Source: Nepenthes gracilis (taxonomy: Eukaryota; Streptophyta; Magnoliopsida; Caryophyllales; Nepenthaceae). Taken from it: a DNA stretch of 64,000 nt. Numbering within the stretch: the first letter of the stretch is position 1; the number at the start of each line of letters is the position of its first letter. The stretch lies in contig BSYO01000016.1 in the NCBI GenBank assembly GCA_033239525.1, positions 5,095,045 through 5,159,044 of the forward strand. Direction: 5' to 3'. Below, one piece after another: positions 1 through 64,000 of this stretch. A program made the position numbers and the translations under genes. The notes below the pieces were generated by a model, which was given only the letters and a program-made list of their open reading frames with translations, did no database searches and had not been told where the DNA came from.

Positions 1-296
1 CTTGGATAGCCTAGCAAATCCGAACAGGCCAAATGGCCCACACCCAATGATTCCCTTTACAAATACCTCATTTTTCCCACATAAAAAAAAAAGAGAGAGA
101 GAAGCAAATAGAGGAGGAGAATCGCAGAATAGAACTCTCACCAAACTTGCAAAAATGGAGAACGAGGGAAATGACCAAAGGCATGCAACGATTAGTCTTA
201 AAGCTACTTCCTATAGAAGCGAATCCTTCTTCCTTACTGATTATTAACCCTGACAGGTAGTTGTGCATGCCTCATGCCAATTCCGAGCTCTCATAC
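1..296. other. Unassigned left flank with a GA-rich leader-like stretch and one tiny ORF
   Basis: No recognisable gene. An A-run followed by GA-rich sequence lies at 90-125, and an ATG at 155 opens a 30-codon reading frame ending at 247. A splice-donor-like CAG/GTAG follows at about 256. This could be the 5' part of a host transcript later cut off by the retrotransposon whose LTR starts at 297, but nothing after 6780 looks like its continuation, so I cannot call it a gene. Confidence 0.2.
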
Positions 297-2556
297 TGTG
301 AGGCCCCGAAATCAAAGTAAAATATTGCTACTTAAAAATAAAAATATTTTAATTTTGACTTAAATCGGAGTGGCCTTACACCACTGGTAGACCAAAAATA
401 ATGGCAATCAAAATGTTGATCGGTGTCAAGATGTTGACCGGAATCAAGACATTAACCTGTTCAAGATTTTGACCAAAATCAAAACGTTAACCTATGTCAA
501 GATGTTGACCGGTATCAAGACGTTGACCTGTGTCAAGATGTTGACCGGTATCAAGACGTTGACCGAAAGGTCAACCGAAAGGTTGACCGATTTTTAATAT
601 TGACCAACCTTGAATAAGAAAAAAAATATTGGCCGGCTTTGAGTAAAAGTTTGCCGGATTAGAGTAAGGAGCGTTAACCAAAAAAGTAAACCAATAGAAA
701 AATTGACCGATTTTAAAGAAAATATTGACCAGCTAGAATTAACCACCAAATTCAGAAGACAATGGCCAACTTTGTCGTTAGATCCCAACTAGATTCCAAT
801 CTAATCAGAGCAAGTAAACTACCCCGTTAACCTTCTAGATAAAAGCACAAAGTAGGTAATTTACCCCACTCACTCCCACCTAACCTCTAAAGGGAAGTAC
901 CAAGTAGGTATCTCATCCCACTTACTCCACCTAATCCCTCCTCTTTATATATTGAGCTCCAGATGAGAGATTGGTGTGAAAATCCCTGCCAAGGAAGGAG
1001 GGTAAGAAGTGAAGAAGGAGAAAAGCTTCAAGTTAGTTGGAATGAACGGTCAACAGTCAGGCAAGTGTACCCCTATTTTCAAGCTTAAATTGTAATAATG
1101 GTCTAATACAATTGCATTTTTCCTTTTTAAACTCAGAATTTACTTCTGTTTTTAAGTTCTGGCTTTAAGAGAAAAATTACAAGCGTTCTCCTCAGATTTA
1201 AATGCTTCAACACTTAGTATATCAAACTTACCGTTTTAATCACTGATGCCATGTTTACCTTACGATCGGATTGAAAATATGATTTTAATTTCATGGTTAA
1301 TTTATGCTTTCTACTTTCTGCTTTCCGTTTTCTACTCAACTTATGATTGAACTTGGATTGCATAAGAATGAAAAAAGTAAACCGGCTTTAAATCATAATA
1401 TTATGACTATTGATCGGAATGACCTTTATGGATTGAAACCGGTTTCATGTCAACTGAAAGTCTTTATACTCGACCGGAATAAGAAAGATAAATTTGAAAT
1501 TGGCTTGTATTATAATGACTGAAAGCTTTGTGCCCGTCCGGATTGAGAACTAAAGAAGATGTGAACCGGCCATATGACAAGATAAATGAGATCGAACTTT
1601 AGTATTGGGAGATAAAGTTCTCCAGCATGCCTTAGAACATTATGATGATAATCGAGGTTAATGACAGAGAGCCGTCCTCGGGGCTTTGTACAAGGAGAAA
1701 GTGAGAGCCATCCTCGGGGCTTTGTATAAGGAGGTATTATCGTGATTGTGAGGAGATGTACATAATCTATCCTCGATTATTGCTCTTTCCGTTAGCGATG
1801 TCTTTTGCCGATAAAAATAAAAAGGAAGAGAAATTTTTATAATATGGCCGACTCTGTTTTCTGTTTCGGTTTTCAAAATTTAACTACTCCGACCTTCCTG
1901 ACATGTACTGTCCAGTCAATTGTTGTTTTATAAAATCTATGTTGTTTATGTATCTGTCCGGACAACTATTATTTTATTCTTACTGCACATGTAACTATCC
2001 AGTCAACTGTTGTTTAATAAAATCTATGTTGTTTATGTATCTGTCCAGACAACTGTTATTTTATTCTTGCTGCATATGTATCTGTATCTGCCTTATAATA
2101 TAAATGCTTTATGAAAAATCTGCATATACCTTGTTGAATTTCGGCTCACTGTTTTCTATTTTTTTTCCTTTCAGATGAAACCATAGAACTTGTGCCAAAC
2201 GAGAGGGAGTGACTAGAGCCCCATCCGAATGGTTCTAAGAACTTGGAAGCACATTTTGAGTTGCCCGGAAGAAGCGGTCTTATTGCGTTGATTCGGTTGA
2301 AATATATAAATTGTTATAATTAGACCTTTATGATTATGTATGCATAAATGAGTTTTATGAGGATGAATGTAAATGCTTCTATAGGTTAATAGATTGGCTT
2401 CCATTACACATTTTATGAATATCATGTATGGGTCCTAGATGGTATCTGTGATCCTGTAATTGCTATGCATGATCGACCCGGACCGGATCACCGAAATCCT
2501 TGTGTCAGTTCTGAGAGGTCGTTGACGGAATATAAAAAAAAATCTGTTTCATCACA
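297..2556 (+). repeat. 5' LTR of the chromovirus
   Basis: Starts TGTGAGGCCCCG and ends ATCACA. It is bounded on the right by the primer site and confirmed by the full-length homologous solo LTR at 34263-36604 (reverse strand). Internal structure: imperfect ~27-bp repeats rich in TTGACC at about 416-760, a TATA-like TTATATATT at 945-953, a short repeat of a GCCRTCCTCGGGGCTTTGTA motif at 1671-1730, and two ~87-bp units at about 1905-2085. The TATA position implies transcription rightward into gag. Confidence 0.85.
945..953 (+). promoter_or_regulatory. TATA-like element in the chromovirus LTR
   Basis: TTATATATT followed about 70 bp later by a purine-rich leader. The solo-LTR copy has a TATA-like box at the equivalent place on its own strand (about 35976-35987). 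Inferred promoter for the element's genomic RNA; no transcript data. Confidence 0.4.
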
Positions 2557-2558
2557 AT

Positions 2559-2570
2559 TGGCATTAGAGA
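2559..2570 (+). other. Primer-binding site, initiator tRNA-Met type, degenerate
   Basis: Three bases after the LTR end lies TGGCATTAGAGA, matching 9 of 12 positions of the usual plant initiator-Met primer site TGGTATCAGAGC. Two differences are C/T transitions, as expected from decay. This fixes the element's orientation as +. Confidence 0.65.
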
Positions 2571-2771
2571 GATGAGATGCCTTAGGAATTGATCAATCGA
2601 AAGTACGGAAGCATAGGTTTGAGTCATCGTACTGAATTTTCGTAAAAAGTAGGCCAAGGTAACTGAGTCAACTAGAGTCCTAAGGAAGTTTGAAACCTAG
2701 CCAAAGTTCAAATTTAATGAGCTGATGGATACTTTTTAGGATTATAATATTGTGCCTGTTTTGATTTTAGG

Positions 2772-3776
2772 ATGGCTAGTGAAAGAGGAAGAAGAAATGG
2801 CCGTAATACACCCCATGATCGGGAGGCCACCTATATAGACTTATTGGAAAGAATGGCCAACGTAGTGGAGTCTGTCGAGCACAGGCATATGGCTCCGGTC
2901 CCTGCAACTGAGCCAGCTCCGGCCATCTTGACTCCAACCACGTATGATCGATTTACGACGGAATGAGCGCCGGGCTTTTTGGGGAAATCCGATCCTACAG
3001 AAGCTGATATATGGCTTAAGAGGAAGAAGATAATATTTGCAGTGATTGGGTGTACGGATCAAGAGAAGGTCACATTCGGCTTGTATAAGTTGGAGGGCGA
3101 AGCAGACGGCTGGTGGGGCACGAGGAAGAGAGCGCTAGGAATACCCGATGAGATGATCACTTGGGATATGTTTGAGAAAGTTTTTTTGGAGAAATACTTT
3201 CCATCCAGTCTCCGGGATCAAAAAGAGATGGAGTTCATGAGATTAAGGCAAGGGAGTGTGTTAGTGACTGAGTACGATGCTAAATTCACCGAGCTGTTCC
3301 GATTCTCGCCTTATTATGTAGAAGATGAATTAAGAAAGACGAAGAAGTTTCAGCAAGGATTGCGTGATGATATTCGAAAACAACTATCCACATTAAAGCT
3401 TGAGACGTTTGCCGATATACTAGACAGGGCAGTCATTTACGAACGGGAGATGGATATAGAGAAATTCTACGCAAAGAGGGTAGCTAGCCGGGTAGGTGTT
3501 AATGGCGGATCTGCTAGGGGATCTTTTGGGTCGTCCAAGAGGACAAGGACGACTGAGAAAGGAAAGGGTGTTGTGCTGACTCAGTCAATGGCTGATTCGA
3601 GGATGATGGCTGCACACTGCACCACCTGTGGGAGAATGCATTCGGGGCAGGCGTGCCATCGAATGATGGGAGCTTGTTTCAAATGTGGACAGTAGGGCCA
3701 CCTGATCAAGGATTGCCCAAGACTGGAGGGGAGAAAGCCTACTATTCCAGCTAAGGCCTTTGTAGTGTCTATCTAA
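2772..3776 (+). pseudogene. gag: gag of the chromovirus (nucleocapsid zinc knuckle), broken
   Basis: One reading frame runs from the ATG at 2772 to TAA at 3774, interrupted by TGA at 2964-2966 and TAG at 3693-3695. The middle (about 2979-3480) is the retrotransposon gag domain, with the typical hydrophobic/WW-type core and an YFP motif near 3200. The C-terminal part carries a CX2CX4HX4C zinc knuckle (about 3678-3719), in whose spacer one codon has become TAG. The protein would build the cytoplasmic particle and bind genomic RNA. The basic linker before the knuckle (about 3530-3570) is retained. Gag and protease share the same frame, as is usual where gag-pol is one polyprotein. Non-functional as it stands. 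Confidence 0.85.
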
Positions 3777-3782
3777 GAACCG

Positions 3783-4176
3783 ATGGCATCACCAAATATT
3801 GTGGAAAGTACTCTTTCTGTTTGTGAAATTCCTGCGTCTGTTTTATTTGACTCGAGATCTACCCACTCTTTTATTTCTCCACGATTTGCGTGCCTTATCG
3901 CCTCTACCCCTTATTTATTAGACTACGAATTATCGGTGTGCACCCCTACTTGGATTTTTCGTAACTACGATGTTATATATCCTAGATGCATGATGGAAGT
4001 AGGTGTGTAATGTCTAATTGTAAATTTGGTGTTAGTAAGCCTGTGAGGTTTTGACGTAATTTTGGGAATGGATTGACTGGTTAAGAACCATGCCACCATT
4101 GATTGCTTTATGAAGAGGGTTTACTTTAACATCTCTGGGATGAAAACCTTCTTCTTCCAAGGTATTAGAAAAAAAG
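3783..4176 (+). pseudogene. Retropepsin-type aspartic protease, inactive
   Basis: In the same frame as gag. The active-site motif is present but altered: the codons at 3849-3857 give D-S-R where D-S-G (or D-T-G) is required, a single G-to-A change, followed by STHSFIS. A second family hallmark, ILGMDWL, appears at about 4060-4085 after in-frame stops at 4008-4010 and beyond. The protease would cut the gag-pol polyprotein. The Gly loss alone should abolish activity; the frame changes between here and RT. Confidence 0.75.
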
Positions 4177-4179
4177 AAA

Positions 4180-5691
4180 ATGCTGATATTGATCTCGGCC
4201 TTGCATGCCAAACATCTAGTGAAAAGCGGATGTAAAACTTACTTAACTTATGCCTGCACCACTGGAAGTCATAAGGTGCCTGTTAAGGACATTTTAGTCG
4301 TCCGCGATTTTGAAGATGTATTTCCTGAGGAGTTGCCTGGATTGCCTCCATATCGGGAGATTGAGTTTGAGATCTCTATTGTTTTCGACGTCAGTCCAGT
4401 TTCTAAGGCCTCTTATAGAATGGCTCCTACTGAATTAAAAGAGTTAAGATTATAATTATAGGATCTGTTAGATAAGGATTTTATCAGGTCGAGTGTGTCT
4501 CCATGGGGAGCACCGGTGTTACTTGTAAGAAAGAAAGATGGGTCGTTGCGGCTTTGTGTTGATTATCATGAATTGAAAAAAATCACGATCAAAAATAAAT
4601 ATCCTCTACTGCGTATTGATGACTTGTTTGATCAATCGCAAGGATCTCGAGTGTTCTAAAAAATTGATTTAAAGTCTGGTTATCATCAGTTGAGGATTAA
4701 ACCAGAGGACGTTGCCAAAACTGCCTTTCGAACAAGATACGGCCACTATGAGTTCCTCGTTATGCCCTTTGGGCTTACAAACGCCACTGCCGCTTTTATG
4801 GATTTGATGAATAGAGTATTCAAGCAATATCTGGATAAATTTGTGGTGGTTTTTATTAACGATATTCTAATCTATTCAAAGGACTATGAGGAGCAAGAAA
4901 CTCGTCTAAGGATAGTACTCCAAGTGCTCCGTGAAGAAAAGTTATATGCAAAGTTGGGAAAATGTGAATTCTGGTTGGAGAATGTGATATTCTTAGGACA
5001 TATAATTTTCGATGGTGATATTTCTGTGGGTCCAAAGAAAGTAGAGGCTGTTACTAACTAGAGTAGGCCGACTTCTGTAACCGATGTTAAAAGGTTTCTC
5101 GGCATGGCGGGCTACTACCGGTGATTTGTGGAAAACTTTTCACAGATTACTATGCCCCTGACTTGATTACTAAAGAAGGAATATAAATTCAAATGGACAG
5201 AGGAGTGTGATTAGAACTTTCAGGAGCTAAAGGATCGCTTGACTACTGCTCCAATATTGGTGATTCCAGAAGGATCAGGAGGCTATGAGGTATACTGTGA
5301 CGCCTGTCAGGCAGGCTTGGGATGTGTATTGATGTAGTATGGTAGAGTGGTAGCTTACGGGTCTAGACAACTGAAGGTGCATGAAAAGAACTACCTTACC
5401 CATGATCTAGAGCTGGCTGTTGTAGTGTTCACCTTAAAAATTTGGAGGCATTACCTGTATGGTGAAAAATTTATTGTGTATTCTGATCACAAAAGCCTCA
5501 AATATCTGTTTTTCCAAAATGAGCTTAACATGAGGCAAAGAAGGTGGCTTAATTTCTTAAAGGATTACAACTGTGAGATACAGTATAAACCTGGAAAGAC
5601 TAATGTAGTTGCGGATACATTAAGTCAACGAATAGGTATTGTGGGACAACTACAAATCAGGCAAATGGAATTATTAGACTATCTTAAGTAA
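4180..5691 (+). pseudogene. pol: Reverse transcriptase and RNase H of the chromovirus, broken
   Basis: Reading frame +1 is recognisable throughout, with in-frame stops near 4453, 4657, 5059, 5122, 5164, 5209 and 5335. RT motifs in order: the [18 protein letters not shown] region (about 4498-4551), the DYHELKK region, DLKSGYHQ (about 4669), MPFGL, then FIND at 4849-4860 where FIDD/YVDD is expected: the second catalytic Asp is Asn (AAC at 4858-4860). LGHII and the connection domain follow. RNase H (about 5280-5640) retains YCDA, GSR, HEKNY, HDLELA, SDHKSL and a late [12 protein letters not shown]. The enzymes would copy genomic RNA into DNA and remove the RNA strand. Clearly inactive. Confidence 0.88.
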
Positions 5692-6717
5692 TGTGACGTC
5701 CGGCGATATACTAAGGGCAATAGGATGCTCCTATCCTATTTTCAGATTCAGCCTGAGATTATTAGTGAAGTTAGAAAAAAGCAAGTTAATAATCTGTTCT
5801 TTGTAGAAATTGCAAGTGATTTGAGTAAGGAGCCCTGAATTGAGTTCAATATCTGAACGGACGGGGCCTTGAGGTTTAGAAACCGATTATGTGTACCAAA
5901 CGATAAGGAGTTAAAAGAAAAGATTCTGAGGGAGGCCCATCGGTCTAGATATACCATCCACCCTAAAACAAATAAGATATATCAAGATTTGAAGAAAACT
6001 TTTTGGTAGAGGAACATGAAGAGAGATGTCAGGGCCTATATGAAAAAATGCCTCGTATGCTAGCAATTGAAGGCGAAAAGGAGAAAACCTTCTGAGTTGT
6101 TACAGCCAATGCCGATCCCAAGGTGAAAATGGGAAGACATTGCTATGGATTTTATATCGGGACTACCAAGGACTCCTAGAAATCACGATGTCGTCTGGGT
6201 TATAGTTGATCGGCTAACAAAGTCAGCCCACTAATTTGGCAATCAGGATGACCTATTCACGTGATAAGATGGCTCAACTGTATGTGAACGAGATAGTGAG
6301 ACTACATGGAATTCCTACCTCCATTCTATCTGACAGGGATTCCCATTTTGTCTCAAGGTTTTGGAGAAATTTGCATAAAGAGTTGGGGACCGAATTGAAA
6401 TTTAGTACAACTTATCACCCTCAGACGGACGGTCAATCTGAGCGAACTATACAGATTCTTGAGGATATGTTGAGGGCTTCTATATTAGAAATGAAAGGCA
6501 CCTGGGATACCTACCTGGCACTAGTAGAATTTGCTTATAATAACAGGTTATCGACTATTATTGGTATGGCACCTTTTGAGGCTCTATATGGAAGGAAATG
6601 TAGGTCGCCGATTCATTGGGAAGAGATCGGAGATAGAAGGATTTTGGGTCTGAAGATTGTAAGGAAAACGGTTGAGAAAATAAAACTGATCCATAATAAT
6701 TTGAGGATAGCTTAAAC
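5692..6717 (+). pseudogene. Integrase of the chromovirus, C-terminally truncated
   Basis: The N-terminal HHCC zinc domain is visible at about 5938-6063 (H..H..CLVC, one stop inside). The core retains all three acidic residues in context: Asp in AMDFISGL (about 6145), Asp in SILSDRDSHF (about 6330), Glu in DGQSERT (about 6437). Stops and a frameshift near 6236 interrupt it; the longest open part is 6236-6715. The protein ends at KLIHNNLRIA, just before the usual C-terminal GPY/F and chromodomain, and 3 bp later the last bases of an LTR begin. The C-terminus, PPT and nearly all the 3' LTR were therefore lost in one deletion. Integrase would insert the cDNA into host chromatin. Confidence 0.85.
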
Positions 6718-6719
6718 CC

Positions 6720-6780
6720 TAGTGTCAGTTCCGAGAGGTCGCTGGCGGAATGCAAAAAAAAAAAAATTCGTTTCGTCACA
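6720..6780 (+). repeat. 3' LTR remnant (last ~61 bp)
   Basis: GTGTCAGTTCCGAGAGGTCG, then an A-run and TTTCGTCACA, aligns with the last 61 bp of the 5' LTR (about 2496-2556) and with the outer end of the solo LTR at 34263. It directly abuts the broken integrase. Confidence 0.75.
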
Positions 6781-7427
6781 CACCCTACGTGACTAGCGAA
6801 GATGACTAGTAGAGTAGGGCGCAGAGAGCACCCTTTGTCTACGGTCGGGAAAGGACTAGCGGGTAACCTTTCTTTTAATTGTCAACGCCCAAGAATCTCT
6901 TCCTATTCTGATTAACCACCCCTCTACGGGTGTACTCGACAGTCAACTACTCTTAGCGAGTATATCAGTCATCTCTTCTTGTCAGTCGCTCCCTTGCAAG
7001 AGCTATCGTCCTCTGGCTGGGTGCACCCAGCGTGAATTCAATCCTCCATCTCTCTAAATCGTCCTCTAGCTAGACGCACATCAGCTGAGCTTAATCTTCC
7101 ATCTTTCTAAGCCACTTTCTAACAAAGTGCACCCATCGGAGCCTAATCTTCAACTGACACTCAATCTCCCATAACATGCATCCACACATTTCTTTCATAT
7201 CCTCACATCTTTTTATCCGTTGAAAAAGATTTTTAATTTGAGTATCGGAGGATATATTGGGGAGTGAATTTTGTCAATCTTTGGACATCTCATTTATTAG
7301 TTATGGTGTGCAAGATTTAAGTTCGCAGTAACGGAGATTGGACTCGCTCCAATTCAACCAGTCGTGGAAGATCGAGTGATTCCCTAATCTATACAATAAC
7401 TCAGATTCCGGGACACACCATATTCAA
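6781..7427 (+). repeat. Possible 5' LTR fragment of a second LTR family
   Basis: A segment at 7219-7427 (from GTTGAAAAAGATTTTTAATTTG) is homologous to 9263-9454. In both, a pyrimidine-rich leader with repeated 'GAGTACA'-like words precedes it. The pair 7219/9263 is a direct repeat about 2.04 kb apart, as expected for two LTRs of one deleted element. The left limit is arbitrary, because the sequence between 6781 and 7219 has only weak similarity to the right copy. Confidence 0.35.
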
Positions 7428-8496
7428 TTAAGTATTTTTTAGAAATTAATTATTTTGAAGAATAACTAAGTAATTACCATATAATTCATCCACATAAAAT
7501 AATTAATTTAAAAATACCTGAAATATTATATGGGCACTCTGAAGAGAACCACTAAATTTACAATCTTTCTATTTGCAAAGCAACTCTGATATCAGGAAAA
7601 CATGGTGCAGTAGCATGGTAATTTTGACCAACTACCACGTTTATCCTTAGGCAATTATTATAATGTTCAAACATGTAGGAACATTAGAGTCTTACTCGAA
7701 ACAATTGAAAAGAAAGAGAGAGCCCCTGCTTTGCAAAGATAAAACAGCATATCACCAGGGGGAAGAGTGACTTGCCTAAAGGATAATCGGTTCAGCAATT
7801 TCTACAAATATGAAACCCCATAGCACAAAATGGAGATCTTTGACATCAGACTAATCAACGCTCACATATTAGGTTACAAAAATATGTCCGACAACATTTT
7901 AGCCTACACTCCTATAAGGGTTATGATCTTGCCTACCAAATAACATTGTTCCTATTATAAACCCGCGAGGCGTAGAGCTACAATGTCCGAAAGCCACCTA
8001 TTATTCTTTTCTTTATGTTATTTAATTTGGCTAGACTTATATTAATTTAAGTGACAGAGAATAAATTAAAAAGCTATTTCTAAATTTTATAAATTTTTAT
8101 TTTGATTTGTAATACATAGAATTTAAATTGTAAAATTTAAAGGACTAATAATGAACCTTTTAGATAAATCTGAATTCATGATAGCAATACTAATTTGTCC
8201 TTCTATATTTTGTAAATAGTTCACTTTTAAGCTAAATTATTTTATTCATATCATAATTTATTTTCCTATATTTTTGACAATATATATAGATATATGTATA
8301 TATATTGCAGGGGGTTTGGGGATTTTACCTCTCTAAGAGATATATTGATTTAATTCATTCTAATAATAGTCGTCTAATAAATATTAAATGAATGCGATTG
8401 CTTTTAAAAAACGTCCACTTTTTTTTTGTTCAATTAATATCGAATAATTTTAACTAAAAAAAATTGTATTGACATGTAGGAATAGGTTCCATAGGC
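7428..8496. other. AT-rich stretch without recognisable genes
   Basis: No sustained reading frame or protein motif. Possibly the eroded interior of the element bounded by the LTR-like repeats at 7219 and 8515. An ~80-bp part (about 7453-7530) is similar to 50548-50630. Confidence 0.4.
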
Positions 8497-9454
8497 TACT
8501 AGAGGGAGGGCAGTTGATGGGTACAGCGACTCATAGATCGGCCCAAGAACTCAATCCAATGAAAGAAGAAAGACCCAGATGACGATAGCTCACTGTATGA
8601 CCCTTCAAGCACAAGATCTAAAGGGTAATACGGTTGGCTCGAGCAAGTTAACTCTGCACCACCAACAGAAAACGGGTAATTAAGGCTATGTGATGCGCTG
8701 TCCTAGCGGTCATCCGTCCAATTCAACAACCGACAGCTTTCATAACTCAATTTATATAAGTAAGTAGCACTTACCATAATGCAATCCAATGATTGCGCTC
8801 CTATGATTGCGAATCACTCCTAGGATGATAATTATAACTCAACAAATATTCCTAAACAGTTACAGTTACCATAATTGATCCCCGTGATTATTGAGATAAC
8901 TTAACAGATCCACGCAAGTTACTGTCACCAGCCATGAGACCGAAGAAAGGTTAAACAGATAGTCGCTCTATAAATATCCCTTCTCCACCATGAGGAGGAG
9001 GATCCATCATCAATCAAGTTAAACAATCAGTAATTGAATATAGAGTATATTCTTAACTCTCAAGCATTCGCATACACTAAGAGCCCGCAAAATCACTTTT
9101 CTTATGAGTGCTCCATCCAAAGGCCACTATTCCTAAAGAGTACATACTTCCAAAAATCACTCTCTGTTGAGTACATTTTTCAGAATCCAATTATCCACAA
9201 TATACTCAATCCCCCTGACTCACTTGCACCTACGCATTCTACTTTTCTCTGTCTTTCTTTTCGTTGAAAAAATATTTTTAATTTAAATATCGGATGATAT
9301 ATTGGGAAGTAAGTCACCTCTAACCTTTTGTTTGTTTTTTATGGTGTATAGGATTTAGTTTTTAGGGACGAAGATCGAACGCACTTCAATTTAACCTATC
9401 GAAAAGAATTAAAAGACTTTCTAATTTATACGATGATCTAAATTTAAAGATACA
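8497..9454 (+). repeat. Polypurine tract and putative 3' LTR, second LTR family
   Basis: AGAGGGAGGGCAG at about 8501-8513 is a good PPT. It is followed by TGATGGGTAC (TG at 8515), the start of an LTR-like block ending ATACA at 9454. The block contains a TATA-like CTATAAATATCCC at about 8969-8981 and a pyrimidine-rich leader with repeated CTC(T/A)..GAGTACA words. Its structure resembles the minus-strand LTR at 13.4-14.3 kb, which also starts TGATGGG, so this is probably a Tat-lineage LTR. No convincing 5-bp target duplication was found. Confidence 0.5.
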
Positions 9455-9620
9455 ATAAAAGTATTTAAGCTACTGTTATGACGTCACGTGAGACTGTAAC
9501 ACAGCACTGCCCTAAGCCCGCACATCCTGTTGATAGGCTTAACGGATATATACTTATTTATATATTTGAGATAACCCTTTTATTGTACCATCAAATAAAT
9601 AAGACTTCGCTTTCATTGAA

Positions 9621-9885
9621 ATGGCTTCCTATCGATGTCGTACAAGCGGATCACAAAGCCATGAACATTCCCAATTTCTGTTCCCCAAAAGAAAACCAAA
9701 TGCAGGCAGTACATCTAAATCAAAAACTTTAGTAATTATTAGATTTAACGCTGAAAATCCACTCAATATATCAAGATGTCGAGCAGATTCATCTACTTCT
9801 ACCTCTGAGCCTCTCCCTCTCTTATCTCCATCCGACGAAGAACCCAAATCCAAACCCAAACCCAGCTGTTCCCTGTTCTGCGTTT
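9621..9885 (+). other. Likely 5' untranslated exon of the BPC gene
   Basis: A CT-rich leader (about 9800-9880, many CTCT and CCCAAA words) ends at a good donor site, TTT/GTAAGT at 9886. The transcription start is not visible; 9621 is only an approximate left limit. An upstream ATG at 9776 opens an 11-codon frame ending in TGA, which could act as a uORF if included in the transcript. Confidence 0.45.
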
Positions 9886-10378
9886 GTAAGTCCTTCGTCT
9901 GCCTCCTCATTCACTCTGTTGTCTGTCTTGCTTCTTTTATACGTTTGGATCTGTTACCTGTTTAAATGATCTGCCTTTTTCTTCATTATATTAGAATGCA
10001 ATGCTGATCTCGCGTTGAATTTGGCGAAGTGTTAATGCTTGATACCAAATAGAATTGTGGCGATGCTGATTTATGGGTGTCTGGTTTCGTGATGAATTTA
10101 TCTCTTGAAGATGATTAAGCTTAACGATCTCAGTGTTTGTTTGATACTTTTGTTGTGTTTTAATTTTGCTGAGCTTGAAGAGTCTATGAATTTTGCGATT
10201 TGTTTGGTCATGTCCTTTGATTTGGTTGATCTATGAGTTTTAGTTTTTGTTTCTTTTAGGGTTTCTTCGAAGTATTCTTAGGTGGACAGCCACAAATTTA
10301 ATCTTGGATATTCACTTGCGATTAACTAGTTTTTCCATTTCCTTTTTCCCTGTGCTGTTTCTCTCTATGTTAATGTAG
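9886..10378 (+). other. Probable 5' UTR intron of the BPC gene
   Basis: Begins GTAAGT at 9886-9891 and ends in TTAATGTAG at 10378, after a pyrimidine-rich tract at 10331-10366. It is T-rich, has no long reading frame, and the coding exon starts 7 bp after the acceptor. Group I BPC genes commonly carry a leader intron, which supports the inference; cDNA would settle it. Confidence 0.6.
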
Positions 10379-10385
10379 TTACCTG

Positions 10386-11231
10386 ATGGATGATGATGGT
10401 AGTCTGAATTTTCGTAATTGGGGTTACTATAACGAGTCTTCGCGAAGCCATCTGAATCTTCAGCTCATGACGACCATGGCTGACCGGAAATCTCTTCTGG
10501 GTAGCCGAGATTCCACTCTTATGACAAGTGCGAATGGAGGTTTTCAACAAAGAGATTGCGGGGTTTCCGGCTCTCATTACTCCATGGGCTACATGAGGGA
10601 TCCATGGAATAGGGATCATAAATTCTTTAGTACATTGCGCAGTAGCTCCAGCTATTCTGTTTTACCCGAGACTGCGGCAGCTCATCATCATGTCCCAATG
10701 CTTCAACAGCCAGAATCTTCCACTGATGAGAGGATGGTTCAAGCGGAGGGGATGACTGGGGACAGCAATAATGGTCCTCCTAAAAAGAGGTCAGCTGGCA
10801 AATCTGCAAAGGCCCCCAAAACGAAGAAATCAAAGAAAGCGGCTAATGGCTCAAAGGATGTGGGTAGCACATCTGTTCAACGGGCAAGGGATGCAAAGAA
10901 AACCACCGACGTAATTATTAATGGAATTGATATGGATATTTCTAGCATTCACATACCTGTTTGTTCTTGCACTGGAACCCGGCAGCAGTGTTATCGATGG
11001 GGATCTGGTGGGTGGCAGTCTGCGTGCTGCACAACTGGTATTTCAATGTATCCCTTGCCGATGAGTACTAAGAGACGTGGTGCGAGAATTGCTGGAAGGA
11101 AAATGAGTTTGGGAGCTTTTAAGAAGGTTTTGGAGAAACTGGCAGCAGAGGGTTACAACTTCTCCAACCCTATAGATTTGAGGACTCATTGGGCAAAACA
11201 CGGTACCAACAAGTTTGTTATAATAAGGTAG
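10386..11231 (+). CDS. BPC: BASIC PENTACYSTEINE (BBR/BPC) GAGA-binding transcription factor, group I
   Basis: Intact 281-residue protein in one exon, the usual length for group I BPC factors. The N-terminus (1-60) is the acidic/aromatic start MDDDGSLNFRNWGYY typical of this group. Residues 90-115 are Ser/His/Gln-rich. Residues 132-157 are a Lys-rich nuclear-localisation stretch. From residue 190 to the end is the plant-specific DNA-binding domain, with its five cysteines at 193, 195, 202, 214 and 215, followed by RRGARIAGRKMS and the C-terminal WAKHGTNKFVIIR. The family binds GA/CT repeats in nuclei and regulates homeotic and developmental genes, partly by recruiting Polycomb proteins. Start chosen: first in-frame ATG after the leader-intron acceptor. 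It is the only undamaged gene in the window; an LTR ends less than 200 bp upstream of the presumed leader exon. The exact paralogue number (BPC1/2/3-like) cannot be fixed. Confidence 0.95.
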   Translation: MDDDGSLNFRNWGYYNESSRSHLNLQLMTTMADRKSLLGSRDSTLMTSANGGFQQRDCGVSGSHYSMGYMRDPWNRDHKFFSTLRSSSSYSVLPETAAAHHHVPMLQQPESSTDERMVQAEGMTGDSNNGPPKKRSAGKSAKAPKTKKSKKAANGSKDVGSTSVQRARDAKKTTDVIINGIDMDISSIHIPVCSCTGTRQQCYRWGSGGWQSACCTTGISMYPLPMSTKRRGARIAGRKMSLGAFKKVLEKLAAEGYNFSNPIDLRTHWAKHGTNKFVIIR

Positions 11232-11367
11232 ATGTTCAATTTGGATCTACAATCAGTTTGTAGTCCATGAACTCCCTTTCCTATCTCATGCAGTGGAAAT
11301 TCTGCATTCAAGATTTTAGATATGTTATTTCGTTCTCTTTTATGTTTAGTAGTTCTAGGCTAAGAAA
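11232..11367 (+). other. Start of BPC 3' UTR
   Basis: T-rich sequence after the TAG at 11229-11231, with no competing reading frame. No perfect AATAAA was seen nearby, so the polyadenylation site is undetermined and the transcript may extend into the tandem repeat that follows. Confidence 0.4.
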
Positions 11368-11938
11368 GTAGTGGATGAGTTGCTATTTATTGTTGCATTT
11401 TCAGCATAAGTTTCCAAGTTGACAGTCTCATTCTAACTGCTCTTTCTCTTCCGTTTGATGACTTATTGCTAATTACTAATCCCTATGAGTGACTGATGCT
11501 TTTATGCTGATAATATTTGAACCAAAAGTTTGTGGGACACAGGAAAACTCTATCAAGTATGGAGGCAAAACATAATGCTTCTTACATTCAGGGGAAATTC
11601 TCAAATGTTTGATATCGGTTGCAACTACGTATGTGACAATCTTGGCATAAGTAGTGGATGAGTTGCTATTTATTGTTGCGTTTTCAGCATAAGTTTCCAA
11701 GCTGACAGTCTCATTCTAACTGCTCTTTCTCTTCCATTTGATGCCTTCTTGCTAATTACTAATCCCTATGAGTGAATGATGCTTTTATGCTGATAATATT
11801 TGAACCAAAAGTTTGTGGGACACAGGAAAACTCTATCAAGTATGAAGGCAAAACATAATGCTTCTTACATTCAGGGGAAATTCTCAGATGTTTTATATCG
11901 GTTTCAACTATTTGTATCAGTATGTGACAATCGTGGCA
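11368..11938. repeat. Two-copy tandem duplication, 283-bp period, downstream of BPC
   Basis: Copy 1 is 11368-11650 and copy 2 is 11651 to about 11938, both starting GTAGTGGATGAGTTGC. The copies are nearly identical apart from scattered substitutions and a short indel near the right end, so the duplication is fairly recent. It lies in the 3' UTR or just behind it; no coding potential is apparent. Confidence 0.85.
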
Positions 11939-13399
11939 TCCGTGAGAGCTTGTAGGTGTTGTTACTTAGACTCACAACATTACCCTAAAATTGCCGTTTT
12001 CATTGAATATACTTGCTCATGGGTGTGAATCTGTAATTCAAAGTTACTAGGAAAACTGATGAAAACTGGAAAATAGCCAATCCAACTGCTTTGTTGTTAT
12101 TTTTGCTGCTATTTAGGGTGATATGAATCTAGTGAGTGGGAAGAAGTGTTGTGTTTCACTTAATAAATCTTGAGAATCTGACTCTCACCAATTTTTTGTC
12201 CCTCTTGGCCTGCATTCTACATTTCTGCTTCTGTCCATATACTTTGCTTTGCTCATTGGAGCCTTGTTCTTTCCTTAATTTATCTATACTCATCACTCAT
12301 CATTCAAGCAACCACTTGATTCTACTGTGCTTCCTTGAAAATCTAACTAATTTGAATGTTGTGAATCCTTTTCTATTCTCTTATTCCGGGTAAAACCCCC
12401 CATAAAGTATCAATTAATGGAAAAGGGGTGATATTATATAACCCCTCTTTGCGCTTTTCTTCTTTTCAAAAATTAAAAGTTTCGGATCAAAAATTAAAAG
12501 TTCATTACTTTGTGGATGGCCACCCTTTATATACTCGGGGGCCTGCAATGCGGAGCACTACAACACGGTTTTTCAGCTTTTGGATCATCTGTGGTTTAAC
12601 AGTTGATATTTTATATATTACAATAATATGTTTAAAATTTTTATTAAGTATATAAGTATTTTTATTAAATTTTTTTATAAAATATTTAAATACTAGTATA
12701 ATAAAAAAATAATATTAAAAATATATTATTTTTACATTTTAAAAATATTTTTTTAACATTAAATTTTATTCCCGGGTTGAGATTTAACAGGTATATGGAA
12801 ATTGCCGGGCCTGTGAGTGCATCACAACCCCTCTGCTCTCCCCTTTTATAAACTTCTAGGGAATTAGGAAATTGACAATCATTATAAAAATAATTGAAGA
12901 GCTTAAGAGTTCAGGAAGGAAGCATTTTCATGTCGTTGAAAAAATAATATTTACATAAGTGATAATTAATGATGGAGAGCAAATGTGATTTTTTTGATTT
13001 TATCTGTCAGAAATCTTATTTAAATAGAAAATATTTAAACAATGAAAAATTGATAATAATAGATTTATTTATTTTAATTTTATAAATATCTTAGTATATT
13101 GATATTTATTAATAATTATTTATAAATTTTAACCATTTAATATAAGATAAGAATTAAATAATAAATTTACTATATTTATTTATGATAAATTAAATGATTG
13201 AATTCATTTTCTGTTGGCATGTTTCGTTGTTATTGGAAGCCTCTAAAAGCCTTACTTAATATAATAACCAATCGTATACCAAACTTACTTTTTAATTATC
13301 ATTTATTATACCAAATGATATTTGTTTAGATGTTTATAAATGTATTACATGTACTTAAGTTGATTTGTTGGCCGTAACTTTATCATAAATATGAGTTCA
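11939..13399. other. AT-rich intergenic DNA, nothing recognised
   Basis: No protein motif or sustained frame. 12600-12770 and 12900-13330 are very AT-rich. Two AACCCCTCT words at about 12443 and 12828 flank a ~380-bp stretch that could be an insertion, but no terminal inverted repeats are seen. Confidence 0.4.
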
Positions 13400-14327
13400 G
13401 TTCATTTAAACTAAATTTATTTAGTTAATTCGATACTTAAATTAGTAATCTTTCTTAGTCGAATAGAAAGATAAGAGGATGAGAGAGTATGCGTAAATGT
13501 AAGTGTGAAGGAATTGAGTATTTGGTGGAGAGTTAGACTTCATTTGATGTAATTAATGGGTGAGCAGTTTACAAAAGTTTGTACTCACAGGGGAGTAGCT
13601 TTTAGAATGAGGGTTGCACTAATGGGCTAGTGGCTTAGAAAATAAAGATAGCACTCGTGGTAGAGTAGTTCTTTGAGAGGAGTGCACTCGTCGGAGAGTG
13701 ACTTTGAGGGAGGAACGCATTCGTCGGATAGTAGCTTTGAGAGAGTTGAGAAAGGGTTGTTCTTGGGACGTCTGAGTATCCAAGTGTCTCGGAATCAATT
13801 GTTTACTATCTTGGATCCTGATCTCTTCTCCTGTGGAGAAAGTGATGTATATATAGAGTGAGGATTGGTTAGCCAGCCTTAAGGCTTCATGACGTTGCAA
13901 CCATGAATGGCTAACACCATGTGCTTGCGATTGTGGGCTGCAGGTGTTACGGCTCTGTGCCTCTAGAGGAGCCGTCATCATGCTTCTACACCTAGCACTC
14001 TGTATTGTCGTAGTCTTCAGGGCAACAAGTTGGTCACTGTCGCCTATGATTCTTATTCCTACAGTCGTGAGGGACCACTTAGAGATAGTTGTTGTTTGGA
14101 TTTATCTACTAAGTTAAATCAGGCTGAGTTGCTCCTATGGGAACCATCTAACGGCCAACCGTGACGGCCAATATATTGCTAGATAGTTTTGGGTTGTGCC
14201 ACTCAGGCCCACCGCTATGAACTCTAAATCTTAGGTTTGGAGGAGTTCTTATTGGGTTACAGCTTCCTAGGCTGGTTTTCTCTTTGTAGTGGGTTGTAGG
14301 CCAACCCGAGAGCTACTGGACCCATCA
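13400..14327 (-). repeat. LTR of a Tat-type element, minus strand
   Basis: Read on the minus strand it starts TGATGGGTCCAGTAGC at 14327, the same kind of start as the Tat LTR at 41079 (TGATGGGTCC). A TATA-like CTATATATAC lies at about 13846-13856. Then comes a leader with several repeats of an ACTC(T)..CGAGTGCA word (13600-13740) and finally AT-rich sequence. The 3' limit near 13400 is approximate. It fits as the 3' LTR for the antisense-gene remnant at 15876-16591, which has the same relative placement as in the complete Tat element. Confidence 0.5.
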
Positions 14328-15875
14328 TTATCCCTTATATTAGGAGGTTTAAATTTTTAACCCTCAAGATGTTCTTGATGGGATGCTGCATGCTGGCCTT
14401 CACGAGTGCTCCTTCCCTAGGCATATTCCTTTCCCAAGCATCTTGTAGATTTTTACTCTATTTAGTAGGATTTGATTTGAATATCTAACACCAGTGCAAT
14501 CTCCTCGGTTTAATATTGGCTATCTCCTTCTCCAACGATAAATGAAGAGGCTCTTTATACCTTACTTCACAAAGCATTACCCATCTGCTAAGGAGAGTGC
14601 ATACATGGAGCTAGCATAGAGCATACGTAGTCGCAAGCCGAAATCGGCGGGAGCTATTCTCTAATGTTCAAAATTGATGTTTGAGGATGCGTCTGAAGTC
14701 TACCCTGGTTACACTCTTTTACATGGGGATCCACCTTAATTATCCTCTTTTACGCCCAACCCAAAATAGGCCTCACATCTTCCGAGTTGTATCCCAGGTT
14801 TTAGGGACGATTTGCTATCCTCCTTATCGACGCCGGGCCATCTACTCTGCAGCAGGTTTCTGACTGGGATGGTGGTTCCTTCTTCCATCCGTTTTAGAAA
14901 CCCTACTCCTTTGCAGTTCTTCCCCTGACTCTGGAAGGATAGAGGATTTCTTCTTTTACCCATATGGAACATGTTGTTCTTATAGTTGGGATTCCATTAC
15001 AAGGGAAAGAGGTTTTGTTTGCCTCCCGGTTAAGAACAAGCGCAGTAATTCAGCAAACTGCGCCTTATTCTTGCAGGGAGGGCTTTTTGGCTATCTCCTG
15101 CCTAAAGTGAGTGGTTCTTGGAGTTCGTCTACTGCTTTAGGGGTTAGAGTCTCTCTTCTTTATGTGTCCATCCTAAGGTTGGCTAGACGATTGTAGTTGC
15201 GTCACTCGTTCCATATATTTTTGATTTCCTTCTGAGTTATACGTCCACTATTATAAGCTCGTTATACGTTGTAAAATAAATTAATGAATGAAACTTTTTG
15301 AGCATTATTTGTCTTCATTACATAGCTCAAATATTCTTGTTTGTTTCAAATGGATGAAGTGCTTGAATAATGTTTTTTGTTGCATAGTTTTTGATAATTT
15401 GACAATTTTGAGTACTAACAACTTGGTCTTTTAACAATTTGATTTGCAATGACTTATCCTGAATGCTTCGTTGGTATTTGAATCAATCGAATCAGTCTCA
15501 AGTTCGTTAGGGTCATATGTCGTTAGTCTGTCGTCTTGGAAAGGAGTGTGTCATGATATCATTATTTATGCCATGCCGCCGACTTGCCGATTTAGGCATT
15601 AGAGCTATCAGCTATCAGCAGGCTACACATGAGGCACTGCGTCAATCATCATAACTGGCCCAGCAAACCAACACGCCGCAATACTCTCTAATGTGGGTAC
15701 GTGCCACGATCCTTATGGTGACGTGCCTCTTTGATGCCCTCGAATGATGCTGTTGCAAGGCCAAGGCTTCAGCTATTTTAGCACCGGCCTTCAGCCATTT
15801 TTGCATTTCTTCATTCCTCAAATCTTTCTCCCCTAGTTTGCTCTTCTCTTTTATCTGATTTCCAATATTTCTCAA
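14328..15875. other. Tat element 3' region: spacer and upstream region of the antisense gene
   Basis: No gene recognised. The last 200 bp before 15876 carry ACGT-core words (GGTACGTGCC at about 15698 and GTGACGTGCC at about 15718) and a CTATTTTAGC at about 15772, then a CT-rich leader (15825-15860). This resembles the region preceding the antisense gene of the Tat element at 41.3 kb. Confidence 0.4.
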
Positions 15876-16591
15876 ATGGCTCCTCAGAGCGTCGCTAAGA
15901 TTCCATTCATCCTTGGTGACGAAGAAGTAGAATCTCTACAAAGGAGGTATAATATTCTGAGCGCCATTGAGTATGCAGTGCCAGGTATTGATGATATAGT
16001 TTAAACTCCTAATCCAGGGTTCATCATCATCTACAAGGAACATTTAAAACTCGGCCTTCATATTCCATTTGCGAGGGAGCTGCATGAGATTCTAAGGGCT
16101 TTGGAAATCCCTGTGGCTTGCCTCCATCCCAACGCTCTTCAGTGTCTTGTTTCTCTGTGCGTCTTCTTTCGCACAAAAGGGCATTCCCTGGATGCCAGGA
16201 TCGTGAAGGTAATCTTTTGGTTCAACAAGAGGCTGATTGGAACTCCTTCACTCCCCGTACAAAGTTCAAAATAAGTCAGGGGAACCCAAACTCGATAAAA
16301 AGTTGGAAGGATCGTTTCTTCTATGTGGCAGTCATTATCGAGTGGAGAATCTCGAACACTTGGGGTAGAGTCAACGGGGTTTACGCTGGTGATGTGTCAA
16401 GAGCTGAGGAATGGATAGCATGGGCATTGACAAGGCTCGTCAAAGAGAAAGCTGCCATCCTGCAAAACAATGATAATTGGGTCTCCCAAAGTGTGTTTGA
16501 TAAAATTAAGTGGGAGGTCCTGGTGGAAAGGGGTGACGCCATTGCCACACTGTCCCATTATCCCAAGAGGAAGTGGAGAGACCTGCGATAA
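15876..16591 (+). pseudogene. Tat antisense gene, copy A: N-terminal 'gypsy-type transposon' domain, truncated
   Basis: ATG at 15876 starts MAPQSVAKIPF. The frame has TAA at 16002-16004, then reads on (PGFIIIYKEHLKLGLHIPF, then LVSLCVFFRTKGH). It shifts near 16215-16225 into the frame that stays open to 16591 and contains NPNSIKSWKDRFFYV. These blocks align one-for-one with those of the copies at 41488 (+) and 60980 (-), resembling the domain family called putative gypsy-type transposon (Transposase_28). Function unknown. The linker and coiled-coil half is missing after 16591. No gag-pol of this element is seen next to it. Only one nonsense codon and one frameshift in about 700 bp. Confidence 0.75.
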
Positions 16592-18360
16592 TATACTACT
16601 CACAAATAATAGGTTTAAATTTTGATTACCACTATAATATGCTAAGTTATGTCATAATATACTACCCGCTAAATTATAACTATGATTTGATACATATATG
16701 TATAAAAACTTTACATATTTTTTCATATTTCATAATTTTTTCATTCTGGATAAAATGTTCATAGTTGTTGACATAATTATAGAATTTTTTCTTTACTTTT
16801 TATAAATTCTTAACATGCAACATTGAATTATGGGTTCCTTAAGTATGCAAGATTGTTCTTAACAAAATAATACAGAGAAATTCAGCAATATCATATAATT
16901 TATAGCATTTCATTTTATTAACAAAATGCAAATCATTTATGTGAAATTTCAAAACGTGCAGGGAACTCTAATTAAGTTTTCAAAACATATAAGAGCTTAC
17001 AAACAAAAATTAAATATGGAAGAACATGATATTACAAATTTAGGTCATACATATAATGTTATTGCAGAAATTTGCTGAATTATACAATGAACATATACTT
17101 GAACATAAAATTCATGAATAATATTAAGAAAATAGGGATAATTGTTAAATATAAGATATATTAACTACAAAATTATATTATGTATGTGTATTTAAAATAA
17201 TAATTGCCAAGCAAATTGAGAAAGAAATAGTAACAAGAGAAAGAGAGTTTAGAATGTATTTGTCTTAACTTAATTTTCACAAAATTTTAACTTGGATTCA
17301 TTTAATTTGAACTTCTATGACTTCCTCTCTCTCCTTCTCTCTCTCCTTTTCTCCTACTCTATCCCCTCTCAAATTATGTAGAAAAATGCTAAAAACTAGC
17401 TAGGTCCCCTATTTATAACAGGAATGACACTCGAGCATTAGTCGAGCGGGTGTCAGGCACTATGACTGGGCACTATAGCGCACAAGTGTCGCCTCGGGCA
17501 CACTTCGCGCGTGAGCATTCTACCAGTGCACCCTTCGAGTTCTCTCAAGAGTGCCTTGAGTGTGGACCTACTGGAAAATGTGCTTAGGCACCGTGTAGGC
17601 ATTTATTAGGCTTGACCTCACTACCTATCCATGCATGAGCACCCGTTGGGCGCCAATGAGCTATCTATGAAAGCACTAGAAAGATGGCAGAGTAATGCCG
17701 ATCGAATGCCCCCAGAGAAAGAAGCAAAGGCACACACCAAGCAAAGGAATGGCGAAAGAAGGGATTGAAGCAATGCTTATATAGCCGGTCCCTAGGGAGC
17801 TGAAGGGCATTGTCACTATAATTGCTGCGACACGTGCCCTCACCCCAACGCGATGCAACAAGTCCTTTCCCATGCGTCTTTATGAGCCACTATAGCAACT
17901 GTCACGTCGTCTTCGCAATCAAAGCACTTAGATGCTTTGATTGACATGACGGCTATGCAACTCCTAAAGGCGAGTCCCAGATACGCCAGTCTTAATTGTC
18001 GATCAGTAGGTGACAGTTCTCAGAGGCATCATCAAGAGAAGCCATGTGACAATGGCCTACGAAACTGATGACCTTAGACATGGGCCCACCGGCACCTCCT
18101 TGGCCAAGTGCTGAGACGAGGGGCCGAGGGCTGAATTAGGATCAAGGCCTACAAAGCTCCTCTCATCATGATGGCCGAGTCAAGAATCACAAAGAATGGA
18201 AGAATAAAGTACTCTCACAAGCCATAATCTACAAATAGGATTTAGTTGAACTTAGGATTTGAACTTCAGTAATTCGATTTGAGGATTAAGCTAATTACAT
18301 TTTAAAGTATAGACTTGATGGGATCTTAAATTGCTTATGATCTAATTAATATTTGATGAT
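16592..18360. other. Unassigned; probable LTR or promoter debris on the minus strand
   Basis: 16600-17280 is AT-rich without coding. On the minus strand, TTATAAATAG at 17410-17419 is followed by a GA-rich leader (17400 down to 17320), and a second TATA-like GGCTATATAAGC lies at 17775-17786. 17420-18230 is GC-richer, with ACACGTG (about 17828) and repeated GCAC words, in composition like the Tat LTR and antisense-promoter sequence at 40.2-41.4 kb. I cannot align it convincingly. Confidence 0.25.
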
Positions 18361-20900
18361 AGGGCTAAGAGATGACGAAATTGGAAAGTCACGATGAATC
18401 AAGTTTACTGAAAAATCCGACAAAGAAAAAGTTAGTTAGTGATGGTGGCCAAACTGCCGATAAAGGGTCAAATTTTAAAAAGGTTTTCAAAAAGTCAAAG
18501 CCAAACGACAAAAAGGTCTAATACTGTTGATCAAAGTTTTACGAAAACACAAAAGGTAGGCATGTCACCTACCAGACTAGAAGGTAATTTTCAAAAATTT
18601 TCACATGTATTGGAGTTCAAACTTTCACTTATAGTTCTAAAATTATTCGAGAATTGAATTTTGTATTAGTTGCATCGTTCTATTGTTGACCGGCTAAACT
18701 GAGAGGAAAATGTCCGGTCAATATCTTGTTGACCGACAGGCTGTGAGGAAGAATTTGGTCACGCCCTGTTGACCAGTTAATAAGGATATGGGGGAAATAA
18801 TCCGGTCAACAGAAAGTTGACCAACTAAGAAAGACTAAGTAAGGATATGTATATTACTAATTACCAAATGACCGATTGCCAAATGAGCCGGTTGTCATAA
18901 ATGCCCTGTGGCCTAAATATTCACTCTAGCTGAAATAATCCACTCCGGCAAAATGACCATACTAGCTAAAATGTCCATACCGGTCAAAATGACTATTCTA
19001 GCGAAAATGACCATTCCGGCCAAAACGATCATTCCGACAATTATCACCCATACCGGTAAGTAAAGTGTACCGAAAATCCATACTGGAAAGAAAAATCATA
19101 CCGGCCAAAACATTTATTTCAAAGTTATCATTCTTAAACCGGCCAAGTATTTCATTCCGAAAATTGCCATTTTGGAATTTTAAACCGGTCAAAACGTCCA
19201 TTCCGGGAATCCAAATCGATCAAATTGTCTATTCTGAAAAATATCATTTTGAAAAACCAAATCGGCTAAAACATCCAAATCCATCAAAACGTCCATTTCG
19301 GCAATTGTCGTTCCAAAAATCAGATATAAAATATACCCTAACCTGCCTATATTAATCAATTGACATATGAAACTCTAAACCGTAACCTAATGAATCAACC
19401 ACACTAGACTAGTGACTAAGTATTACTGAGGACACCTAAGACAGTATGCTAGCACCATTTCAGTTTAAGAGACTGATGACTAATCACCAGTAAGGATACC
19501 TAAGTAGATGTGCTGGTAGTAGCACAGCCAATGTGAAAGGTCTATATAAGGACGGGTAAGGGAGAAAGAGAGTACATAAACGGTAAGGAGAGACAGAGAG
19601 GAAGCAAAAGGAAAATAAGAGAGGAAATAAAGAAAGCACCAAAGAAAACACAAAGACAGTAAGAGCAAGTTAGCTAAAATCTAGCAAGTGTACTCGATTC
19701 CTTTTCCTGTTGGTACTGATTATTGATCTTTCTTTCAAATATAATCATTATGGTTCTTGCTCATATTATTATGAAAATATAAGATATAGTCGGCTGTATA
19801 ATGAAGGCATAATTCAGAGGCAGATTAACCTCCAAAATTTGGTTGAATCGGCGACCAAATGAACCCCAACTGGGGACCAAAAGAACCAGTTGGATATAAT
19901 CCATATTAAATCTGAATTTGGAACACATGTAAGGTTAAGTTACTAAATGAACAATGTATTGGTTTTTGTTATGGCTTGTTATTATTGACTTTTTGACTAT
20001 ACATTTGATATTATGGAAAAATTATATAAAAGTTTATAAATTTGATTTGGAATAAGGATTTTCTCTTGGAATGGGAATGGAGGAAATAAAGGAATAAAAA
20101 TTATGAATAACGTGGAAGTTTCCATATAAAGTGTTAAGCATGATTTAAGAAACTGGACTATGAATTTACTTCGGGTGATATTTTTTGACATATCACTAAT
20201 ATTATAGTGAAAATTTAAGGATTACTCTGGTTGCGTATCATGGCCGTATATTGTAGCGGGTTATATCCTTGACACGTTTTGAGATATTACAATGGAAACT
20301 CGATGACTGCTCCTGGACCACGAGGGGTATGGTGGGGTTTTATTGGCCCCATACACCGGGTGATAAGTATACCGCTCACCACGTGATATTTGTTATTTGG
20401 CCCCATATACTGATACACCCGCTTTGAATGATGGCCTTAGATTGTGCAGTATATCACAATTCTTTCCTCGATTGATCGCTCCGTTAGTTTGTAAGGCCTA
20501 TTAGTTCTAATCCGTAAAAATAAATAATAATAAGTAAGAAGATAAAAGATAAATATTAAAGGTTCATGCATATTTGATATGAACCATATTCCTTTGATAT
20601 CTGTATATGTCTATTTTGAGTATAAAAATATGCATATCTTTACTTATTTGTACTTTATTAAGTATTTGACTCACTCACTTGCCTTTTTTCCTAACCCTTA
20701 GATGGAAAGTACAATTTGGTATCTGATGATCAGAGTGGCGCAACGGAAGGTGATTAGGATCGGATGATGATAAATTATAAATTTGATGTAAAAATGTATT
20801 CCATCTTATAATGAATAAATACGTATTTATGCTATTTGGTGTCGATCATTTGGTTGTGCTTCCGCAAAAGTTTTATGGATATTACTAGTGCTTCCATAAA
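18361..20900 (+). repeat. LTR-like block with CCGGTCAAAATG-type minisatellite
   Basis: Layout parallels the chromovirus LTR at 297-2556: TTGACC-rich sequence (18680-18830), imperfect ~30-bp repeats of the form CCGG(T/C)CAAAATGNCCATTCCGG (about 18940-19310), a TATA-like CTATATAAGG at 19542-19551 with a GA-rich leader, then AAGTGTACTCGATTCC (about 19685), comparable to AAGTGTACCCCTATTT at 1061. The ends are not defined and no partner LTR or PBS was found, so it is probably a diverged solo LTR on +. Confidence 0.45.
18940..19310 (+). repeat. Imperfect minisatellite (~30 bp unit)
   Basis: About a dozen degenerate units built on 'CATTCCGG' and 'CCGGTCAAAA'. They lie where an LTR U3 enhancer would be. 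Similar words recur in the 61.3-62.06 kb array. Confidence 0.55.
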
Positions 20901-21179
20901 TTTCATGGTAATGAATTTTGGTTCCCAATAGCATCTCTAAGAAATTTAACGCCGTATTCAAGTCATATCAGGTTGGATGGATCCTGTATATAATAATGAT
21001 ATTTATAGACTTATATATGTAGTTTAACGTCTCATTAAAAGTAAGTAAGAATGTAGGATTTTATAGAAGATCCATTAAAAATATCCCTTTGTCATAAATT
21101 AATGGGAAAAATTAACAATAATTGTGAAGATGTGGAAGAATGTGATGAAATAATTCGACTTTGAATTGAACCAATATTG
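20901..21179. other. No feature recognised
   Basis: AT-rich join between the LTR-like block and the first recognisable Athila coding sequence. Confidence 0.4.
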
Positions 21180-23880
21180 ACAACCGGGTATTGGCCCCCA
21201 TCTTTTGAGCTAATAGAGCCCTTAACTTTCAAATTTGAGTCGTCATCATTGAAAGTACCAAAACCTGAGCAAAAGCCTTTACCGAAATCCTGAAAATATA
21301 CATTTTTAGGGGACGATAAAACATATCCGATTGTAATTTTATCTACCCACACTACAGATCAGGAGAGATAATTACTAAAAATGCTTGGTAGACACAAAAA
21401 TACCATCGGTTGGACTATAGCTGATATTTGATGTATTAGTCAATTGGTTTGCACACATCGAATTTATTTTAAAAAAAAAATTCAAACCAGTGAGACAAAT
21501 GTAATAAAGATTAAACCATAATATGAAGGAGATTATAAAGGGGGGAGTGTTAAGATTGCTTGATGTAGAAATTATTTATCCTATCTCCGATTCAAAATTG
21601 GTTAGTCCAACACAAATTGTCCCAAAAAAGTTTGAAGCTACTATGACAAAAAATTAGAAAAATGAACTTGTGCTAGCTAAAATTCATACTAAATGGAGTA
21701 TGTGCATTGATTATCGAAAACTAAATACAATAACTAGGGGGGACCATTTTCCACTCCCATTTCTTGATCAAGTTGTAGAAGCAGTGGCCGAAAAAGCTTT
21801 TTATTATTTTATCGATGGATACTTAAGATATAATTAGATAGAGATATCCCTTGATAATTAAGAAAAAAACCATGTTTACTTGTCCCTTTGGTATGTTTCT
21901 ATATAAATGAATACCATTGGGACTTTGTAATACTCCAGCCACATTTTAAAAATGTATGATGAGCATATTTAATGACATAGTTGAGCAATTTTTTGAGATT
22001 TTTATGGATGACTTCTTAATCTATGGAGATATCTTCGAGTTGTGTCCAAAGCATTTAGAAAAGTTTTGAAGCAATGCAAAGAAAGTAATCTTGTTCTGAA
22101 TTAGAAAAAATGTTAATTTATGGTGACTTAGGGTATAGTGTTAGGACATGTTGTCTCTTCTAAGGAAATTGATGTTGATAAAGTTAAAGTTGAACAAATA
22201 AAAAACCTCCCCACCGGAAAAACAGTAAAAAATGTATATTTATTTTTAGGACATGCAGGATTTTATAAGCATTTTGTTCAATCTTTAGTACGATTGCTTG
22301 ACTGCTTTGCCATTTTCTATCGTAGGATGTTCCTTTTGAGTAGATGTCTGACTGTCAAAAAGCTTTTGATAAACTTAAAGAATCCTTGACCACTACACCT
22401 ATTATATGCAACTTTCAAACTTATATGCAACGCTAGTGATTATGCGGTAGGGGCCGTGTTAGGCCAACGAAAGAATAAGAGACCCCATGTCGTATACAAT
22501 GCAAGTAAGACCCCCATCGATACACAAATTAATTTTACTACTACTGAAAAGGAACTTTTTGTTGTAATTTTTACACTTGATAAGTTTAAATCATACTTGA
22601 TTAGCTCACTTGTTATAATCTATAATGATCGTACAGTTTTAAAGTATTTGTTAACTAAAAAAGATGTAAAACCACGGTTGATTAGATAGATCCTTCTTCT
22701 TTAAGAATTTCGTTTAGAAATTTGAGACAAGAAGGGAGCAAAAAATATTATAGCTAATCATTTGTCCAGACTTATTCTTGATAACCAACTGAAAAATAAT
22801 TGTCCCATAAATGAGTACTTTCCTGATAACACTTGCTCCTCCTGAATTCTTCTGAGCCAAGTCAGTTTCCCTTGTATGCACATATTATAATTATTTAATA
22901 ACAGGTTAACTTTTGTATAAATGGCATCAAGCAGAGGTAAAAATTTTTCAAAAATGTAAGAATATACTTATGGGACGAGCCATACTTATTTAAGTGTTAT
23001 TTGGATTAGATTATCCGCCATTGTATTCCAGATCATGAAATTCAGAATGTCATTGCTTATTGTCATTCATCAGAATGCGGTGGTCACTTTTCTTTAAGGA
23101 AAATTGCTGCAAAGATTTTACAATGTGGTTTTTATTGACCCACCATGTTTTGAGATGTTTACATTTATTACACTATCTGTGATCGATGTCAAAGATTAGG
23201 AAGTATGACTAGAAAATAAATAGGATGCCACTATCCCCTATTCTTATCTTAGAAATTTTTAATTGTTAAAAAATTGATTTTATGGGACCTTTTCCTACCT
23301 CTTTTGGATACAAGTATATTTTATTGGTAGTAAATCATGTGTCTAAATGGGTTGAAGCCATAGATATGGGTAACAATGATCACCGAATAGTTATAAAATT
23401 CCTTAAATAGAATATTTTATGCTGGTTTGATATGCCATGTGATAGCATTAGTGATGGGGGTAAATATTTGTGTAATAACCGTTTACAACTCTAATAAACA
23501 AATATGACATTGTACATAAAATAGCCACCCCTTACCATCCTTAGACTAGTAGACAAGTAGAATTGGTTAATTGGGAGATCAAAAGAATTTTAGAAAAGAT
23601 TGTTAATCTTAATAAAAAAGATTGGACTTTAAAATTTATTGATACATTATGGGCTTATCATTCAACTTATAAGATAATTTTAGTCTATGGTAAGCCATGC
23701 CGTCTCCTGGTTTAGATGGAACATAAAGCTTATTGAGCTATTAAATAATTTAATGAAAATATTGATGATGCTGGGATTCACAGAAAATTCCAATTATGTA
23801 AGCTTGAAGAGCTTGAAAACGATACTTTTGAAATACTAAAACTAGTAATTTTAAAATAAAAATTTTAAAAAAATTAAATT
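21180..23880 (+). pseudogene. pol: Athila-type pol remnant (protease end, RT, RNase H, integrase), heavily decayed
   Basis: Pieces in all three + frames follow the Athila order. At 21230-21430 is the pre-RT region (LPKS, KYTFLG, TIGWTIADI). At 21690-21960 is RT with CIDYRKLN, DHFPLPF, FIDGY, MFTCPFGMF and PLGLCNTPATF. At 21995-22010 is FMDDFL (active-site FMDD intact). At 22138-22389 is LGHVVSSKEIDVDKVKVEQI then FLGHAGFY. RNase H follows at about 22430-22790 (YNASKTPI, TTTEKELF). The integrase zinc part is at 23060-23200 and its core at 23280-23700, with SKWVEA-like and HPQT-like words. Stops every 30-100 codons show great age. The family replicates via cytoplasmic particles; Athila members usually also carry an env-like ORF, not seen here. 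Confidence 0.8.
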
Positions 23881-25593
23881 ACCTCAAAGAAATTGATTAA
23901 AAAAATTTACCTAAAAATTATGGGTAATCTTATAAACTATATCTTGAATACTAATTTTATATTTAATAAGATTTAAACATTGACCTTTTAAATTTTATAA
24001 TTGTATCACCTAATGATATCATTTTGAGAGCAATTAATGCATGTAAATTTCATCCCTGTTTATTTTGTCTGAATATTTATGTCATCTTAATATAGTGGAT
24101 ACTTAATACCCGTGTAAATTCTTAAACCATTCTTCAATTGAGAGAAAATTGATACTTAATTCTATAATAATTATCCTTTCAGCAAAAATCTTTCAACAAT
24201 TTCATCATATTTGTCCTAAACATATTATTCTTCATAAATAATTATTAATAAATAAGAATTACTTAAATTTATACAAATAAATTATTATTATTCACCATAA
24301 ATATGACTTTAACGGTTTATTTTTGAGTTTTTGATTCTAAGCCTATTTTATTCGTTATTCAATTACCACTTGAAACTAATTTGAACCTATTATATACAAA
24401 CTTTAAGTTTGCAAGCATAGATTCTTTGGTTTACCGATATAAAAAATGATCTAAACATATTAAATGCTTATCTTACCCAAATACCTTGAGATAAAAAGAT
24501 AATTAAGGGAGAAGGAAAAGAAACATGTGTGGTGAAAAAATGGAGGTAGATTTAAACATTATTATTATATTTTATTTTATACTCCAGAAGAAAAGAAGAG
24601 ACACCATAAAATTTAAAAGTTGATTATTGATATAGTATTTCTCTTTTCACATACTCTTCTCACTTTGAAAATAAAATTAGTTATTAAAAAAAACATATCA
24701 GACAAAAAGAAGAAAAAAATGGACAAAAATTCAAGAAAAAATTAAAAGAAAAGAAAAACAAAAGAGAAAAAGAACTCAAAAGAAGAAAGATAAAAATGAA
24801 AAGAAAAAGAAGAGGAGAAACAAGAACAAAAGGAGAAATAAGTAAATTGAGATATGGTATTTTTTTGATGTGGTTTTTGAACAGAAAAATATGGGGATAT
24901 TTGTATTAGAAAGAGAATATGAGTCTTTATTATTTTGGGCATTTTTTTTTTTTGTAAAATCTTTATTACTTTTTGGTAACTATAAACCCGTGGCCCTATT
25001 ACAATTGATAAAGACCTGAAATGATCTTAATGAACAGAACTCATAAATATAAATTAAGGTTATTCTTTTTTATATTATTAAATCTTCTTATAAATAGCAT
25101 TTTTTTATTATAGGAGTTGTATGACTTAATTTTTCACCATACTGACTCTTATTTACGTAACTCTTGAGCACAGCCTATGAGTTCAATAAATTTTTTTATG
25201 AGTGCATATCTGATAAGATTTTAAAATTAAGGCCAAAAAGGTGAAACATATATATTTAACTTAATAGATTTGAATAAAATAAACACACACACTTGAACTC
25301 TCTTAATGATAGATTTAAAATGACTAAATTTATAATCTTTAATATTTTTATTTATCCTATTAAACCTTTTAATATTAGTATAATTTATATATACTTTAAT
25401 ATATCTATGAATATTTGGGGGTATCATCGTTGGAAACTCTCATGAGACTTGACTCATCATCCACTAGGGTTGCCCAGAGGTTTAAAGGCTTATTGTATCC
25501 ACTAAATATAATCACGATACCTACGAAAGTGATATTTATTTTTAGTGCTTATCTATGTTTGTTTTTCTTCATATTGCTAAGGGACTAGCAATT
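23881..25593. other. AT-rich 3' part of the Athila-like element, no coding recognised
   Basis: Homopurine stretch at 24690-24840, otherwise AT-rich. Athila elements have a long region between integrase and 3' LTR, which could account for this interval; an env-like frame is not discernible. Confidence 0.35.
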
Positions 25594-28315
25594 AATAGGG
25601 TGGGGGTGTGATGATTATTGAATTTTATATTTTTATCCTGATTTATTTATTATTATTTTATAATAATTTTTATTTAAATTATGTAATTAAAACATATATT
25701 TTAATTATACAGATTTTATTTTTTTAAAAAAAATTTAAAATAAAAGTATGCAAATAGATCTTTTTTTTTGTAATTAATTAAATTGTATTAAGATAAAAGA
25801 AAAATACATAAATCTATATTTTATATTTAAATATTTTGCCGACTTAAATTTAAAATATAGATGTTAGGGTATCCTCTCAGTAACACTTTAAAACAAGCAA
25901 CATGATGATCAGACAAACTATGCATATTGTGGCATACAATGATGCTCCCAAAACATACATGAAACGAAAGTGGAAGAAACAAGGGCATCCACCACAGAAC
26001 AAGTCAAAAATTACAAGCACATATCCGAGGGGACATCCAAACAACAGCCTATCAACCCAACCCCCTTATTTTTCCAAGCTACAAATAAATACACAAAGAG
26101 GTACGATACTGGCAAACACTCTAGATCAGCCAAAGCTCAAGCAATACAAATTGAGACTCATAAGAGGCACCACATCGGCAAACATACTCCAAGACAGGGC
26201 AAGACATAAAGCTGCCCAAATTTTTTTTATAGCATATTTCCAATCAATAACGGGATTTAACTTAAACCGAGCAAAAGCACAAAGCTGCCCACGATTTTTC
26301 CTTTTTTAACTGGTAATTGCAACCAAACCAAGCAAATGCGACAAACCGGGCAAGAAGCACCAACTGTCCGAACACATTTTTGGTTTTTTAGTCAACCCTG
26401 GCAAATCTAACCAAATCAGCAATGAGCTGTACGATAAAACCATCAATAAACATAAACACAAAAGCACCCTCTTCGTGCTCAAATGTAATCCCAGCCTAGT
26501 CCACAGAACCTAGCACATTGATATCCACATCCTCAAACCCAGCCACAGGAAGCCAGCTCCTCAATCTCAGCCGATCCCTCTTGGTGCGTAGCTGCAAATT
26601 CATCCATCCAAAAAGGGAGCTACGGAGCAAACATGTCCAAGCAGGCAGAAGCTATCACGGTAGGTTCCAGTCCCAATCAGCAGCAGTCAAATGGGCATGT
26701 CACAACCACTTGAAATCAAACCGGAAGCTAACCACCTGAATTTTTTTTTTCTCCAAAGCTAAGCAGCAAAACCCAAAGAAGGTTGCCTTGAATGATCAGA
26801 GCAACACCCGGAAGCTAACCGCCTTAAAACTCCCTTTTTTTTTTCGGAAAAAAACCACAAAACCAGATAAAAAACCATACAGGGCATATACGCAAGACGG
26901 CTCAGCAAACCCCTAACCAAAAGGTGACCAATCCGGGCCCAAATCACAACAACCCAAACACACTTTTTTTTTTCGCAACCAAATCGAGCATAACCCAAAC
27001 TGGGCAAATACACCAAACCGGCTTTGGCAAAACCTAACCTGAAAGATACACCAAAGGTATGCAAATAGATTATATGGAGCATATATTTTGTCAATCACTT
27101 AAGCGGTTGAAGAAATACGAAGAAGATGATTAAAATCAAATTTTTAAAGAATTAAAAAAATATATATATAATAAAAAGAAAAAAAAAGACAAAAGAAAAC
27201 GACAAAAAAACAAAAAAAAAAGAAACAATATATTTATCACCGCCACCCCTCCTCTATAAAAGGCGGAGGGGGTGGCTAAAGGAGGAGACAGGGGGGTCTC
27301 CCGCGAGCAGAGGGAAGGAAAGAGAAAGGAAGGAGAGAGAAAGGGGGTCTGGAAGAATGAGAGAAAGTAAAAAAAAATAGAGGAAACGGCGAAGCAGAGG
27401 GAGAGAAAAGCAAAAAAAGCAGGGGCAGAGAGGCTGTGCGCAAAGCAGAGGAAGGGGGAAGTAGAAGAAAAAACAGAGTGGACTATGCACGGGCAGAGAG
27501 AGGAGGAGAGGGAAAAAACAGAGGGGAAAAGATTTGGTTAATATTTATGATGTTAGTTTTTGTTTCATAAATTTAATATTTTAGTATAGTAGATTTTATT
27601 TAAATCTATCTTTTGTACCTATAAATCTCAATTTAATATAAAATTTATTTTCAAATCAGTTCAATTCTATCAATTTCATACCATTTATCTTTTATTTTTA
27701 CTGGTTAATTTAGTTTCGAGTTGATATTGGATTCTTATTATTTTACGTTACATTGTGTTGTAAAAATTTACACATTACGACTAATCATCACAATCATCTA
27801 ACATCTAACAATTTTATATTTTTATTATTTAATTTCTTACATTTTATTTTTTTATTTTTTAAGTATTGAATGATTGAACTACGGCTACTCTTATAATTTC
27901 ATATTTCTATTAGTTAGTTTTTGCACTTCATTTATTATTTTTTTATTCTAATCTTTAAATGGTTGAGCCATCATTGCTCTTTAACTTTATATTTCTACAC
28001 TTTAATTTTTTATACTTTAAAATCTGTCGCTGTCGAATGGTACAGCTGTCAAAAGTATTTTAATTTTTAATAATTTCTAATTTTATTGTTTAATATTTTG
28101 TATCTCTTAGTAAATTTATGGCTGAACCATGATTGTTAAGGCTATCCCGATTCTCACCAAATCAATATTTTAATTTTTTGTTAATATTTTTAAAATATAA
28201 AATAATTACGAAATTAGGTTCGTATAAAAAATTAATTTCCTGTGAACACGATACCCAATTTATCAAAAAAAATTACATTGAATCCTGATCCACTTGTGAG
28301 CTTAAAGAAGTATCA
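25594..28315 (+). repeat. Probable PPT and 3' LTR of the Athila-like element
   Basis: A purine tract AATAGGGTGGGGG at 25594-25606 is followed by TGTGATGATTATTG, a plausible LTR start. A strong TATA box (CTATAAAAGG, 27254-27263) sits on + with a GA-rich leader (27285-27535). The right end is proposed at AAGTATCA (28315), after a block with TTTCCTGTGAACACGATACC that resembles a conserved sequence near Athila LTR/leader borders. No second LTR copy exists in the window to confirm the limits. Confidence 0.4.
27254..27263 (+). promoter_or_regulatory. TATA box in the putative Athila LTR
   Basis: CTATAAAAGG followed by ~250 bp of GA-rich leader, a normal plant LTR promoter arrangement. Confidence 0.45.
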
Positions 28316-29532
28316 TACCCATTGAGGTTTGGTCACGTAGTTATGCTAAAGACCAAATCTACATAGTTCATTGCATGATTATCATAGATTTTTTATTTTA
28401 TGTTATATTCGATTGTTATAGACTTATTAAACAAGAACTTCAACATAAAGACCTTTTATATTATTGTTTTAATACTTATTCTTCTTATATTGGTGGATCT
28501 ATGTATTGTTTCACTCGGCATGTGACCAATATTCAATATAGTGATCGAAAGCTAGGGCCTAGCTTGAGGTAGATCCATAGATTTAAGGGCATGGTTGCTT
28601 GTACTTCAAGATACAACTTGGTGAATATATTCTGGGTGGGCTATAGGGCTTAGATAATAAATCTTGTGCCTAAGGGTCACCATTTTTTCTACTTAAGAAT
28701 TGACGTATGACTGGTGTATAAGGTCACGCTAAAATATAAGACATGTCCTGTGGTAGATTCAAGCTTTAGGAAATTTGAGGATTAGAGATCCAATAAGTTA
28801 TATTTCACTATTTTATTGTTTTAGTGGATTAGACCGTAGGTTAGGGTGTCATGTGGGCCTCACAATAAAGTTTAAACTCCTGCGTAAGGACAATGTACGA
28901 TATGACTTTTGAATGTCTGGGGACTAGAGTGTTGGTTCAGCGTAGAATTTCGGTGTAAGTTTGAGGGTGACTATTCTAGTGGTATATCCGGAGTTTAGAG
29001 TAGTAGTGATCTTGATGGGGTGCCCCATGGTGAGTATTTAGTGTACTTGGTGAGTCTTCACATATCCTTCTCAATGATAGCCTTCTTTGCATAATCTTTA
29101 GAAATATGAGTTGTCTTTATTATCCATTAGTAGGTACAGGAGACCAACGAAATAGTTTGTTATCAATAAATATAAAACCTATAAAACTATAATATAATCT
29201 AGGATTATTAGATATCATATGAAACTATAATATAGTCTACGATTATTTGATATCTAATTCATGACACAGTGAATTGAAATTAATTTTTCGAAAGGCACTT
29301 ATAATCATGTAATCATAGTATATTATTAGTAATAAAATAGGATGTATTTTATGACTTTAGAAATGAAATTACTACACTAGCGAATCCAAAAACAAGTGAG
29401 TAGAATTTTAAGGGTCAGTCGTATTCACAGTTAATACCTAGATTTTTCCTTATCTACTTGGTGTTCGTTCATAGAATTAACTTAATTCGCATATGTGGAT
29501 TTCTTATTTATATATTGTTAAGGTGGAGGAGA
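28316..29532. other. Unassigned
   Basis: No protein motif. One 65-codon frame at 28375 has no recognisable features. The sequence ends at the TTATA target site of the next element. Confidence 0.35.
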
Positions 29533-29537
29533 TTATA

Positions 29538-31655
29538 TGTAACGTACCATATTTTTAACCGAAAATTCGGTAAAGTTTCGACTGTAATATGAACGTCAGA
29601 CTATACAAACCACCTGTACAACAATCCTGTACAACACATAAAAATCTATCCAAACAAATTTCAACATCCAAACAAACACACCTAAACAACACATAGGATC
29701 CAAATGCAATATTATATTTGTGGCTCTAACGTTGCGTCTTCGGACACAACGTTGGGGAGAGAGATGCCACTAGGTAGTATAATACAAATCATAATTATTT
29801 GTAGAAACCTATATATCCATCACAATGCAGCGGAAACTTAACCATTGGTACAACAATAATATACAAACATATCTCCATCTCATAATATACAAAATTTACT
29901 CCATAGGCACAAAATTACAAAGTCTAAGTCCAAAAGTTATCTTCCAAGGTCAGCAGCCTAGTCAACTTCTAATCCTCTACCCCACCTCATCGGGTTTAAA
30001 TTCATATTCATCCAAAGGGAGAAAGTAGTAAGGGTGAGTTAAATACTCAATAAGTGCAATATAATCAAGGATAATAAATAATATATATGTAAAATAAGCA
30101 ATAGAATGAGAAAAGAGCATAATGTAAATACACGAATGTAAAGCATGACTAAATTTATTTTTCAGAATACAATTATCTTTTTCATTTTACTTTTAATTTC
30201 TTTAGATTCCAAAATATGTAGAAATTTTCATTATTTTTTTGAACAAGAACTAGTGAGCCTCACCAGCTAACGGAGCAGTTAAATCAAGGAAAGGATCATA
30301 TTACTTCACATGATCTAAGACTTACCCAAGTATCTTGAATTTAACATCCCGTGATGGACGATATACCTATAATCTCGGATATATTGGGCCAATAGTCCAT
30401 ATTCTTATACCACCATAGCATACCCCGCAGCCTAGGGCAATTCCTCGATTCATCACTGTATTATCTTAAGGTATGTCAGAAAATATTACTATCTAAAATA
30501 TAAATCTGTGATCTAGGTTTCATAATTACTTATTCTTAAGGGATGGTCTACCAAATCCAAATACAAAGTTCTTACTCCCTAGAGAACAGGTCATCAAATA
30601 TATCAAATTGTGAAGTCCCTTCGTAAACTTTACATATCTTATAAAATTCTTATATACAAATACAGATAATTATTTCTCATGATTTAAATCTTCACATGAC
30701 TTTAAACAAATGTATAATTTAACATGATGGTTGGAAGAATCATAAATTCCTTACAATATTGGATCAAACATGACCTTAGGGCTTCTAGACGAATAATCCT
30801 TCACAAATTGTTAATAATAATATTTTTCAAAATATACAATTAAGTATATGCAATTGTATATAATTTAGATGTCAATTAAAAAAATAAAATCATACAAAAA
30901 TATCAAAGTGATTCAGGTGAAACGGTGCAGCACAGATGAATAATGTCAGCGTAGGTATTGGGGTCTCATATGTGCAAAATCGGACACCCAATCAGTAAAT
31001 ATCTATGACTAAGTCATGGTTTTCATAATCTCATACTAAAACATGTATAAATTCGAAATAATTGGTCAAGTAAGGTCTGGGCGCGAGTTAGGGTTTCAAA
31101 GCGCGAAAGAACCGCATAAAATCATCAAAACGGACAACAAACACCAAATAAATCATGTAAGGGATATAGGTTCTGCAAAATTTAAGTTTTAGGTAGGTAT
31201 CAGAATGAAAATACTCGAAAGATACGAACGAAAATTAAAACGAGAGAACGAAAAGAGTATGAGTGTACTTATCTCAACTCAATCTATTACTTTTCTAACT
31301 AGTTTTAAACCGGATTTAAACTTGAGAGCCTCGATCTCCCCTCTCTCTCTTCCCCCTCTCTCTCACTCTCCTCTCTTTTCTTCCTGAAACCCCTTCTTTC
31401 CCGATTTTGCTTCTTTCATTATTTTTTCTTCTTATTCTATTTTATATAAATATATATATATATATATATATAATTTTATTTTAAAACCCAAATCAATACT
31501 CGGGTGATAGTACGAGCACACTTTAGATGCTGGCCCAACTAATCCAAATATCCTTTAAAATTTTATAATATTTAATTATTTTATATCACACCCAAATAAT
31601 CCAAAATAATATTAAATTATCTTGAATTAATCGGATAAAGATTTGGGATATTATA
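29538..31655 (-). repeat. 3' LTR of the non-autonomous element
   Basis: On + it starts TGTAACGTACC and ends GGGATATTATA, where the canonical end would be TACA. It contains a CT-rich tract (about 31335-31385; GA-rich leader on the minus strand) and an (AT)n run (31446-31472) that recurs, longer and with ATT units, in the other LTR at 37153-37198. Confidence 0.85.
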
Positions 31656-31681
31656 TTCTCTCCCACTTATAAAAATTTCGT
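31656..31681 (-). other. Polypurine tract
   Basis: Minus strand: ATAAGTGGGAGAGAA immediately before the LTR start at 31655. It is preceded by GACGAAATTTTT, the wording usual in front of Del/Tekay LTRs. Confidence 0.7.
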
Positions 31682-32897
31682 CTTCAAAATTTAATGAACA
31701 TCGAAATTCAACAATTGAAAAAAATCCTTTCAAATTCCTACTTACGTTCCAATGTTACAACCTTAAAGAAATAATCATTCCTAGAAAACCTTAACCAAAT
31801 GAATTATCCTAATTTTCAATATTTGATATTTATATTTAAATTTAGGTTGGAACCTTATTATAAGATAAATTTCTAATTTTTCATAAAGGCTAATTCGTTC
31901 TCATACTTATTTCCTCAACCATTGATACAAGGGAAATTTCATGATAATCCATCAAATTCAGAGGTAACCCAAATTATCGGCTATTTTCTCAACTTAATTC
32001 AAAATATCGAACGAACTAATAAATTTCTATTTCAATTCTTCCTAAGCCTCGAAAATGATCGATCACTTGAATCCTCGATCTTATTCTGAAACTTCTAGGC
32101 TATGGGCCACACGCTATCGCTGTGCTATTCTGATTGACCATTTACTTGCGCAGTAAAGATCTTCTTACAACTCAAATTTAATTGATCCATATTGGACACC
32201 TAGGTTACGTGACAGCTATAGGCCTAAGAAAAATTTCAAAGATATCAACACAACTAAGGTAAGGTTCTTATTCCTTAGGCTGCGATCAACTTAGGAAATA
32301 TAACTGAAATAATCACCCAAAAATTTAAGCGATATCATTGGATTCACTAACACTTAGAATCGATTACAAGTTATTCTGACCTCGAGCCAACGATTCTACC
32401 TTATCTGTCTCACTTTCCATGCTATTCATACATCCATAATCCTAATTATTGGATCAAGATCAATTTAAGATAATCCTCAAAATATTCTTCTTCAATATCC
32501 CTTCTCCCGGCCCTGACCTGGACTAGATTCTCCAAGACTTTTAAGTCTCACCTTCCCATTGATCAGATTCAGATACTCGGCCTCTTTAACACATGGTTGA
32601 CTATCTTCACGTGTCGACCTTCACTAGTTGACATGATCAGGTACTATCATTCTTTCTGAAACAAAAATAATATGGGTTGGTTCATAATTTAAATACTAAC
32701 TAGAATAGTATAAGTTAGACAACCAAATTTACCCACTAATTTTTAACTTAGTTTTAGCATAAGTCATACAAACTAGTACAACTAAAACCACCCGATCTAT
32801 CTTAATTATCCTATATTTTCATCTACTTATTTAATCGATCTTGCTCTAATCTAAGCTTTCACTTACGATTCAAATCAAATCTAAAGTATCATTTTCT
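31682..32897 (-). other. Non-coding interior of the element
   Basis: No reading frame over 60 codons on the sense strand and no retroviral protein motif. It includes a moderately GC-rich patch at 32380-32650. Confidence 0.6.
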
Positions 32898-32910
32898 CTC
32901 TAATACCAAC
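32898..32910 (-). other. Primer-binding site, initiator tRNA-Met type
   Basis: Minus strand: LTR end, then GT, then TGGTATTAGAGA, matching 10 of 12 bases of the plant initiator-Met primer site. Confidence 0.75.
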
Positions 32911-35900
32911 TATAATGTACCGTATTTTTAATCAAAAAATCGACAGAATTTTGATTGTAATACGGACGTCAGACTATATAAACTACCTGTATAATAAGCC
33001 TGTACAACACAAACAAATCTATCCAAACAAATTCCAACATCCAGACAAACGCAACCTAAACAACACACACAGGATGCAGATGTCACATTATATTTATGGC
33101 TCCAAGTCGCATCTTCGACACAACGTCAGGCGAAAAAATGCCGACTAGTTATCATAATACAAACCATAATTACCTGCAAAAGCTTATACATCCATTATGA
33201 TGTAGTGAAAACTAAACCATTGGTACAACAATAATATACAAGCACATCTCCATCTCATAACATACAAAATTTGCTTCGTAGGCACAAAATTACAAAATCT
33301 AAGTCCACAAGTCATCTTCTGAGATCAGCAGCCTAACTAACTTCTAATCTTCTACCCCACCTCATTAGATCTAAACTCGTACTCATCTGAAAAGAGAAAG
33401 TAATAATGATGAGCCAAATACTCAGTAAGTACAATATAATTAAGAACAATAAACAATATATATGCAAAATAAGTAAAAGAATGAGATAAGAGTATAATAT
33501 AAATGTATGAACGTAAAACATGATTAAATTCACTTTTCGGAATACTATTATTTTTTTCATTTTACTTCTAATTCCTTTAGGTTCAAAAACATGCAAAAAT
33601 CTCCATTATCTTTTCGGACTAGAATTAGTGGGCCTCATCAACTAATAGAATAGTCAAATCGAGGAAAAGATCATGTTACTCCACATGATCTAAGGCCGAT
33701 CCACGTACCTTAAATTTATCGTCTCGTGGTGGACGGTATACCTATAATCTCGGATATATTGAACCAATAGTCCATATTCTTATACCACCATAGTATACCC
33801 CGGGGCCCAGGGCAATTTCTCAATTCACTACTATAATATCCTAGGATATATTAGGGAATACTACTCTCTAAAATATAAATCAGTAATCCAAGTTTTATAA
33901 TTACTTATTCTTAAGGGATGGTCCACCAAATTTAAATATAAAATTCTCACTCCTTAAAGAACAAGCCATCAAATATATCAAATTATAGAGTCCCCTCATA
34001 AACTTTACATATCTTGTAAAATTCTCATATACAAATACCGATAATCATTTCTCATGGTTTAGGTCTTCATATGACTTCAAACATATGTATTATTTAACAT
34101 GATACTTAGAAGAATCAGAAATTCCTTACCATATCGGGTCAAACATGATTTTAAGACTTTTGAACAAATAATCCTTCACAAATTGTTAATAATAATATTT
34201 TTCGGAATATACAATTAAATATATAAAATTATACATAATTTAGATATCAATTAAATAAAATGTGTGACGGAACTGATTTTTTTTTGTATTACGCCAGCGA
34301 CCTCCCGGGATGGACACCAAGATGTTGGTGGTCTGGTCCGGGCTGTCATGCCTACCAATGACAGGATCACAGATACCATCTAGAGCCCACATACGATATC
34401 CATAAAATGTGTAACGGAAGCCAATCTGTTAACCTGTCGAAGCGTTTACATTCATATCTATAAGACTTATTCTTTTACAGATATAATCATAGAAGTCCAA
34501 TTACAATAATACATATATTTCAATCGGATCATTACAACAAAACTGTTTCTTCCGAGCAACTCCAAAATATACTTTTCAGTCCTTAGAATCATTCAGACGG
34601 AACTCTAGTCACTCCATCTAATTAGGCATGAGCTCTATAGTTTCATCTGGAGGAAAAAAAAATTGAAAACAGTGAGTCAGAACTCAATAAGGTACATGCA
34701 AATTTTCCGTAAAACGTTTATGCTGTAAGGCGGATAGAGATTCATACGTAGCATGAATATTGTAAAACAACAGTTGACCGGACAAACAACATGAACAACG
34801 GTTAATTCGGACAAATGCATAAACAGCATAAATTTTATAAAATAACAGTTGACCGGACGAACAACATGAACAACGGTTAATCTGGACAAATATATAAACA
34901 GCATGAATTTTATAAAATAACAGTTGACCGGACAGACACATAAATAGTATGGATATTATAAAATAACAGTTGATCGGACAATATATGTAAGGAAGTCAGG
35001 CAGGCCAGAGTAGTCAAATTTTAAAAATCGAAACAGAAAAACGGAGTCTGTCATATTATAAAAATTTCTTTTCTCTTTTTTTTATCGGTAAAAGATATCG
35101 CTAGCGGATGAGACAATAATCGAGGATAAATTGTACACATTTCCTCACAATTACGACAATACCTCCTTATACAAAGCCCCGAAGACGGCTCTCGCTTCCT
35201 TCTTGTACAAAGCCCCGATGACGGCTCTCACTTTCCTCATTGTACAAAGCCCCAAGGACGGTTTCCTTTTGTTATCATCAATTACCACTATAATATTCTA
35301 AGGCATGTCGAAGAACTTTATCTCCTAATGTTAAAGTCCGATCTTATTCATCTTTCATAAGGCCATTCCACTTTTTTTCTTTAATTCACATTCCGGTCGG
35401 GTACAAAACTTTCAGTCATCACAATACAAAATCGATTGCAAATTTTATTTTTCTGATTCCTGTCAAGTATAAAGACTTTTAGTTGACATAAAATCGATTT
35501 TCAATCCATAAATCTCGTTCCAATCAATAATTATGACTCAAAGCCGGTTTACTTTTTCATTTTTATACAATTCAAGTTTAATCAGGAGTTGAGCAGAAAA
35601 TGAAAAGCAGAAAGTAAGAAGCATGAATTTACCATGAAATTATATTTTTAGTCCAATTTTAAAGCAAGCTCGACGTCAAAGATGCAGCTTATCAAGTAGG
35701 AATTAAAACGGTGAGTCGATTATACCATATGCTGAAGTGTTAGGACACTTGTAATTTTTCTTAAAGGCCGGGACTTGAAAGTAGAGGCAAAATCTGAGTT
35801 TTAAAGGAAATGTACGCTTGCATTAAAGTATTACTTCAATTTAAGCTTGAAAAATGGGGGTACACTTGCCTGACTGTTAACCGCCCACTCTAACTGACGT

Positions 35901-37387
35901 GAAACTTTTCTCCTTCTTCACTCTTTACCTTCCTTCATTGCCAGGAATTCTACACCCGTCCCTCAACTGAAACTCAGTATATAAAAAGGAGGGATTAGGT
36001 GCAATAAGTGGGGGTGAGTCACGTACTTGGTACTTTCCTTTAGGGGTTAGGTGGGAGTAAGTGGGATAAGTTACCTACTTGGTACTTTCATCTAGTTGGT
36101 CAACCGGACAGTTTACTTGCTCTAATTAGATTGGGATCTAACAACAAAGTTGGCCATTGTCTTCTAAATTTGGTAGTTAATTCTAATCGGTCAATATTTT
36201 CTTCAAAGTCGGTCAATATTTTTATTAGTCAACTTTTTCGGTCAACGTTTCTTATTCTAATCCGGCCAACTTTTACTCAAAGTCGGCCAATATTTCTTTT
36301 CTCTTATTCAAGGTCGGTCAATGTTTCTAAAAATCAGTTAACCCTTCGGTCAACATTCCGATCAAACTTCCGGTCAACATCATGACTCCGGTTAACGTCT
36401 TAACACCAGTCAATATTTTGACAATGGTCAGCATCTCGATGTTGGTCAACATTTTGATGCTGGTCAGTATCATGATACCGGTCAATATTTTGATTACCAT
36501 TATTTTCAATCTTCCAGTGGTATAAGGTCATTCCGGTTTAAATCAAAATCGAAACATTCTGATTTTTAAGTAACAATATTTTACTTTGATTTCAAGACCT
36601 TACAAAATGAAATCATGTAAAAATACTAAAGTGGCTTAGGTGAACAATTTTAGTGTGGGTGAACAATTTCAGCACGGGTATTGAGGTCCCATATGTGCAA
36701 AATTGAACACCCAACCGTAAATATCTATAACTAAGTCATGGATTTTCATAATCTCATGCTAAAATATGTATAAAATTTAAAATATTTGGTTAAATAGGGA
36801 CCGAGTGTGAGTTACGATTTTAGGGCGCACAAGGACAACATAAAATCATCAAATCGGACAACAAACAATAAATAAATCATGCAAGGGATATGAGTTTCAC
36901 AGAATATAAGTTTTGGGTAAGTACCAGCACAAAAATACCCGAGAAATACAAACAAAAATCAAAAAAGAGAGAATGAAAAGAGTATGGGTATACTTATCTC
37001 GACTCGATCTATCACTTTTCCAACTAGCTCCAAACTAAATTTGAATCCGAGAGCCTCGATCTCTTCTCTCTCTCTCTCCTCTCTTTTCTTCCCGAAACCC
37101 CCGCTTCCCTGATTCTACTTCTTTCCTTATTCTGTCTTCTTCTTATTCTTTTTATTTATTATTATTATTATTATTGTTATTATATATATATATATATCCC
37201 TTTTCTTTTATTTCGAAACCCAAGTGAATACTCGGATGACAGTACGGGCGCACTTTGGGTGCCGGTCCAACTAATTTAAATATACTTCAAAATTTTATAA
37301 TATTTAATTATTTTTTATCACATTTAAATTATCCAAAATAATAATAAATTATTTTGAATTAATCGGATAAAAATTCAAAATATTATA
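32911..37387 (-). repeat. 5' LTR of the non-autonomous element, split by a solo LTR
   Basis: Homologous along its length to 29538-31655. The right half resumes at 36605 after the insertion of 34263-36604. Removing that insertion and one copy of its 5-bp duplication leaves about 2130 bp, matching the 2118-bp partner. Confidence 0.85.
34258..36609 (-). mobile_element. Solo LTR of the chromovirus family, with AAATG target duplication
   Basis: LTR at 34263-36604 (2342 bp), reverse complement of the 297-2556 family along its full length: it starts TGTAAGGTCTTGAAATC and ends CCGTCACA on the minus strand. Perfect target duplications AAATG lie at 34258-34262 and 36605-36609. It contains the ~85-bp units (34745-34985), the CCCCGA..ACGGCTCT repeat (35175-35265) and the TTGACC-rich array (about 36190-36500). 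A single LTR with a clean duplication means a full element inserted and then lost its interior by LTR-LTR recombination. Confidence 0.9.
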
Positions 37388-37392
37388 TTATA

Positions 37393-38746
37393 TTAAGATA
37401 TCACAGCTTTAAGGAATATGAAACTTATAGTACCATATTATGTACATAGTTGTTTAATATTGATTCATATATCCCAAGTAGATTAAGGTATTTAGATGGG
37501 TACTTATAATTCTGTGAATAATATATATTGAGATATCAAAGTATATCATACCAATGGATATTAGGTTTAGCATGTAATTAAAAGTGATGTACCCCATTTG
37601 GGCGTCAATCCTGATTAGATCATAGAAGTAATATCATTACATATTTTGGGCTTGTCTTAAAAGGGTAACAAGAATATTAATTATCCGAATTGAGTTTGAT
37701 AATTGTATATTTGAGTGACAGATACCATGAGACTATATAACTAATCACTTGTCAAATTTACGAGTATCAATACATCATAAATTTTACCTAATCATTAGTG
37801 GCAAGTCATAGTCATTGGCTTAAAATGACAAAATAAGATAGGTTCAAAGGCTGAGACCTCATACAATTGGTGGCAAGACGTAGTCATTGTGACATATTAT
37901 ATAGTTGGGATGTCTATTTAGATATGTTCGATAGGTCTTATATTAGTGGCAACTTGAGAACTAGATCCCTCAATTCGATTTGAATTGTCACACTAACTTC
38001 TAAATTATTTTATTTATTATTATAAATAAATTCATAGTTAAAATATCAATAAATATTCAATCATCTAAAAAATTAGAATAAATAAAATTTTCTATACATT
38101 CAAAGAACCAAGAGATGCAATCTTAATAATAAATGTCTAGCCACTCTTCAAAAATAAATAGTGATAAATAAAAAGAAAACACTTCCCACTCTAATTCATT
38201 AAACTGCAAAATTTTGAATTCACCTCTACCCAACATCTAAAAGCAATATCTATGGCAACCTAAGAACTGGATCCTTCAACTCAGTCCGAATCATTTCACT
38301 GACTTCTAAATTATTTTATTTATTATTATAAATAAGTTCATAATTAAAATATTAATAACTATTTAACCATCTAAAAAATTGGAAGAAGTAAAATATCCAA
38401 TGCATTCACAAATTCAAGGGATGTAGTTCTAACAATAAATGTCTAGCCACTTTTTAGAAAAGAAATAGCGATAAATAAAAAGAAAATCCTTCCTATTCTA
38501 ACTCATAAAACTGCCAAACTTTGAAATCGTCTCTACCTAATGCCTAACAGCAATCATACAAATTCTAACTAGTATCACAATATCTATTTGATTTGGAGTC
38601 AAAAAATAAAAGAGTATACCAAATACCTATTAAGTAAATAATATTAATAATATAAAATGCAAGTATTTCTTATTATAATGTCAAATATATAAAAATTAAT
38701 AACAGTATATAATAAATTAACAACGGTTTAAAACACAATGTTAAGT
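37393..38746. other. Unassigned AT-rich DNA with a tandem duplication
   Basis: No coding potential. Most of it is the two-copy repeat annotated separately. Confidence 0.4.
37948..38560. repeat. Two-copy tandem duplication, 306-bp period
   Basis: Copy 1 is 37948-38253 and copy 2 is 38254 to about 38560, each starting GGCAAC(C/T)T(A/G)AGAACT. They are clearly diverged (roughly one change in seven by eye) but collinear. Confidence 0.8.
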
Positions 38747-40015
38747 TGTAACGACCCAAGAGTTATCTGGATAACTGGACATTAAAAATATAATAAGAAT
38801 TCCATTGAATCTAAGTATTAATTCAGTATGAGGTCATTACTGTATGAAATAGCAATAATTTTTATGAACCTTATTTATCCATATTGAGCCAAATGTTGTA
38901 TATTTACACTCTCATTGGTTAGGTAAGTTTTACAGGGCTTCCAATATTTATAGTATTTTTATTACCTCTTCAACTCTCTTAAAAAGTTGTACTTATAGTA
39001 TACTTATACCACCTGTAATGCTCTCCTATTGTGATATTTGGAATACCACTCTATGATGGTAATTAGGTTATCAGTGTCCCTTAGTAAAATCAACAAGCTC
39101 AACTTCTAAACAGGAATATGAATAAGAAAAGTATAAATTATCCAAAATTTCGTGGACTCCAATTTCTTTGGATATCTTAAAATCTTCACAAACTTTTATT
39201 TACTTATTCATGGAATGCCAAGAAAATATATGCATGTGGTCTAAGTTGATGTAAAGAATCAAGTACCATAGAAATAAAGAATCCAAGAATAGATTAAATA
39301 TCCAACCGACCTTTTAATATTTTATCCAACCTTCATCAGTCGTTTAGATTTGCCAGTCCTATTTTTAATGCCATAAAATACCTTCCATTTTATCACTAAT
39401 GAATTAAACTCACGATTATCAATCTTATTCAACTATATAGTCTAATTATTCAAAATAATAAAATGCCCTTGATTTCATCATTAAACAAACCTATAATTTA
39501 AATATATATACTTATATATGTACATACCTGTATAAATATATATATGTATATACACGTACACACATAGTGAATAACTTCCAAAGTCATGTCAAGTAGTATT
39601 CGATAGCCTTGGATCTGGAAGCTCCCCGTATGAATACACTAATTTTCACACCAGCATTAATCTTAAGCCTCTCTAAATTTCAGTTCCTCATTAGCCAGTT
39701 TTTCCCATTGTTCACTTCACAAAATTATACGACCCAATTTTCACAAATTACGGCATGCAAGCACACATACTAACATCAACAAGAAGAAATATGGGTATTT
39801 GCAAGAGAATGGAATGATATACTTGCTCAATTTCTTATTTCTCTCGGTGACATGGCAATGGCGACATAGACTTCTTCAGCTATGTACATAGTTGTCTGCC
39901 TTCCTCTCTATTGTCTATCATTTATAATGGAGAGTGATCGATTCTAGGGTTGTTTTGTCTCTATCCTTGAGCCAAATCTTCCCCCTTTCGGCGGCCATAA
40001 TCTCTGCATTTCCTC

Positions 40016-40071
<56 letters not shown>

Positions 40072-40240
40072 GCAGCAGCAGCAATGGTGGTGGTATCATT
40101 ATTATTATTTGAGTAAATTTTCTGGCATACTTTATGAGATTATTTGCTAATATCGTCAAAAATATTTGAATTCTCTAAAAAATAGTTAAATTTAAAATTT
40201 TAAATCAAAGTACAAAATTCTAAGCCCATTTGACTTAATA
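38747..40240 (-). repeat. Possible minus-strand LTR, right side interrupted by the Tat insertion
   Basis: Starts on + with TGTAACGACCCAAGAG, the form expected for the 3' end of a minus-strand Del/Tekay LTR (compare TGTAACGTACC at 29538). On the minus strand a TATA-like ATTATAAATG lies at about 39920-39930, with a leader of the usual kind running left. The right end is not found; the Tat element inserted at 40241. Confidence 0.35.
40016..40109. repeat. (ATT)n and (AGC)n microsatellites
   Basis: About 18 uninterrupted ATT triplets (40016-40070), then about 4 AGC triplets (40071-40083), and a second short ATT run at 40097-40109. Confidence 0.95.
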
Positions 40241-40245
40241 TAATT

Positions 40246-41079
40246 TGTTGCGTCCGGTGAATCTGGCCGTACATCGAATAGAGTACGAGCAGCTCTTTAA
40301 AGCGAACGGACGGGTAGATTGGAGCAACACAAAATAAGTAGAATTCGAATAGAGAGAGAAAAGTACGGGGACAGTGGGGGAAGCGCCTGTTTACGTGGAA
40401 AACTCCTTAATCTGACGATGGGTGAAAAACCACGGTAGCGGATGAGCAGTCCGAGAAATCTCACTATAATAAAGAGAAGATACAATGGATGCCTGGGAAA
40501 CTTTCACGTTCTCAGGGTATTACAGCGTAAGGAAGATAAACTCCTCTCTTTTCTCTCCTCTCGTTGCCTTTGTTTTTCTCTGGAGGGTTCTTGCTCGAGT
40601 GTGAGCAGATGGATCCAGAATCAAGATCCTTTTTCAGTTGCTAAAATAGGGTATTTATAGGGAACGTGATGCCGTAAGGGAGGTGACACGTAGCGCTGGT
40701 GCACGTAGCGCTGGCGTGTCAGGGTTGCCTGCCACCAGCGCCACTACTGTGGGTACGGCTGTGACAGGGACACCTGTCACAGTTTGCTGATACAGCGCTC
40801 AGAGGCGCATGGCTTGCAGGTATAGCGCGTCAGAAGCCGTTGGTCGCTCGTGGCAGCATGCGCCGCGCAAACTATCTGAGCTGGCGTCTGGGTCATTTTG
40901 GCCTTTCTGGTGGTCCCCGTCCTCAAATGGGTCTTAGTGTCCGTTCGGGTTGCTAGGCGCTCGAAAACGAGTTAGCCATTTGGATTTGATTGGGCTTGTG
41001 GGCCTTTTGGTCCAGCCTTCTCGCGTGACTCTTTGGGCCTGCCTCTGCGATTTTGGGCCTTGGGTTCCAGGACCCATCA
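40246..41079 (-). repeat. 3' LTR of the Tat element (834 bp)
   Basis: On + TGTTGCGTCCGG to GACCCATCA; the partner is 49695-50513. It is about 15 bp longer than the partner because a short ACGTAGCGCTGGTGC unit is duplicated near 40690-40716. The TATA box is on the minus strand at about 40647-40656. Confidence 0.93.
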
Positions 41080-41091
41080 CGAGCCCCTCAT
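41080..41091 (-). other. Polypurine tract of the Tat element
   Basis: Minus strand TGAGGGGCTCG immediately before the LTR start TGATGGGTCC. Confidence 0.7.
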
Positions 41092-41487
41092 GTCAAGCGG
41101 TTCGAGGATTCAGCCGTTTGACATGCCTTGCAAACATCTTCTTGCCGTGATAGACCGCGGTCTTCGTCTTCTGCCGGCGCGAAAGATGTCCGAGGTCTTC
41201 TTGTGAACACGAAACCTATCTTTCGCCGCCGTTTCCCCTCCTTGTGGAGCATTGAATGCGATAGGCAATTGATGTGACGTCGCCTCGGGAAGCCCTAAGG
41301 CCTGCGCTTGCCCACTACGTATGGGGAGCTGACACGTGGAATGGTCATGATGATGGCGCCTTTTCACTTGTTTGAAAATTTCTTTAAATCCTTCGTCGCA
41401 TTCTCATTCATTCCTCGCGTTTTCTTCTTCCTTCCCTTGGCGTTCTTCGAGAATCTTCACGGCACTTTGTTTTCCTTGCTCACTGCC
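41092..41487 (+). promoter_or_regulatory. Putative promoter and leader of the antisense gene
   Basis: Contains GTGACGTCGCC at about 41276 and GACACGTGGAA at about 41332: a TGACGTC (C-box/CRE-like) and an ACACGTGG (G-box/ABRE-like) element, 150-210 bp before the ATG. A CT-rich leader follows at 41425-41480. The other two copies of this gene also have ACGT cores upstream. Function inferred only. Confidence 0.4.
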
Positions 41488-43345
41488 ATGGCTCCCGGTG
41501 TTAAAGATATTGCCTCTTTCCTTTCTTCTCAAGATCTCGAGCAGATCAGGGCAAAATACAGCATCCCGGTGTCTGATTCGATGGTGGTTCTAGGAGCCGT
41601 AGAGAGGGCACGTAGTCCGCCGAGCGGATACATTGCCGTATACGAGGTTCACCTCAAAGGTGGACTTCATTTCCCTGTTCCCACCGAGCTCCGCCGCCTG
41701 ATGAAGGAGTTGGCCGTTCCGCTCGCGAGGCTTCAGCCCAACGCCATCAGGTACTTGGTTTCTTTATGTGTCTTCGAGCGCTGCCATAGCAAGACTCTTG
41801 AGGCGGTTATGGTGAAGATCATGTTTCGCTTCGATCATAACCTTGACTGGATCGCCATGACCCCCCGCCCCGAGTTCGCTGAGATGAGCGGTGGGAACCC
41901 TGATTCCACCAAAAGGTGGAAGGACAGGTTCTTCTTCCTTAAGGTGGCTGAGGACTGGGAGCTCTCCCCCGTGTGGGGAAATGTCGCGAGCAAATATGGC
42001 TCCGATATCACTGACGAGGAGAGGGAGGCAGCCAGGGAGGTCACGGACTTAGTGCTGGCGAACCTAGGCGGCTTCAACATGGGGAAGAAGAACATCTGGC
42101 TGTCCCGTGAAAAGCTGGCGGAAGCCGAGTGGGTGGTGTCATCCGGTGATTCTGCCATTGCTGCTTCGAAGAAGAAGAAGAATCTGAGGAAAAGGGAGGG
42201 TCCTCTTGTGATTCAGGAGCCCTCCGAGCGGCCTCCGAAGAGCCCGCGGATTGAGGTCCCTGAGGATCCACCGAGCGTTGCTGGTGAGTCTTCCTCAGAG
42301 GATGACCTCATCATAGCCCCCATGGTTAAGAAGGCTGCGGGGCCAGCTTCTGGTCCTTCTGTGGAGTCCGGGGTCGCGCAGCACCTTCCTCTGGTATTGA
42401 GGCCCGTCCTGAGGCCTCTGCCGTCTCCATGGGTCATCCTTCTGACGACCCTACAGCTTTTGATGCCTCGGAGGAGGCAACCTTGGACGAGGTCGTAGAG
42501 CCTCATGAGATGGAGGCCGTCGCCGCTGTTACTGCTGGGGATATCTTTGACCTTCTTAGCGGCGATGAGGCTGTGGTCGCGGTCTTGGAGATCCCGGCCG
42601 TTGCTGATGTCTCGGAGGTAGCGGAGCCCCCCATCCCTGAAGGTCCTTCCTCTGAGGCTGCTCTTGATGCTTCTGCGGCGCCCGCTGAGTGCCCACTCGT
42701 GCCCGAGGTCTCAAGGGAGATTGCCCCCATTCAGGAGCCTGTCGTTTTTCAGGTACTTTGCTACCTTTCTCTTTGTCTCACTTTCTGTTGACTGCTTCTA
42801 AGTGGCTTTGGTTCTTTTTGCAGCTCCAGGATCTGATTAGTGGCCTTAGCCGACTGGTGGGCGAAATCGCTCGGTCTCGTCGGGAGGCGGAGTCTTCGAG
42901 GGCCGCCCAAGAAGAGATCCAGCGGCTTCGCGCGGCGCTTGCCTCATCTGAGGAAGCCCTGAGGCTCTTAGAGGTTCGATATGGTTTCCTGATGGAACGA
43001 AACCTTCAGCTGGAGGAGACGTAAAGGACCTCGGTGAAGATTGCTGACATGGCCCCCGTGCTGGAGGCCAAGTTTTGGGACGACATCCATCTATGCCGCC
43101 GGCTGATACGGGTCCTGTATCCACGATTTCCTACGGTTGTGTTTGATCCGTGTAACTCGAGCGCCGTGTGCCCTCAGGATGTGTACGGTCTTCGAGACAG
43201 GCCATTTCCTGGGTCCTCGGGTCCAAGCTCCTCAGCGGGTCCTCGCACATCAGACCAACCGGGAACTTCGAGCCACGGGGAGGATCCCTCGTCTCTAGGA
43301 GATCCATCTGAAGCCGTTCTACCTCAGGGCCCCTGCGAGGGCTAG
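41488..43345 (+). pseudogene. Tat antisense gene, copy B: gypsy-type transposon domain, acidic linker, coiled coil, with intron
   Basis: Opposite in strand to gag-pol. The start ATG at 41488 gives MAPGVKD, aligned with MAPQSVAK and MVPSRVSE in the other copies; an in-frame ATG at 41308 is less likely. Residues about 40-180 are the Transposase_28-like core: SGYIAVYEVHLK, LVSLCVF, NPDSTKRWKDRFFF. A basic patch (KKKKNLRKR, about 42165-42195) could be a nuclear signal. Then a Pro/Ser/Glu/Ala-rich acidic linker to 42752. A one-base frameshift lies near 42360-42395. A GT-AG intron at 42753-42823 joins the linker in frame to a coiled-coil stretch (LQDLISGLSRL onward, to about 43020) with one TAA at 43022-43024, after which the frame runs on to 43345. 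Function unknown; a role in element regulation is only a guess. Confidence 0.8.
42753..42823 (+). other. Predicted 71-bp intron of the antisense gene
   Basis: Donor CAG/GTACTT at 42753; acceptor TTCTTTTTGCAG ending at 42823. Without splicing the frame ends at a TGA 36 bp later (42789-42791). With splicing it enters the coiled coil in frame. T-rich throughout. In the copy on the minus strand at 60 kb, the coiled coil is likewise separated from the linker by a short non-coding stretch. Confidence 0.65.
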
Positions 43346-43482
43346 ACTTCGTTTTCCCCTTTTGATTATTGTATTGTATTTTTATGAAATAAAAGGAGAT
43401 CCTCGAGTTTATCGCAAGTGCCTCTCTCTTTTTTTTTTTTTACTTTTGTTACCAGCCGAATTTTGTTATGACCTCAAGGGCC

Positions 43483-44095
43483 CGACCTCTGGGGTCGCTC
43501 GGTCGCAGCAGAATTTTTATCACCTGACCACTGGGGTCCGACCGATGGGGCCGCTCGGGTTGGCGCCCAAGTTTTGTTGCCTGACCACTGGGATCCGACC
43601 GCTGGGGTCACTCGGGTTAGCGCCCAAGTTTTGTTGCCTGACCACTAGGGTCCGACCGCTGGGGTTGCTCGGGTTGGCGCCCAAGTTTTATTTCCAGACC
43701 ACTGGGGTCCGACCGCTGGGGCCGCTCGGGTTGGCGCCCAAGTTTTGTTGCCTGACCACTGGGGTCCGACCGCTGGGGCCGCTCGGGTTGGCGCCCAAGT
43801 TTTGTTGCCTGACCACTGGGGTCCGACCGCTGGGGCCGCTCGGGTTGGCGCCCAAGTTTTGTTGCCTGACCACTGGGGTCCGACCTGGGCCGCTCGAGTT
43901 AGCGCCTAAGTTTTGTTGTTGCGACCACTTTGGGGGTCCGACCGCTGGGGCCGCTCGGGTTGGCGCCCAAGTTTTGTTGCCTGACCACTGGGGTCCGACC
44001 GCTGGGGCCGCTCGGGTTGGTGCCCAAGTTTTGTTACTTGACCACTGGGGTCCGACCGCTGGGGTCGCTCGGGTTGGCGCCCAAGTTTTGTTTGT
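43483..44095. repeat. Tandem array, 57-bp unit, about 10-11 copies
   Basis: The unit begins CTGACCACTGGGGTCCGACC and includes CTCGGGTTGGCGCCCAAG. Copies start at 43752, 43809 and 43866 with exact 57-bp spacing. One unit near 43885 is shortened and one near 43915 carries an extra few bases. The array lies between the end of pol and the antisense gene, where Tat elements often have hypervariable repeats. Confidence 0.95.
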
Positions 44096-44115
44096 TGGAG
44101 ATGACCCGCCTTTCA

Positions 44116-45346
44116 CTAGTAGTATTTCTTTAGGTGAGCGGCGTTCAAGGTTCGGGGTATCAGCTTGCCCTCTTGGGTGCGTAGCTTATACGCTCCTCCT
44201 CAAAGGATAGCCGAGACCAAAGACGGCCCTTCCCAATTTGGTGAGAGCTTGTTCCTTCCAGCTATTTTTCCCGTGGCTTCCACGCTTCTTAGTATGAGAT
44301 CCCCGACCTCGAATTGTCACACCTTCACCTTCTTGTTGTAATAGCGGGCCACTCGTCGTTGGTAGGCCGCTACCCTAAGTCTCGCCTGGTCGCGAACTTC
44401 CTCGAGGGCATCGAGGCTTTCTCGGAGCCTCTGGCTGTTATCGGTTGCACTAAAGCACCCAACCTGGGGGCTGGTGAGGCATACTTCTATTGGGATGACA
44501 GCTTCGACCCCATAGCAAAGGTTGAAAGGGGTCTCCCTTGTGGGTTCTCGGGGCGTTGTCCTGCATGACCAGAGGACTGAGGGCAATTCATGTACCCATG
44601 AGCCCTCAGATGATTCCAGCTTGGTTTTTAGCCCATGTAGGATTGTGCAGTTTGTCACTTCCACCTGCCCCGTTGGCCTGCGGGTACGCCACTGACGTGT
44701 GCACCAGGTTGATCCTCAGGCTTGCGCAGTACTTAGTGAACCGTTTTCCAGTGAATTGCGTCCCTTTGTCAGTCACGATGCACTCGGGCACTCCAAACCT
44801 GCACACAATGTTCTGCCGGAGGAACTCCGTCGCATTTTGTTCTGTTATTCTGGCCCGCGGTACTGGTTCCACCCATTTGGTGAAGTAGTCTATTCCCACA
44901 ATCAGGAATTTCCTTTGTCCGGGAGCGAGAGGAAATGGTCCGAGGATGTCAAACCCCCATTGGGCGAACGGCCATGGGGATTGCAGCGCCCGGAGATCCG
45001 TGTGAGGGCGATGGCTCATATTGCTGTGAAGTTGGCAACTCTCGCATTTGCGCACGAAATCCATGGCGTCATATTTCATAGTCGGCCAGTAGTACCCTTA
45101 CCTTATAAGCTTAAATGCTAGGTTCTTTCCTCCGACATGGGATCCGCATATTCTGAGACGCACCTCTTGCAGGGCGTATTCGGCTTCCTCTGGAGTGAGG
45201 CACCTCAGGTAAGGGGCCGAGAAGCCCCGTCGATACAGCCGGCCGTCCATGATTGTGTACCAACCCGCTGTTTTTCTTATCTTCTTGGCCTCGCTCGGGT
45301 CCTCGGGCAGCGAGCCATCAGACAAAAACTTCAGGTAGGGAGTCAT
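44116..45346 (-). pseudogene. Integrase of the Tat element, broken
   Basis: HHCC zinc domain: H in CGSHVGGK (about 45140), then CESCQLHS (about 45030-45050). Catalytic triad: Asp in GFDILGPF (about 44950), Asp in CIVTDKGTQF (about 44785), Glu just after NGQVE (about 44663). The last is separated by a frameshift: four G on the sense strand (44668-44671) where three keep frame. The C-terminal part, FEVGDLILRSVEAT then KLSPNWEGP and HLKKYY, runs to the stop at 44116-44118, with two TGA codons in place of Arg. Would insert the cDNA; Tat integrases lack a chromodomain and none is seen. Confidence 0.88.
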
Positions 45347-46276
45347 CTAGGTGCTCCCGTCTGCGACCTGCATCACCTCCCGCTCGGGGTCTTCAATGCT
45401 GGACCTGCTCAGGATTTCTCGCATCCACCTGGCGCACTGTTCAGGATCTCCCGAAGCCGCGGCTCGCTCAAGCGTGTCAACTTGGGCGTTTTTCTCCCCC
45501 GGGATGTGGATGAACTCGGCTGTCTTGAACCCCATGATCATGTCCTTGACCTCTGAAAGGTACTTGGACAGCTGCTCGTTGTTGACGTCGAAACTTCTGC
45601 GGACCTAGTTAATGACCAACTCGGAGTCACTATAGATGACCAGCTCTTTGGCCGAGCATTCCTTGGCAAGTCAGAGTCCAGCTAGCAAGGCCTCGTACTC
45701 TGCGACGTTGTTTGTGGCTGAGAACCCCAACGTTAGCGAGTACTTTATCTCCATCCCCTGAGGTGTGCGCAACACAATCCCTGCTCCGCAGCCGTCCTTC
45801 ATAGAGGAGCCGTCCACGTGCAAGGTCCAAGTGGAGGCTCTGCTGAGCTCGTCCGTGGTAGTCCGGTCCTCGTCGCAAGTGGGCGGTGCCATCGTCTCAA
45901 CGAGAAAGTCCGCGAGCCCCTGTCCCTTTTAGGTTGGTTTCGGACGGAACTCTATGTCAAATTCCCCCAATTCAATGGCTCACTTGATCAGCCGCCCGGA
46001 GATCTCGGGTTTCTGTAAAATGGCCCTTAAAGGCTGATCGGTCAGGACTATTACCTTGTGCGCCTGGAAGTATGGCCTAAGCTTCCTCGCAGAATAGACC
46101 AACGCCAAGGCCACCCTCTCTGTTAGGGGATACCTGGTCTCAGCGCCCGCGAGAGTCTTGCTGACGTAATACATGGGCTGCTGCTTGCCATGCTGCTCTG
46201 GTACTAATACCGAGCTCAGCGCTGCGTCGGACATGGAGAGGTACAAGTATAGCTCCTCGCCCTGCTGAGGAGAAGC
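45347..46276 (-). pseudogene. RNase H (gypsy type) plus second archaeal-type RNase H of the Tat element
   Basis: The first domain (46276-45980) has LYLSMSDAALSSVL, YYVSKTL, LVYSARKLRPYF and LTDQPL. The second (about 45870-45610) has LHVDGSSMKDG, a late AEYEAL and YSDSEL: Asp, Glu and Asp catalytic residues are all present. The duplicated RNase H of archaeal type is diagnostic for Tat. In-frame stops occur at about 45980, 45930, 45671, 45608 and 45347. The frame is continuous with RT. It would remove the genomic RNA and process the primers. Confidence 0.85.
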
Positions 46277-47335
46277 TTAGAGGGGCGGACTCGAGAGGTA
46301 GCTCTTGAGTCCTTGGAATGCCTCCTCGCAGTCATCACTCCACTGGAAATCCCGGGATTTTGCTCCTCTTAAGGCATTGAAGAATGGCAGGTGCTTCTCA
46401 GCCGACTTGGCTAGGAAACGGGAGATGGCGGCCACTCGCCCAGTAAGCTGCTGAACCTCTTTCACCGTTTGCGGAGACCGCATGTCCAGGATCGCTTGGA
46501 TCTTTTCTGGGTTTGCCTCGGTTCCTCGGTGTGATACGATATAGCCCAAGAATTTTCCGGAGGCAACACCGAAAGTGCACTTACTGGGGTTGAGTTTCAT
46601 CCCATGGGTTCTGAGCACATGGAAGGTCTCAGCCAAGTCCCTCACGTGGTCGCCGCTCATCCTGCTCTTGACGAGCATGTCGTCAACGTATACCTCCACG
46701 TTTCTACCCATCTGGTCTTTGAACATCTTATTCACGAGCCGTTGATAAGTCGCTCCTGCGTTCTTGAGACCAAAGGGCATTACCTTGTAACAGTATGTCC
46801 TTTGGTCCGTCATGAATGACGTGCGCTCCTTGTCCTCAGGGCTCATTTTGATCTGGTTGTTCCCGAAGTATGTATCCATGAAACTTAAGAGTTCATGGCC
46901 GGACGTCGAGTCTACAAGTTGGTCGATCCTGGGCAATGGGAAGCTGTTTTTGGGGCACGCCTTGTTGAGGTCGGTGAAGTCCACACACATCCTCCACTTC
47001 CCATTGCTCTTTTTTACCATGATAACGTTGGCCAACCAGTTCGGGTACTGAACCTCTCAGACAAATCCAGCGTCTAGGAGTTTCTTGACCTCCTCGCAGA
47101 TGGCCATCAACTTCTCTGTCGAATAGTTTCTGCGCTTCTGTCTGACCGGCTTATGCCGAGGATCGACGCCCAACTTGTGGATGATGACCTCGGGCGATAT
47201 CCCGGGCATGTCACTGGAGGACCATGCGAACACGTCCGAGTTCTCTCGTAGAAAACTGACGAGTTGGTCTCTTACTGTCTCTGAGAGTGAGCTCCCTATT
47301 TGGACATACTTCTCCTGATCCGCGGGATCCAATGG
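46277..47335 (-). pseudogene. pol: Reverse transcriptase of the Tat element
   Basis: N-terminal part at 47332-47057 (VFAWSSSDMPGI, HKLGVDP, KPVRQKRRNY), then TGA in place of Arg at about 47057-47059, then the catalytic part 47053-46277. There CVDFTDLNKACPK, SFMDTYFGNNQIKM, VMPFGLKNAGATYQRLV and the intact active site YVDDMLVKS (about 46680) are seen, then LGYIVSHRG. The first Asp is in FMDTY, normally FMDAY. Only a couple of nonsense codons mark it as dead. It continues in frame into RNase H after TAA at 46277-46279. Confidence 0.9.
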
Positions 47336-47467
47336 GACTCGGACTACAGGTTCTCCTGACTAAGCGTGCGGAAGCGTTACAGCGAGATCCAACGGGACTC
47401 GGACGAGTGTTGCCTCGTCCCTGAGGTCGAGGTCTTCCATGGGCTGCGGAAGCGTTACTTGCTCGGT

Positions 47468-47988
47468 CTACGCCAAGTAACACATCTGCCCGGTTGACTG
47501 GTCCTCGAGGACCTCTCCTACCCCACACGGGGTGGGGAACTTCATCTTGAGATGTGGGATAGAGATTACTGCGTTGAACGTGGCCAAGCAAGGCCGTCCG
47601 AGTATCGCATTATAGACCGAGGGCAGGTCCACAACGAGGAAGGTTAGGACCTTCGATGCTGTCCTCGGATACGTTCCCAGGGTCACCTCCAACTGGATGA
47701 TACCCTGGACGGGCACTGGCTCGTTGTCCAGTCCGTAGAGTGGCCCTTCCGGTGCTTTCATTCGATTCTTCTTAAGCCCTAATTTGAAGAAAGTATCAAG
47801 ATACAACAAATTGCGAGAGCTTCCATTATCAACAAATACTCGTTTCATCTGGTAGTCATTTGCTCCATCTGAAACGAGTATGGTTACAACCAAGGGGTCG
47901 GAGTGAGGAGAAGTTACATGGTCTAAGTCCCTACTGCTAAAGCAGATAACATCGTCTTCACTCCCAAGCCCCATCCTCGGCCTCATCG
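47468..47988 (-). pseudogene. Aspartic protease of the Tat element
   Basis: DNGSS active-site motif within VFVDNGSSRNLLYL (about 47800-47840), the Tat form of the retropepsin D-S/T-G; then LTFLVVDLPSVYNAILGRP, the second hallmark. In a different frame from gag (shift at about 47985-48000) but in the same frame as RT. The spacer 47467-47336 contains a short direct repeat of an LVRVPLD-coding segment and two stops. Confidence 0.85.
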
Positions 47989-49612
47989 CCGCTGCAAGCT
48001 CACGCCCGTCTCCCCAGCCGGTCGGCTGGAGATCATGTTCACGACCCCCGCAGCCACTCGGTTCTTGGGGGGCTCTGCGTCTCCACCATCCTTGGGCCCT
48101 GAGGCTTGTCCTGGCCTCTGAAGGAAACGGCTGAGGTGTCCTCTTCGGATAAGCTCTTCAATCTCCCTCTGCAGGGTCCAGCAGTCCTCCGTGCTGTGAC
48201 CCCCGGAGCGGTGAAAGTTACAATATTTCGATTGGTTCCCACCGTCCGGGTTCTTCAGTTGCTTGGGCCACTTCAGGAATTTTTCTCTCTGGATCTGCAT
48301 GAGGACATTGGTGCGGGAGTCGTTCAGCGGCGTGAGATGGATAGGTCGCGGCTCTCTCCGGGAGCTCTGCTCGGCCTTATGGTGTTTTTTTAACGTCTGG
48401 GGACTATCACTTTTTCCTTCCACGGCCTTCTGCTGAGGGTGCTCGTCCCTCTCAGGCCTTTTGGCGTCGTTGGCCTCTTCGGCCGCGATGTAAGCTCTGG
48501 CCACAGCCTCAGCCTCTATGAAGGTCTGCGGGCCTTTGTGGATGAGGCGCTTAAAGAAAGCACCCCCTTCGAGGGCCAAGAGGAAGGCGTTCAGCTTTAC
48601 CTCGTCGGTTAACCTTGGGATCTGCCTGGCCTCCGCTGCAAACCGTGCCAGGAATCCCCTTAAGCTCTCCCTGGCCCCTTGCTTGACTCGAGTGAGGTGC
48701 CAAGGTTGTTTCTCCACTCTTCTGCTTGAGGCAAATTGGGACAGAAAAGCCGTCGCCAGGTCTCCAAAATCACGGATAGAGTCCGCGGGCATTCCGTAAA
48801 ACCATATTCGTGCATCTCCCTTTAGTGTCAGAGGGAAGCACTGACACATGATTGTCTCGTCTAGGCCCTAGAGGTTCAGGTGCTCCCTGAAATGATTAAG
48901 GTGGTCCATGGGATCACCGCTGCCGTCATACAACTCCAGGTTGGGCATCTTGAACTTTGGGGGGAGCATCCTCGTCCTAATCTCCGTGGAAAACGGAAAT
49001 TGGAGTGCGTTACTCCTCCTCCGCTGCTCTCACGCAGCATCAGATTCCATCCTCTTTCCGGTCTGGCCTCCACTCGAGGTGGGGCAGCAATCCTTCTCTC
49101 GTTTAGGTAGTGCCTTAACTCGTAAGGCTCCTGAACTGCACGGCGCTCTGGGACCGTGCGGGCTCCTCTTGGGAGAGCATCTCGGGGAACCGCCTCTTGT
49201 TCGTCGTGGTTGCGGCGGTTCCGTTGGGTCTCAGAATGGCGCCTCTCGGGGCTTTCTCGTTGGACCCGAGGACCTGGTTGGTCCTCGACCCTTCGTGGTG
49301 CTCTGCTGCTGGAGGCCACCTGGGTCCTCGGGTGTTCTCGTTGACTAGGAGGTTTTTCGCGGCGACTGCCTCCTTCATTCCCGGCTTGTGGTGCCTCAGC
49401 CTGGGAGGCCCTGTCGGGAGCCGCCTGCTTAAGCTGGTCAATTTTGGAGCAGAGGGTAACGAATGCCTGCGACATGCCGGCTACCTGGGCGGCCAAGCCC
49501 CTCACCACCGGGTCGGGATGATCCTCCACCCCAGCACAGGGGTTAACTCCACCGCCTTGTGAGGCCACTTCTTTGGGGGCTACGCTCACCTGCGCCCTTG
49601 TGTTCACCATTT
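47983..49612 (-). pseudogene. gag: gag of the Tat element, broken
   Basis: The N-terminal part begins MVNTRAQ at 49610, just 68 bp inside the PBS, and is Arg/Glu/Pro-rich and disordered, as usual in Tat gag. A frameshift at about 49030-49060 and TAG at about 48868 separate it from the core at 48849-47983. The core shows LTLKGDARIWFYGMP, FLSQFASSRR and FIEAEAVARAYIAAEEAN. The nucleocapsid-type motif is CNFHRSGGHSTEDC, the C/H/H/C variant used by Tat elements. Would form particles and package RNA. Confidence 0.88.
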
Positions 49613-49677
49613 GGAGATTTGGGGCTTGCGTTGCTGTGTACTTGTGGAAAATGTGAAAAGCAGACTTTCAGTCGCTT

Positions 49678-49694
49678 CCCACAGACGGCGCCAA
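49678..49694 (-). other. Primer-binding site of the Tat element
   Basis: Minus strand: immediately after the LTR end, TTGGCGCCGTCTGTGGG. From the second base, its first nine bases (TGGCGCCGT) match the complement of the plant tRNA-Asp 3' end; the rest does not, so the tRNA assignment is tentative. Confidence 0.6.
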
Positions 49695-50513
49695 TGTTGC
49701 GTCCGGTGAATCTAGCCGTACGTCGAATAGAGTACGAGCAGCTCTTTAAAGTGCGCGGACGAGCAGATTGGAGCAACACAAAATAAGTAGAATTTGAATA
49801 GAGAGAGAAAAGTACGGGGACAGTGGGGGACGCGCCTGTTTACGTGGAAAACCCCTTAATCTAACGAGGGGTGAAAAACCACGGCAGCGGATGAGCAGTC
49901 CGAGAAATCTCACTATAATAAAGAGAAGATACAATGGATGCCTGGGAAACTTTCACGTTTTCAGGGTATTACAGCGTAAGGAAGATAAACTCCTCTCTTT
50001 TCTCTCATCTCGTTGCCTTTGTTTTTCTCTGGAGGGTTCTTGCTCGAGTGTGAGCAGATGGATCCAGAATCAAGATCCTTTTTCAGTTGCTAAAATAGGG
50101 TATTTATAAGGAACGTGATGCCATAAGGGAGGCGAGACGTGGCGCTGGCGTGTCAGGGTTGTCTGCCACTAGCGTCACTACTGTGGGTGCGGCTGTGACA
50201 GGGACACCTGTCACAGTCTGCTGATACGGCGCTCAGAGGCGCATGGCCTACAGGTACGGCGCGTCAGAAGCCGTTGGTCGCTCGTGGCAGCATGCGCTGC
50301 GCAAACTATCTGAGCTGGCGTTTGGGTCATTTTGGCCTTTCTGGTGGTCCCCGTCCTCAAATGGGTCTTAGTGTCCGTTCAGGTTGCCAAGCACTCGGAA
50401 ACGAGTTAGTCATTTGGATTTGATCGGACTTGTGGTCCTTTTGGTCCAGCCTTTTCGCGTGACTCTTTGGGCCTGCCTCTGCGATTTTAGGCCTTGGGTT
50501 CCCGGACCCATCA
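49695..50513 (-). repeat. 5' LTR of the Tat element (819 bp)
   Basis: Partner of 40246-41079. The TATA box (TATAAATACCC on the minus strand, about 50097-50107) drives transcription leftward through gag-pol. Confidence 0.93.
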
Positions 50514-50518
50514 TAATT

Positions 50519-53500
50519 ATTTGCCCAACTTCGTTTGTTTTTCATAAATTAATTACTTCTAAAATTAAAAAACAATTGCCATATAATTTATATTATAAAA
50601 TAATTGATTTGAGAACATTTGAAATGTTATAATATCATTGTTAATATTTACATCCGGTGAAAACATAGTTGTATTTTTAATATTTAGTTACCTTATAACT
50701 TTTGAGTTGAAGTTATGATATGTATTTATTAGATTTTGTTATCAATTATATATATATTTGATATTATTATTTAAAATATTTTATTACATTTTAATATTAT
50801 TGGTTATATTCATTTATTAGGTATTTATCTCATTAATTATACTTTTTTGATTTTAGAGTAAATGAGGTCGATAGTGAGCTAGTAGAGATTGAATATTTAC
50901 TATAAAGATTTTAGATTGGATGTAATTTTAGTATTTAGAAGCTTTCGTATTAATAGAAGGCAAGACTATTAATTTTCTATATATTTATGATTAATATTTT
51001 ATTTATAATATATTTATAAATATTTATAATTTGAATCTTTTTATAAGGTTGGCTCAGGCCGAATCCAATGATTTGAATTAGAGTTGCTACAAATAATTTG
51101 GGTCAAATAATTTAGAATTTATGTTTTCCTTAAGTGAGACAGATTAGGTTACAAACTCATGATGTTCATTTCATGGTAAGTAAATTAAATTTAGGAGAGA
51201 TTAATGTCATAAGTGGTACCATGATCCAATTTGAGGATAAGATAAGTGGAAAGTTTCAATGTTTAAAAGTTAAAAATTTCAAGGTGGACTTTCAAATTGG
51301 TGGTTATTATAGTTGGCCGAATTCAAGGAGTATTCCGTGAATGAATTTAAAGTTCAAAAGAATTTAAAATTGACATTAATGAGAAAATTTTGAAATATAA
51401 TATTCGGTGAAGAAGTCAATTAAGTTAAATGGATGATTGTAATTAAATAGATTAGATGTCCAACTTTTAGGAGGATTATTAGAGAAAAATTTTAAATTTA
51501 AAAGCTTGATTGAAATATAAAAAGAAGAATTATTTAAACCGACTATCTACATATTTGAAAGCAATTTTCATTTGGTAAATTAGAGTAACCAACTTGGCTA
51601 AATTGTAGAAGTTTGGTAGCATATATTATTAAAATTAAAATACGCTGGAGGGAATTTAACCCTTGAAGCTAGGGAACCTCTTTTTGATTTTAAATCCTTG
51701 AAGCCATTAAGGTTTCTCTTTCTTATTGTAAATATAATCTTACAGTTGAGAGAGAAGTCGCAAAAAAGCTTGAGGATTAGCTTGTAAAATAATCTTATGG
51801 AAAGGAATAAATTGGAGAACTAAGGGAGAAGAGAGAGAAAAGAAGGAAGCTAAGCTTTAACGCAGGCTACATTGTTGCCTTTTGATGATTAGCTTGTGAT
51901 TTCTTGCAAGTTACTTTGTGACATTTTCTTGACTCCACTTTTGAAATTCTTTTGCATATTGTTCATTATCTTTTTATTTGTGAGAAATTATAAAAAAATA
52001 TTAGACTGTTAATTTGATACTTATTAGAATATTTTTGGTGTGTTTTATTTGTGTTTATATCTGATGTTTGTGAATTGTTTAAACTAACATTTAAGCCTAT
52101 TCTTTCTGTTTTAAGTATTTGAAAGCCGTTTGAATGCCCTGTATAATAGATGGTTTATTTGAGTTGCATATTTAAATAAGATGATAGAACTACTAAATTA
52201 CTTGTGTTAAGTCATGCCGTAGTCCCATTTGATGATAGTATAGATCTATGCACGAGTTATATGCTTCATTATGCACAAGTTAAGGATATAGCCAGACGTC
52301 CAAAGTGTCATTCGAATGTTAGCAAATTGTTTTGAGAGCTTTGCGAATTTGTGGTATTCTCTTATGTTAAATGGGAAGTAACAATTTAACAAATTGTTAT
52401 AAAGCTTTAGAGGTAGAAATAACGTGTGGAGCTTGGCTTCGTTTTCAAATAGAATAGTGTACAGTGATTGTGTACTATTAGAATATTATTTGAATGATAG
52501 AGGTGATGTTTAGATGCTAAAATGATAATTTTCAGAATTCGAGTTGAATCACTGTTTTTGAGACATATAAATGTAATTCCAGAGTTTTAAAGAGTTCAAA
52601 AGATTTTATTGGGCTTTAGTAAGAGGTAATTGCATGGGGTACTTTGGTGCTTAGATTGATTCCTCTATTCTTTCATTTCATTGATTTAATGTAGTTGTCC
52701 TTTGATTTGTATTGAATATACATTTTGGTATTTTATGGCTAAGTAAATGAGAATATATAAAAATATTAATATATATGGTTGAAGATGAGTCTATTAAACG
52801 TTAGTATAGCCTACACTTTTTTTGATATAAATTCTATATCCAATTAATTGAGGTCAATAAATTTTATCGGGTGTCTACAATCTTATGATCATCATATAAT
52901 GTAATATCTAAGGTTTCACAATTAGGGAGATTGGAAATAATATGATCATATTACGGATATAAACATCTGAGATAATCTATAGAGGTAGTTACATATTATG
53001 GATATCGAACCTTGCGGTATTTACTTAACCAATAAATGTGTAAATTTGTAGACTTTTAATTTACAGTGGCAAAATAAAGTGTATGCATATTCATTTTTAT
53101 ATTATATTATTGACCTCTTATTGAGTCAGATTTTTTAAAAAAATAAGAATATCAAAGATATTTTAAAATCTCATTGGAATTTGTTGAAAATCCAGCAATT
53201 ATTTCAAAAGTCATTGATTGAACCCGGGTATTATGGATGTTATTTATTAATATCATCGATTGAGTTTTGACATTATTTATATTTTTGTTTATGTCACTTA
53301 TTATCGTTAAGATATTGATATTTGAGAATTGTTATTATTTGTATATTTGAGCCATTATTAATTGATATCCAATTTTCAGTCAAAATTTATTTACTGGATA
53401 TTTCACTCATTATTACCGTTGCTTTTCTATTAGAATAGCTAGGCCATTGTGAGAGTGTTTGTGAAATTGTTGCGTATGAAGAGAGCCTTAGAGATGATGA

Positions 53501-54440
53501 TTATTTGGAGAGCCCAAATGATGATATTTTTTATATTTAGACATTTTTAGTTGAAAACATTATGATACTTTGTGGTTTTATTTTTCGGGAGGTGCTTTTT
53601 TCATGCCTTTAATGTATCTAGATCGTTGAGTTTAGTAATCATATTTTTATCATTTATGCACGATTATTGTGATAATTTTATTGAGATTTTTAATATTTTA
53701 GTGTAATGATTTGGACGATAATTATGAATTGGGTTTGAATCGCCATACCAAATGCTATTGTGGTGAGACTTGGCTTACAAATACAACTGTGGTTCTTTCG
53801 AAGAAGACCTTAATTTGAAAAAAAAGAAAAAAAACCAACACCTTACTTGATTGATTGAATGATCAAATAATTTTTTTTCTTTGAATACCAAAAGAGATTT
53901 GAAGAACCGGCAGGAGGGAAGAGCGATCACAAATCTCACAAATCAATTTAAGAATAAACGTATGCATATGAACATAAAAAAGAACATTTTTAGCCTATAT
54001 TATTGCTGATCAGCTTTTGTTTATTTTTCAAAGTGCCAAACCAGTAGACGCATAATGTTTCTAGTAGGCTAAGTGAAAGCAAGCTTTTTGTGATACTAAA
54101 TCAGCAAAAGACTATCCATCAAGAAACACTTAAAACCTCAAGTTCTCAAACACACCAATCCTCCAACATTTTAGCACCTTCAATTGCTTTTCTTCTTCTT
54201 CTTTTATTTATTTATTTATTTATTTTATATGGATTTGTAAACTAATATGATTTAAGGTAGTGATATTTATTGACAATTGTAATAGATTTAGTTATAACCA
54301 TAACAGCTCATATTTGAACAAAAATGATGCCTATACTAATTAGTATATCCATCCAACTCCATATTCAATTAGTATCAATTAATAGAAGACAGATAGATGT
54401 TAATTATTCTAAAATAATTGCAAGCAACGTCCAATTGTAG
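50519..54440. other. AT-rich region, probably one or more eroded LTRs; no genes
   Basis: No coding similarity. 51720-51960 has a GA-rich leader and 52880-53120 has the 'attacggatataaa..gtatgcat..attgacctcttattgagt' type of wording seen near the right parts of Del/Tekay LTRs, suggesting a diverged + strand LTR within about 50.7-53.8 kb. An ~80-bp part at 50548-50630 resembles 7453-7530. Boundaries unknown. Confidence 0.3.
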
Positions 54441-54444
54441 TGAG

Positions 54445-55037
54445 ATTACTGTAATATTGTTCAATATAAGATAATTAACCATATGTCAAGTTAACAAACA
54501 ACTTATTTTTAAAAACATTTAAATATTCTCCTAAATATTTATATTCTTTTTTTTTTTAGTAAGGAAAGATTTAATTAATGAAAAATAAAAGAACATCCAG
54601 TACCAATGTTCTATCTCCAAGTATTTTTCCGACTTAGAAGTAGATCAAAGACATAAGGAGCAAGCCCGAGTATCGAAAAAAATGTCACTAACATTACGAG
54701 ATAAAAAAAACAAATTATTGGCCAAAAATAGACCAAAAAAATAGGAACAAAAAGAAAAAAATCTAAAAGCTATCGTTTTAAGATAAGAGAGAAAAAGACC
54801 AAAGGTCATCAGAAATTCAGAGGGCCTTCAAGCAACCGCAAACTTGTCTACGGCTTCCGACATCAGGGAGTAGCTCAAGGCATCGGCCATAAGTGATTTT
54901 AAAGGTTCTCTCTATGTCAAGGTAGAAATAAAAATTACTGTAATATTATTCAATATAAAATAAATTTGCATATGTCAAACTAACAAACAACTTATTTTCA
55001 AAAACATTTAAATATTAACCAAAATATTTATATTCTT
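54445..55037. repeat. ~105-bp direct repeat flanking a ~385-bp poly-T-bordered insert
   Basis: 54445-54549 and 54933-55037 are about 90% alike (ATTACTGTAATATT...ATTTATATTCTTT). Between them, a run of T followed by AGTAAGGAAAGATTTAATTAATG looks like the reverse-complemented 3' end of a LINE-like element, and the rest (54620-54930) is non-coding. Confidence 0.6.
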
Positions 55038-55152
55038 TATAGAGATTTTATGTTTTTTTAAAGGCCGTCTCAACACTGCATGAGGAATTGCCATCTTAAA
55101 GCAAATCCATTGGCATCCATTTGAATTTTGGGACTAAATAAAATGTCTTTGA

Positions 55153-55733
55153 TGCATTTCAGAATTTGAATTTTAGACGGATCTTGGTTTCCGTTTTAAA
55201 TCTCCTTATCCGGTTGACTTGAATCACATGGACCCGGTCGACGTCTTTAAAAATCTAGAACCTGTGTACCACAAATAAAAAGGGAGAGTCAAATCACTTA
55301 CGGGGATTGATCCCCGATAGGCTTTCTAACGCTCAAGTCAGAAAAATCTTTCTCTATATCAAAGAAAGTCGTAAATGAAAATATGTTAGTGTTTTTTATG
55401 AATCTTTTGGTATTATAACTGATTGAGAGAGAATCCGTCCCCCCTTTCTGTATCCGAGAGCTTCCTTTTATAACGTTTGGACCGTTTTGATAATGCTTGC
55501 CTATTTTTGTCCATTCTTGTAACTAACTTTGGATTAGGATGGACAGTTTCGGATTTATCATCATGGATAAGGATTGTCGGTTACAAGCAAAAATGTAAAT
55601 CGAAATTAACTGCGGCGCCTGAACTTTGGAAGGAGTTTGGCCTATTTTATGCCATATACAGGATTACTTCTCCAGTAGGCCTCCTTTTAATTGGGCCTTT
55701 CCATTTGGGTTAGCCCAAATTTGACCGTGTCCA
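55153..55733 (-). repeat. Left LTR copy, inverted
   Basis: Reverse complement of 62840-63424 over its full ~581 bp. Its U3 end (TGGACACGG on the minus strand) sits at 55733 and touches gag; its U5 end (AATGCA) faces the flank at 55153. Confidence 0.85.
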
Positions 55734-56280
55734 TAGCAACAGAGACGGAAACCATCACCCTTGTGTACATAGTAGCGGAGGAAGTAAATAAAGTAAAGAA
55801 GCCAGGTTATGCAGATCACACACTGCAAGGACCAACAAATGAAAGGAAAAGGAATGGAGACCATGTTGACTTTTGTGACTTAAGAAAGCAATCCAGGATC
55901 GAGTCAGGGGGTCAAAGGGAGTTCTAACCTTTAAATTTGACTATTTTGAATGATTTTTGAACTAACATTTTTATACAAATCCGAGGAGAAAAATTCATCA
56001 AGTGGCCAAAGCCTGCGAAAAACCCGAAAGTAGGAGATCAATCCAAATACTATGATTATCATCGATCTCTTGGCCACAGTATAGAGAATCGTCGGACTTT
56101 ACGAAGAAAAATTGAGAAACTCGTCTGAAAGGGACACCTCACCAAGTTTCTAAAGGATCTAGAACAGACTCCTGGAGAAAGAGGAGAGGAAAGGCATGAT
56201 CAACAATAACAACAACATCCGAAGAATAGAGTGGCAAACAGAGTGGTTAGTATGATATCAACCAAACTATCGAAAGGCCA
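55734..56280 (+). pseudogene. gag: gag C-terminal fragment of the older Tat element
   Basis: Begins at the LTR junction with ATETETITLVYIVAEEVN, which lines up with the EAEAVARAYIAAEEAN segment of the complete element's gag. After a frame change it continues FIKWPKPAKNP, then the knuckle-like region YYDYHRSLGHSIENRRT in which both cysteines are lost, then VANRVVSMIS. Several stops. The first half of gag is absent. Confidence 0.75.
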
Positions 56281-56299
56281 CACTCTAGATTGACCAAAA

Positions 56300-56839
56300 G
56301 TTGACGAAGGCAATGAAAAAAAGCTGAGGTTAGAGATCAGAGATGATGTAATTAGTTTTGACAAAGAGGATATGTCACATGTACAACTTTCTCATTTAGA
56401 TTATTTAGTTGTATCAGCACTTATTTCTGATGGTAATGTGGATTACCAATTAAAACGAATCTTTATAGATAATAAAAATTCAAGTAATTTACTTTACCTT
56501 AATGCGTATTTTAAGTTGAGGCTAAAAAAGAGTCAACTTAAACCTTCAAATGGACCTCTTCATGGATTGGACAATAAATCAGTATCCGTCCAAGAAACCA
56601 TACAACTAGAAGTTACCTTGGGGACATACCCAAGAATTTCCTCTCATACTCTAACTTTTTTGATAGTTGATCTACCTTTTGTCTACAATGTTATTTTAGG
56701 CCAACCATGCCTATCGATCTTTGGAGCTATAACTTCTATCCCACACTTTAAAATAAAATTTATAATTCCATATGGTGTGGAAGAAGTCCTGGGTAATCGA
56801 GTAGTTCGTCAGACATGTTATTTGTTTCAAATTACCTAA
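56300..56839 (+). pseudogene. Aspartic protease of the older Tat element
   Basis: Open from ATG 56372 to TAA 56839. The active-site motif reads IDNKNSSNLLYL: the Gly of D-N-G is Lys and one residue differs in spacing, so it is inactive. LTFLIVDLPFVYNVILGQP is the second hallmark. Gene order and frame relation are as in the complete element. Confidence 0.8.
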
Positions 56840-56899
56840 ATAGCTCCAGACTGGCCAGTTGAGAACTTTGATTACTGGGATAAAATAACTCTACAATAA

Positions 56900-58310
56900 G
56901 TCCAATCCGGTAAGACGCCAGATCAGGTCCCTCTGGACCCCAATGATTCGAAAAAATGTATACAAATTGGAAATTCACTTTCTGAGCATATGCGAGACCA
57001 GCTTATTACCTTTCTCCGACATAATGTGGATGTCTTTGTATAGTCTCTCACTGATATGTTAGGAATCCCAACAGAATTCATGGTCTACAAGTTGGGCCTC
57101 GATTTCAAACATAAGTCTGTTAGGCAAAAGTAAAGGAATCACTCGATTAAAAAACTTATTACTATTCGTGAAGAAGTGAAAAAGTTGTTAAACGCCGATT
57201 TCATTAGAGAAGTCTAATATCCTCTGATTGGTTTTCCATTGTGGTGCTTGTGAAGAAAAGTAATGAGAAGCGACGAATGTATGTGGATTTTACTAACGTG
57301 AACAAGGCATGTCTGAAGGATAGCTATCCGCTACCCAGAATAGATCTGTTGGTGGATTCCACGTTAGGATATGAGTTGTTAAGCTTCATGGACGCATATT
57401 CTAGATAAAATCAAATTCAAATGAGTCCAGAAGACGAAAAATATACTTCCTTTATGACCGATCAAGGCACATATTATTATAAGGTCATGCCTTTCGATTT
57501 GAAGAATGCAAGAGTCACGTATCAGTGGCTTGTAAACAAAATATTCAAAACTCAAATTGGTCAAAACATGAAAGTATATATAGATGATATGCTCGTGAAA
57601 AGTAAATCTACTGGTGTCCATATTCGAGATCTGAGTGAGACCTTTGAGGTACTTCAGAAACATCAAATGAAATTAAATCTGATCAAATGTGTTTTCAAAG
57701 TATCTTATGGAAAATTCTTAGGTTTCATAGTATCCCAACAAGGGATTGTAGCCTATCCGAAAAAATTAAAAGCAATCATCGACATGGCTCCACCTCAAAC
57801 GGTAAAGGATGTTCAAAGGTTGACTGGAAAACTTGCAGCTTTATCTTGATTCTTGGCTAAGTCTGCTGAGAAGTATGTCTCTTTCTTTAGAGCTTTGAGA
57901 GGGGCAAAAACCAATGGTTTCATTTGGACAACTGACTACGAGGCTGCTTTTTAAGAATTGAAGAACTATTTATCCGATCTTCCCTTATTGGCTTCACCAA
58001 AACAAGGAGAAGATTTATACCTCTATCTAGCAGTATCAGAAGTTGCATTGAGTTCGGTTTTGATTAAAAAACATTCAGATATGGAACAGTCGGTCTATTA
58101 TGTTAGTAAGAAGTTAACCGACGTAGAGATCCGTTAACATTTATTGAAAAAGTCGCATTGGCACTCGTCTATTGGGCCAGAAAATTGCGACCATATTTTC
58201 AGGTACACAGGATAATTGTTTTGACGCATCAACTGTTGAAAGCTATATTACGGAAGCCTGATATGTCTAGAAGACTGGTCAAGTGGATTATCAAATTGTG
58301 CAAATTTGAT
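56900..58310 (+). pseudogene. pol: RT and first RNase H of the older Tat element
   Basis: Pre-RT part at 56930-57210 (SLSEHMRDQLITFLR, FMVYKLGLD). RT at about 57230-57850 with stops: YVDFTNVNKACLK, FMDAYSR, MPFDLKNARVTYQWLV and active site YIDDMLVKS (about 57577-57603), FLGFIVSQQG. RNase H at 57990-58310 (LYLYLAVSEVALSSVL, YYVSKKL, a frameshift near 58135, LVYWARKLRPYFQVH). It then jumps directly to the integrase tail: the second RNase H and the integrase core are deleted at about 58311. Confidence 0.82.
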
Positions 58311-58600
58311 GAAGCCCAAGAAATAGCTGAAGTGTGTACTGCTACATATTAGCAACGGGTTACATGATACTACAACAAAAGGGTGAAGGTGCGAAAATTC
58401 GATGTGGGAGATTTAGTTTTAAGAAGCATAAAAGCAACCGAGAAAGTGGTAAATAGGAATAAACTCTCTCCAAATTGGGAAGGCCCGTTCCTTGTATTAG
58501 CTATTTTTCGGGATGGAACATATATTTGGGCAGTCAAAGCAGAAAGTTAATTCCTAGAACATGGAATGCGATCTATCTAAAGAAATTCTATAAATAATTT
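58311..58600 (+). pseudogene. Integrase C-terminal fragment
   Basis: Starts at EAQEIAEV and shows YYNKRVKVRKFDVGDLVLRS, then KLSPNWEGPF and a final LKKFYK, homologous to the integrase tail of the complete Tat element (44317-44116). The upstream 1.8 kb or so expected in between is deleted. Confidence 0.75.
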
Positions 58601-59379
58601 TGTACTGACTCTAAGTAGGTGATGCATGTATCATTGAATGTGCCTGTATCATGTTTTGCACTAAATATTAATAAAATAAACTATTGTTTATTTGTTGTTC
58701 TTTCTATTTATTGTTTTATTTAAACATATAAATGCGCCCATGACATTGCATAAAATGAGAAGGCCTAGGCTACCCCTAAGTTAGGCAGGATTTCTTCCCA
58801 CCTGTTTCATAACCAATTGACGGTCAAAGCACCTTTGGTCAAGTTATCAAGTGGCCTATAAGTGGCCAAATTTGAACATTAGATCCATTCCAAGTGACTT
58901 TATACGGTTAAACAATTAAATCTTAGGGGGCTATTCAATAAAAGTGTGTTGAATCCTTAGCATAGGGATGAGCACTTTTAGTTAACTATGGCCTAATTAG
59001 ATGTGATTGTAATAGCATCACATTTTCAATGATTATAAATATCCCAAAGCCTGGCGCTAATAGTGATAGCACTAAACTGGTAAAATATTAAAACAGATGG
59101 TAAAGATTTTGAGCAGCAGTTATGGGAACACAACATTTTTTTCATTAATTGTACAGAATCTCATTACAATAGTAAAGTCAAATCTAAGGCTGGGGGCTCC
59201 CAGGAGGATGTGAAGATGGCTCTCCAATATTAGTAAAGTCTTGCAAGTCTGATAAACCCTGGGCACCCCTATTGCTTTCATCGAAAAAGTTGATAGGAAA
59301 ATGTTGATCAACCTGTAAAGTAATATGCTGACATAACACGACACCCTCTAAGAATATGGTCTTTAGAGCCGGTCCCACC
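58601..59379. other. Spacer between pol and the antisense gene
   Basis: No gene recognised; corresponds in position to the 57-bp repeat array of the complete element but has no such repeats. Confidence 0.5.
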
Positions 59380-60980
59380 TCCTCTGGTTTGAGACGGCTC
59401 TTTACCTCTGAACCAATTGAGCAACCTCATTTCGAAGATTTACACGATGTTGTTCAAATGATTTAAGAGCTTTCTTAATACTCTGCAGTTCAAGTTGGAG
59501 GCTAGACACTTGGTCACAATACTATCGGTTTTCAACGTCTGCAACATCTATTTGTCTTCATATTTTCTCTACAACGTTGGGATTGACTTGGGTCTTCCTT
59601 AAATTATTTACCTCTCCTTGTAGCTATTGAACCCACAACTTTCTCTGATACAAGCCAATTTTTAAGTAATCTTCCAGTTTGTCATCCTACGAGCATAGGA
59701 GGAGGATAAAAATTAGATTAGGTCATTACTTAAACTGAATGTAAAAGATCGCTAAGAATATACTAAGATAAAAGACACCCTTAAAGCCACCTCAATCAAA
59801 AGGATCCTCAAGAAAGAAGTAGGAGTTCGTGGATGATCTGTTTGTAATCCTACGGGACTTGGTTAGGATGAGGAAGCCATTGCATCAGGAGTGAATGGCC
59901 AATCTAACTGGTGTAGACCGGTTTCTGGATGAGATGAAGAAGTTGTTCGGTCAATTACGGGAGATTTTGGCCTCTCCTCCATTACCTTTGTCATTATGGC
60001 ATTTCCTTCTGTATTGGCCGGAATGACAGGAGGTTTCAATTGGGCTTGGGCTAATTTAGGCAAATGGACAGGTTGTGCTTCTTTGTTCAAAATACCTTCA
60101 CTTCTCCCTGCACCAGTTAGCTCTCCGACAATTTCTTGCTCTTGTGAGACTTCGACAGGCGGAGTGACGGATTGACCACCCACAATAAGATCAGCTCCGA
60201 TTCCTGTCTCTAAAGTTGGACGGGCTTGAATAAGAGATTCAGAGGAAGTCACTCGGCGTCTAATCAAGGGTTCATTAAATTTTATCCCGCTTGCTTTCCT
60301 CTTATGTCTTTTCATTGACGAGACGTTTTCTTCAGCCACTTCCAATTGAGGCTCCCATTCGGTTAGCGCTAAAATCTCATGAAAAAATTGGCGTTTCCTA
60401 TTCTTTTTGATAAAAGAATCAGCTTTCTTTCGGAGGGATTCAACCAATAATATCACAGAATCCTTCTCCTAGGTACTAATCTTATCTTCCAATACAGTTT
60501 TCCATTCATTTGGCAAATCAATTGAAATTTTCATGAAAAATATTGATCTTTCCAATTCTTTATCGATTTATAAATCATCCTGTGTAAATCTAATTCGTGG
60601 GGACACAGTAAAATCTAGTCGCCGCTTTGCTGGAATCGAAAAATAGCCTTAATGGTTGTGGAGTTAAGCTCCAATCCATGAATGCGAAAAAAGATGCAAA
60701 GGTTACATAAATACCTACTGGCATTGGCATGAAATCTGGCTAAGGGAACACCCAGATCAGAAAGGATTTGTAGCAGTTCTCGTGTAATAGGAAAAAGAAG
60801 TCCACTCTTTAAGTGGGCTTCATACACGGTGATAAACCCACTTGGAGGAGTGTTTGCCCTATCATCATTCGTGGGTATCGCAAATGAAATTTTCTTCGAG
60901 AATTTATAGCGAGAGTAAAGCTTATCGATCTTGGCTACTGATATCACCGATCGAAACTCACTTACTCGAGAAGGGACCAT
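59380..60980 (-). pseudogene. Tat antisense gene, copy C: gypsy-type transposon domain, linker, coiled coil
   Basis: ATG at 60980 (MVPSRVSEF). 60980-60615 is open and carries the conserved core (SGFITVYEAHLKSGLLFPI, CNLCIFFRIHG, KAIFRF). A degraded KNWKDQYF block (about 60560) follows. 60456-59863 is the linker, with a basic patch (KRHKRKA, about 60300) and Pro/Glu-rich sequence. After a non-coding gap (about 59860-59690) ending in an acceptor-like GTAG at 59687-59690, the frame DDKLEDYLKIG resumes and runs with several stops through a Leu/Glu/Gln-rich coiled coil to about 59380. Same architecture as copy B, on the opposite strand to its own gag-pol. Confidence 0.7.
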
Positions 60981-61309
60981 GGAGACGAAATTGTTAGAGA
61001 TAAAGAGGAAAGGAAGTCGAAAAATTTAAAAACTCTGAGTTTTATAATGATAATGGGAGGCGAAACAGTGCTGAATTTGTAGAGGTTCTTTGAGTATCTG
61101 GAACGATGTAGTTTTTGAAATATATTGAGGGGATTTGAATCTATAAGTCAATCCCAAAAATTGTGTCCCAACTGTCCTCATCATAAATGATGAGTTAACG
61201 TGGCAGAACGGTGGACACCTGTCAAGCAAGGATCAGTCAAATTCAAAATAGCCCAAGTTCCAAGAAACTCCTCGAAAACACCAACCAGTTGCATGCTAAT
61301 GGATTTAGT
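60981..61309 (-). promoter_or_regulatory. Putative promoter region of antisense gene copy C
   Basis: Minus strand: CCACGTTAAC at about 61196-61205 (ACGT core) and CAATATATTTC at about 61112-61122 (TATA-like), about 220 and 135 bp before the ATG. Comparable in position to the ACGT cores in front of copies A and B. Confidence 0.3.
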
Positions 61310-62060
61310 CCTATTTAAACCAGTCCGGTAATTTTGGCAAGTCCTGGAACTTTCCATTTCGGTATTTTTGGCCAGTCCTAAAATTTTTCAATCTGGTTAT
61401 TTTGGCCGGTCCTGGAACTTTCACTCCGGTATTTTTGGCCAGTCCTAAAATTTTCCACTTTGGTAATTTTACCTAGTCCTAGAATTTTTACTTTGGTAAA
61501 TTTGGCCAGTTCTAGAATTTTTCACTTAGGTAATTTCACCGAGTCCTAGAATTTTTCACATTGGTAATTTCGGCTAGTTCTGAAAATTTCCACTTTGGTA
61601 ATTTTTGCCCAGTCCTGAAATTTTTCACTCCGACATTTTTGGTGACCTTGAAAAGTTTCCACTCCGACATTTTTGGCTATCCTGAAAATTTTTCATTCTA
61701 GCATTTTTGGCCATTCAGGAATTTTTCACTCCGATATTTTTGGCCATTTTGGAAAGTTTTCACTTTTGCATTTTTGGCCGTCTTGGAAATTTTCCACTCC
61801 GATATTTTTGACCATCATGAAAATTTTTCAAATCGGTAAATTTGGCTGAATCGGTAATTTTACCAGTCGGTAATTTTGGTTAAATCGGTAATTTTGCCAG
61901 CCAGTAATTTTAGCCTAACCGGTAATTTTTTAATTGGTAATTTTGACCAAACTAGTTTTTTCGCCTAGTAATTTTGGCCAAACTAGTAGTTTTGCTGCCC
62001 AGTAATTTTGGTCATACTGGTAATTTTGTCAGTTAGTAATTTTGGGCCAAACCGGTAGTT
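61310..62060. repeat. Imperfect minisatellite, ~38-40-bp unit
   Basis: About 18-20 degenerate units of the form 'CCGGTATTTTTGGCCAGTCCTGGAACTTTCCACT', decaying to shorter ~25-bp 'GGTAATTTTGGCC' units towards 62060. It lies between the antisense-gene promoter and the 3' LTR. Confidence 0.9.
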
Positions 62061-62821
62061 TTGCCAGCCGCTTATATCTAGATTGGATTTGCTCATGTGA
62101 TTCAGATCCATCTTGAATTTCATAAAAAAATGAAGGCAAGAAAAATTGTTTGAAGATTCCATTTATGATTCGCTTCTATAAGATACAACACATCCAGTAG
62201 TAAGTATGCCGAATACATAACAACAAAATGGAAATAGTAGAGAGCTTTTTAGATATCTTCTAGACCAGCAAGTAAGCTAAAAATGCTCCTGGCAACCAGC
62301 AAAACTTTATGTCACTGGAGATGAGGAACAAAAGGAACGACTTGACTTGAAGAGGACCCATCGCAAGGGTGAATGGAGGTCCACAGGAACTCAAAACCCT
62401 CTTATTCACCAACAGTAATGGAAGAGCAACTTCAAATCAAGCACGAAGAGAAAAAACCAAAGTGGCTTCCCATATAAAAAGGAAAAATCAAAACAGATTT
62501 CAGATGCTCACGATAACCTCCTGAAGCTTTAGAAATAAATTATCTCTGATTATAACTGTTGATAGCAAGAAACCCATACCAGTATCAGATTGTTGCTGTA
62601 ATGACAAAATGTAATGCAAGAACATAAGCAGTTTCCCTTATTTATAGTTAAAGAGGGAACAATAGATCAATAAGTGCATAATATTTTTCCACATTAGCCA
62701 GATATTCATTATCGTAAAAAATTAGCAGTGAATCCGCAGAGAATCGCTAGATAAAGGGAATCAAATCAGGGCCAACGTGAGTCATCAACAGTTATACTGA
62801 AAGTTGAATTCTTAAACCTCT
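62061..62821. other. Non-coding 3' part of the older Tat element
   Basis: No reading frame or repeat recognised; ends at the PPT. Confidence 0.5.
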
Positions 62822-62836
62822 AGCATAGGGGGCTAG
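62822..62836 (+). other. Polypurine tract of the older Tat element
   Basis: AGCATAGGGGGCTAG followed by TAA and the LTR start TGGGCACGG, fixing this LTR as a 3' LTR in + orientation. Confidence 0.6.
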
Positions 62837-62839
62837 TAA

Positions 62840-63424
62840 TGGGCACGGTTAAAATTAGGCTGATCTAAATAGAAATGTCCAATGAAAAGGAGATCCAAAG
62901 GAGAAGTAACCCTGCAAATGGCATAAAATGGGTCAGACTTGTCCCAAGGCCCAGGCGCTGCAGTTAATTTCGATTTACATTTTTGCTTGTAACCGATAAT
63001 CCTTATCCATGATGATAGGCCCGAAATTGTTCATCCTAATATAAAGGTGGTTATAGGAACGGACAAAAATGGGCAAGCATTTTCAAAACGATCCCAGCGT
63101 TATAAAATGAGACTCTTGGATACAGAAAAGGGGGGGACAGATTCTCTCACAATCAGATACAATACCAAAAGATTCATAAAAAAACACAGACATATTTTTT
63201 ATTTACAACTTTTTTTGATATGAAGAAAAATTTTCCTGACTTGAGTATTAGAGAGTCTATCGGGAATCAATCCCCATAGGTGATCTTAACTTTCATATTT
63301 CTTTTGTGTGTGCAAGTTCTAGATTTTTAAAGATGTCGAATGGATCTACGTGATTCAAGTCAATCGGATAAGGAGATTTAAAGTAGGAACCAAGGTCCGT
63401 CTAAAATTCGGATCTCAAAATGTA
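62840..63424 (+). repeat. 3' LTR of the older Tat element
   Basis: 585 bp, TGGGCACGG to CAAAATGTA (terminal CA changed to TA). Reverse complement of 55153-55733. Confidence 0.8.
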
Positions 63425-63786
63425 TGTCTTAAAAATGTTTACTATAAGATTTGAAATGTATATATTGTGTTCCATAATTTATAATTATGTTCAAATTATT
63501 TGCAAACCATATATCGAAGACCCGATTCAACCTTGAGAGCAATTACCAAAAAAAAACCTTGAGAGACAACAAATTTTGCAAATGATGTATGGCTTAGATG
63601 TTGGAAGTTATCAAGCTAAAAGTTGTGGACTTCATCGTCTTTCAATAAAAAGGTATAAATAAATAATAAAGTGAAAACGAAAAGGAAAAACATCGATTAG
63701 GAAAGCCAGGTAAGAAAAAGGAAATAGGTGCCGGGGACGGGAAGTGGTGAATTCTATAGTGCCACTACTTCAGCGGAAGGCGGGAT
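63425..63786 (+). promoter_or_regulatory. Promoter and leader of the gene starting at 63787
   Basis: TATAAAT at 63654-63660, preceded by AT-rich sequence and followed by a purine-rich then mixed leader of about 100 bp. A host-like promoter, not LTR-like. Confidence 0.4.
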
Positions 63787-64000
63787 ATGGTTGCTTCTGC
63801 GCCACCGGTGTTCCTTCACCACCTCCCGTTCTCTCGTCCTTCTCTCTCCTCTTCAACGACGTCGCCCTCTCTTCCATTCTCTGTGAGACTACTATTTTCT
63901 CTTTCATGTCCTTCAAAAAAATTGGGCTGCCCACTTACTTCCATTATCTGCAGATTTTGGGGCTGTCTTCCTTGCGCTGGAACAATGCGTCAGTTCGTCT
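63787..64000 (+). CDS. 5' end of a possible nuclear gene with a plastid-transit-like N-terminus, runs off the window
   Basis: ATG at 63787 opens a frame that is still open at 64000. Residues 1-32 (MVASAPPVFLHH, then Ser/Thr/Pro-rich to PFS) contain no acidic residue and resemble a chloroplast transit peptide. A possible 71-bp intron (63883-63953; TCT/GTGAGA to ATCTGCAG) keeps the frame and continues ILGLSSLRWNNASVR, which is also transit-peptide-like. Without splicing the frame is open too, but Cys-rich and less natural. The TATA box lies about 127 bp upstream of the ATG. Too short to identify the product; a transposon-derived chance frame is not excluded. Confidence 0.4.
   Translation, partial: MVASAPPVFLHHLPFSRPSLSSSTTSPSLPFSVRLLFSLSCPSKKLGCPLTSIICRFWGCLPCAGTMRQFV

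What the first reader, a model, noticed from the sequence alone, without database searches (positions are those of the whole stretch)
41488..43345. Intron-bearing antisense gene inside a Tat retrotransposon
On the strand opposite to gag-pol lies a gene with a conserved N-terminal domain, a linker and a coiled coil. A GT-AG stretch (42753-42823) separates linker from coiled coil, and removing it restores the frame. In a retroelement a sense-strand intron would be lost at the first retrotransposition. An antisense intron is invisible to splicing in the genomic RNA and can persist. The element may thus carry a truly spliced nuclear gene, expressed from its own promoter, plausibly regulating the element or host. 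Antisense ORFs in Tat/Retand elements have been described; the intron logic is what I would check.
Basis: partly seen in the sequence, partly recalled or inferred. Interest (0 to 1): 0.75.

Follow-up and report, generated by a model that had tools for sequence, protein, structure and literature searches.

The report
Spliced antisense gene in plant retrotransposon
A jumping element in what appears to be a pitcher-plant genome carries, on the strand opposite its own genes, a second gene cut in two by what looks like a true intron; reading backwards would let the element keep an intron that its own copying cycle would otherwise tend to erase.

Summary
A complete Tat/Retand-type LTR element (40246-50513, minus strand, LTRs 93.2% alike) carries an antisense gene at 41488-43345, interrupted at 42753-42823 by a GT-AG stretch. 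The window copy is broken (frameshift in the linker, stop at 43022), but 6 of 40 listed same-family copies are open in both exons. In those 40 the GT is kept in 40, the AG in 39, and the length is 71 in all. Of 20 relatives from other families GT is kept in 20 and AG in 17; N-domain synonymous sites are saturated, yet the stretch keeps its place and phase with lengths of 69-82 nt. Codon constraint (dN/dS 0.17 in the N domain, 0.26 in the coil) is absent between donor and acceptor. A branch-point-like motif is there in 16 of 19 introns. One junction search showed no intronless copy. The protein is a divergent relative of the TRP28 (PF04195) antisense proteins known from Retand elements; my searches showed no report of an intron in them. 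Splicing is inferred; no RNA was seen. A regulatory role remains a guess.

The parts
40246..50513 (-). complete Tat/Retand-type LTR retrotransposon; TAATT on both sides (40241-40245, 50514-50518)
   Evidence: LTR comparison 93.2% over 834 columns, 42 mismatches, JC 0.052, TG...CA ends; TAATT read from the flanks printed there
40246..41079 (-). 3' LTR
49695..50513 (-). 5' LTR
41275..41389 (+). promoter-like stretch of the antisense gene: TGACGTC (41275-41281), CACGTG G-box (41333-41338), TTTAAAT TATA-like (41383-41389), between 3' LTR and ATG
   Evidence: CACGTG in 35 of 40 copies and a TATA-like string in 38 of 40 within 230 nt of the start; consensus matches only, names of motifs recalled
41488..42752 (+). 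exon 1: N-terminal domain plus linker; broken in this copy by a net frameshift in the linker (frame from the ATG ends at 42498)
41488..42132 (+). conserved N-terminal domain, divergent relative of TRP28/PF04195
   Evidence: dN/dS 0.17; PF04195 in 7 of 8 related exon-1 proteins at E <= 1, best E 3.4e-4, first member below the gathering score; hhalign 97.4% to a Ficus PF04195 protein; no PF04195 hit for the window protein itself at E <= 1
42169..42195 (+). basic run (KKKKNLRKR), possible nuclear localisation signal
   Evidence: function inferred
42753..42823 (+). 71-nt intron, phase 0, CAG^GTACTT...TTTTTGCAG^CTC, 49% T
42788..42792 (+). branch-point-like TTGAC, starting 36 nt before the intron end
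   Evidence: YTRAY in 38 of 40 own-family introns; in 16 of 19 compared introns against 3.6 expected from shuffles
42824..43345 (+). exon 2: coiled-coil-like stretch, then a conserved cap (LEAKFWD.IHLCRRL..VL.PRFPTVVFDP); in-frame TAA at 43022-43024 in this copy
43388..43393 (+). AATAAA poly(A)-signal-like hexamer, 43 nt after the stop
   Evidence: AATAAA after the stop in 36 of 40 copies
43523..44092 (.). tandem array, 57-nt unit, 10 copies, between pol and the antisense gene
44606..48849 (-). gag-pol pieces of the element (integrase 44606-45079, RNase H 45980-46246, RT 46277-47035, gag 47983-48849)

Best explanation
The element carries an antisense accessory gene of two exons separated by a real, short (69-82 nt in the families compared), phase-0 spliceosomal intron. 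Shown: a protein-coding frame under purifying selection in both exons, no such codon constraint in between, and splice signals kept in place across families of one genome. Inferred: RNA polymerase II transcribes it from a promoter between the 3' LTR and the ATG, the transcript is spliced in the nucleus, ends after the AATAAA, and is translated into a protein of about 600 residues (TRP28-like domain, basic run, acidic linker, coiled coil, cap motif). That protein probably enters the nucleus, forms coiled-coil oligomers and acts on the element's own DNA or transcripts. The intron persists because the genomic RNA is transcribed from the other strand, where the stretch reads CT...AC and is not spliced.
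For: Own family: GT 40 of 40, AG 39 of 40, length 71 in 40 of 40; 6 of 40 open in both exons. dN/dS over 15 pairs of those six 0.17 (N domain), 0.26 (exon 2 residues 1-104), 0.32 (tail), against 0.85-1.43 in the shifted plus-strand frames of those three parts. Divergent relatives (20 fetched of 103 scored places): donor GTA in 20 of 20, AG in 17 of 20; in the 14 whose exon-2 match starts at residue 1 it starts directly behind an AG, with gap lengths in all three classes modulo 3; the conserved exon-1 end peptide runs up to the donor in phase 0 in 19 of 20 (L057 is shifted). Forty further loci: both ends placed in 36, GT in 35 of 36, AG in 34 of 38 placed acceptors, both in 32. Another family: GT 20 of 20, AG 19 of 20. 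N-domain dS from the window family to six others beyond saturation; median dN/dS over 21 pairs 0.09. Mean T 0.47 in 19 introns against 0.23 in the 300 nt before. Branch-point-like motif in 16 of 19, 3.6 expected. First Met of exon 2 at codon 57 or 76 in the six open copies, so exon 2 is a poor separate gene. A junction query gave no contiguous intronless copy among 69 matches.
Against: No RNA evidence of any kind was available, and all DNA comparisons come from one genome. The linker is weakly constrained (dN/dS 0.63; shifted frames 0.69 and 0.83). Indels in all 37 other copies are multiples of three in only 43 of 77 (exon 1) and 4 of 18 (exon 2), as expected of largely decayed copies. Counted from the start codon, the donor is in phase 0 in only 12 of 19 divergent loci, the others having shifted exon-1 frames. 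The interior of the intron is not less alike between families (0.55) than the 60 columns before (0.59) or the 39 after (0.55), so nucleotide identity alone does not mark the borders. Within the family the intron diverges less (K 0.17) than synonymous sites of the constrained parts (dS 0.25-0.46). One antiparallel frame also shows ratios of 0.23-0.30 in the N domain and exon 2; its wobble positions coincide, and it holds 4-8 stops in the four copies examined. L055's frame runs through a 69-nt GT-AG stretch. In the L057 family the coil motif was found in the phase-0 frame in 8 of 20, in another frame in 3 and not at all in 9. The window copy is broken. No annotated protein holding L055-like exon 2 was found. 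Promoter motifs are consensus matches only.
Confidence: 0.88

Rival explanations
1. No intron: exon 1 and exon 2 are two separate antisense genes, or one gene read by a programmed frameshift or stop bypass across the gap.
For: Exon 1 has its own ATG and, unspliced, a stop after 12 more codons in 6 of 6 open copies. In L055 the frame runs through.
Against: Exon 2 homology starts at the acceptor in 14 of 14 loci whose match begins at residue 1 and codon constraint holds in exon 2 residues 1-104, while its first Met is at codon 57 or 76 in the six open copies. A fixed frameshift cannot cope with gaps of 69, 71, 76, 79, 80, 81 and 82 nt, of all three classes modulo 3, flanked by GT and AG in most loci, with a T-rich interior and usually a branch-point-like motif.
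Confidence: 0.04
2. The gene is real and has an intron, but the intron-bearing sequence is a recently captured host gene, not an old part of the element.
For: Introns are usual in host genes, and transduction by LTR elements is discussed in PMC7264820 and PMC11963269 (passages).
Against: The same gene with the stretch at the same place is in several element families whose N-domain synonymous sites are saturated, and antisense TRP28 ORFs are reported as a general feature of Retand elements (PMC11963269, passages). An ancient capture stays possible.
Confidence: 0.04
3. The transcript, not the protein, matters: a spliced antisense RNA acts through double-stranded RNA, and the open frame is incidental.
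For: Antisense retroelement transcripts can feed silencing (discussed in PMC7264820, passages).
Against: dN/dS 0.17-0.32 in three of four parts. Exon-1 indels are multiples of three in 12 of 12 cases among 11 exon-1-open copies compared with L002, but that set was chosen for open frames, so this count is partly circular; over all 37 copies it is 43 of 77. An RNA role in addition is not excluded.
Confidence: 0.04

Closest known systems
Antisense TRP28 (Transposase_28, PF04195) ORF of Retand elements (PMC11963269; Silene Retand ORF4, maize Grande gene23 and rice RIRE2 as cited in PMC7264820)
   Same: Antisense between pol and 3' LTR, N-terminal TRP28-like domain; Smc-type (coiled-coil) domains and tandem repeats are also reported there
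   Different: Sequence strongly diverged (first member PF04195 13.5 bits against a cut-off of 26.2). A conserved intron splits the gene; the word 'intron' occurs 0 times in the main texts of PMC11963269 and PMC7264820
HTLV-1 HBZ
   Same: Antisense gene of an LTR element, spliced at a conserved site (PMC12313066 passages), bZIP product (titles), nuclear (passage of PMC11963269)
   Different: HBZ is transcribed from the 3' LTR, whereas here the promoter-like motifs lie between LTR and gene; no sequence relation was tested; here the intron is about 70-80 nt and separates the coil from the N domain
Ogre sense-strand intron (another Tat clade)
   Same: An intron in a plant Tat-lineage retrotransposon
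   Different: [quoted passage not shown] here the intron is antisense

Membership tests
Retand (Tat lineage, Ty3/gypsy) | LTRs, gag and pol (RT, RNase H, INT) on one strand | tested here: met
Retand (Tat lineage, Ty3/gypsy) | additional RNase H (aRH) between RH and INT | tested here: inconclusive
[quoted passage not shown]
   about 3.2 kb from the end of the last integrase-side ORF (44317) to 41079, antisense gene, 57-nt array
Retand (Tat lineage, Ty3/gypsy) | RT phylogeny places it in the Retand clade | not tested
   no RT tree was built
TRP28 / PF04195 antisense protein | PF04195 match at the gathering score | tested here: inconclusive
   7 of 8 related exon-1 proteins match at E <= 1, best 3.4e-4; the first member scores 13.5 against a cut-off of 26.2; the other members' scores were not listed. 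The window protein had no PF04195 hit at E <= 1
TRP28 / PF04195 antisense protein | homology over the domain to a PF04195 protein | tested here: met
   Ficus carica P0005 (PF04195), 198 columns, probability 97.4
U2-type spliceosomal intron | GT-AG ends, branch-point-like site, T-rich tract, conserved position and phase | tested here: met
U2-type spliceosomal intron | removed from RNA in vivo | not testable with these tools
   no transcriptome available

The most novel reading that the evidence does not exclude
The intron is an old, functional switch of Retand elements in general. Splicing adds the coiled coil and cap and makes an oligomeric nuclear protein; retention stops translation 12 codons after the donor and makes an exon-1-only protein. 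The element would thus set its own activity by antisense splicing, convergent with spliced and unspliced HBZ of HTLV-1.
Probability: 0.12. Interest if true: 0.85.

Novelty: new variant of a known kind. Interest (0 to 1): 0.62.

Why it matters
Introns in plant LTR retrotransposons are rare: a 2025 review says they generally lack them and names Ogre and EVADE among the exceptions (PMC12786077, passage). A conserved antisense intron would be a different route by which a retroelement keeps a spliced gene. It would give strong grounds that the puzzling antisense genes of Retand elements are real, nuclear-transcribed genes, and it supplies a simple diagnostic: junction reads can only come from antisense transcripts. 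Surveys that look for uninterrupted ORFs (the Retand survey examined ORFs of at least 600 bp; PMC11963269 passage) could miss the second exon.

Tried and rejected
Exonised intron: L056 and L057 showed long open frames and a lost AG, suggesting an intron turned into coding sequence. Of 20 further copies of that family 19 have AG, 15 have 80 nt and 17 have a stop in the stretch, so I read those two as decayed outliers, picked up because I chose long frames.

Processed (spliced) copies: a 120-nt junction query found only half matches (69 matches; 40 of 280 candidate places scored), so no retrocopy of a spliced transcript was seen. Only the window's family was asked.

Structure: AlphaFold on five sequences gave mean pLDDT 40.9 and was not used. 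No fold search was run.

Relatives elsewhere: viral contigs gave no relative. Two protein searches with exon 1 gave Nepenthes proteins and one Ficus protein (in one search only 7997 candidates were scored). A search with 73 residues of L055 exon 2 gave nothing at E <= 1 among 145 candidates.

P0004 (Nepenthes gene model Nepgr_011130) holds 'DPLVSKLQDLI', which resembles an exon 1-exon 2 join. Whether this is an annotated splice or a genomic join could not be checked: the search was unanswered. It is not used as evidence.

Full report
What is there. The window lies in a 752-Mb genome (G000, contig C16), very probably Nepenthes gracilis: the closest proteins are Nepgr models, and three of the four sit on contigs whose lengths equal those of C26, C34 and C9; the fourth (P0001) is near but not equal to C1. 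Positions 40246-50513 hold a complete LTR retrotransposon on the minus strand with TG...CA LTRs (93.2% alike, JC 0.052) and TAATT on both sides. Its gag, RT, RNase H and integrase pieces are on the minus strand. Between pol and the 3' LTR lie a 57-nt tandem array of 10 copies and, on the plus strand, the gene of the finding.

The gene. The window copy is broken: the frame from ATG 41488 ends at 42498 after a net frameshift in the linker, and exon 2 has a stop at 43022. The 40 family matches that the tool listed (40 scored of 1948 candidates) were fetched and aligned. Twelve of 40 have an exon 1 open and in frame with the donor, and 6 of 40 are open in both exons, with 421-427 + 173 codons and a phase-0 junction. 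The others carry stops, frameshifts, lost starts or truncations.

The intron within the family. GT is kept in 40 of 40, AG in 39 of 40 (L027 has AA), and the length is 71 nt in 40 of 40. Read in the exon-1 phase it holds a stop in 38 of 40. Its T content is 0.49 against 0.22-0.24 in the exons (L001, L002). Diversity by codon position is 0.083/0.076/0.200 in the N domain, 0.119/0.115/0.143 in the linker, 0.092/0.085/0.153 in exon 2 residues 1-104, 0.119/0.172/0.250 in the tail, and 0.207/0.118/0.122 in the intron; these use 38 of the 40 copies, leaving out the truncated L039 and L040. Among the six open copies (15 pairs) dN/dS is 0.17 in the N domain, 0.63 in the linker, 0.26 in exon 2 residues 1-104 and 0.32 in the tail. 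Shifted plus-strand frames give 0.85-1.43 for the three constrained parts and 0.69-0.83 for the linker. One antiparallel frame also gives low ratios (0.23-0.30 outside the linker); its wobble positions coincide, and it holds 4-8 stops in the four copies examined. The intron diverges by 0.17, between dN and dS of the constrained parts. Indels relative to L002 are multiples of three in 12 of 12 (exon 1) and 0 of 1 (exon 2) among 11 exon-1-open copies, and in 43 of 77 and 4 of 18 among all 37; the intron has none.

The intron between families. A search with P0001 listed 106 matches from 103 scored places. I fetched 20 of these (favouring open frames, plus four chosen for unusually long frames in order to look for members without the intron) and later 40 more. 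In the first 20 the donor GTA is present in 20 and the acceptor AG in 17 (L049, L056 and L057 lost it); lengths are 69-82 nt in the 19 where they were measured, and 13 of these 19 hold a stop in the exon-1 phase. In the 14 loci where the exon-2 match starts at residue 1 it starts directly after an AG. The conserved peptide at the end of exon 1 runs up to the donor in phase 0 in 19 of 20, although counted from the start codon the donor is in phase 0 in only 12 of 19, because seven have shifted exon-1 frames. In the next 40, both ends could be placed in 36, GT is present in 35 of 36, AG in 34 of 38 placed acceptors, both in 32; the weakest alignments (L091, L098, L099, L100) are unreliable but were counted. 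In 20 further copies of the L057 family GT is 20 of 20 and AG 19 of 20; the coil motif was found in the phase-0 frame in 8, in another frame in 3 and not at all in 9. N-domain synonymous distances from L002 to six others are beyond saturation, and the median dN/dS over 21 pairs is 0.09; for exon 2 the medians are dN 0.25 and dS 0.99 over 36 pairs. Over 10 family representatives, chosen among those with AG, the GTA and AG columns are identical and 5 of 70 interior columns are; mean identity is 0.55 inside, 0.59 in the 60 columns before and 0.55 in the 39 after, so the flanking exon ends are not better conserved than the intron as DNA. YTRAY occurs 15-45 nt before the end in 16 of 19 introns against 3.6 expected. 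A gap whose length takes all three values modulo three, flanked by GT and AG, with the coding frame ending and resuming in phase 0 at its edges, is what a maintained spliceosomal intron predicts.

Counter-results. L055 keeps GT-AG, but its 69-nt stretch is open and in frame, so it could be read unspliced. L056 and L057 read through a stretch whose AG is lost; in their family 15 of 20 further copies have 80 nt and 17 of 20 a stop, so I treat the two as decay. No spliced retrocopy was found with a junction query, which neither supports nor excludes splicing. No transcript data were available.

Anatomy of expression (inference). Within 230 nt of the start, CACGTG is present in 35 of 40 copies and a TATA-like string in 38 of 40; AATAAA follows the stop in 36 of 40. 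These sit between the 3' LTR and the gene and just behind it, so an internal promoter is likely but unproven. The protein would have a TRP28-like domain, a basic run, an acidic linker (0.19-0.23 D+E in the four proteins examined), a heptad-patterned stretch (19-93 of 5000 shuffles reach the observed power in four copies) and a conserved cap.

Relation to the known. PF04195 is found in 7 of 8 related exon-1 proteins at E <= 1, best 3.4e-4, and the first member is below the gathering score. The window protein alone shows none. A Ficus PF04195 protein aligns over 198 columns with 97.4% probability. PMC11963269 (passages, part of the abstract among them) reports antisense ORFs with TRP28 in 97% of its clusters of recently active Retand elements and proposes DNA binding; PMC7264820 (passages) reviews such ORFs, reports that Grande gene23 is transcribed from a promoter upstream of it and has a nuclear product, and calls for a look at antisense and spliced transcripts. 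'Intron' occurs 0 times in both main texts. PMC12786077 (passages) names Ogre and EVADE among the plant exceptions with introns; PMC6317226 (passages) describes the Ogre intron. HTLV-1 HBZ is the clear precedent for a spliced antisense gene of an LTR element (PMC12313066 passages). Seven library searches on the subject showed no report of an intron in a Retand antisense gene in their listings, of which only the top rows were seen; the original Grande, Retand and extra-ORF papers did not come up as held texts and were not read, and could contain one.

Verdict. The antisense gene is a known kind; its conserved spliceosomal intron is the new part. Confidence that it is a maintained intron is high on comparative grounds; that it is spliced in the plant and that the protein regulates the element remains to be shown.

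Noticed in passing
P0004 (Nepenthes gracilis gene model Nepgr_011130): A protein named as PHD-type whose second half looks like linker pieces of these antisense genes, including 'DPLVSKLQDLI', which resembles an exon 1-exon 2 join; either an annotated splice or a host gene model that took in element sequence.
   Followed up: partly
L055:1544-1612: A 69-nt stretch with GT-AG that is a multiple of three and stop-free, so this copy could be read with or without splicing.
   Followed up: partly
window 43523-44092: 57-nt tandem array, 10 copies, 90% matches, directly behind pol; like the tandem arrays described for Retand elements.
   Followed up: partly
window 61318-61926: Array of short related repeats with 33-35-nt and 67-68-nt spacing, 61-81% alike to the reference copy, outside the element.
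   Followed up: no
window 30002-33676 and 34740-34964: Further direct repeats at lower coordinates than the element: a 300-nt pair 3375 apart (80%) and a 75-nt triplet.
   Followed up: no
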